From positions 1 to 31,752 of the IMG/VR virus record IMGVR_UViG_3300020451_000189: a stretch of 31,752 nucleotides of DNA; one strand, 5' to 3'. Made by a program: the position numbers and the translations under genes. Positions 1 through 31,752 of this stretch are shown piece by piece. Every line of letters starts with the position of its first letter. Positions within the stretch are counted from its first letter, which is position 1. The DNA is from a virus. The notes below the pieces were generated by a model, which worked only from the letters and a program-made list of their open reading frames with translations, did no database searches and was not told the origin of the DNA.

Positions 1-208
1 TAAAAGCATCAAACTCGTCATTACTTAAACCAACTCTATATGAAAATCTTGCTACCTCTAGAAATGCCCTTTGGAGTGATTTGAAAGGACGCAATGCAGA
101 GTTACCCCTATTATCAATAGCATCAGATGCGTCAAAATCGTCAGGGTTTACGTAGATTATACGTCCAGTTCTGGACGTAATAATATTCTTTAATCTCGTT
201 AGGGACAT
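1..208 (-). CDS. Virion structural protein, N-terminal part (beta-helix type)
   Basis: The ATG is at 208 and the frame stays open to the left edge, so only the first 69 residues are present. Residues 17-50 read IIYVNPDDFDASDAIDNRG and then RPFKSLQRAFLEVARFS. This resembles the opening of parallel beta-helix (pectate-lyase-like) repeats, where a YV-P-(x)n-PF-S-Q-A pattern starts the first coil. Such proteins in T4-like cyanophages are large tail or baseplate structural proteins. Its place just downstream of two tail-fibre-like genes fits this. The precise T4 equivalent cannot be settled from the fragment. A late-promoter-like AATAAATA lies about 20 bases upstream of the start. Confidence 0.65.
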   Translation of the reverse strand, partial: MSLTRLKNIITSRTGRIIYVNPDDFDASDAIDNRGNSALRPFKSLQRAFLEVARFSYRVGLSNDEFDAF

Positions 209-228
209 TTAACTATTCGCCTTTTAGT

Positions 229-236
229 TATTTATT
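229..236 (-). promoter_or_regulatory. Late-promoter-like AATAAATA upstream of the beta-helix protein
   Basis: Read on the minus strand, the motif AATAAATA is followed by ACTAAAA and then the ATG at 208. It overlaps the TAA stop of the preceding gene (235-237). The same motif with the same ACTAAAA tail sits upstream of gp5 at 7562-7569. It matches the T4 late consensus TATAAATA except at the first base. Confidence 0.45.
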
Positions 237-1734
237 ATGGTGCACCGCCACCGCCACCATCAGAGCCAGCAGTGTAAGTTTGGGTTGGGAAGCTGGTTGT
301 TGAATCCTCGAATCCTATCAAATTAAATACATTATTAGCAGTCGTGCTTTTAACAACAACTGTCTCACCAGGTCCGATGACTAATGAAGTGATTCTATCT
401 ACTTCATTATTACCATTAGTAGTACCTAAAGTGATATAATGTGAAGCTTCTACTGCTGCTGAATCTACATCAATAGAGTTTACATTAATTAAGGATCTTG
501 CTGCTCCTGCTAAAGCGGGAACATCATAAAATGTATCAGAAGTTGTAATATCAGGTGATCCTACACCTTTAATAAACTTAAGAACTGATCCCGTGTAATC
601 ACGAACATACCCGTAAGCACCAGGTGTTGTGCCATCAACAGTAAATGTTTGACCACCTACTGTAAAAGTATCAGTTGAAACCCATGTCCCTGTTACATCA
701 TATGCCCAAAAAGCATTATATGTAAAGTTTGTACTGGTTGTTAATGTTCTATCTGCTCCACCATAGTTAGCATTAGATGCAGTTCCTGTGCCACCATCAT
801 AGTAGTAGTATGCTGCAGTTGGGTTAGTGTTAGCAGAGAAATCATACTGAACATATCCGTTAGCACCATCACCTGCACTACCACTGGTAGTTTTACCAGT
901 AGTATATTCAGTTCCATCATCTAAACTTCCTGCAGTTCCATCAGGTCCCCATTCTCCATTTGCGTCAATGGATAATTTAAAATCTCTACCACTCATAGTA
1001 GAGTCACCAACATCAAATCTGTATACTCTATCTGTGAAAACTTCTAGTCCTGTATTGACATACATGTTATATGTGCCACCTGCAGTTGTAGTAGAAAATA
1101 CGAATTCATTATTAGCAGTTCCTACACCACCCGTTGATATTGTTCCAGACCCGTTAGTTCCTGTTTGGGTAGAATCTCCGTCAGCAAACTCAGTTGCAGT
1201 TCCATTAAGAGTTGATGCTCCTATCTGAAGGATCATCAAGTTATTTACAGTATCGTCAAATACATCATAAACAGTAGCAGTTGTCTGGTTAGGTGCTGTT
1301 CCTTTAACTATACTATCACCAACATTAAAGTTACCTGCCGCAGTTTCTAGAGTAACCTGTCTGATAGAAAACACTTTTACAAACAATGTAGTTAGTGTAG
1401 GAACAAGATAAGACTCAAACTTAAGAGTTTTTTCTTTATCAGTTGAGGTAAATGTTGTACCTGCTGCTATATTTGAAGAAGATGATAAAGGTGATGATGT
1501 ATTAAGTTGAACTTCATAATGTGTTAATATATCTCCCTTATGTAACTTATATGTCGATGCATCTAAAGTTACTTTTTGACAGTAGTCTTTTATGGCAACA
1601 TCATATGCTGAACCAGTACCATCATTTGCTATTGTTAGTTGTGTGCTTGCAGAACTATTAATAGGACCTTCATAAAGAATAGTATCCGTATTCGCTGTAG
1701 GTTTAAGTTGTGCAAGGAGTCCTTGAGTTGCCAT
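235..1734 (-). CDS. Virion structural protein, tail-fibre-like (499 aa)
   Basis: The protein is rich in Thr, Ser, Gly and Asn, has almost no Cys, and ends in a glycine-rich tail (GSDGGGGGAP). This composition is typical of phage fibre or decoration proteins. The N-terminal part (residues 1-130) has short beta-rich stretches such as QLTIANDGTGSAYDVAIKDY. The middle is a series of low-complexity TG/NG-rich strands. No enzymatic motif is visible. The ATG at 1734 lies 6 bases after the stop of the preceding gene (1741), so the two are probably co-transcribed. Cyanophage genomes often carry such virion proteins beside the tail fibre genes. The exact role (fibre, whisker or head decoration) is not shown by the sequence. 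Confidence 0.6.
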   Translation of the reverse strand: MATQGLLAQLKPTANTDTILYEGPINSSASTQLTIANDGTGSAYDVAIKDYCQKVTLDASTYKLHKGDILTHYEVQLNTSSPLSSSSNIAAGTTFTSTDKEKTLKFESYLVPTLTTLFVKVFSIRQVTLETAAGNFNVGDSIVKGTAPNQTTATVYDVFDDTVNNLMILQIGASTLNGTATEFADGDSTQTGTNGSGTISTGGVGTANNEFVFSTTTAGGTYNMYVNTGLEVFTDRVYRFDVGDSTMSGRDFKLSIDANGEWGPDGTAGSLDDGTEYTTGKTTSGSAGDGANGYVQYDFSANTNPTAAYYYYDGGTGTASNANYGGADRTLTTSTNFTYNAFWAYDVTGTWVSTDTFTVGGQTFTVDGTTPGAYGYVRDYTGSVLKFIKGVGSPDITTSDTFYDVPALAGAARSLINVNSIDVDSAAVEASHYITLGTTNGNNEVDRITSLVIGPGETVVVKSTTANNVFNLIGFEDSTTSFPTQTYTAGSDGGGGGAP

Positions 1735-1740
1735 TGTTAA

Positions 1741-3072
1741 TTAAAATCCTGCGTAGAAGTATTGTTGTAATCTTGTTCGACCAGTTAAGTGTGATGCACC
1801 TAAACCTGCACCAAATGCAACGTCGTCTAAGGTAACGTTTTCAGTAGAAAGAAGTGTAGCGTCAGCATCTGGGAACTTAATGACTCTCGGACCTGTAATA
1901 TTATCAGTTCTGAAAGTAACTGTTCCTACATCTGTCGCACTGTCTTTCAAAATAGGACGGTAATGAGTCTTATTTTGTATAATCTGAGTTGAAAATTCAG
2001 TAACAAGTGTACTGAATAATGGGTTACCCGCACCAGTATTTAGGTCTGCTGTAGGTGGGAATTTTACTTGACTAGTAGTAAGAGTGTTAGAATTATCTAT
2101 GACAAATGTGAACTTCTTAGTATTATCGGTTCCATCTGCGATAATAATGTTCTCATGAACCTTGTTTTTAAGATTCTGAGTAGATTCTGTTCCTACTAAT
2201 TCTACACTTTGGTCTGGAACTGTTATTGTCCTGTCTGCAGTTAGAGCAGAAGAGTTAAACTGTGCTGAAAACGAACCTACCTCTGCTGAGTTTGTAACTT
2301 TAGGACTGACCAGTGTTTTTGATAGAATAGTTTGTTCTGTCTTTGTATCTAACAATGTAGATGATGTAGCAGTAGGTTCAACCGTAGTTGTTACTGATCC
2401 TGCATCTGGTAAGAAATATGATCTACGAGTTCCTGATGTAGTTGGCCAGTTAATCTGGAATATTGCTTCCTCTGCACCATCAATAATAACAAAGTTGTCC
2501 TCATCAATAAGAAGAGTCTTATTTGTTAATGTTTGTGTAGTATCAGCACCAACAAGAGTAGTTCCATTACCTGCAGTTATCTCAGGCATCGTCATTATTC
2601 TGGTATTAGTACCAGTTCCTACGTTACCTGCTTCAAACCTAATCTTAGGACCTTGAGCATCTTCTAAGAAAAACTGTTCATCAGACATCAAAAACTGACC
2701 CGTTACTTTAACAGATCCCGTTCCTTTCGGTGCGAAAACTATGTCAGTATTATTGGCAGTATCATCAATGGCAGTAACATACAAAGATGTACTACTGTTA
2801 CCATTATCAAGACGAGTCATATACAAACCACCATCACCAAAGGCGATACCTATTTGATTATATGCTGCTTGATATAGTCCACTGTCTCTGTCTAAATCAA
2901 AAGCTAGACCAGGTGACTCTTTGCTACCTTGTGCTAACCCTCTGAATAATTGATTAACTTTTGCTTTTCTATTAGGAATCAACGGATCAGAAACAACAAT
3001 AGGAAGAATTGCTTCTCCAGATATATTGCTATCTGAAATCGTTTCCAACTGAGAAATCTTCTTGGTTCCCAC
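1741..3072 (-). CDS. Tail-fibre-like structural protein with ~65-residue repeats (443 aa)
   Basis: The N-terminus (MGTKKISQLETI...ILPIV) resembles the attachment region of many phage fibre proteins. The body contains a repeated unit of roughly 50-67 residues. In each unit a phrase like IMTMPE, YFLPDA, ITVPDQ or IKFPDA leads to a TQTLTNKT-type motif, visible at residues 179-186, 246-253, 298-304 and 362-369. TLTNKT repeats are common in phage tail fibres. No chaperone or cleavage domain is evident at the C-terminus, which ends ARTRLQQYFYAGF-like with aromatic residues. An exact T4-type late promoter lies 28-35 bases upstream of the ATG. It is followed 6 bases downstream by another structural gene. 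Confidence 0.7.
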   Translation of the reverse strand: MGTKKISQLETISDSNISGEAILPIVVSDPLIPNRKAKVNQLFRGLAQGSKESPGLAFDLDRDSGLYQAAYNQIGIAFGDGGLYMTRLDNGNSSTSLYVTAIDDTANNTDIVFAPKGTGSVKVTGQFLMSDEQFFLEDAQGPKIRFEAGNVGTGTNTRIMTMPEITAGNGTTLVGADTTQTLTNKTLLIDEDNFVIIDGAEEAIFQINWPTTSGTRRSYFLPDAGSVTTTVEPTATSSTLLDTKTEQTILSKTLVSPKVTNSAEVGSFSAQFNSSALTADRTITVPDQSVELVGTESTQNLKNKVHENIIIADGTDNTKKFTFVIDNSNTLTTSQVKFPPTADLNTGAGNPLFSTLVTEFSTQIIQNKTHYRPILKDSATDVGTVTFRTDNITGPRVIKFPDADATLLSTENVTLDDVAFGAGLGASHLTGRTRLQQYFYAGF

Positions 3073-3098
3073 GAATAATTACACTATTGGCTACGGTT

Positions 3099-3755
3099 TT
3101 ATTTATAAGGGGTAGAGTCCCGTTCTTTGTTAGCTATACCATATAATTCAGCTAACTTATTATTCGGGTGATATATGTGTTCAATATATTCATCCGATAT
3201 ATGATTCAAGGTTATATTAAATGCTAAACTATATCTGTTACTAGTAGAAGGGCACTCTGGATCTACCCAATGTTCTATCCATGCAGGAAATGCTACCATC
3301 AATCCTTTTCTCGGTGATACTTTTATTCTTCCTGAGTTATACCAAGTCGCATATTCATGATATTGATATGGAACTGCATACTCCATAACGTTAGTAATAG
3401 GATTCTTTAGAACTAAATCTGGTGATTCTTCATCTGCCTCTGGATAATATACAACGCTGATCCAATGTGTACCGTGAAGATGAGGTTTTAAAGGTTCAGA
3501 AGCATTACTTCTATTTGCCCAACATGTAGTGATTTTAGGTTTTGAATTAGGTCCTAATCCATAGAGTTTCATGAATGTAGGGATTAAGTTATGAACATGA
3601 TCCACAACTTCATGTATCTCAGGTTGATTTAAGTTAAGTGGTAAACCTGGTTCTACAGTTTTAATATACTTTGTAATTTTATCATCATCAATATCTAAAA
3701 TATCTGATGCAAGAAAATTAGAAAATAATGGTTCTACGTAAAATCTATCACTCAT
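3099..3755 (-). CDS. 2OG-Fe(II) oxygenase family protein (218 aa)
   Basis: The sequence has the iron- and 2-oxoglutarate-binding layout of this superfamily. There is an HLH at 92-94 followed by strands (WISVVYYP), a distal His at 162 in FPAWIEHWVDP, and an Arg at 174 in RYSLAFN. The His-x-His form resembles the phage/bacterial putative 2OG-Fe(II) oxygenase group known as TIGR02466. Enzymes of the superfamily use Fe(II), O2 and 2-oxoglutarate, usually to hydroxylate a substrate; the substrate is unknown here. The start at 3755 overlaps the previous gene's end by 8 bases, and that gene is also an oxygenase. Association with tail-fibre genes suggests, without proof, a virion protein or host surface molecule as target. 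Confidence 0.75.
   Translation of the reverse strand: MSDRFYVEPLFSNFLASDILDIDDDKITKYIKTVEPGLPLNLNQPEIHEVVDHVHNLIPTFMKLYGLGPNSKPKITTCWANRSNASEPLKPHLHGTHWISVVYYPEADEESPDLVLKNPITNVMEYAVPYQYHEYATWYNSGRIKVSPRKGLMVAFPAWIEHWVDPECPSTSNRYSLAFNITLNHISDEYIEHIYHPNNKLAELYGIANKERDSTPYK
3100..3107 (-). promoter_or_regulatory. T4-type late promoter TATAAATA
   Basis: The minus strand reads CTTATAAATAAAAC here, an exact match to the T4 late -10 element TATAAATA. The fibre-like gene starts at 3072, giving an expected leader of roughly 15-20 bases. The motif shares bases with the end of the preceding oxygenase gene, whose last codon and stop (AAA TAA) lie inside it. Confidence 0.7.
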
Positions 3756-4224
3756 AATATTTTATAGCAATGCTAAACCTATGATCATGTCTGAATGAAG
3801 TTGCTCTATGTGATATATTAGCATCAAATCCTATCAATCTATTAGGTATAGGAAGTATTCCTGTAATTTCACCATCAATTAAAAATTGAGTTTCTCCAAG
3901 CATATTTGGTTCCCAATGTAAATTAGGATAGTAAATGTATGTAGATCCTTCAGTTCCATCTTTATGCCAAAATGGTATTTCACCTGGTGCAAAACAATTT
4001 ACGTACATTCTATAAGGACAACCTGTATTAAATTCAGCATTTATCCTACTATCAAATAAATCAAATGGACTTTTATCACCATCTGGTAGTATATCTGACA
4101 CCATACCTACAGGGGGTAAACCATATTCGTCACGCTCTCCGTAGCGATATTGAGCATGTTCACAAAAATCTAATAACTTATGGTGAAGATGTTCTTCTAA
4201 AAAATCGTCTACAACGTCAATCAC
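3748..4224 (-). CDS. 2OG-Fe(II) oxygenase family protein (158 aa, GTG start)
   Basis: A canonical HxD (FWHKD, residues 85-89), a distal His at 139 (ISHRATSF) and an Arg at 149 (HRFSIAIKY) form the expected iron and 2-oxoglutarate ligands. The N-terminus MIDVVDDFLEEHLHHKLLDF resembles that of the other small oxygenase at 22181-22723 (MIDIYDDFFDERFLHNFF). The start is GTG at 4224, whose last bases overlap the TGA of the upstream small gene in a GTGA junction, indicating translational coupling. The 3' end overlaps the next oxygenase by 8 bases. The substrate is unknown. Prolyl hydroxylase-like activity is possible from the fold but is not shown. Confidence 0.75.
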   Translation of the reverse strand: MIDVVDDFLEEHLHHKLLDFCEHAQYRYGERDEYGLPPVGMVSDILPDGDKSPFDLFDSRINAEFNTGCPYRMYVNCFAPGEIPFWHKDGTEGSTYIYYPNLHWEPNMLGETQFLIDGEITGILPIPNRLIGFDANISHRATSFRHDHRFSIAIKYYE

Positions 4225-4400
4225 AATTTACCTCTAGGATTATGTCTCCTATTAATTATAGAAATAAATCTATCTTTAGCAAATGTTCCTCCAAGGCAAA
4301 AATCTAGTTCATCACCATCTTCCCAATTAACATCACCATTCATTTTAGTATGGTTCATTAATTCTTGTAGTCTATCAATGTGTTCTTGAGTTAGTTTCAT
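4221..4400 (-). CDS. Small conserved-looking protein, unknown function (59 aa)
   Basis: This short ORF begins MKLTQEHIDRLQELMNHTKM and ends RRHNPRGKL. It is supported by its junctions rather than by homology. Its ATG overlaps the upstream stop as ATGA at 4397-4400, and its TGA overlaps the GTG start of the oxygenase as GTGA at 4221-4224. It fills what would otherwise be the only gap in a tightly packed operon. The N-terminal half is predicted helical and charged. I recognise no domain. Confidence 0.7.
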   Translation of the reverse strand: MKLTQEHIDRLQELMNHTKMNGDVNWEDGDELDFCLGGTFAKDRFISIINRRHNPRGKL

Positions 4401-4630
4401 ACTGGTTTATATTTTGAAAGGTCACATTCTACCAATGGTAGTACTTCTCCTTTTCTAGGAGTAGGTTGACCTATTTTTTGTAAAATATCACCAGGAATTT
4501 TCTTCATAGTAATATCATATGGTATAGGTGCGTTTGCTACACACACTCTAATGCATTCAAGTTCTTCAGCAGTAAAAGTAACTCCTTTATTAGCAGTCAT
4601 GTTTTCATAAACTCTTACAGCCTTTTCCAT
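4397..4630 (-). CDS. Hypothetical protein (77 aa)
   Basis: This small soluble protein starts MEKAVRVYENMTANKGVTFT, with two Cys residues in ELECIRVCV and another in VECDLSKYKPV. It has no membrane segment or signal peptide. It lies 3 bases after the preceding gene and overlaps the next one by an ATGA junction, so it is part of the same operon running from about 5163 to 3099. No function can be assigned from the sequence. Confidence 0.7.
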   Translation of the reverse strand: MEKAVRVYENMTANKGVTFTAEELECIRVCVANAPIPYDITMKKIPGDILQKIGQPTPRKGEVLPLVECDLSKYKPV

Positions 4631-4633
4631 AAC

Positions 4634-4954
4634 TTAGCTTTGAGAAATTTCAGACGCTTTCGTGCCTGACGCAATGCTTGCGGCTTCAATCGACGCTTGG
4701 GCATTTTTTTGGAATGATGCTGCCAATTTGGGGTCGTCATTTACATTCTCGATAAAACCTTTACGGAATTCCTCTACAACTTGCAAAACCTCTGGATCAA
4801 CAGGAGGTCCTGACTGTTTAACAGGTGATAATAATGCAATAGAACCATCTTTACGTTTTATCTTAAAGACGGTTCTATTTCTTTCACACATAGTCAAAAG
4901 GAAGGAAAAGTTTTCTTTTGCTTCCTCCTCAGTAATCTCTTGGAAATCAGTCAT
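4634..4954 (-). CDS. Hypothetical protein (106 aa)
   Basis: The protein is acidic at the N-terminus (MTDFQEITEEEAKENFSFLL), followed by a basic beta-like stretch (VFKIKRKDGSIALLSPV). A helical Ala/Ser-rich C-terminus follows (AQASIEAASIASGTKASEIS). It is soluble, without recognisable catalytic motifs. The ATG shares one base with the TAA of the upstream gene (TAATG at 4952-4956). Co-translation with the neighbouring small genes is likely, but nothing in it shows the role. Confidence 0.7.
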   Translation of the reverse strand: MTDFQEITEEEAKENFSFLLTMCERNRTVFKIKRKDGSIALLSPVKQSGPPVDPEVLQVVEEFRKGFIENVNDDPKLAASFQKNAQASIEAASIASGTKASEISQS

Positions 4955-5163
4955 TAATAAATGGTAATTAAATCTTCATTCATACATTCGAGCATAGCAG
5001 ATGTGGTTTCAGAAAAACCTTCACCACCTTCTCTATCGAACTTCCATGTTACAGTATCTTCGTAACCATCCTCAGAAACAAGTTTGATTTGTCTCTTAGA
5101 CATGTTAATAAAAACATGTGCTAGATAAATTTCATTATCAGAATCAGATGTATAATCTGTCAT
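4954..5163 (-). CDS. Hypothetical acidic protein (69 aa)
   Basis: This is a small acidic protein with a compact beta-rich core (EIYLAHVFINMSKRQIKLVSEDGYEDTVTWKF, described in two parts: EIYLAHVFINM and QIKLVSEDGYEDTVTWKF). A plausible ribosome-binding site, AGAGGT, precedes the ATG at 5163. It is the first gene after gp5, separated from the gp5 stop by 36 bases without an obvious terminator. No family is recognised. Confidence 0.7.
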   Translation of the reverse strand: MTDYTSDSDNEIYLAHVFINMSKRQIKLVSEDGYEDTVTWKFDREGGEGFSETTSAMLECMNEDLITIY

Positions 5164-5199
5164 AGTTACCTCTGTAGATATATCTATAATACCACAAGA

Positions 5200-7542
5200 T
5201 TATTGAAGGGTCAACGTTCCTGTGACAGTTTCTGAACTGGTTGTGTTAGGTGTAATAACGCTAAATTTACCACTAGTGATAGCATTATTATAGAAACTAG
5301 CAGTAGAAGCAAGATTAACCTTCCAATTTTCAAGGATTGATGGATTTATTATAGTCTCATATCCACCATTAATAACTGTACGCATTCCAGTAACCTTCTT
5401 CGGTGATTCACTCTGTTCAATATTGATTAATTGTAGTATATGTGGTGTTACCATTTCTATAGAGTTCTCTGCTGACATAGTAATCTCCATACCACTCATA
5501 GTTTGCTGATATGATGAGTTTTCAAATATACTACCAGTAATTTTAGTTGATACTGATCCTAACAGACATTCCGATCCTTGTAGTTCAAATTTAGATCCAA
5601 CAACATTCATATCAACATCAGAACCAAATCTAAGACCATGTTTATGAGTTCCTCCCTCAGCACCTAAGTAAAAACCTCCTCCTACTTCAATATGACAGTT
5701 ACCAGTTATTTTTAATAGATAGTCACCTTCAATATTACGAACATAATCTTTATTTACGATTTTACAGTCATCACCATGAACTTCTTGGGTTAAAGTTCCT
5801 GCATATGATATGTGATCTGCTACTAAAGAACCAGTATCACCTTCTTGTTTAGTAGATTCATTGATATATTCAAGGACTTTTGCCTCTATAACTTCATCTG
5901 ATAATGAGTCATAATCAACTGCTTTTCTTAATTGATCTCTTATCTGTTTTTCATAGAGATGTGCATTATTAAAGGTAAGAGAGGTATGAGTTGTTCCATT
6001 TGCTCTTTTACTAATATCTGCCTTACGACCTGGTGTTCCTAGATGTAATTCATAACCTCCACTAATATAATTTGTAGCAGTAGTCATATTTGGATCTGCT
6101 TCTTTAAACATAGATCCAAACAAGTCATCACCTCTTACTGCATTGATAGAATCTAAATCTTTTCCAGTTAAACGGGTGCATCCAAACAAAGGAAACCAAC
6201 CAACTAAATCTTTACCACCAGTAATTCTATTACAACTACTAGAACGGAATTTTAATAGTATTTTCATCAAACCAGTTAAGTTTGTACTAGTTTGATTGAA
6301 TAAATCAGACCTTAACTCAAATATACCACTTCCTTTCTCCCATTCAGTAATAATATTATATCCATTTGTTGCTTCTACCTTAGTTTTAACAGAAGTTACT
6401 ACATCACTTAGATTTTTAATGATTTTAGTAGATTCATCAACAATAGTTTTTACAACTGCGTCAACTGTATGTTTTACTAGTTCTTCTTTTGTTTGCATGT
6501 TAGATAAGCATGCTGAAATATAGTTAGTAACTACATCTAAAGGTTCTTTCTTGTAAGTTTCAATATTAGCATCAATAACACATAATGACTTTAATATAGT
6601 CTCTGCTGCCTCATGAATGCTGTTGTAAGATGCAAATGGTATTCCAGTAGCATCTGATTGCAACGCTTCTACCTGTAAACTAGTTGCTAGTGTAGATGTT
6701 GCTTGACGCATAGCAGAAATCACTTGAGAGTATACAACTGTCAAGAAATTATCTACTTTTACAGTCAAATCTTCTGTTTTTACATATTTACCTACAACTA
6801 TATCCAAATATTTGCCATCTGTAATTTTAACAAGACTAGAGGTAGTATGTGCCAAATCCTCTATCAAATAAGACATTTTATACTCTAAACTCTTCCAAGG
6901 ACCTCCAACACCATTAGCAGTAGGAAATGGGTGTGTGGGGTCTAAAGGTTTAATAGGGTTGAATGAACTACCGTGAATTTCAATACCAATATTCTTCGGT
7001 GATCCATCTCCACCTACTTGAGTGGTAGTTTGACCAGGATATGCAACACTGTTATGAGTGCTTTGTCTTAATGCTGATGGTTTATTAGTATTTTTGTCTG
7101 CAGGATGTATAGCAGCAGAGTTGGGTGCTGTACCCCACTCAGGGAATTGATCTGTAAATGCGAGTGACTGATTCTTTCTTGTATCTTCTGATTTCTTAAC
7201 TCTCATCACACCTATTACTATAGGCATTTGGGCAGTTTCACCATCCATGAAAAATCCCATAACAATAGCACCAGTCTGCAACTGTCCTGCAGATTCACCT
7301 TGACCATCATTACCAGTTTGTGATGTATGTTGTAATACTGTTGCCCAAGGTAAGGAGTCTGTTGGAAGATCTGCTATAGTAGCACCTTGAGGATTAGTAT
7401 AATATCCAAGCACACGAACTTTGACCCTACCAAGTTCCATAGGATCTTCATTATCTTCTACTTCTCCAACCCACCAAAAGAAACCGTCCTTACCGACAAA
7501 CCCTGATGCATTTTCGTTCTGTATACCGTCAACTAGCTTCAT
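5200..7542 (-). CDS. 5: Baseplate hub subunit, gp5-like (780 aa)
   Basis: Residues 20-113 show the OB-fold domain of T4 gp5/VgrG-type hub proteins: FFWWVGEVEDNEDPMELGRV, KVRVLGYYTN, then GAIVMGFFMDGE and MPIVIGVM. The C-terminal third (GGFYLGAEGGTHKHGLRFGS onward) is a run of short beta strands with SVSTKITGS and MSAENSIEM. This is consistent with the triple-stranded beta-prism needle that forms the spike below the baseplate. The middle (about 230-480) is helical and charged. I do not see a T4 lysozyme-like domain between OB fold and needle, so the peptidoglycan-cleaving activity of T4 gp5 is probably absent here. A late-promoter-like AATAAATA lies 20 bases upstream. Confidence 0.85.
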   Translation of the reverse strand: MKLVDGIQNENASGFVGKDGFFWWVGEVEDNEDPMELGRVKVRVLGYYTNPQGATIADLPTDSLPWATVLQHTSQTGNDGQGESAGQLQTGAIVMGFFMDGETAQMPIVIGVMRVKKSEDTRKNQSLAFTDQFPEWGTAPNSAAIHPADKNTNKPSALRQSTHNSVAYPGQTTTQVGGDGSPKNIGIEIHGSSFNPIKPLDPTHPFPTANGVGGPWKSLEYKMSYLIEDLAHTTSSLVKITDGKYLDIVVGKYVKTEDLTVKVDNFLTVVYSQVISAMRQATSTLATSLQVEALQSDATGIPFASYNSIHEAAETILKSLCVIDANIETYKKEPLDVVTNYISACLSNMQTKEELVKHTVDAVVKTIVDESTKIIKNLSDVVTSVKTKVEATNGYNIITEWEKGSGIFELRSDLFNQTSTNLTGLMKILLKFRSSSCNRITGGKDLVGWFPLFGCTRLTGKDLDSINAVRGDDLFGSMFKEADPNMTTATNYISGGYELHLGTPGRKADISKRANGTTHTSLTFNNAHLYEKQIRDQLRKAVDYDSLSDEVIEAKVLEYINESTKQEGDTGSLVADHISYAGTLTQEVHGDDCKIVNKDYVRNIEGDYLLKITGNCHIEVGGGFYLGAEGGTHKHGLRFGSDVDMNVVGSKFELQGSECLLGSVSTKITGSIFENSSYQQTMSGMEITMSAENSIEMVTPHILQLINIEQSESPKKVTGMRTVINGGYETIINPSILENWKVNLASTASFYNNAITSGKFSVITPNTTSSETVTGTLTLQ

Positions 7543-7561
7543 TTTTAAGCAGTTTTTTAGT

Positions 7562-7569
7562 TATTTATT
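7562..7569 (-). promoter_or_regulatory. Late-promoter-like AATAAATA upstream of gp5
   Basis: On the minus strand GAATAAATAACTAAAA precedes the gp5 ATG at 7542 by about 20 bases. It contains the TAA stop of the 50-residue upstream ORF (7565-7567). The motif differs from the T4 late consensus only in the first base and is identical to the one at 229-236, including the ACTAAAA tail. Confidence 0.5.
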
Positions 7570-7717
7570 CCCTTAGTGGACTGCCATTTCTCCAAGGTTT
7601 CTCTATTACTATCTCTTCCTCTTCCTCATGTAACTGAATTAACACTCTCTTGGTTTCAGTCATGTATTCGGAATAAAAAACTATTGGTTGTTCGTAATGT
7701 GCTTTGTCACCACTCAT
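7565..7717 (-). CDS. Small acidic protein, unknown function (50 aa)
   Basis: This ORF begins MSGDKAHYEQPIVFYSEY and contains a run of five Glu residues (HEEEEEIVIEKPW). It ends ...NGSPLRE just before gp5. It has no membrane segment. The start is preceded by an AT-rich stretch without a convincing Shine-Dalgarno sequence. Its support is that it fills the gap between the palindromic repeat at 7821 and gp5 and has a normal codon pattern. It could be spurious. Confidence 0.5.
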   Translation of the reverse strand: MSGDKAHYEQPIVFYSEYMTETKRVLIQLHEEEEEIVIEKPWRNGSPLRE

Positions 7718-7820
7718 ATTATGTTTGAAATATCTTCTACTATTTTATATGCAAATCAACACAAACGCGAGGTTCTTTAGATTTTCTTTGGATTTGTGTA
7801 ATATTCGATACTAAAAACCT

Positions 7821-7858
7821 TACACGCGAAAAAACCCCCCGAATTTTTTTTGCGGTAT
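7821..7858 (-). repeat. 38-bp palindromic intergenic element, copy 1
   Basis: The plus strand reads TACACGCGAAAAA, then a 7-base centre ACCCCCC, then GAATTTTTTTTGCGGTAT. A second copy at 20687-20724 has identical arms (13 and 18 bases) and a different centre. The arms pair as CGC...AAAAA with TTTTT...GCG, and flanking AACC/GGT extends the pairing imperfectly. It lies 20 bases beyond the cpeT stop, so a transcription terminator or RNA-processing hairpin is the simplest reading. A protein-binding site is also possible. Confidence 0.7.
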
Positions 7859-7878
7859 TTTGGTAATTAAAAGTTGAA

Positions 7879-8331
7879 TTATATACGGACGAACTTATAA
7901 ATTTCATCACTACCCCAGACTTTCTCACCCTTCTGATTAAATCCTCTGTCTCTTGAGAATAATTTGTCTCCATAGAGATTAATCATAGATTCTACTGTGT
8001 ATCCTTTCTCACCTTTACATTTTGTACCGTCTAGTTTACCAATCCAATAGTCATCACAAAATGTAAAATGCATATCACATTCTTGATGTCTTGTTCCATC
8101 AAGCCTAAAATTCTGCATAATTACGTAATTTTTATCTGCTACTTGTATCTTATGTTTTTTATTACGGTATGGTTTATGAGGACCATCTACTCTATAAAAA
8201 TTCTTAGAGGTATACCAATCCCCTTCCTTTGCCCAGATAATCTCTGTCTGAGCAAAGATATGAGGATTAGATTGTGCTTGTGCTCTGTTATGCCAATGAC
8301 CTAACAGATACTCATCAAAAATTGACTCCAT
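7879..8331 (-). CDS. cpeT: CpeT-like phycobiliprotein lyase (150 aa)
   Basis: The sequence follows the CpcT/CpeT (T-type lyase) pattern: an N-terminal LLGHWHNRAQAQSNPHIFAQ, then IIWAKEGDWYTSKNFY and a later FTFCDDYWIGKLDGTKCKG with CKGEKGYTVESMI. Host T-type lyases attach a bilin, usually phycoerythrobilin, to a Cys of the phycoerythrin beta subunit; known phage homologues bind phycoerythrobilin. At 150 residues it is shorter than host CpeT (about 200), as is usual for phage versions. It is an auxiliary metabolic gene sitting between CP12 and gp5, inside the tail gene block. It acts with ho1 (26775-27473), which starts bilin synthesis. Substrate specificity cannot be read from the sequence. 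Confidence 0.85.
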   Translation of the reverse strand: MESIFDEYLLGHWHNRAQAQSNPHIFAQTEIIWAKEGDWYTSKNFYRVDGPHKPYRNKKHKIQVADKNYVIMQNFRLDGTRHQECDMHFTFCDDYWIGKLDGTKCKGEKGYTVESMINLYGDKLFSRDRGFNQKGEKVWGSDEIYKFVRI

Positions 8332-8345
8332 TACAAAAATAATAT

Positions 8346-8651
8346 CTAATCGTCGTATACTCTACACTCAAATGCGTCTGGATGATTGTCGCAATAGATT
8401 TCTAAATGCTTATCTTCATGTCTTGTATGCCAGTCATTTATCCTTCCTTCATTAGGATCTACCACATCATTTTTGTGATACTCTTCATAATCTGCATGAA
8501 CTTCTTCAAGTTCAGACTTTTTATACTCTAACATACCATGATTGATATGCTCTTTTCCATCTTTAGGATCAAGATAAACTTCGTGATCTAGGTCATGAGT
8601 CCTTTTCGCTTGAGGATTTTCTCCGATACCTTTAAATTCTTCGGTAATCAT
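8346..8651 (-). CDS. cp12: CP12-like Calvin cycle inhibitor (101 aa)
   Basis: The C-terminus, HLEIYCDNHPDAFECRVYDD (residues 82-101), matches the CP12 GAPDH-binding tail. It has Cys87 and Cys96 eight residues apart, the PDA between them and the acidic end. CP12 bridges glyceraldehyde-3-phosphate dehydrogenase and phosphoribulokinase and shuts down carbon fixation. In phages it is thought to divert reducing power to nucleotide synthesis. The N-terminal Cys pair of many host CP12s is absent, as in marine picocyanobacterial forms. A charged helical segment (KKSELEEVHADYEEYHK) precedes the tail. The ATG at 8651 has a good Shine-Dalgarno sequence (AGGAG, 7 bases away) and a late-promoter-like motif just upstream. 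Confidence 0.85.
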   Translation of the reverse strand: MITEEFKGIGENPQAKRTHDLDHEVYLDPKDGKEHINHGMLEYKKSELEEVHADYEEYHKNDVVDPNEGRINDWHTRHEDKHLEIYCDNHPDAFECRVYDD

Positions 8652-8674
8652 AGCTAACTCCTGTACTATACTAT

Positions 8675-8682
8675 TATTTATC
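8675..8682 (-). promoter_or_regulatory. Late-promoter-like GATAAATA upstream of cp12
   Basis: The minus strand has GATAAATAATAGTA 23 bases before the cp12 ATG, followed by AGGAG. The motif overlaps the TAA stop (8678-8680) of the gp27-like gene. It differs from the T4 late consensus only at the first base. If active, cp12 and cpeT would be transcribed late with the virion genes. Confidence 0.5.
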
Positions 8683-10054
8683 TTAACACAGAGTCCTTGA
8701 GTAAGTCTAGTTCGGTATAAAGAATAGTTCCTGTAGTGTTATGTTTTACTGACGATATCAAATATCTACCACTATATTTCCTGTCTAATGGTGTTTGTCT
8801 ACCAGATTTAAAGTTAGCAGGGATGATAACATCTATTCCACCACCCACATACAAGTCTAGATTACCTGGTATTGTTATCTTGAGTTGAATGTTCTTGAGT
8901 GATTCTAATCTCATAAATTGATATGCTTGTAAATCTATCAACTCTTGATAGTTTGCTTGAGGATTATTGATAAACTTAGGATCAAATGTTTGATTAGGTA
9001 AGAAAGAATACCTTATTCTTCTTGGTTTACCAATCATCTTATGAACCATAGGATCTAATTGAGTCAATGGGTTAACAGTTTTCTTTCCATCTAAGTGAGA
9101 CATCTTATCCCATATAGAATCTAATTGGTAAGTAGGATCATCAGTTGTTAGTTCTGTACTCATACCCATCTTAGATGAACCTAAAGTTACAGGATCAAAT
9201 CCAACTGAGTAACCTGAGTAACTACCATCTCTCATGAGTTCTAATAGATGTTTCTCTCTTGGAAATGTAACACCACTAATAGCAAAAGCATCAGCACCAG
9301 TATTATCAACTTTCTTAGGACTATAGTGATACTTGTAGCATCTTGGTTTACCTGTAAGTTTATTAGTTTTCTTATCAAATGTTTGATCATTAATATCATC
9401 AATCAATCCATCAATAGATCTGAAATGATAACCTAAACCATTTTCATAGAATACAAATCCATTCTGTAGTATGCCACCCTTCCTAGATTTTCTTACACTT
9501 CTTTGTGCTAACCAATAGATTGTATCAAGAGGTCTCCAATTAGGTGCAGTAAATTTTTGATTATTAATAGTCTCCTCAACAAATATTTTCTTCTTACTAT
9601 TAAGATACCTAGAGTTAGTTAAAAGATTTTGTACTATTGAACTTGCTTCTATATCACCTTTAAATATTACTTCTGACTGACCAAAGACATTGACTGATTC
9701 ATTAGTAATAAACTCAGTAGAAACTGCCTCAACCATGAACACATCGTTAGATGGATTAGTTCTAGAACGTGAGTGGACACAATAGATTCTAAAATTATAA
9801 GTTCTATCAACAATAGAAGTTATAACTTGTAGTTTCAACTCTTCATGTCCTGTCATCATGTTAACAATACCTGCAGAGTCTTCAAAAACAAATGATGCCT
9901 CTACTGTAGAACTATCAAGACGTTCACGTATCTCCCAACCTCTACAGAAATTGTACAAGTTGAATGCTCCTTCTTTATTTGACAAACGTTTTCCGTCTCT
10001 GAAAAGACTAAGACGAAATTCCATTTCTCCTACATTATTTCTTTTTATTGCCAT
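8678..10054 (-). CDS. 27: Baseplate hub protein, gp27-like (458 aa)
   Basis: The region of residues 170-217 contains PNWRPLDTIYWLAQRSVRKS, then GFVFYENGLGYHFRSIDGLI. This is the signature of the gp27/VgrG-like hub fold (a P-W-PLD-I-WLA helix followed by an FYE-GY-F-SI strand pair). The protein is slightly longer than T4 gp27 (about 390). It would form the hub ring on which the gp5 spike sits, at the junction of the tail tube and baseplate. The gene shares one base with the preceding tape-measure-like gene and precedes cp12/cpeT and gp5. Gene order (gp26, tape measures, gp27, gp5) supports the call; residue-level identity to gp27 is low by eye. Confidence 0.6.
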   Translation of the reverse strand: MAIKRNNVGEMEFRLSLFRDGKRLSNKEGAFNLYNFCRGWEIRERLDSSTVEASFVFEDSAGIVNMMTGHEELKLQVITSIVDRTYNFRIYCVHSRSRTNPSNDVFMVEAVSTEFITNESVNVFGQSEVIFKGDIEASSIVQNLLTNSRYLNSKKKIFVEETINNQKFTAPNWRPLDTIYWLAQRSVRKSRKGGILQNGFVFYENGLGYHFRSIDGLIDDINDQTFDKKTNKLTGKPRCYKYHYSPKKVDNTGADAFAISGVTFPREKHLLELMRDGSYSGYSVGFDPVTLGSSKMGMSTELTTDDPTYQLDSIWDKMSHLDGKKTVNPLTQLDPMVHKMIGKPRRIRYSFLPNQTFDPKFINNPQANYQELIDLQAYQFMRLESLKNIQLKITIPGNLDLYVGGGIDVIIPANFKSGRQTPLDRKYSGRYLISSVKHNTTGTILYTELDLLKDSVLR

Positions 10055-13000
10055 TAGAATTTCGCGATGTTAAAGTTACTCTGTAGGTTAGCAGCACTCA
10101 ATGATGCTTTAGATCCTGCAAGACCTTGCATTCCTCCACCACCTCTCTTGAGGTTTTCAATAGCAGAAGTTGCAGCAGCAACGTTTGCTCTTACTGAAGA
10201 GTTGTGTGCTTCAACAGCAGCCATAGTTTCTGCAACAAGTCTCCTTGTTCTTTCACTTATCTGTTCTCTAGCATAACTTCTATCACTATATACCTTCTTC
10301 AAAGCATATGCTTCTTTTCTTTCTTGAACTTGATTTGCTCCACCTTTTGCTTGTCCACCAGAGTTTGTAGGACCTCCTAATATACTACCAGTACCAGTGT
10401 TACCAGAACTTGCAGAGGTTGTAGATGGACTATACTGTGTGGTTGATGCTTTCGATGCTGCGAATGCTGATCCACGTTTATTCTTCTTAGTATCAGTTTC
10501 TTTTCTACTAGGGAAGAATGGATTCTTACCATCTGCAACTCCTAGATCAGTGTTCTTCATGTAATCATTGAAGAACTTATTACCTTCAGTACTGAATACT
10601 GTGCTACCAAATTTAACATTAGATGCACTTGAATCACTAGAGTATAAACTCTTTCCAAATTTGGTAGAGTTCATCAATGCCATTGCTTGAGGATCAGAGA
10701 AACCTTTACCCGTGATCATACCACTCAACCAAGTATCATTTGTCGCACCTATCAATGACTTCTCAGCCTTGTTCAACATTGCAGGATTGTAGATACCACT
10801 TTCATCAACACCAATAGAATCAAGTATATCACTCATAGATGAACTACGTTTTCCAGACAGATTGCCAGCTTGATTAAAGATACTTCTAGCAGCAACTGCC
10901 ATTGCATCTGAATCACCACCAGTCTGTTTGATGATAACTTTCTTCATTCTTTCTAACTCACTTCCTGACATACCAATAGCACCGCTACCTGCTACCTGAC
11001 TGTCACCAAATCCCATTTGAATTTTATTCTTTACACCAAATGAACCAGGTGCTTTCTTATCACCACCAAATGTCCATTTACCCCAGTTGTTACCAACAAT
11101 AGATGTTAACTTTAACCCTGCTCTATTAGCGTACGCCATGTTAGCAACGTTCTGGTTCTGAGCATCTTTATTACCCTTACCGAACCAAGCAACATCAAAT
11201 GCTAATCCTTTCTTGTAGAGACCACCTCTACCATTTCTTTGTCTACCTGCTGCATCATATCCTGATCTATTAGGAGGTCCTTTTCTCCATCTATTATTTT
11301 TAAAGTTAGGATGATTAAAGACTGTGTATCCTTGGTTCAAGAACCCACGACCTGCCTCAACTACTGCTTGTTTTCCACCACCTACAAGTTTTTGATCTGC
11401 ACCTTTACCACCACCTGTTTGAGAAGCACCAAGAACATTACCTAATGCTTGAGCAGCACCTCCACCATCAGCAGAACCCATAACATTCTGTAAGATACCA
11501 CCAAGAGGTCCTCCTACTTGATTTGCAAAGTTACCTGCAAACTTACCTAAGAAATCTTTACCGAATGCTCCAAGACGCTCACCAAATGACATGCCCTCAG
11601 TACCAGGACCGAATAACTGATTAGCAATACCACCTGCAGTATTCATCCATCCAAATGCTTTACTACTTGGATCCATGAACTGACCTGCAATATTCACACC
11701 ACCTTTTAGAATATCCATGAAGGTTGCTTTACCACCTTCACCACTACCTCCACCACCAAATATAGTTTGTATAGTGCTACCAATAGCACCTCCTTTGTTA
11801 CCAAAGATAGAAGCACCTAGTTGTGGTAGATTCTGCATGATCCTGCTTCCGATTCCACCACTACTGCTACTGCTACTACTACCACCGTCACTTGGACGAC
11901 CACTACCATATGTTCCTAATCCAAATCCACCAGTTCTACCTGATCCTCTGTTACCACCACTCCAAGTCTTACCTGTTAATAAATTACCTGCACCTTTAAA
12001 CAATCCACCTAAGAAGAATTGTTTATCAGATATACGTGGCATATCAAATCCAAGAGATGAAGCAGTCATCATGTTGGATTCAGTTAAACCAGGCATTGCT
12101 CTTGTGGCAGAGTTATTGAATGGTATAACAAAACTCTCACCAGTATTTTTCTTCGCTACATACTCAGTTCCGTGACCAATAAACTCAGGACTACCACCAC
12201 CAGGACTTGTAGACACAGGATAACCTGAGTCAGGACCAGAGATCCAACCACCAGTAGCAAAACCAGGTAATGATTTGAATGGTTTCGGACGGTAACCACC
12301 TTGTTCCATCTCATCATCTTCATCATCAGCACCCATCTGTTTAATCTTATTAGCACCCCAGAGAGTTCCACCAACTGCAATGGTTGCACCTAATGCTTTA
12401 CCTTTCCAACCACCAGGAAATCTTCCTCTAGATTTTAATCCTTTAGAAAATCTAGTTAATGATCTATAAAATGATGTAAGTACAAACCTAACATCTTTAA
12501 TTAACTTTAGAGGGTTAGTTAACCATCTTATACCTACAAAAAGAGCAGCTAAGTTTACGAATGACCTAGCAAATCCCGTCAGTCTTTCCCACCATGTAGC
12601 ATCCTCTTTTAATAAATTGTATAACCCGTCAACTATTCCTCCTATCCTTTTCTGTAAGAAGTTACTGATCCATTTGAATGCCTTGTAAATGGCTTCAATA
12701 GCATTGACTATCTTCTGTTGATTCCGTTTATCTGCTAACCATTCCAACGCAGGTTTTATTATTGCTAGTTTAATAAACCCACTAAGAATCTGTAGCAAAC
12801 CTTTTAAGAAGTTTGGTGCGTTCCTACCTACAAACTCATTAACAAATGATACAAACTTAGGTTTCTCTACCTTAGTATACTTGGGTTCAAATTTCTTTAT
12901 CCTTTTCTTCTCGTCTGCTAATCTTTTTAGTTCTATCTTCTTTATATCTGCAACAACACCACCAATAGAATTAAGACATGCTCCAAGATTATTATATGCT

Positions 13001-13122
13001 TGGATAGTTTTCATCTGATAAACACCCGATGACTTATCAGCAGCACCAGCCGCAGCACTCTTCGCAATATTAGGAGAGATTAATTTATAAGTATCGATCT
13101 TGGTATCTTTAGATATAGCCAT
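10054..13122 (-). CDS. Tape-measure-like virion structural protein, copy 2 (1022 aa)
   Basis: The N-terminus (KIDTYKLISPN... then NSIGGVVADIKKIELKRL) is paralogous to that of the adjacent upstream 1,060-residue protein. It is followed by hydrophobic helices (LLQILSGFIKLAIIKPALEW) and a WWERLTGF segment also shared. Around residue 290-330, FATGGWISGPDSGYPV and then IGHGTEYVAKK...FVIPF resemble the GG-x-GP...viP motif of tail tape-measure proteins. Around 600-690 there is a peptidase-M15-like phrase (YKKGLAFDVAWFGKG...NRAGL). A possible hydrolase-like region lies around 720-760. Gly/Ala-rich low-complexity sequence dominates the middle. It likely sits inside the tail tube and sets length or assists injection. 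It ends overlapping the gp27-like start. Confidence 0.65.
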   Translation of the reverse strand: MAISKDTKIDTYKLISPNIAKSAAAGAADKSSGVYQMKTIQAYNNLGACLNSIGGVVADIKKIELKRLADEKKRIKKFEPKYTKVEKPKFVSFVNEFVGRNAPNFLKGLLQILSGFIKLAIIKPALEWLADKRNQQKIVNAIEAIYKAFKWISNFLQKRIGGIVDGLYNLLKEDATWWERLTGFARSFVNLAALFVGIRWLTNPLKLIKDVRFVLTSFYRSLTRFSKGLKSRGRFPGGWKGKALGATIAVGGTLWGANKIKQMGADDEDDEMEQGGYRPKPFKSLPGFATGGWISGPDSGYPVSTSPGGGSPEFIGHGTEYVAKKNTGESFVIPFNNSATRAMPGLTESNMMTASSLGFDMPRISDKQFFLGGLFKGAGNLLTGKTWSGGNRGSGRTGGFGLGTYGSGRPSDGGSSSSSSSGGIGSRIMQNLPQLGASIFGNKGGAIGSTIQTIFGGGGSGEGGKATFMDILKGGVNIAGQFMDPSSKAFGWMNTAGGIANQLFGPGTEGMSFGERLGAFGKDFLGKFAGNFANQVGGPLGGILQNVMGSADGGGAAQALGNVLGASQTGGGKGADQKLVGGGKQAVVEAGRGFLNQGYTVFNHPNFKNNRWRKGPPNRSGYDAAGRQRNGRGGLYKKGLAFDVAWFGKGNKDAQNQNVANMAYANRAGLKLTSIVGNNWGKWTFGGDKKAPGSFGVKNKIQMGFGDSQVAGSGAIGMSGSELERMKKVIIKQTGGDSDAMAVAARSIFNQAGNLSGKRSSSMSDILDSIGVDESGIYNPAMLNKAEKSLIGATNDTWLSGMITGKGFSDPQAMALMNSTKFGKSLYSSDSSASNVKFGSTVFSTEGNKFFNDYMKNTDLGVADGKNPFFPSRKETDTKKNKRGSAFAASKASTTQYSPSTTSASSGNTGTGSILGGPTNSGGQAKGGANQVQERKEAYALKKVYSDRSYAREQISERTRRLVAETMAAVEAHNSSVRANVAAATSAIENLKRGGGGMQGLAGSKASLSAANLQSNFNIAKF

Positions 13123-13133
13123 GTGAATATTTA

Positions 13134-16100
13134 TTATGCTTGAGCAGGTTGTGGCATTGGAACAGGTACCATCCTAGGTATAGGAACAGGAGTTGGTATC
13201 TCTACTAACTTCTCTAACAACATAGGAACAGGTATAAACTCAAGTGATGACTGCATAGCATACTCTCTTGACATACCACCTTTCTTATTACTCATTGACT
13301 TTGCAGTCTGTGACATAATACCAAGCACCTCTGGTCTAACACCCAACTCAGCTGCCATATTTCTTAGACCGTTAACGAGTCCACCAGGACCACCTGCTCC
13401 CATCATACCTGTGATGGTTCTAAACAAGCCACCAAATCCCATCTGATCTGCGATGTTACCTATCAATCCCATAGGAGAGAACCCTGCTGCTCCAAAGGAA
13501 TCTAACCCAAATAACTGAGACAAACCTGGTACATTAGCAACACCAGGTATCATACCAATGAGTCCACCAACAGCTGGGAACTTTTTCATTACTCCACCAA
13601 ACTTATTCAACATTCCTTGAACACCCTCTGGTAAAAATCCTTGTATACCTCCCATGAGTCCACCTAATGCTCCACCAATACCTCCCTGCATAAACCCACC
13701 TATTGCTTTACCGAATGGATTATTAGACATGAAGTTACCAAACTTGTCTGCCATACCACCGAAGGTACCAGGGAACATACCACCTAGAGCACCGATACCA
13801 CCAGTAATTGCACCAAATATATCACCAGATGCAGCAGCACCTATAGCACGAATAGCACCTATGAATGGTGCAGCAGGAGGAAATACTATTGGAACAACTG
13901 CTCCTAAAATACTACCTATAGGTCCAGTAGCGACGCTTTTTACAACGTTAGTAACACCTTTAACTACACCACCTATTGCTTTACCAATACTTTTAATAAT
14001 ACCACCAAAGAAAAATTGTTTCTTGTTTAGTCTTGGTAATCTACTTGTTACTTGACCACCTTCAGCCCAACTAAATGGATTCCACCATGATCCTTTCTTC
14101 TTTGCAGTATCTGTTTTCTTAGATCCAATACCAAAGGAACCCTCTGGCATTGTGTCACCATATCTTTCATTGTCTGACTCTACACCTTTATATTCTTCCT
14201 GAGGTACAAAAGGTTTTGTCTTGTATGAAGATCCAAAATCTATACCTTCTAATGGGTTATGTTTTTTACCGTGCTTTCTTTCGTATGGACTTACGTAAGT
14301 ACTCTTTGGAGTGATACTAAATGATCCTTCTGGGAATGTATCACCATACCTTTCGTTGTCTGTTTCTACACCTTTGTATGCATTCTGAGGAACAAAAGGC
14401 ATGTTAGCATAGTCAAGGAAAGGATTCTTAAACTTCTTGGCGTTTACCTGTCCAATAGGAACGTCTTCACCATCTTTCCTGTAACCAATAATCCTACCAC
14501 GCTTATTCTTTATAGGAACTCCTCTACTATCTGCAGAATCAGTTACATCAGTAGTATCAGTTCTAGAACCAGTAGTATCAGTATCATTAACAGTGCCTTC
14601 ACCTTCGACACCCTCCATTCCCTTTCCAGTTTCAGTCTTACCTTGGCTTACTTGTCCTGCTTCTGGGAAGAATGATTTGTGTAGTAATGGGAACGTGTTA
14701 CCAGTAAGGTTCGCCATCCAGAAGACGTTGGGTATTTCTTTACCCATCATCATTCCGAACGGACCAAGCATAGCTTTGATTGCTATCTTAGCACCAGCCC
14801 ATATCTTATTTCTAAATGGTGTTAACTTAGGAATCCATTTAGGAGGATCTTGAGGGAAGTCTGGTATCTTAAACTTAGGAATACCCTTATAGAATCTTGT
14901 CCATCCATTCTTTATCCAACCTAACATCTTGGTAAAGTTTTGGAAGAGACCTACCAAATCTTCTCTTAACTTTTGACCTGCAGCTTTCCATCCACCACCT
15001 TTGAATCCAATGTACAATAACTCACCAACATATTCACCACCCATCATACCGATGAATGATCCTATGCCTGGTATAGGAATCAATGTTCCAAGTGCACCAC
15101 CAATAGCAGCACCTGCTGTTTTAAATATTACTTTTTCCCAAGGATCACCATTTAATATGGAGAACACTGCTGTTAACATGCTACCAAAAATAGGTATCCT
15201 GCCAAAGGTATTTTTAAATGCTTTGCTAAGAAGTTTTACATTATTTTTTCCAAGAAACTTTAAAGCACCACGACCAAATCCTCTGTTCAAACCTTTGGAT
15301 AATATCTTTCCTGTTGGAGCTGTCCTAGGATTAAGACCTGATGTAACTGGTGGTTTAGGTGGCGGCTTAAATGCAGATGGATTCTTTCTTGCTAATCTCT
15401 TAACTCTTTGAAGTGCTTGCTCCTTAGTTAATCCTTGCTTAAGTGCATCACGATATGCTACATTACCATTCTTACCATACTTATTGAAGATAGGATTATT
15501 CTTACCTAACTTTACTGTCTTATTAAAATTCTTAACTCTACTATTGACCCTACTATTACTATTAGATGTGTTAGAATTTTTACTATTATTCCGTCTGTTT
15601 GGATTATAGAAATCCAGATTCAACATATTAAGGATTGAATTCATCAATCCAAATGGATTTAATAATGCTTGCAGTCCTACTATCCCTAGTAGTAATGTAC
15701 CTAAACCTTTTAACCTAGTCCAAAAACTAGCCTTACCATCAACTAGTGCAGAGAATCCATCTAGTACTTTGGTTACACTACCCTTTGCAAATCCATATAA
15801 TTTCTTAACTACAAAAGATAATTTCTGTAAGAACACTGCTATCTTTTTTATCTCTCCTGCATCTGATGCCCATGTTAGAAGACCTTTTATAGCAAGTAGA
15901 TTTACAAGACCCGCAACAAATTGCATTGCTGCTACTAACAGTCCCTGTACACCACCAAAGAGTGCCTCACCAAATTTTACAAGAGCACTCTTCTTGGGTT
16001 TCGCAATTTGTGATTTCTTTATCTTACCAATACCTTTTCCCTTTAAGGCATTAGATCTTTCAAACTCATCTTCATTTCTTTGATCCCTTTCACGCTGTAG

Positions 16101-16316
16101 TCTACGACGTTCAGAGATTTCTCTCATCTTATCAAGTTTAACCGATGAAAGAGATATAGTATGAAGATCTTTTACTACAAGCCCTATACTGTTAACAGTC
16201 TTTCCAAGACGATTAACAGCTAGCAAATTAGTCCTAGGACCATTGGATGCGATTGTATTCTTGCCTGATCCACTAGGATTAACTAACTTATAAGTATCGA
16301 TTTTAGGGTTAGCCAC
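13134..16316 (-). CDS. Tape-measure-like virion structural protein, copy 1 (1060 aa, GTG start)
   Basis: The GTG at 16316 overlaps the end of the preceding start-less ORF by 8 bases (GTGGCTAA), implying translational coupling. The N-terminus KIDTYKLVNPSGSGK and NSIGLVVKDLHTISLSSVKL is shared with the 1,022-residue neighbour. Then come a highly charged helix (RRRLQRERDQRNEDEFERSN), hydrophobic helices around 115-225, and Gly/Ala/Pro-rich hydrophobic stretches in the last third. The end is proline-rich (EIPTPVPIPRMVPVPMPQPA). Two imperfect copies of a PFVPQ...YGDT...PEGSF segment lie about 60 residues apart. Size (about 1,060 residues would give roughly 150 nm at 1.5 angstrom per residue), hydrophobicity and position just after the gp26 unit all fit a tape measure. 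Confidence 0.65.
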   Translation of the reverse strand: MANPKIDTYKLVNPSGSGKNTIASNGPRTNLLAVNRLGKTVNSIGLVVKDLHTISLSSVKLDKMREISERRRLQRERDQRNEDEFERSNALKGKGIGKIKKSQIAKPKKSALVKFGEALFGGVQGLLVAAMQFVAGLVNLLAIKGLLTWASDAGEIKKIAVFLQKLSFVVKKLYGFAKGSVTKVLDGFSALVDGKASFWTRLKGLGTLLLGIVGLQALLNPFGLMNSILNMLNLDFYNPNRRNNSKNSNTSNSNSRVNSRVKNFNKTVKLGKNNPIFNKYGKNGNVAYRDALKQGLTKEQALQRVKRLARKNPSAFKPPPKPPVTSGLNPRTAPTGKILSKGLNRGFGRGALKFLGKNNVKLLSKAFKNTFGRIPIFGSMLTAVFSILNGDPWEKVIFKTAGAAIGGALGTLIPIPGIGSFIGMMGGEYVGELLYIGFKGGGWKAAGQKLREDLVGLFQNFTKMLGWIKNGWTRFYKGIPKFKIPDFPQDPPKWIPKLTPFRNKIWAGAKIAIKAMLGPFGMMMGKEIPNVFWMANLTGNTFPLLHKSFFPEAGQVSQGKTETGKGMEGVEGEGTVNDTDTTGSRTDTTDVTDSADSRGVPIKNKRGRIIGYRKDGEDVPIGQVNAKKFKNPFLDYANMPFVPQNAYKGVETDNERYGDTFPEGSFSITPKSTYVSPYERKHGKKHNPLEGIDFGSSYKTKPFVPQEEYKGVESDNERYGDTMPEGSFGIGSKKTDTAKKKGSWWNPFSWAEGGQVTSRLPRLNKKQFFFGGIIKSIGKAIGGVVKGVTNVVKSVATGPIGSILGAVVPIVFPPAAPFIGAIRAIGAAASGDIFGAITGGIGALGGMFPGTFGGMADKFGNFMSNNPFGKAIGGFMQGGIGGALGGLMGGIQGFLPEGVQGMLNKFGGVMKKFPAVGGLIGMIPGVANVPGLSQLFGLDSFGAAGFSPMGLIGNIADQMGFGGLFRTITGMMGAGGPGGLVNGLRNMAAELGVRPEVLGIMSQTAKSMSNKKGGMSREYAMQSSLEFIPVPMLLEKLVEIPTPVPIPRMVPVPMPQPAQA

Positions 16317-16521
16317 TAGATGCTTGTTGCTTAGCTTGTTGATCTTTCATTCTTTTCTCTTCTTCCTTAAGGAAGTCGATTAACATAGTCACATAGATTT
16401 CCTTCTCCCAAGGCATAAGGTTTTCAATGTGTTCTATATGCCATTTATGATGATGTATCAGGGCAAAGTTGGTATCATAATAAGCCCGAAGGTTATTATG
16501 GAGAAGGGCTATCCGAAAAAA
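16309..16521 (-). CDS. Start-less ORF, probable -1 frameshift extension of gp26
   Basis: This frame encodes about 70 residues ending ...MKDQQAKQQASSG and contains LRAYYDTNFALIHHHKW and HIEHIENLMPWEKEIYVTML. That is the compact helical pattern seen in the second part of tail-assembly chaperones. No ATG, GTG or TTG exists upstream of the core; the first ATG falls at LMPWE, after much of the conserved-looking part. It lies in the -1 frame relative to gp26 and overlaps gp26 at T TTT TTC. Slippage there would give a gp26 fusion of about 303 residues. An ATA start coupled to the gp26 TAG (ATAG) giving a roughly 67-residue protein, or separate initiation elsewhere, are alternatives. By position it matches T4 gene 51, but similarity to gp51 is not claimed. 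Confidence 0.6.
   Translation of the reverse strand, partial: FFRIALLHNNLRAYYDTNFALIHHHKWHIEHIENLMPWEKEIYVTMLIDFLKEEEKRMKDQQAKQQASSG
16476..16521 (-). promoter_or_regulatory. Putative -1 ribosomal frameshift signal in gp26
   Basis: The heptamer T TTT TTC (16521 to 16515) is in the gp26 frame as TCT TTT TTC GGA TAG, the correct phase for simultaneous -1 slippage. Five bases later GCCC (16509-16506) could pair with GGGC in the loop of a hairpin. That hairpin has arms CATAATAA (16500-16493) and TTATTATG (16483-16476), which pair perfectly over 8 bp. Spacer length and order resemble a slippery site followed by a pseudoknot. The topology was worked out by eye, without folding software. Confidence 0.55.
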
Positions 16522-17219
16522 GATGCTAGTCCTTCTAGTGTCACATCACTTACTACTTTTGTTTTAGGATTTGTAACTTTGAGTTTATGAGATAACTTAG
16601 GCATAGTCTCAAAGAAGTCTTGGACTTTCTTAAACTGAGCAGAACTCATTTGGTCTAAGAATTCTAGAACTTCTGCCTTTGGCATTTCTTTACAGTTGTG
16701 TACCTCTTCTGGGGTAGTAACTGTTGCAACACAACTTGCTGCCATGTCAAAGACTTGATCTACATCCTGTTGATTATCAACAAAGTTTGCCTTAACAAAT
16801 GTATCAAGACTTGGGTAGTTCATAGTGATCATGATCTCATCAGACATCTTGATCTCTTTGTTATGACCCTTAGTCTTTTGAACTTTGATAGAGTCTAATG
16901 GTATCTTAACTTCGACTAATGTTTCGTTATCGTCTGGACAAGTGACACCTACTTCTACGCTCTCACCAACAGACTTGGTTCTGATTTGTAAGAATACAAA
17001 TTCAATATCAAATGTTGGAAGTGCTTCTACATCTTTAATATCAGTGCATGCACCAATAATATCTTTGATAGCATTTACAATACTATCTTGGTTTCCAGTC
17101 TCAGTAGCAATCAATAGAACTTTCTCTTCCTTAACAAGGAATGGTCTATAATTTACTACTCTACCGTCAGACGGTAGTTTCATTTTAAACTTCGGTGTTA
17201 CTAAGGTCGGTAATGCCAT
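16509..17219 (-). CDS. 26: gp26-like baseplate hub / tail-assembly chaperone protein (236 aa)
   Basis: The N-terminus MALPTLVTPKFKMKLPSDGR and FRPFLVKEEKVLLIA (here YRPFLVKEEKVLLIATETGN) is characteristic of the T4 gp26 family (Pfam T4_baseplate), found in all T4-like phages at about 210-240 residues. Further family-like features are CVATVTTPEEVHNCKEM and a helical C-terminus with LEFLDQMSSAQFKKVQDFF. T4 gp26 is assigned to baseplate hub assembly. Here the gene directly precedes the tape measures, where phages place tail-assembly chaperones. Its last codons carry a slippery heptamer into the downstream -1 frame. A CTAAATA motif similar to late promoters lies about 15-25 bases upstream. Confidence 0.85.
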   Translation of the reverse strand: MALPTLVTPKFKMKLPSDGRVVNYRPFLVKEEKVLLIATETGNQDSIVNAIKDIIGACTDIKDVEALPTFDIEFVFLQIRTKSVGESVEVGVTCPDDNETLVEVKIPLDSIKVQKTKGHNKEIKMSDEIMITMNYPSLDTFVKANFVDNQQDVDQVFDMAASCVATVTTPEEVHNCKEMPKAEVLEFLDQMSSAQFKKVQDFFETMPKLSHKLKVTNPKTKVVSDVTLEGLASFFG

Positions 17220-17256
17220 AATAATTTCAATTCAGTACTATTATTTAGTGGAGTTT

Positions 17257-18174
17257 CTAAAAGTTATATGTGATCCACTTTGATCTGTCTGTGACAGTTC
17301 TTGATGATGCCTTTCTAGGATCATGCTGAGGGTCGCCAGGAATATATGCTTCGTGACCACCCCAATCAGTAACTTGAGGAACATAATATCTATAACGTTC
17401 AAAGTAGAAACCTACGGTCATAGTATTAACTCTTGACTCCATGTTATTCAACTGAGTTGAACCTAGATTAAATGGGAACACCTGTCTCAGTTCCCACATA
17501 GCAACGATACGATTTCGTTGTGGCATTCCAAGCCATTCCTGTCCAGTTCCACATTTCTTTACGTATGATGCCCACCTATCTTTATCAAAGAGACTAAGAA
17601 TATTTCCTCCTCCTCTCTCCCATTTGAATATCCTTACTACTGGTGCACAATAATTATCATAGAAATCTACATACTGATCTGCATCATTTCTTGCAAATGA
17701 CATCCATCTTTCAAAGAGTGTTCTTGTTTTATGATTAGCTGGCACTTTAAACGTCATACTAACTTGACTGAAATTAGTTCCAGTAATATATCTGTGCGGT
17801 GAACCTTGAACAACTAGTTGTCCAGTTGCCATCTGTTTACTAGGTAAACTTACACTATCACAATAGTAATCTAATAAGTATTGCTCATCATTACTACTTA
17901 AAGACCAACCTGGTTGACTACCAAACATGGACGGTGTAAGAAAATGCACCGAGTACATGTTAGTGTAACTAGGATTGTTCTGTAGTTTTCTAGAGAACGC
18001 AAGGAACTCTTGGAAAGAACTATCTCTAGCATCTTGTTGATTAGGAACTGATCCTCCAAACAAATTATACTTGGAGTTAAATGCTGCAGCATAATCTTGC
18101 AATGTCTGATCAAATGCAGGACCTATTGAGTTGAATAAGTTTGATGTAACGGATGATATTAATGATCCTAACAT
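17257..18174 (-). CDS. 54: Baseplate tail-tube initiator, gp54-like (305 aa)
   Basis: The protein matches T4 gp54 in length (about 320) and in the tail-tube-like fold. The core has FSQVSMTFKVPANHKTRTLF, ERWMSFARNDADQYVDFYDN and a later MTVGFYFERYRYY strand. FERW-...-YYDNY patterns are shared with the tail tube protein gp19, to which gp54 is related. It would bind the top of the hub dome and start tube polymerisation together with gp48. Its neighbours are gp4 (1-base overlap at 18174) and gp26 downstream, and gp48 is two genes away on the opposite strand. The N-terminal 35 residues are hydrophobic and helical (MLGSLISSVTSNLFNSIGP). Confidence 0.7.
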   Translation of the reverse strand: MLGSLISSVTSNLFNSIGPAFDQTLQDYAAAFNSKYNLFGGSVPNQQDARDSSFQEFLAFSRKLQNNPSYTNMYSVHFLTPSMFGSQPGWSLSSNDEQYLLDYYCDSVSLPSKQMATGQLVVQGSPHRYITGTNFSQVSMTFKVPANHKTRTLFERWMSFARNDADQYVDFYDNYCAPVVRIFKWERGGGNILSLFDKDRWASYVKKCGTGQEWLGMPQRNRIVAMWELRQVFPFNLGSTQLNNMESRVNTMTVGFYFERYRYYVPQVTDWGGHEAYIPGDPQHDPRKASSRTVTDRSKWITYNF

Positions 18175-18593
18175 TATACTTTAAGCTCCTTTTCTGTGAT
18201 TAACATGAATTCCCATCCACGATCTTTACAATACTCTCTTGCTGCTTCCCACTTAGCTTGATTGATGGCATAAGTAACAACCTCTGTGATATATGCTTTA
18301 GTTTGTTTCTTTTGTTTCTTAGGTTGTTTTGTTTGACGAAGAGGTTTTACCTCAACCATATACTTTTTCCTTCCTATTTTTACATAGAAATCTGGGAAAT
18401 ATTTATGGCGACGACCATCAGCAGGAGAAATATATGGGATGATGATCTCTTCGCTACCCCATTCTGTGACAGAAGACGATCTATCACACCATACCATGAA
18501 CTTATATTCCCATGAAGACCTATAAATAATATTATGATAATCACCTTTGTACTTTCTTGGAAAGGAAGGACGGTATTTTCCTTGATACCTCAT
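18174..18593 (-). CDS. 4: Head completion protein gp4 (139 aa)
   Basis: The sequence is that of the T4 gp4/gp50 head completion family, which has a TnsA/PD-(D/E)XK nuclease-like fold. Glu29 lies in SSWEYKFMVWCD, Asp68 in YFPDFYVKIG, and Glu81/Lys83 in YMVEVKP. An AKWEAAREYCKDRGWEF helix follows. A Lys/Gln-rich insertion (RQTKQPKKQKKQTK) lies after the catalytic strand. gp4 acts after DNA packaging so that heads become competent for tail joining. The start is ATG at 18593, sharing bases with a plus-strand late-promoter-like motif for gp48. The conserved acidic and Lys residues suggest an intact nuclease-like site, though activity is inferred only. Confidence 0.9.
   Translation of the reverse strand: MRYQGKYRPSFPRKYKGDYHNIIYRSSWEYKFMVWCDRSSSVTEWGSEEIIIPYISPADGRRHKYFPDFYVKIGRKKYMVEVKPLRQTKQPKKQKKQTKAYITEVVTYAINQAKWEAAREYCKDRGWEFMLITEKELKV
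18521..18528 (+). promoter_or_regulatory. T4-type late promoter TATAAATA (plus strand) inside gp4
   Basis: An exact TATAAATA on the plus strand lies within the gp4 coding region and about 100 bases upstream of gp48. Transcription would start near 18539 and read through the gp4 5' end antisense, into gp48 and gp53. A second, weaker copy lies at 18591-18598. Confidence 0.5.
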
Positions 18594-18598
18594 AAATA
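18591..18598 (+). promoter_or_regulatory. Late-promoter-like CATAAATA upstream of gp48
   Basis: CATAAATAAT on the plus strand ends about 32 bases before the gp48 start at 18631. Its first three bases are the complement of the gp4 start codon. An AGGT stretch (18621-18624) lies between it and the start. It differs from the T4 late consensus only at the first base. Confidence 0.55.
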
Positions 18599-18630
18599 AT
18601 ACATGAGTTCACGACTATTTAGGTAAAACA

Positions 18631-19686
18631 TTGAGCGTTTATAGATATCCATACAGATTACCAGCTACTAGGTCGCAATACGGTGGTAAGGCAGCCGATA
18701 TGCCTACTGATGCAACCGATTATCTAATGATTAGACGTGAGAGATATCAGTATGATGATCAACAAGTTCCTGCATTCTATGACAGAAGAACACCAGGTAA
18801 TCAACAAACTATAATTGCACACCCAGATAGATGTTACATTGCTATTCCTCCACAGATTACTACACAGTACGCTCCTGCATATAGAAGAGCAGACGTTGGT
18901 GTGTCTGGTGTTGCAGCAATGGGACTACTAGGTGATGGTAAAGACTTTACTGCAATGGCAGGAACATTACAAGATGCTGCAGCTGCTGCACTACCTGAGT
19001 TCTCTACTGGTGCTATACTATCAATGATCAATGGATTCAACCAGTTTGTTGGTCTTCAAGGTCAGTTAGATATTAATACTATACAATCATTACAGAGTGG
19101 TAAGATATTCAACCCATATAGTGAACAGATATTCCAAGGTATGAGTTTTAGAACTCATAACTTTGCATTCAAATTCTTGGCAAGGAATGCTAGAGAGTCA
19201 CAAGAAATTAAAAGTATTATAGATTATATAAAAATAGGTGCTATGCCTAAGATAGCAGCAGGTGATTATAATAAGAAATTTATTAACAAGAACAAGAAGT
19301 TCGCAGCATATGGTAAGGATCAGTCTAGAGATAAGATGACCTTTGATCAAGACTGGTTTAAGACAGATGCTTTTAGTGGTAGTGATGGATATGCATATCA
19401 AAATAGATTCTTCGAGGTTCCTGATAGATATCAGTTAAGGTTTGTTCGTTTTGGAACTGATGTTTCTTCACTTGGTAGTCTTGAACCATCACAAAGAAGA
19501 GATCTGATGTTTAAAATTTATCCTTCTGTTTGTACAGGTATAAATGTAAACTATACACCAGACAACCAATACGTATCACTTAAAAATCCATCAGAACAAA
19601 CAACAGATGTTCCTGCGATAGTTATGACTATAACATTCACAGAAACTAGACTACTTACACAACAAGACGTAGCAGCAGGTTATTAA
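18631..19686 (+). CDS. 48: Baseplate tail-tube cap gp48 (351 aa, TTG start)
   Basis: The family signature is at residues 160-205: FNPYSEQIFQGMSFRTHNFA and FKFLARNARESQEIKSIIDY. This is the tail-tube-cap fold (Pfam T4_tail_cap) of T4 gp48, which sits on the hub with gp54 to nucleate tail tube assembly. Length matches the family (about 350). The conserved N-terminus MSVYRYPYRLP starts at TTG. No in-frame ATG or GTG is present upstream before stops, and AGG lies about 8 bases before the TTG, so the TTG appears to be the real start. The stop overlaps the gp53 start as TAATG. This gene and gp53 form a two-gene plus-strand island in a minus-strand region. Confidence 0.9.
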   Translation: MSVYRYPYRLPATRSQYGGKAADMPTDATDYLMIRRERYQYDDQQVPAFYDRRTPGNQQTIIAHPDRCYIAIPPQITTQYAPAYRRADVGVSGVAAMGLLGDGKDFTAMAGTLQDAAAAALPEFSTGAILSMINGFNQFVGLQGQLDINTIQSLQSGKIFNPYSEQIFQGMSFRTHNFAFKFLARNARESQEIKSIIDYIKIGAMPKIAAGDYNKKFINKNKKFAAYGKDQSRDKMTFDQDWFKTDAFSGSDGYAYQNRFFEVPDRYQLRFVRFGTDVSSLGSLEPSQRRDLMFKIYPSVCTGINVNYTPDNQYVSLKNPSEQTTDVPAIVMTITFTETRLLTQQDVAAGY

Positions 19687-20678
19687 TGGCATTCTTTTCT
19701 TATCTTCCAAATGTATATGTAGGTGAAGGCATCACAGATGATGAAGACTTCAAGTATCGTCTTGTCAAAAATATATTCAGAAGAGCAAAGACACGAGCAG
19801 ACTTAGATCAGTATGTAACTTTACTAGAAGCATACGAGGTAGGAGAAGATGAATCACCTGCTAATGTTGCACTAGCATTTTTTAACGATCCATTTTTAGA
19901 CTGGATGATCCTGATGGTTAATAATATTACTGATGTATATGAACAGTGGCCAAAAAATATTAATGACCTACAAAATTTTTGTAGAAGTAAATATAATGAT
20001 CCTGATTCTATTCATCATTACGAAACAGTCAAGGCAGAATATAATGGAGAACTATTTTTAGAAGCAGGAATAACTGTAAATGATACTTGGAGAACTGTAT
20101 TACCTGATGGTTCTACTCTAGGTGAGACAGAATCAATATATCCAGTAACAAACTATGAGTATGAAGATTATTTGAATGAACAGAAAAGACTTATAAAATT
20201 ACCAACACCTCCTGTAGTAGAATTAATACTAGCAGAGTTTGAAGATGTCATTGCTTACGAACCTCATTCAGAACTAGATTACTATGGTAATAAGAAGAGT
20301 ACTTTAAATATGTCTTCTCGTTTCCTTGATACTGCAGGTTATGTTACTGGTAGTGTAAGTAGAGATGCTAGTGTAGGTAACGTAACATCATATGATAACG
20401 GACCAGGTAGCACAACTATACAGGTTGCTGCGGGTGTGTCTACTACTGAAACAACTGCTCCACTAACATCAGTAACACCAGATTCTGGTACAAGTAACAC
20501 TACAGTAGCAGGAACTGCTACAGCTTCAGCGTCAGAATCTACAGCAGTAACAAATTCTTCCAGCTCAAGCACCAGTTCTTCCAGCTCAAGTAGTTCTAGT
20601 TCAAGTAGTAGCAGTAGTAGTAGCAGTAGTTCTTCTTCATCTTCTGGATCTTCTGGATCTTCTTACGGAGGATACTAA
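19686..20678 (+). CDS. 53: Baseplate wedge subunit gp53 with serine-rich tail (330 aa)
   Basis: Residues 1-130 carry the gp53 family pattern: MAFFSYLPNVYVGEG, DDEDFKYRLVKNIFRRAK, and VALAFFNDPFLDWMILMVNN followed by YEQWPKNINDLQNF. T4 gp53 (about 196 residues) attaches the wedges to the hub. This protein is longer: residues from about 215 to the end form a Thr/Ser-rich linker and a nearly pure Ser run ending GSSGSSYGGY, probably added later in evolution and disordered. The ATG shares a base with the gp48 stop (TAATG). The gene ends 8 bases before the palindromic element at 20687, which could terminate it. Confidence 0.9.
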   Translation: MAFFSYLPNVYVGEGITDDEDFKYRLVKNIFRRAKTRADLDQYVTLLEAYEVGEDESPANVALAFFNDPFLDWMILMVNNITDVYEQWPKNINDLQNFCRSKYNDPDSIHHYETVKAEYNGELFLEAGITVNDTWRTVLPDGSTLGETESIYPVTNYEYEDYLNEQKRLIKLPTPPVVELILAEFEDVIAYEPHSELDYYGNKKSTLNMSSRFLDTAGYVTGSVSRDASVGNVTSYDNGPGSTTIQVAAGVSTTETTAPLTSVTPDSGTSNTTVAGTATASASESTAVTNSSSSSTSSSSSSSSSSSSSSSSSSSSSSSSGSSGSSYGGY

Positions 20679-20686
20679 AAAAACCC

Positions 20687-20724
20687 TACACGCGAAAAAT
20701 TCTGGCGAATTTTTTTTGCGGTAT
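20687..20724 (+). repeat. 38-bp palindromic element, copy 2; probable convergent terminator
   Basis: This copy has the same 13-base and 18-base arms as the one at 7821-7858, with centre TTCTGGC. Here the inner pairing is longer (AAAAATTC with GAATTTTT), plus CGC with GCG. Flanking CCCTA and TAGGG extend it to an imperfect hairpin of about 50 bases. It lies between gp53 (plus) and the 100-residue gene (minus), whose 3' ends face each other, so a bidirectional terminator is likely. Confidence 0.7.
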
Positions 20725-20758
20725 AGGGGTATTTTAATGTCAAATAATATATCAGACT

Positions 20759-21061
20759 TTAGTCTCTTTGTCTCCAGTCATCAGATCGTTTATCATTATG
20801 AAACCAGTTTGCTATATCATCTGCACCACCGAAACCCTTTTTGTGTTTCCTTGAATCCGAGTCTCCTATATCCAAGTACTTAAGAAAAGTTGAGTCAGTA
20901 TCCGTTGTTAATCTCCTTGCTTGGCTTAACATACCTCTCGCTGATGTGTTTGCCTTTGATAATTTCTCTGCCCATATCATATCATCTAAACTTACTTCCT
21001 GTTTTGCTGCGATTGCTTTGCAGATTCCTTCTAACCGAAGGCGATAGGCGGTTGATAACAT
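20759..21061 (-). CDS. Hypothetical protein (100 aa)
   Basis: This is a soluble, mostly helical, charged protein: MLSTAYRLRLEGICKAIAAK, a basic middle (ARGMLSQARRL) and a Lys/Arg/Asp-rich end with KKGFGGADDIANWFHNDKR. No known motif was recognised. It lies alone between the convergent palindrome and the membrane-gene chain, with a TTAAATAATAC stretch upstream reminiscent of the other late-like motifs. Conserved small proteins of this kind are frequent in T4-like cyanophages. Confidence 0.65.
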   Translation of the reverse strand: MLSTAYRLRLEGICKAIAAKQEVSLDDMIWAEKLSKANTSARGMLSQARRLTTDTDSTFLKYLDIGDSDSRKHKKGFGGADDIANWFHNDKRSDDWRQRD

Positions 21062-21091
21062 AAACTAATACATATGATTAGTATTATTTAA

Positions 21092-21376
21092 CTACCTTCC
21101 ATCCCAGATCATGTCAGGCATTGTTCCCTGTCCTGGTTTTATTACAAACAGTAATAAAAAATATGCAGCGAAGTAAATTAAATTAAAAGTCCATGCCTGT
21201 CTGTAAAGATATTTTCTTACACGCATGGCAAACTCTACTTTAGAATTTGCAGCAGGATCAAACTTATTACCTACCTGTCTTAGTATTTGTTCTATAAGAA
21301 CTGCAACTAGTGTTCCTATTACTAATGGATAGAATAGAAAGTTTGCAAATGACATGACTGCTATTAAAAAACTCAT
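21092..21376 (-). CDS. Two-pass membrane protein (94 aa)
   Basis: There are two hydrophobic stretches, FLIAVMSFANFLFYPLVIG with TLVAVLIEQIL near the N-terminus and FNLIYFAAYFLLLFVIKP near the C-terminus, with a basic loop between (RVRKYLYRQ). The end is soluble and short (GQGTMPDMIWDGR). The gene overlaps the 48-residue membrane ORF by ATGA (21373-21376) and is the last of five overlapping small membrane-protein ORFs. A role in lysis, membrane remodelling or exclusion is possible; no homology is visible. Confidence 0.65.
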   Translation of the reverse strand: MSFLIAVMSFANFLFYPLVIGTLVAVLIEQILRQVGNKFDPAANSKVEFAMRVRKYLYRQAWTFNLIYFAAYFLLLFVIKPGQGTMPDMIWDGR

Positions 21377-21519
21377 CTTCTTCTCCTCCTTTTCTTTTTA
21401 AATAATTTTTGGTAAATTGGTCTAACAATAAACAGATCTAATATCTCATACAGGAATACAAATCCTAAGAATACTATCATTCCTATTAAAATTATATACT
21501 CAAGGAGTTTAATCATCAT
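21373..21519 (-). CDS. Small membrane protein with polybasic tail (48 aa)
   Basis: The ORF starts MMIKLLEYIILIGMIVFLGF, a single hydrophobic helix, and ends in a strongly basic KKKRRRRR. The ATG at 21519 or 21516 overlaps the upstream stop by 8-11 bases. Its TGA overlaps the next start as ATGA. It is supported by these junctions and by the strong membrane-helix-plus-basic-tail pattern, which predicts a cytoplasmic C-terminus by the positive-inside rule. Confidence 0.6.
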   Translation of the reverse strand: MMIKLLEYIILIGMIVFLGFVFLYEILDLFIVRPIYQKLFKKKRRRRR

Positions 21520-21754
21520 GATCGTCCCAAGGGTCTGCTAAATTTTTGTTTGCAAAGAATCCTTTGTATACACCGTAACCTGCTAACAGGATAGTGATAA
21601 CTGCTATGGATATTCCTAATGTAAAATTAGGATCTGCATTGTAGTGTGGTATGATTGCGTTACATTTAGACCATGTACCTGGTAATGTATAAACATTAGG
21701 ACATGTTCCTAATAGAAAGTCATACGCTAGTTTGTATTCAAAAACTGATGTCAT
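21509..21754 (-). CDS. Small membrane protein with acidic tail (81 aa)
   Basis: One membrane helix (residues about 45-67: LGISIAVITILLAGYGVYKG) follows an N-terminal soluble region with two Cys (LLGTCPNVY and WSKCNAI), which could form a disulfide outside the cytoplasm. The tail reads NLADPWDDHDD. The start overlaps the previous stop by ATGA (21751-21754). The short acidic DPW...DD end resembles the end of the small membrane protein at 29071-29307 (NPWADYES and Asp run). No known protein is recognised. Confidence 0.6.
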   Translation of the reverse strand: MTSVFEYKLAYDFLLGTCPNVYTLPGTWSKCNAIIPHYNADPNFTLGISIAVITILLAGYGVYKGFFANKNLADPWDDHDD

Positions 21755-22098
21755 TTTAATAAAGCGGGAACGTCTCCATCACCCTCATCTTCTTCATCAT
21801 CATCTTCTAATTCATCTATCCTTAGTTCTAAAGATTTTTTTAGAAAATTATCTTCGAGTTGAGAGTCTGGAGTAAATTGTATATCAACTGTTCCCGTCTC
21901 GTCAACCTCTGGTGAGAATTTGATGACAAGTAACTCATCTCCTTCATTAACAATCCCATCCATTTCTGGATGATTAAAAGATCTTTTTCTTTTAATTGGT
22001 TTGTTTATGTCACTCATGTTCTTCCACATAAGAGACAAAGACATGGCAAATAATACTACCAATGTGAGGAGAAATAGTATGGGAACAACTGCGGTCAT
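21751..22098 (-). CDS. Membrane protein with HPEM motif and acidic tail (115 aa)
   Basis: An N-terminal hydrophobic helix (VVPILFLLTLVVLFAMSLSL) is followed by a basic patch (KPIKRKRS). Then comes a motif FNHPEMDGIVNEGDELLVI and an extended acidic tail (DELEDDDEEDEGDGD). The HPEM-x-D/G-x(6-8)-D-x-L-x-V pattern recurs in the small membrane protein at 29071-29307, suggesting a shared ancestral domain. The gene begins with an ATGA overlap with the 24-residue ORF at 22095 and ends with another. The function is unknown. Confidence 0.7.
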   Translation of the reverse strand: MTAVVPILFLLTLVVLFAMSLSLMWKNMSDINKPIKRKRSFNHPEMDGIVNEGDELLVIKFSPEVDETGTVDIQFTPDSQLEDNFLKKSLELRIDELEDDDEEDEGDGDVPALLK

Positions 22099-22169
22099 CT
22101 ATGTGGATTGTAGTAGTTTAACATTAATAATAATATAAAAATGATAACAAGGATTGTAATAAAAATCAT
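22095..22169 (-). CDS. Tiny hydrophobic membrane peptide (24 aa)
   Basis: The ORF MIFITILVIIFILLLMLNYY ends NPHR, a single transmembrane helix with almost nothing else. Its TGA overlaps the ATG of the 115-residue gene as ATGA (22095-22098), the same junction used through this operon. No Shine-Dalgarno sequence is obvious. It could be real or an accident in AT-rich DNA; the overlap is the main support. Confidence 0.45.
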   Translation of the reverse strand: MIFITILVIIFILLLMLNYYNPHR

Positions 22170-22180
22170 GATGTAGTAAA

Positions 22181-22723
22181 TTATTTAACCCTAAAGACTA
22201 CAGTATATCTATACCCATATTCTTTAGTCGGAGCATGTCCTCTATGTTTCAAGTGTGAAGGAAATACTATTACTCTACCAGGTTTATACTGATAGACTCT
22301 AGTACCTTCTGCAAATGGATCTTGGATCTCAAACTCTCCACCCCACTTAGATTCCCAAGTAGGATTTAGCATAAGCATAATAGTTTTTTGATTGGAATCT
22401 CCATCGGTATGGAAACTCCCTTCACAATGTTGATGCTGACAGTTTAAAGAAATATAATGTAAGTAAAATTCTTGGTTCAACTTTACTTGAATCTGCTCAA
22501 AGATATCAAAAAAATCTTGAGCAGATGAATTTAATACAGTAACTCTATTTAGATTTTCTCTTTGAAATATTTGAGTTCCAAATAACCTATGCGTATTTGT
22601 ATCACCATAAGGATACCCTTCTCTATTAGCAGTATTATTTGCAGTCAAAGGGATGTTATTAATTATTGGAAAGAAATTATGTAAAAATCTTTCGTCAAAA
22701 AAGTCATCATAAATGTCAATCAT
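22181..22723 (-). CDS. 2OG-Fe(II) oxygenase family protein (180 aa)
   Basis: The ligands are clear: HTD (residues 105-107, GSFHTDGDS), a distal His at 160 or 163 (SHLKHRGHAPT), and Arg172 (YRYTVVFRV). An FPSH-x-x-H segment precedes them. The N-terminus MIDIYDDFFDERFLHNFFPI resembles the 158-residue oxygenase at 3748-4224. The substrate is unknown. Its stop overlaps an AT-rich junction before the small membrane-gene chain. It belongs to a set of four such oxygenases in this window. Confidence 0.8.
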   Translation of the reverse strand: MIDIYDDFFDERFLHNFFPIINNIPLTANNTANREGYPYGDTNTHRLFGTQIFQRENLNRVTVLNSSAQDFFDIFEQIQVKLNQEFYLHYISLNCQHQHCEGSFHTDGDSNQKTIMLMLNPTWESKWGGEFEIQDPFAEGTRVYQYKPGRVIVFPSHLKHRGHAPTKEYGYRYTVVFRVK

Positions 22724-23070
22724 TATCTAAATGGTAGTTTAACTTGTGTAATTTTGTCGATAACATTACCTTCAACTCTCTCCACAATCCTATCAAGAAT
22801 ATCAATATCGATATGCATGAAGGGAGGAATCACACCTAATAATCTTAGCAAACCATCAACGAATAGTGCGAGTGCTGTGAACCCTAGAATCATAGAGATA
22901 ACCGTAGCATCTCTGTTATGCTTACGCATTGACTCTTCATCAATACGTTTTGCTTCTGCTAATGCTGCAGCGATTAATCCATCCACTTCCTTCTTAGTAT
23001 AGAAGGATCCACCTGTATACTTTGAAAATTTAATATCAGATAGTGGGAATTTATCCATCTTAACCGCCAT
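22723..23070 (-). CDS. Membrane protein with N-terminal helix region (115 aa)
   Basis: A charged, coiled-coil-like N-terminal half (KKEVDGLIAAALAEAKRIDE and ESMRKHNRDATV) leads into one hydrophobic helix (ISMILGFTALALFVDGLLRL). An Ile-rich amphipathic stretch follows (PPFMHIDIDILDRIVERV). The gene overlaps the secreted glycine-zipper gene by 11 bases and shares one base with the next oxygenase (22723). A membrane-anchored helical protein of unknown role is all that can be inferred. Confidence 0.6.
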   Translation of the reverse strand: MAVKMDKFPLSDIKFSKYTGGSFYTKKEVDGLIAAALAEAKRIDEESMRKHNRDATVISMILGFTALALFVDGLLRLLGVIPPFMHIDIDILDRIVERVEGNVIDKITQVKLPFR

Positions 23071-23467
23071 CCATAGAACATCCTATCACACTACCTGCAA
23101 CGATACCTGCAGGGATTGCCCACCACCTGCCTTTACCTTGAGATCCATAACCTGCTAGTCCACCACCCATCAGAGCACCTATTGCTGCTCCATCAGAGCA
23201 ATCATTGGTATCTACATCTTCGTATACTGTTACGTGTCTACGATAAGAAGGTGCAGGATTAGTATATGCTGTTGAAGTATCACAAGGAACCTCTAAGGTT
23301 TCATTCCAAGACTTAACATAACCAGGACTATCAATAGAACCTGGTACGTATTCTTCTCTGTATTCAGTCTTGAAGCAAGTTCTTGATGACGAATAACCTG
23401 CTTGATATTCATTCGCAAGAACTGAAGCAGGTGATAATGCAATAATAGATGCAAGTAAAAGTTTCAT
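23060..23467 (-). CDS. Secreted protein with glycine-zipper segment (135 aa)
   Basis: A signal peptide is visible (MKLLLASIIALSPASVLANE, likely cleavage after LA-N). The mature part has several Cys (SRTCFKTEY, EVPCDTST, DTNDCSDG, VIGCSMDGG). Near the C-terminus a Gly-rich hydrophobic segment (GAAIGALMGGGLAGYG, then AIPAGIVAGSVIG) fits the glycine-zipper or 17-kDa surface antigen type. The product would be exported to the periplasm or outer membrane of the host. An early-type promoter-like TATAAT lies upstream of the ATG, after the gp32 terminator. The biological role is unknown. Confidence 0.6.
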   Translation of the reverse strand: MKLLLASIIALSPASVLANEYQAGYSSSRTCFKTEYREEYVPGSIDSPGYVKSWNETLEVPCDTSTAYTNPAPSYRRHVTVYEDVDTNDCSDGAAIGALMGGGLAGYGSQGKGRWWAIPAGIVAGSVIGCSMDGG

Positions 23468-23488
23468 TTCTTTGTTGTATATAATATT

Positions 23489-23494
23489 ATTATA
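23489..23494 (-). promoter_or_regulatory. Possible -10 element TATAAT for the secreted protein
   Basis: On the minus strand GCTATAATAATATT lies between the gp32 terminator and the ATG at 23467. TATAAT ends about 21 bases before the start codon. No clear -35 was found, since the region upstream is the terminator hairpin. The assignment is tentative. Confidence 0.3.
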
Positions 23495-23496
23495 GC

Positions 23497-23524
23497 AAAA
23501 AGGGGAGCGTTGTAAACTCCCCTT
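23497..23524 (-). terminator. Intrinsic terminator after gp32
   Basis: On the minus strand GGGGAG (from 23522) pairs with CTCCCC around a 9-base loop, followed by a run of T residues (23501-23497). It lies 20 bases after the gp32 stop at 23544, and the plus strand has no comparable T run. Confidence 0.8.
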
Positions 23525-23543
23525 GTGCCAGTTTATAAACTGA

Positions 23544-24467
23544 TTAGTCCTCTTCTGCTAAGGATTGAAAGTAGGATAACGTATCAGTTTCTTCAGCAGC
23601 AGGTGCAGCAACTGCACTCTTCTGTCTGAATTCTGTTACTTCAGCACCCCAATCTCTAGGAACTCCTCTGCCTTCACTTTCATCTTCTAAATCTTCATTA
23701 GCAATCGGTGCTACCGTTGCTGCCTGAGACTTAAGGACTAAGTTAAGACGTGCTTTAAGTGCATCGTATGACTTAAAGTTTTTAGAATCTTCAAACTCAG
23801 CAAGAGAGTAACCTTTCTTCCAGATTTCTTCTAGTTGATCATCATCAAATCCTCCGAGCACTCCTGCTGCAGCGAACTCTGACTTATCATAGTTCCAATA
23901 ACCATCTACCTTTCTGATCTTTAATTTAAAGTCAGCACCCTTCCAGAAATTGAATGGGTCGATAGGTGATTCATCTGCGAATGCAGGTTGCATTGCTTCG
24001 ACTAATTTATCAAAGATTTTCTTACCATATTTGTATAAGAAAACTTTACCTTCGTTCTCTGGGTGATTAGGATCTGACACAACATAGATGTTAGAGTAGT
24101 AAGAGAGTTTTCTCTTCTGTGCTCTAGCGATTGCTTTGTCTGACTCTTTACCACTGTTCCAGAGTTCACGATTAAGTTCACCGACAGGATCATCTTTACC
24201 AAGAGTAGTTAAACTATTCTCGATGTACCATTGACCTTGAGGTCCCTTAAACGCATGACTCCATATCTTTGCCCAAGGCATGTCCTCTCCATCAGGAGCA
24301 GGAAGGAATCTTATAACTGCGAAACCATTACCAGACTTATCTAGTTCGGGTTTCCATAGTCTCTCATCCGCACCTGTTTGTGTAGGTTGGTTGAGTTTCT
24401 CTATCTCTTGTGTTAGTCTTGCAAGTGAATTGCCAGAACTAGCCTTCTTTAAAGAAGCAAAAGACAT
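23544..24467 (-). CDS. 32: ssDNA-binding protein gp32 (307 aa)
   Basis: The protein aligns with T4 gp32 through its core (IRFLPAPDG..MPWAKIWSHAFKG near 52-75, LSYYSNIYVVSDPNHPENEG, KVFLYKYGKKIFDKL) and ends with an acidic tail (TDTLSYFQSLAEED). The basic N-terminal arm (MSFASLKKASSGNSLARLTQ) promotes cooperative binding. In T4 a zinc ion is held by one His and three Cys. The His (about 71) is present, but no Cys occurs anywhere in this protein, so the zinc site is lost. gp32 coats single-stranded DNA in replication, recombination and repair. The neighbours DUF1825 and gp33 precede it, and a terminator follows. Confidence 0.95.
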   Translation of the reverse strand: MSFASLKKASSGNSLARLTQEIEKLNQPTQTGADERLWKPELDKSGNGFAVIRFLPAPDGEDMPWAKIWSHAFKGPQGQWYIENSLTTLGKDDPVGELNRELWNSGKESDKAIARAQKRKLSYYSNIYVVSDPNHPENEGKVFLYKYGKKIFDKLVEAMQPAFADESPIDPFNFWKGADFKLKIRKVDGYWNYDKSEFAAAGVLGGFDDDQLEEIWKKGYSLAEFEDSKNFKSYDALKARLNLVLKSQAATVAPIANEDLEDESEGRGVPRDWGAEVTEFRQKSAVAAPAAEETDTLSYFQSLAEED

Positions 24468-24523
24468 AATCGTATTCTCCGTATTGAATGTATTGATACT
24501 ACTGTGTAATCGTAGCGTACTAT

Positions 24524-24856
24524 TTAGGGTCTGTCAAGTTCCTTTTCTTTAGCATCTCCTAACGTTTTAACCATATTATTCATGCAATCTCCTAAGTCTT
24601 TGAACCCGAATGCTTCACACATTGCATTGATTCTAGTCTTCATGTCTGCTGCCTCATCATCTGTCTGTGCAGCAAGACATAACCTAGTATAAAAAACTTT
24701 TTGTTTCTCTATTAAACCTTCACACTGTTCTATGTGTTCTATCTTTTGTTCTTTAGACATGAATCCAAGTCTTCCTGTTTGTATTGCAACCTCTTGATAT
24801 GTTGAAAATATATCTTGAAGATTCTGTTGGACTTGTTCGTGAGAAAAGAAACTCAT
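24524..24856 (-). CDS. DUF1825 family protein (110 aa)
   Basis: The pattern MSFFSHEQVQQNLQDIFSTY, with MSKEQKIEHIEQCEGLIEKQ, then FYTRLCLAAQTDD and DMKTRINAMCEAFGFKDLGD, matches the DUF1825 family known from cyanobacteria, where the function is undetermined. The protein is all helical and soluble. It lies between gp33 (ATGA overlap at 24853-24856) and gp32. In T4 the corresponding slot holds gene 59, the helicase loader, to which this shows no visible similarity. Its stop contains CTAAATA, like some other junctions with late-like motifs. Confidence 0.7.
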   Translation of the reverse strand: MSFFSHEQVQQNLQDIFSTYQEVAIQTGRLGFMSKEQKIEHIEQCEGLIEKQKVFYTRLCLAAQTDDEAADMKTRINAMCEAFGFKDLGDCMNNMVKTLGDAKEKELDRP

Positions 24857-25104
24857 AAGGGTAACACTCCTTTACTGGTTGGTTTCATATAATTTAAACG
24901 TTGTGCTTCATGCTTCAAACGTTCTTTAAGTGGTTTAGATAATAGTTTTGGAACAGTTTCTAGTTCAATTTCTTTCTCTTGACAATAGGCTACTACTGCT
25001 TCGATATATGTAATTAAACCATTACTATTCTTAACTAATTTTTCAATTTCTATTGAGAATTTAACAGGTGTTAGAAAGGTATCTTCTAATTGTTCTTTAG
25101 GCAT
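24853..25104 (-). CDS. 33: Late transcription co-activator gp33 (83 aa)
   Basis: The pattern KFSIEIEKLVKNSNG and TYIEAVVAYCQEKEIELETV, with LSKPLKERLKHEAQRLNYMK and a hydrophobic end (GVLPL), follows T4 gp33 (FIIEKMVEEFGMSYLEATTAF... DFLL). gp33 bridges the RNA polymerase and the sliding clamp at late promoters. The ATG at 25104 (MPKEQLED) was chosen over an in-frame upstream start (25221) because that one would run deep into the exonuclease gene. The chosen start overlaps that gene by 8 bases, as is common here. T4 gp33 is longer at the N-terminus. The TATAAATA-like promoters in this window are its expected targets. Confidence 0.75.
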   Translation of the reverse strand: MPKEQLEDTFLTPVKFSIEIEKLVKNSNGLITYIEAVVAYCQEKEIELETVPKLLSKPLKERLKHEAQRLNYMKPTSKGVLPL

Positions 25105-25780
25105 TACCTTTTCCCCTAACAAATTCTTCAATGTATGATTTGAGTAGTTGTAAATAGTCATCAAGATTGTACTTTTGAAATACTTGAGTAGATCCGTCTT
25201 CAGTTGCGATGAGTGTGACAATTTTCTTTACCTCTATACCTGATCGTTCTAAGAACATCGCTGCGTATGCAGTCTCTTGAACAAAGTAATGTTCAATGTG
25301 ATCTTCTTTCTTTGATTTAGTTGAAGTTTTAAAATCGATTACTGCTAACTCACCATCAAATTCACCAATGCAATCAACACGTCCTGCCAGTCCAAGGTAA
25401 TGAGAGTATAGAAATGTTTCTAGACAATGTATCTTGTTAATGCGATTCAGTTCTGCTTTAGCTGACTGAAACATTCTAACAGATAATGGATTATTTTCCA
25501 AGTATTTGTCAAGATTTAAAACACCATTAATATAATCCTCAGTTATACTATGGAATGCTGTGCCACGTTGAGTAGTTCTAGCAGTGATTCGATTAGCCTC
25601 AGTCTCACCAATTCTTGCTCTCCATTCTTTGAAGAACTGAGCGTTCTTGAAAGATGTTATTGAGGTAACACTTGGATAATATTTATCAGCGTCAGGAATT
25701 TTATAGAACCGAACACCATCTTTGTTAACAGGATTAGCATCCAAATTATCAAAGGGTACATCAACGAAAGTGAATGACAT
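25097..25780 (-). CDS. PD-(D/E)XK exonuclease, RecB/MGME1-like (227 aa)
   Basis: Catalytic signature: RGTAFHSITEDY (His77), AGRVDCIGEFDG (Asp136), LAVIDFKTST (Asp149, Lys151) and a QETAYAAMF helix (Gln168, Tyr172). This order is that of RecB/Cas4-type nucleases and of MGME1-like exonucleases in cyanophages. It would degrade DNA ends or host DNA. The gene sits directly upstream of gp33 and follows phoH (stop at 25781, start at 25780). It is a full-length domain with no helicase attached. The target (host genome degradation or recombination) cannot be read from the sequence. Confidence 0.8.
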   Translation of the reverse strand: MSFTFVDVPFDNLDANPVNKDGVRFYKIPDADKYYPSVTSITSFKNAQFFKEWRARIGETEANRITARTTQRGTAFHSITEDYINGVLNLDKYLENNPLSVRMFQSAKAELNRINKIHCLETFLYSHYLGLAGRVDCIGEFDGELAVIDFKTSTKSKKEDHIEHYFVQETAYAAMFLERSGIEVKKIVTLIATEDGSTQVFQKYNLDDYLQLLKSYIEEFVRGKGNA

Positions 25781-26545
25781 TTAAAATCCTAGATTGTATT
25801 TTGCGATTAGGTAAGATTTAACTAGACCAGAGCGAACGATATCAGGTATACCAAATTCAACACAGGTAAATTCTTTATCCATCTGTTGTAGAATTTTAAT
25901 AAAATCTGAGATACCAGACTTCTCATACTCTCTTGTGAGATCAGTTTGTGCAACGTCACCACAGAACATAATCTTTGAGTCCTCACCTATACGAGTGATC
26001 ATAGAATCAAGTTCATGGAAGTTTAAGTTACTAAACTCATCTACTATTACAATAGTATTATCAAGAGTAACACCTCTGATAAAACTTGTAGACCAGAAAT
26101 CTATTGTATCTTGTGCTCTGAGATTATCATAAAGCATTTCAAATGAATTATCATCAGGCATACTAAACATATACCTTACCATATTTTTGTATGGTATCTG
26201 ATAGAGATAAGATTTATCTTCGTGGTCACCTGGTAGGAAACCAATCTCTCTAGTAGGAACTAAAGATCTTACAATAACTATCTTATCATAAGGTGAAGAC
26301 TCGTCAAGAACTTCTTGTAAAGCAAGATACAATGTAATAAAAGTCTTACCAGTTCCTGCAGCACCGTGCAATAATATATTCTTACCCTCAGAGTAAGCAG
26401 TAAACACAGCTTTCTGATTATCTGTCAGAGGTTTGATGTCTGACATATAAGTTTTATCAATAGGTTTCTTACGTTTCATTTGTTTCGCAGACATACCATT
26501 GGGGAAAGTCTTAGGAGCGTTGGTTCCTTTTCTTGCTTTAGGCAT
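25781..26545 (-). CDS. phoH: PhoH-like P-loop ATPase (254 aa)
   Basis: Walker A is GAAGTGKT at 61-68, and Walker B is TIVIVDEFSN with VDE at 168-170. FCGDVAQTD at 195-202 and the RSLVPTREIGFLPGD segment are characteristic of the PhoH family. The N-terminus is basic (MPKARKGTNAPKTFPNGMSA). PhoH is widespread in marine phages, sometimes linked to phosphate stress, though its reaction is unproven; RNA-related ATPase or helicase activity is suggested by family members. The gene shares TAATG-type contacts with its neighbour (26545) and lies in a chain from ho1 to the exonuclease. No pho box was recognised. Confidence 0.92.
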   Translation of the reverse strand: MPKARKGTNAPKTFPNGMSAKQMKRKKPIDKTYMSDIKPLTDNQKAVFTAYSEGKNILLHGAAGTGKTFITLYLALQEVLDESSPYDKIVIVRSLVPTREIGFLPGDHEDKSYLYQIPYKNMVRYMFSMPDDNSFEMLYDNLRAQDTIDFWSTSFIRGVTLDNTIVIVDEFSNLNFHELDSMITRIGEDSKIMFCGDVAQTDLTREYEKSGISDFIKILQQMDKEFTCVEFGIPDIVRSGLVKSYLIAKYNLGF

Positions 26546-26775
26546 TAAGTATACCTCGAAAGGTTAGCTAGAGGATGTGCTGATTGTACTTTAGACATCA
26601 CTTCTTTAAATCCATCTTCCATCTTTGGTTTGCCATACATTTCTGAGGCAACACCTGCCATCCAATCTTTATCCCAATCTGGATTATCCTTTCTCCATTG
26701 GTCATACTTTGCTATAGTCAGGTTGAGTTCTTGTTTCTCCCCTGTCTTAGTATTTATTACTGGGTAAATAGGCAT
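26545..26775 (-). CDS. Small conserved phage protein (76 aa)
   Basis: The N-terminus MPIYPVINTKTGEKQELNLT and KYDQWRKDNPDWDKDWMAGV is the pattern of a short protein found next to phoH-type genes in T4-like phages. There it is often loosely annotated as FmdB-like or putative zinc-ribbon. This sequence has no Cys, so no zinc ribbon is present. The C-terminus (ANLSRYT) is soluble. One-base overlaps with ho1 (26775) and phoH (26545) show co-translation. Confidence 0.65.
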   Translation of the reverse strand: MPIYPVINTKTGEKQELNLTIAKYDQWRKDNPDWDKDWMAGVASEMYGKPKMEDGFKEVMSKVQSAHPLANLSRYT

Positions 26776-27473
26776 TATTTTCCTCCGATAAAACCGAATA
26801 GAACTTTAAAGAGTGCTCTAATAAATGTAAGAAATGGATAGGGATCATTGACTCCTATCTCTTCAAACAAATACATGTTTAATCTAAAAGCGTAGTTCGC
26901 TTCTGTTATTATAGCATTCTTTTGAGATTCTGTGAACCCCATCTCATCTATTACACTACGATATCCGTTCTTCCACACCTTAGCATCATCTATCTCTTCA
27001 AAGTCATAGAACTCTAATCCTTTTCCTACAGGAGGTTTCAATGCTTTCTCTGCTATCTTCTTTAATATCTGTCCACCAGATAAGTCACCGATGTATCTAG
27101 TATAATGATGTGCTACTAATAGATAAGGATCTTGTTTAGCAACCTCTTCTATCCTAAAACAATATGTACTACATGCAGACGTAGGTGTTATTAAGTCCTT
27201 CCATTTAGGACCATAATAATATTCTAAGTCTTTTGATAATGCTTCAACACGTTCTAACTCTGGATAGTTTATCACCTTAACATTCAGATCTTCAGACTCT
27301 TTAATACATCTTTCCATTGTGCTATAAACAAAATAGAATTGAGCAATGAGTCTACGATATTCTTCTGGGTCTAATACACCACGAAGAAAGCTAGTAACAA
27401 ACTTACTATTCTCTGCTGCGTTATGTGACTCCTTAGTTCCTAGTTTTAATTCTTTAGAAAATGTTTCTACCAT
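26775..27473 (-). CDS. ho1: Heme oxygenase (232 aa)
   Basis: The proximal heme ligand is His17 in LGTKESHNAAE. The distal helix has GDLSGGQ at 129-135 within HHYTRYIGDLSGGQIL, and the conserved NMYLFEEI is near the C-terminus. Ho1 opens heme with ferredoxin to make biliverdin IX-alpha, the first step of bilin synthesis. Phage copies are thought to sustain phycobilin or phytochrome pigment supply. Length matches cyanobacterial HO1 (about 240). The start overlaps the thyX end by 7 bases and the stop overlaps the small gene. With cpeT at 7879-8331 it forms a bilin-related auxiliary set, although they are far apart. Confidence 0.95.
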   Translation of the reverse strand: MVETFSKELKLGTKESHNAAENSKFVTSFLRGVLDPEEYRRLIAQFYFVYSTMERCIKESEDLNVKVINYPELERVEALSKDLEYYYGPKWKDLITPTSACSTYCFRIEEVAKQDPYLLVAHHYTRYIGDLSGGQILKKIAEKALKPPVGKGLEFYDFEEIDDAKVWKNGYRSVIDEMGFTESQKNAIITEANYAFRLNMYLFEEIGVNDPYPFLTFIRALFKVLFGFIGGK

Positions 27474-28099
27474 TCCATTGCCTCCGAAATAATAGGATAC
27501 TCTTCAAGGAATATTTTCTTACAATCTTCTGCAATTTCCATGTGTTCTTTTTGAGTACCGTGTCCTGTTCTCAATTCTATGTAGTGCATCCAAGAACGGA
27601 GAGTTCCTGTCATGTAGATACGAGTAGGAACTGCCATAGGTAATATCATTCTTGCACATTCTTTTGCAATACCATCTTCAAGCATTTGTTTATATACATT
27701 CATTGTCTCTTTAAAATTATGCTGCATCCATATCTCATACTTCTGTCTTGTATGTTCATCAAGATCATCTATAGATTTCTGACGATTGGTTACATCTTGT
27801 CTTCTTAAATCTGGTAAAGGTATTTCATCTCCTAGTAAACTACTGTCAGCATACCTTTGACTAAACTCTTGGAAAGTAAATGATCTATGTCTTAATATCT
27901 GTGCAGCAATAGCACGAGTTGTCGCTATCTCTAGAGTTAAATGTGCTTGCTCAAAGATTGACCAATGCTGATGCTTGATACAATACTTCAGTAGTCCTGA
28001 TACTTTAGGATTGTCTTGATTGTTAGGATTACTTACACGTGCAATATACCCGATGGTTTTTTCTGCATCAGGTGTACTACTAATTAATTTTACTTTCAT
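27467..28099 (-). CDS. thyX: Flavin-dependent thymidylate synthase ThyX (210 aa)
   Basis: The ThyX motif RHRSFTFQEFS (residues 70-80, RHR-x7-S) is present, with the QHWSIFEQAHLT helix before it and later MTGTLRSWMHYIELRTG. ThyX makes dTMP from dUMP using FAD and methylene-tetrahydrofolate, and phages use it for nucleotide supply. I start at ATG 28099; an in-frame TTG (28108) would add MTG. Either way the start lies within the end of the 79-residue gene (its stop is at 28080). An AGGA directly before the ATG is too close to be an ideal ribosome-binding site, so coupling is likely. Confidence 0.92.
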   Translation of the reverse strand: MKVKLISSTPDAEKTIGYIARVSNPNNQDNPKVSGLLKYCIKHQHWSIFEQAHLTLEIATTRAIAAQILRHRSFTFQEFSQRYADSSLLGDEIPLPDLRRQDVTNRQKSIDDLDEHTRQKYEIWMQHNFKETMNVYKQMLEDGIAKECARMILPMAVPTRIYMTGTLRSWMHYIELRTGHGTQKEHMEIAEDCKKIFLEEYPIISEAMEW

Positions 28100-28319
28100 T
28101 CCTGTCAAATAAGATTCGAGAGATTACAAATAGACCAAGTGATTGTAGGTATCCAATAGGAGGTAACCCGAATAGACCTGGTATAACCATGTTCCATACT
28201 CCCCAGAGTATAGCAGGTTTAGCGAAGAAGTTTATAATAGATGCCACAGCTTCTGTAGTTTCTCTATTAGTTTTTTCTTCTTTTGTTTCTTTTGGTTCAT
28301 TATTAAAATACACAGTCAT
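28080..28319 (-). CDS. Small membrane protein (79 aa)
   Basis: A charged soluble N-terminus (EPKETKEEKTNRETTEAVAS) precedes two hydrophobic segments (ILWGVWNMVIPGLFGLPPIG and YLQSLGLFVISRILF). The end is basic (RNESKIN). Start and stop overlap its neighbours (ATGA at 28316-28319; thyX region at the 3' end). It is probably an inner-membrane protein of unknown role. Confidence 0.6.
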   Translation of the reverse strand: MTVYFNNEPKETKEEKTNRETTEAVASIINFFAKPAILWGVWNMVIPGLFGLPPIGYLQSLGLFVISRILFDRNESKIN

Positions 28320-28600
28320 CTTCTTCCTCTACCCTTCTTATCCTTTTCCTTTTTTTCTTTAGGATCTTGCCATAAGTTTGGACGAATAGTTCCTCGTGAT
28401 TGTTTGAAAGATATAAAATCTTTTTTATATTTGTCATAGTAATGATCAAACAAATCTACTGCCTTCTGACACATAGTCAGGTCATACTTTGTTTCATCCT
28501 TCACCTTATACGTTACTAGGTATGCAGTATAAGGTAACTTAACATCATCTGCATCAGCAGGTGAGCAATTCTCTTTGAGAATTTTTACACCGTAAGTCAT
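28316..28600 (-). CDS. Hypothetical protein (94 aa)
   Basis: This is a soluble protein with a beta-rich start (TYGVKILKENCSPADADD, then LPYTAYLVTYKV) and a helix (AVDLFDHYYDKYKKDFISF). The C-terminal tail is extremely basic (DPKEKKEKDKKGRGRR). It has two Cys and no visible motif. ATGA overlaps on both sides (28597-28600 and 28316-28319) mark it as part of the operon that includes the DUF6433-like gene. Confidence 0.65.
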   Translation of the reverse strand: MTYGVKILKENCSPADADDVKLPYTAYLVTYKVKDETKYDLTMCQKAVDLFDHYYDKYKKDFISFKQSRGTIRPNLWQDPKEKKEKDKKGRGRR

Positions 28601-29064
28601 GAACGATTACCCCAGATAATTTGTGGAAATGCTTCTTGTATTACTGCCTTAGTGATACGCTTATACTTTGATGTAAGCTTACCATCTTTTACAAGACAGA
28701 TTAATTCTGCCTCTTGTGCAGACAACCCTTCTATGAGTTGTATAAACATTTGTTCTCTCTTTGTTCTCTTAAGAGAATCTTGTCCACCTTTTACAAATCT
28801 AAAGAGACCTCTATACTCTTGTTCTAAACGAGTATGGTCAGTCCCTGCAGGTGCATCGTTAGGTGTGTATGGAACGTCTCCTTCGGGAATCATAGAGATT
28901 ACACTCTCATCAAAGTTCCATATTAAAACTTGACGTAAAGCATTAGAGTTATGTTCTTGTAAGAGTTTAACTTTTTCTGCTTTAGTCTTTGCATTAGAGA
29001 CCTTACGTAAGATCTCTGTAAGTAGTAATCTAGGATTACTATTTTCAAGTTGTTGTGTTGCCAT
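28597..29064 (-). CDS. Conserved phage protein, possibly DUF6433 (155 aa)
   Basis: Features resemble a family widespread in T4-like cyanophages: an N-terminal helix (NPRLLLTEILRKVSNAKTK), EHNSNALRQVLIWNFDESV, PEGDVPYTPNDAPAG, a LKRTKREQMFIQLIEGLSAQ region and KRITKAVIQEAFPQIIWG. I believe this is DUF6433, from memory only. It is all soluble. It lies 6 bases after the acidic-tailed membrane gene and overlaps the next ORF by ATGA. The function of the family is unknown. Confidence 0.65.
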   Translation of the reverse strand: MATQQLENSNPRLLLTEILRKVSNAKTKAEKVKLLQEHNSNALRQVLIWNFDESVISMIPEGDVPYTPNDAPAGTDHTRLEQEYRGLFRFVKGGQDSLKRTKREQMFIQLIEGLSAQEAELICLVKDGKLTSKYKRITKAVIQEAFPQIIWGNRS

Positions 29065-29070
29065 AATTAG

Positions 29071-29307
29071 TTAATCATCATCGTCATCATCAGACTCATA
29101 GTCTGCCCACGGATTTTCTCTGCGAACATACATTAGGTCATCATGTACCATGTTACCGTCTTCGTCAAACATCTCAGGATGTGTGACTGATTTAGAATAG
29201 GCAGCGTTTTCGATGTAATCTTCAACGTAACCTTTTGCTAACCAAGAGACGGTTATACCAAGAATAAAAGCACCAATAACGGTTAATACTACAAGTGCGA
29301 TTTCCAT
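29071..29307 (-). CDS. Small membrane protein with HPEM motif and poly-Asp tail (78 aa)
   Basis: A single N-terminal membrane helix (IALVVLTVIGAFILGITVSW) is followed by a cytoplasmic region containing SVTHPEMFDEDGNMVHDDLM. The end is very acidic (NPWADYESDDDDDD). The HPEM...D-x-L motif matches the 115-residue membrane protein at 21751-22098. A strong Shine-Dalgarno sequence (AAGGAGAG) precedes the ATG at 29307. It lies 6 bases before the DUF6433-like gene. The function is not known. Confidence 0.7.
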   Translation of the reverse strand: MEIALVVLTVIGAFILGITVSWLAKGYVEDYIENAAYSKSVTHPEMFDEDGNMVHDDLMYVRRENPWADYESDDDDDD

Positions 29308-29327
29308 AGGACTCTCCTTAGCTAGAG

Positions 29328-30038
29328 TTATTTAGTATCGTAAAAGAAGGTTAATGTGAGACGTGAGTCTTCAAAGTCAGTTCCAAAATAAGAACCTGCT
29401 GCATGAGGTGTTCTACCTTCGTATGCTATCAAGCGATTATAATAATTGTGAATGACATTAACTGTCTCAAAGTTAACACGATTATATTCTTCCTTGATGG
29501 TATTAAATTTTTTGATAACTTCTACATCATGTGACGTACAAGCATCAGCATAAGATTTACCCATCTTAGATTCATATAATCTCTTACCGATATAAGTTCC
29601 AGACTCACCTGGAATAGGATTTTTATCATTCAGATATATCATTCCAGATAACTGGAAAGCATCATTATGATACAACCCTTCTTTATGAATGCCTGGTGTC
29701 AGATGATACCAAGCTTCAAATTGATTAATCTCTAGCAGTAATCCTAACTCCAACTCAGTTTTAATCTTTAGTTGTAATACAGGATCTACTTTAGATCTGA
29801 TACCAGGATACCTAGGATTAGAATCATTGATAGGATTATCATGCTCTTTCTTTAGAGTTGACAACGCTAATGATCTAACGTGGTATGCATTTTCAAAGAA
29901 CATATCTTGGAACCGATAGTTTCTATCAGGTTCACCAGATACTCCCTCGGTTGTATGTTGATTACCACCTTGTCTACCCATCTGGATAGCTTCCAGTAAG
30001 TTATTTGGAGTATCTTGATTCATATGTCTTAGTATCAT
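29328..30038 (-). CDS. 2OG-Fe(II) oxygenase-like protein (236 aa)
   Basis: The iron site is suggested by HND at 124-126 (GLYHNDAFQ), a distal His at 212 (RTPHAAGSYF) and Arg226 (SRLTLTFFY). Strand patterns (SGMIYLND, LIAYEGR) fit the double-stranded beta-helix. The spacing between HxD and the distal His is longer than in the other three oxygenases here. This family is often listed as a phage DUF (DUF6445-like), and I am not certain of the name. Two starts are possible, ATG 30038 and ATG 30023; both lie inside the end of the previous gene. Confidence 0.6.
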   Translation of the reverse strand: MILRHMNQDTPNNLLEAIQMGRQGGNQHTTEGVSGEPDRNYRFQDMFFENAYHVRSLALSTLKKEHDNPINDSNPRYPGIRSKVDPVLQLKIKTELELGLLLEINQFEAWYHLTPGIHKEGLYHNDAFQLSGMIYLNDKNPIPGESGTYIGKRLYESKMGKSYADACTSHDVEVIKKFNTIKEEYNRVNFETVNVIHNYYNRLIAYEGRTPHAAGSYFGTDFEDSRLTLTFFYDTK

Positions 30039-30342
30039 TTAAGATACGGAACAGATAATTTCTTATCTTCTCCGCTTTCTTGACACCTAGATGACCGTAT
30101 GCTTCGGTGCATTGTTTATCACCATCCACTAGGTAGGCATCTAGATCTGAAACCATTAAGGCAACTCCCTTTAAAGTTGTAGAGTTTTTAAATCTCTCTA
30201 TAAACTCAGGAGATGCTTTGATTTGTCTCAAGTAATTATAACACTTAAATGGAAATTTGTCACCCTCGAAGGCTTGATCTATTGCGTACTCAATCAGTTC
30301 ACATAGTTCATCATAGTGCGAGGGCAAAAATGGTTTTGCCAT
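30001..30342 (-). CDS. Hypothetical protein (113 aa)
   Basis: A soluble helical protein: MAKPFLPSHYDELCELIEYA, an aromatic and basic centre (FPFKCYNYLRQIKASPEF) and an ALMVSDLDAYLVDGDKQ stretch. A C-terminal helix is rich in Arg and Lys. Its ATG shares one base with the glutaredoxin stop (TGATG), and the next gene starts within its last 40 bases. No domain is recognised. Confidence 0.6.
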   Translation of the reverse strand: MAKPFLPSHYDELCELIEYAIDQAFEGDKFPFKCYNYLRQIKASPEFIERFKNSTTLKGVALMVSDLDAYLVDGDKQCTEAYGHLGVKKAEKIRNYLFRILNDTKTYESRYSK

Positions 30343-30578
30343 CAGATAATATTATTCTCTCTCAGGTATTTAACAGTATCGACACACCCTCCTAATTTAT
30401 CTGCATTCATTAGCACTTGTGGAAACGTAGTAAGGTCTCCAAACTCTCCATAGAATGCTTCTCTACTGAAATGGTGATCTAAAATATACTCTCTATAACT
30501 TATACCTTTTCCATCAAAAACTTGTTTTATTTGTTCACAGTAGGAACATCCCTCTTTACTATACACTGCGAAGTTCAT
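30342..30578 (-). CDS. Glutaredoxin-like protein (78 aa)
   Basis: The active site is CSYC (Cys11 and Cys14) in MNFAVYSKEGCSYCEQIKQV. The cis-Pro motif is TFPQV (51-55) and the GSH-binding GGC lies at 63-65 (KLGGCVDTVKYL). This is the glutaredoxin fold used as an electron donor to ribonucleotide reductase and in redox repair. I use ATG 30578, the usual beginning of cyanophage glutaredoxins; an in-frame upstream ATG (30626) would add 16 residues. The gene ends sharing a base with the next one. In T4 the comparable protein is nrdC. Confidence 0.85.
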   Translation of the reverse strand: MNFAVYSKEGCSYCEQIKQVFDGKGISYREYILDHHFSREAFYGEFGDLTTFPQVLMNADKLGGCVDTVKYLRENNII

Positions 30579-30640
30579 TCCTGATCTTCTGTCGTTTACT
30601 CCTACACCAATTAAAGTATCTTTCATTTGTTTTTAAGAAT

Positions 30641-30664
30641 AAAAAAGGGTGGACTATGCCACCC
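30641..30664 (-). terminator. Intrinsic terminator after the barrel-like protein
   Basis: The minus strand has GGGTGG (from 30664) pairing with CCACCC around loop CATAGT, followed by TTTTTT (30646-30641). It lies 26 bases after the stop at 30691. The plus strand lacks a T run. Confidence 0.8.
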
Positions 30665-30690
30665 TGTTATTTAGAAAATTAACTTCTGCT

Positions 30691-31050
30691 TTAGAAAGTG
30701 AATTTAACACCTGCTTTAGCACCCCAGTCAATATCATCTTCGTTAGTTACACCAGAGATCTCTCCGTAGAACTTATCATAAGATCCACCAAGGTATCCGA
30801 TTAACTCAACGTCACCGAACTCGTCAGTTGACTCTGTGTGAGTTACTGTAGGACCACCAGATACGTACCAACCGATACCATTAGGTGTTTCTCCTTCGTA
30901 ACCTACTACTGCTTCTAATCCACCAGATGTATATGATCCATCAGGATATGAACCTGTTGCTTCCAAATTGACATATGGACCAGCAAAAGCTGCACCAGAT
31001 ACTAGAAGAGGAGTTGCTGCTATTGCAGCGATTGTTGATTTAATAGACAT
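30691..31050 (-). CDS. Secreted beta-rich protein, outer-membrane-barrel-like (119 aa)
   Basis: A clear signal peptide (residues 1-23, ending SGAAFA before GPYVNLE) is followed by alternating polar/hydrophobic strands: GGLEAVVGYEG, IGWYVSGGPTVTH, DVELIGYLGGSYD, FYGEISGVTN and a terminal aromatic strand WGAKAGVKFTF. The final F and alternating pattern suggest a small outer-membrane beta-barrel or porin fragment. A T4 late promoter, a structured 120-base leader and a terminator bracket the gene as its own unit. A role at the host surface during infection is inferred only from the signal peptide. Confidence 0.65.
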   Translation of the reverse strand: MSIKSTIAAIAATPLLVSGAAFAGPYVNLEATGSYPDGSYTSGGLEAVVGYEGETPNGIGWYVSGGPTVTHTESTDEFGDVELIGYLGGSYDKFYGEISGVTNEDDIDWGAKAGVKFTF

Positions 31051-31170
31051 GTTTGTTTAAGTTTCTCGCATAGGGCAATAAAAAATCCCCTGCGGATGAT
31101 AGATTCCCCGACATGGGAATCGCTTTACATACGCAAAGGGTTACGATCTTTCGAGTCCTTTGTTACGTTG
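31051..31170 (-). other. Structured 5' leader of the barrel-like protein
   Basis: Between the late promoter and the ATG at 31050, the minus-strand RNA has hairpin GATTCCC with GGGAATC around a 6-base loop. It also has CTTT/AAAG pairing, and CGCAGGG pairing with CCCTATGCG across a T-rich loop. The segment ATCCGCAGGGGAT could instead fold on itself and is followed by TTTTTT. Two alternative folds around a T run resemble an attenuator, but no known riboswitch motif was recognised. Confidence 0.4.
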
Positions 31171-31171
31171 G

Positions 31172-31179
31172 TATTTATA
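31172..31179 (-). promoter_or_regulatory. T4-type late promoter TATAAATA
   Basis: The minus strand reads ACTATAAATACC, an exact match to the T4 late consensus. Transcription would begin near 31160 and produce a leader of about 110 bases before the barrel-like gene (ATG at 31050). Confidence 0.7.
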
Positions 31180-31190
31180 GTAACATAATG

Positions 31191-31325
31191 CTAGGATTCT
31201 GTCAAGCTTTCTTTTTGTAACGATTTCCTGATCAATTTAGCATACGCTACATCTTGTTTAGTATACCAGTTAGGATGTTTCTTGGCAATCTTAATTAGTT
31301 TTTTTGCTACTTTTCTTTCGGTCAT
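31191..31325 (-). CDS. Small basic protein (44 aa)
   Basis: This Lys-rich ORF begins MTERKVAKKLIKIAKKHPNW, continues YTKQDVAYAKLIRKS and ends KESLTES before the late promoter. It starts within the previous 71-residue gene and overlaps it by 35 bases in another frame. It has no membrane segment and could bind nucleic acid. Its main support is that it fills the gap with a normal-looking helical basic sequence. Confidence 0.55.
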   Translation of the reverse strand: MTERKVAKKLIKIAKKHPNWYTKQDVAYAKLIRKSLQKESLTES

Positions 31326-31506
31326 TTCTTATTGTTAGTATTTGTTTACCAGTTTCAATGCGACTATTCTTATACTCTTCTGAATTAAAATCTATATCTA
31401 ATACATCAGTAACATCAACAATAGAATCAAACTCTAAATCTTGTTGACCTACTATTTCTTTTAATGCAGGAGTCAACTGGTTGTAAGGGATTTTAGGTAG
31501 TTCCAT
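31291..31506 (-). CDS. Small acidic protein (71 aa)
   Basis: From ATG 31506 the protein reads MELPKIPYNQLTPALKEIVG, then an acidic stretch (DSIVDVTDVLDIDFNSEE) and a basic end (NDRKKSSKKTN). An in-frame GTG at 31572 would extend it, but that would read through the psbA terminator hairpin, so I prefer the ATG. A promoter-like CATAAATA lies too close to the ATG (5 bases) to be its late promoter; readthrough from psbA or the AATAAATA near 31588 could transcribe it. The function is unknown. Confidence 0.55.
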   Translation of the reverse strand: MELPKIPYNQLTPALKEIVGQQDLEFDSIVDVTDVLDIDFNSEEYKNSRIETGKQILTIRNDRKKSSKKTN

Positions 31507-31523
31507 ATAGGTATTTATGTCAT

Positions 31524-31546
31524 AAAAAAAGACCCCCGAAGGGGTC
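31524..31546 (-). terminator. Intrinsic terminator after psbA
   Basis: The minus strand has GACCCC (from 31546) pairing with GGGGTC around a TTCG tetraloop, followed by seven T residues (31530-31524). It lies about 48 bases after the psbA stop. A 6-bp GC-rich stem with a T tract is a strong intrinsic terminator. Confidence 0.85.
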
Positions 31547-31593
31547 TGTAAGTTCCGAGTGTAGAGACGCACGAAAGGTCTCGACTCTATTTA

Positions 31594-31752
31594 TTAACCA
31601 ATAGCAGGTGCTGTTAGTGCAACCTGTGTTGACTCTGCAGATGCAAGGTCAAGTGGGAAGTTGTGTGCATTTCTTTCATGCATAACTTCCATACCTAGGT
31701 TTGCTCTGTTAAGAACATCTCCCCATGTTGGAACAATCTTACCGTTTGCATC
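31594..31752 (-). CDS. psbA: Photosystem II D1 protein, C-terminal part
   Basis: The window ends inside the gene; the 52 C-terminal residues are present. They contain [20 protein letters not shown], the D1 lumenal tail. The His and Glu of MHE and the Asp and Ala of LDLA are ligands of the oxygen-evolving manganese cluster. Processing by CtpA would occur after LDLA, removing the 15-residue extension that ends TAPAIG. D1 is the fast-damaged reaction-centre protein of photosystem II, and phage copies keep photosynthesis running during infection. The stop is TAA within TAATAAATA, followed by an intrinsic terminator. No intron is visible in this part. Confidence 0.97.

Follow-up and report, generated by a model that had tools for sequence, protein, structure and literature searches.

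In lambda, the slip site of the gpG/gpGT frameshift is G GGA AAG, and a downstream stimulatory RNA structure is common, though not universal, at chaperone frameshifts. Xu, Hendrix and Duda reportedly described, in 2004, a conserved tail-gene frameshift of double-stranded DNA phages, of which lambda gpG/gpGT is an example. A chaperone frameshift arrangement has already been described for T4-like phages (Vladimirov, Gautam and Davidson 2022, Virology 566:9-15, doi 10.1016/j.virol.2021.11.003, as relayed in PMC10885494 and PMC12846349); consequently, as far as those accounts of it go, the principle is known and most likely the gene pair too. For T4 itself, PMC3004832 lists gp26 as well as gp51 among the hub assembly chaperones, and gives gp51 as required yet absent from the particle. 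Literature searches turned up no direct report of a frameshift in cyanophage gp26.

The window analyzed here is a stretch of viral DNA of 31,752 nucleotides (IMG/VR record IMGVR_UViG_3300020451_000189), from a marine phage of the T4-like type, and its gp26 homologue lies on the minus strand, between an ATG at 17219 and a TAG stop at 16511..16509 (Table 1). The gene product matched the PF12322 profile (T4 baseplate protein, gp26/gp51) with E = 1.2e-72 and 244.5 bits, against a curated cut-off of 24.5, as well as phrog_150 in PHROGs. The zero frame ends in TCT TTT TTC GGA TAG, and the heptamer fits the X XXY YYZ phase. The initial annotation had pointed to a correctly phased T TTT TTC near the gp26 stop; the heptamer is indeed there, precisely one sense codon before the stop. 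The -1 frame, which reads through SIFFRIALLHNNLRAYYDTNFALIHHHKWHIEHIENLMPWEKE, runs from CGG ATA GCC to a TAA at 16311..16309 (minus strand). The stretch of about 68 residues that had been proposed to lack a start before its core proved to be 68 codons long, without any ATG, GTG or TTG ahead of the ATG within NLMPW, and at that ATG most of the conserved core is already lost. Two further details of the annotation were borne out, namely the overlap with the GTG of the next gene, which amounts to 8 nt, and the size of the fusion, whose predicted length is 235 + 68 = 303 residues.

Table 1. Features at and around the gp26 junction of the window, with the evidence on which each assignment is based
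Feature	Position	Strand	Evidence
gp26 homologue, zero-frame product, 236 aa; short tail assembly chaperone (TAC-N)	16509..17219	minus	PF12322, phrog_150, N-domain fold match
Slippery heptamer T TTT TTC, in zero-frame phase	16515..16521	minus	in-phase T TTT TTN in 234/235 distinct relatives
gp26 stop TAG, one sense codon past the heptamer	16509..16511	minus	zero-frame reading
-1 extension, start-less, 68 codons + TAA; long-form C-domain (TAC-C, 'gp51')	16309..16515	minus	phrog_634, N/S, T4 gp51 fusion
5' arm of candidate stimulatory stem-loop (CATAATAA)	16493..16500	minus	paired in 5/5 distinct close relatives
3' arm of candidate stimulatory stem-loop (TTATTATG)	16476..16483	minus	pairing in relatives; family codon-preserving folding
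Next gene, 1060 aa, GTG start at 16316; probable tape measure protein	13134..16316	minus	position, size, hydrophobic segments; phrog_790

We consider it very probable that gp26 and the start-less ORF form one tail assembly chaperone gene, with a short product and a long, -1-slipped one. Most ribosomes would stop at the TAG and release the 236-residue short form; a fraction would slip backwards by a single base at T TTT TTC, probably with the help of the stem-loop, and, now in the -1 frame, continue beyond the TAG to yield the 303-residue long form. If the division of labor is as in lambda gpG/gpGT, the tape measure protein would be coated by the short form, and tail tube subunits would be recruited through the C-domain of the long one. 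We infer slippage itself, its rate and the chaperone role from the sequence, its conservation, coding selection, the homology with T4 and a fold match. The heptamer alone is weak evidence, since the main ORFs of the whole window contain 29 in-phase XXXYYYZ heptamers in 9188 codons; it is the comparative evidence, rather than the heptamer or the hairpin alone, that makes the case for a frameshift.

The initial annotation had named loss of the heptamer in close relatives as an observation that would speak against a frameshift. No such loss was seen: all of the best 80 viral-contig relatives (80/80) retain TTTTTTC, followed after one codon by TAG, as well as a -1 ORF of about the same length (one of these ORFs ends at a contig edge). 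T TTT TTN also occurs in the distant phages HTVC008M, VH7D, D490, Ahp1, phiN3, RL2RES, S-N03, S-SKS1, P-HM2, 65.2, Ah1, Cr30, BUCT608, ACP17, Melnitz-1, S-PM2 and P-TIM68. In line with the proposed junction, comparison across lineages showed that the heptamer, the frame relation and the -1 ORF are kept together in Kyanoviridae, Schizotequatrovirus, Cinqassovirus, Ishigurovirus, Emdodecavirus, Pootjesviridae and others. Over all loci, T TTT TTN was in phase in 234 of 235 distinct gp26 DNAs. When sequences were grouped at 50% identity (22 clusters) or 70% identity (72 clusters), the probability that all clusters carry NNT TTT at the site by chance was about 10^-12 and 10^-30, respectively, as calculated from each gene's own codon use with clusters treated as independent.

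The single exception among the 235 DNAs, L195, is close to Stenotrophomonas phage BUCT608 and has five Ts near the gp26 C-terminus. A run of five instead of six breaks both the short and the long form, and is possibly a homopolymer sequencing error. In eight contigs (L114, L116, L123, L140, L143, L145, L150 and L176) the gp26 stop lies 8 codons past the heptamer instead of 1, so that the short form ends differently, with slip site and -1 ORF retained.

A six-T homopolymer exactly at the junction, together with the five-T version in L195, could also suggest that the junction of the window is itself a sequencing error, or the scar of a broken gene that was once one reading frame. To this we assign a negligible probability: the six-T junction with its TAG recurs in those same 80 independent contigs and in isolates that many groups have sequenced, and a broken gene does not sit well with a -1 frame under strong purifying selection. 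Conservation has already refuted this reading.

The selection on the -1 frame is apparent from comparisons of the window with its relatives, in which N/S was about 0.1-0.2 in this frame (individual values ~0.06-0.18) and mostly near or above 1 in the other two frames. Judging from these substitution patterns, the -1 ORF is protein-coding, with strong purifying selection in the -1 frame only. Its product matched phrog_634 ('baseplate hub assembly catalyst') with E = 1.4e-30, and a tblastn search retrieved 482 phage records at E < 0.01, mostly from cyanophages. An in-phase slippery heptamer and an open -1 frame with protein-coding selection are both found, then, at the end of gp26.

Alternatively, the -1 ORF could be a small gene in its own right (gp51), initiated independently or by ribosomes that re-initiate once gp26 has been read. 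Most cyanophage annotations take this view (P-SSM4, S-PM2, HTVC008M and others), and in several lineages (D490, RL2RES, Cr30) an ATG overlaps the gp26 stop or lies just past it. The expectation that the -1 ORF always lacks a start stood for the window, which has no early ATG, and failed for the family as a whole: an ATG is present within the first 12 codons in 89 of 177 representatives (90% identity), in which the heptamer is retained too. Re-initiation could thus contribute in about half of the representatives. Nevertheless, we regard a separate gp51 gene as improbable. Neither the window, ahead of the core, nor 77 of the 177 representatives, within the first 12 codons, has any start codon, and a Shine-Dalgarno-like core precedes the early ATG in only 2 of the 89 cases. 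The annotated gp51 starts often cut the conserved domain (P-HM2, HTVC008M, Melnitz-1), and homology extends upstream of any start, up to the slip site (FFR[IL]). Moreover, the slip site is retained throughout, and the T4 homologue is a fusion.

This last point deserves some detail. T4 gp26 (208 aa) and T4 gp51 (249 aa) both belong to PF12322, and only gp51 has an extra C-domain, which matches phrog_634. Aligned with T4 gp51, the C-terminus of which is fused in frame, the -1 product of the window continues gap-free over the junction (FFRIALL/VFKLLVN). Each of the 18 frameshift-type genomes examined has a single PF12322 gene, with the slip site in 18/18, whereas T4, RB43, Krischvirus LF73P4 and Aeromonas phage 31 (4/4) have two, a short gp26 and a long gp51. 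In the short copies of these two-gene phages we found neither a slip site nor a -1 ORF of the frameshift kind. Copy number and the lack of a slip site in the short copies indicate that T4-type phages use two genes where the others frameshift.

In three Gram-positive relatives, GXN1 (L099 1504-2253), SP-15 (L276 801-1541) and LIS04 (L277 801-1529), the C-domain-like stretch lies in the +1 frame, not in the -1 frame. All three have CC CGA TTY just before the stop (CCC CGA TTT, GCC CGA TTC and ACC CGA TTC), which, from its position, is a candidate +1 shift site.

The reading of gp26 as the short chaperone and of the 303-residue fusion as the long form is supported by conservation and by homology with T4 gp51, and agrees with the predicted fold. 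An AlphaFold2 model of gp26, built from 47 sequences, had a pLDDT of 87.7. The best three VIA-align matches were 2ob9 (the HK97 chaperone; Z 7.7), 3klu (YqbN; 7.1) and 3fgx (7.0); the chaperone matches all fell within residues 1-94, and the next row had Z 4.8. Values of 7-8 are moderate and may occur between unrelated folds. Foldseek against the PDB returned no match to the model below E 0.001, although its list included 2ob9 with probability 0.57; only the VIA realignment, not Foldseek, put chaperones first. An NCBIfam search gave no match. In the model, then, the predicted N-domain is best matched by solved tail assembly chaperones, as expected for a chaperone fold, at moderate Z.

Downstream of the heptamer, the perfect 8-bp hairpin that had been claimed is present and begins after 14 nt. 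It pairs in 5/5 distinct sequences of the window's lineage, with one two-sided change (A-U to C-G). By itself the hairpin is weak evidence, because the junction of the window folds no better than its dinucleotide shuffles (z -0.27). Over the family, a codon-preserving test was applied, in which the encoded amino acids are fixed and synonymous recodings serve as the control. The 42 nt just after the heptamer fold better than their recodings (mean z -1.85, 46% below -2, n = 177), compared to a mean z of about -0.3 for three later stretches in the same 177 representatives. Covariation within one lineage (21 sequences) gave 9 cells with two-sided changes, a number reached by 0 of 500 shuffles. Family folding, covariation and the 5/5 pairing make a stimulatory stem-loop likely for the family as a whole and plausible for the window. 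The best stem register varies between lineages, which rules out one universal hairpin.

A pseudoknot between GCCC (16509..16506) and GGGC (16487..16484, minus strand) had also been proposed, but of 5 distinct close relatives only 2 allow full pairing. The GCCC is explained by the IAL codons, and the geometry looks strained, with 0 nt between the GGGC arm and the 3' arm of the hairpin. The pseudoknot is not conserved, and this part of the proposal is not supported.

Runs of T or A allow transcriptional slippage in some systems, so a run of six Ts might in principle lead the polymerase, instead of the ribosome, to generate the long-form mRNA. We judge this very improbable: the run seems short for such a process, it is always in X XXY YYZ phase, and the RNA structure under codon-independent selection downstream suits ribosomes better.

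The 1060-residue ORF that follows is Gly-rich, with hydrophobic segments. It matched phrog_790, named endolysin in PHROGs, and nothing in solved structures or Pfam. In the relatives HTVC008M, Cr30 and LIS04, the annotated tape measure gene lies one or two genes downstream. From its position, size and hydrophobic segments, we take the 1060-residue ORF to be a probable tape measure protein. The N-terminal parts encoded by 10054-13122 and 13134-16316 have PHROG families in common (again named endolysin) and both start with a KIDTYKL motif, so that the two look like tandem paralogues. Elsewhere in the tail gene block are two host-metabolism genes, encoding a small protein with a C-terminal CP12 match (8346-8651) and a CpeT-like protein (7879-8331). 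The protein encoded by 19686-20678 ends with a long, nearly pure serine tract.

These results correct a widespread mis-annotation in cyanophages: gp51, given in the records as a gene of its own and often cut short, is on this evidence the part of the chaperone made by frameshifting. This correction, together with a stem-loop under selection, is the added value of the analysis; the codon-controlled evidence for the stem-loop may be its new part. The results also connect two long-known hub genes of T4, 26 and 51, with the G/GT system of lambda, and they allow frameshifting and gene duplication, as two ways of setting a protein ratio, to be compared in nature. We tentatively propose, giving it slightly less than an even chance, that the means of producing the long form has been exchanged within one chaperone family: most of these phages would rely on a -1 slip, with a covarying stem-loop particular to each lineage; T4-type phages would have duplicated the gene; and SP-15, LIS04 and GXN1 would possibly shift by +1. 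Selection would then keep the short-to-long ratio, not the mechanism.

Compared with known systems, the window resembles lambda gpG/gpGT in gene layout, with a probable -1 slip towards the 3' end of a short chaperone gene, just ahead of the probable tape measure gene, and a predicted short and long form; it differs in its slip site, T TTT TTC, and in its contractile, T4-like tail. With T4 it shares homologous short and long proteins, which in T4 come from two separate, diverged genes and in the window probably from a frameshift. The T4-like tail assembly chaperones of Vladimirov et al. (2022), as they are presented in the articles that relay that work, are most likely the same gene pair as that of the window.
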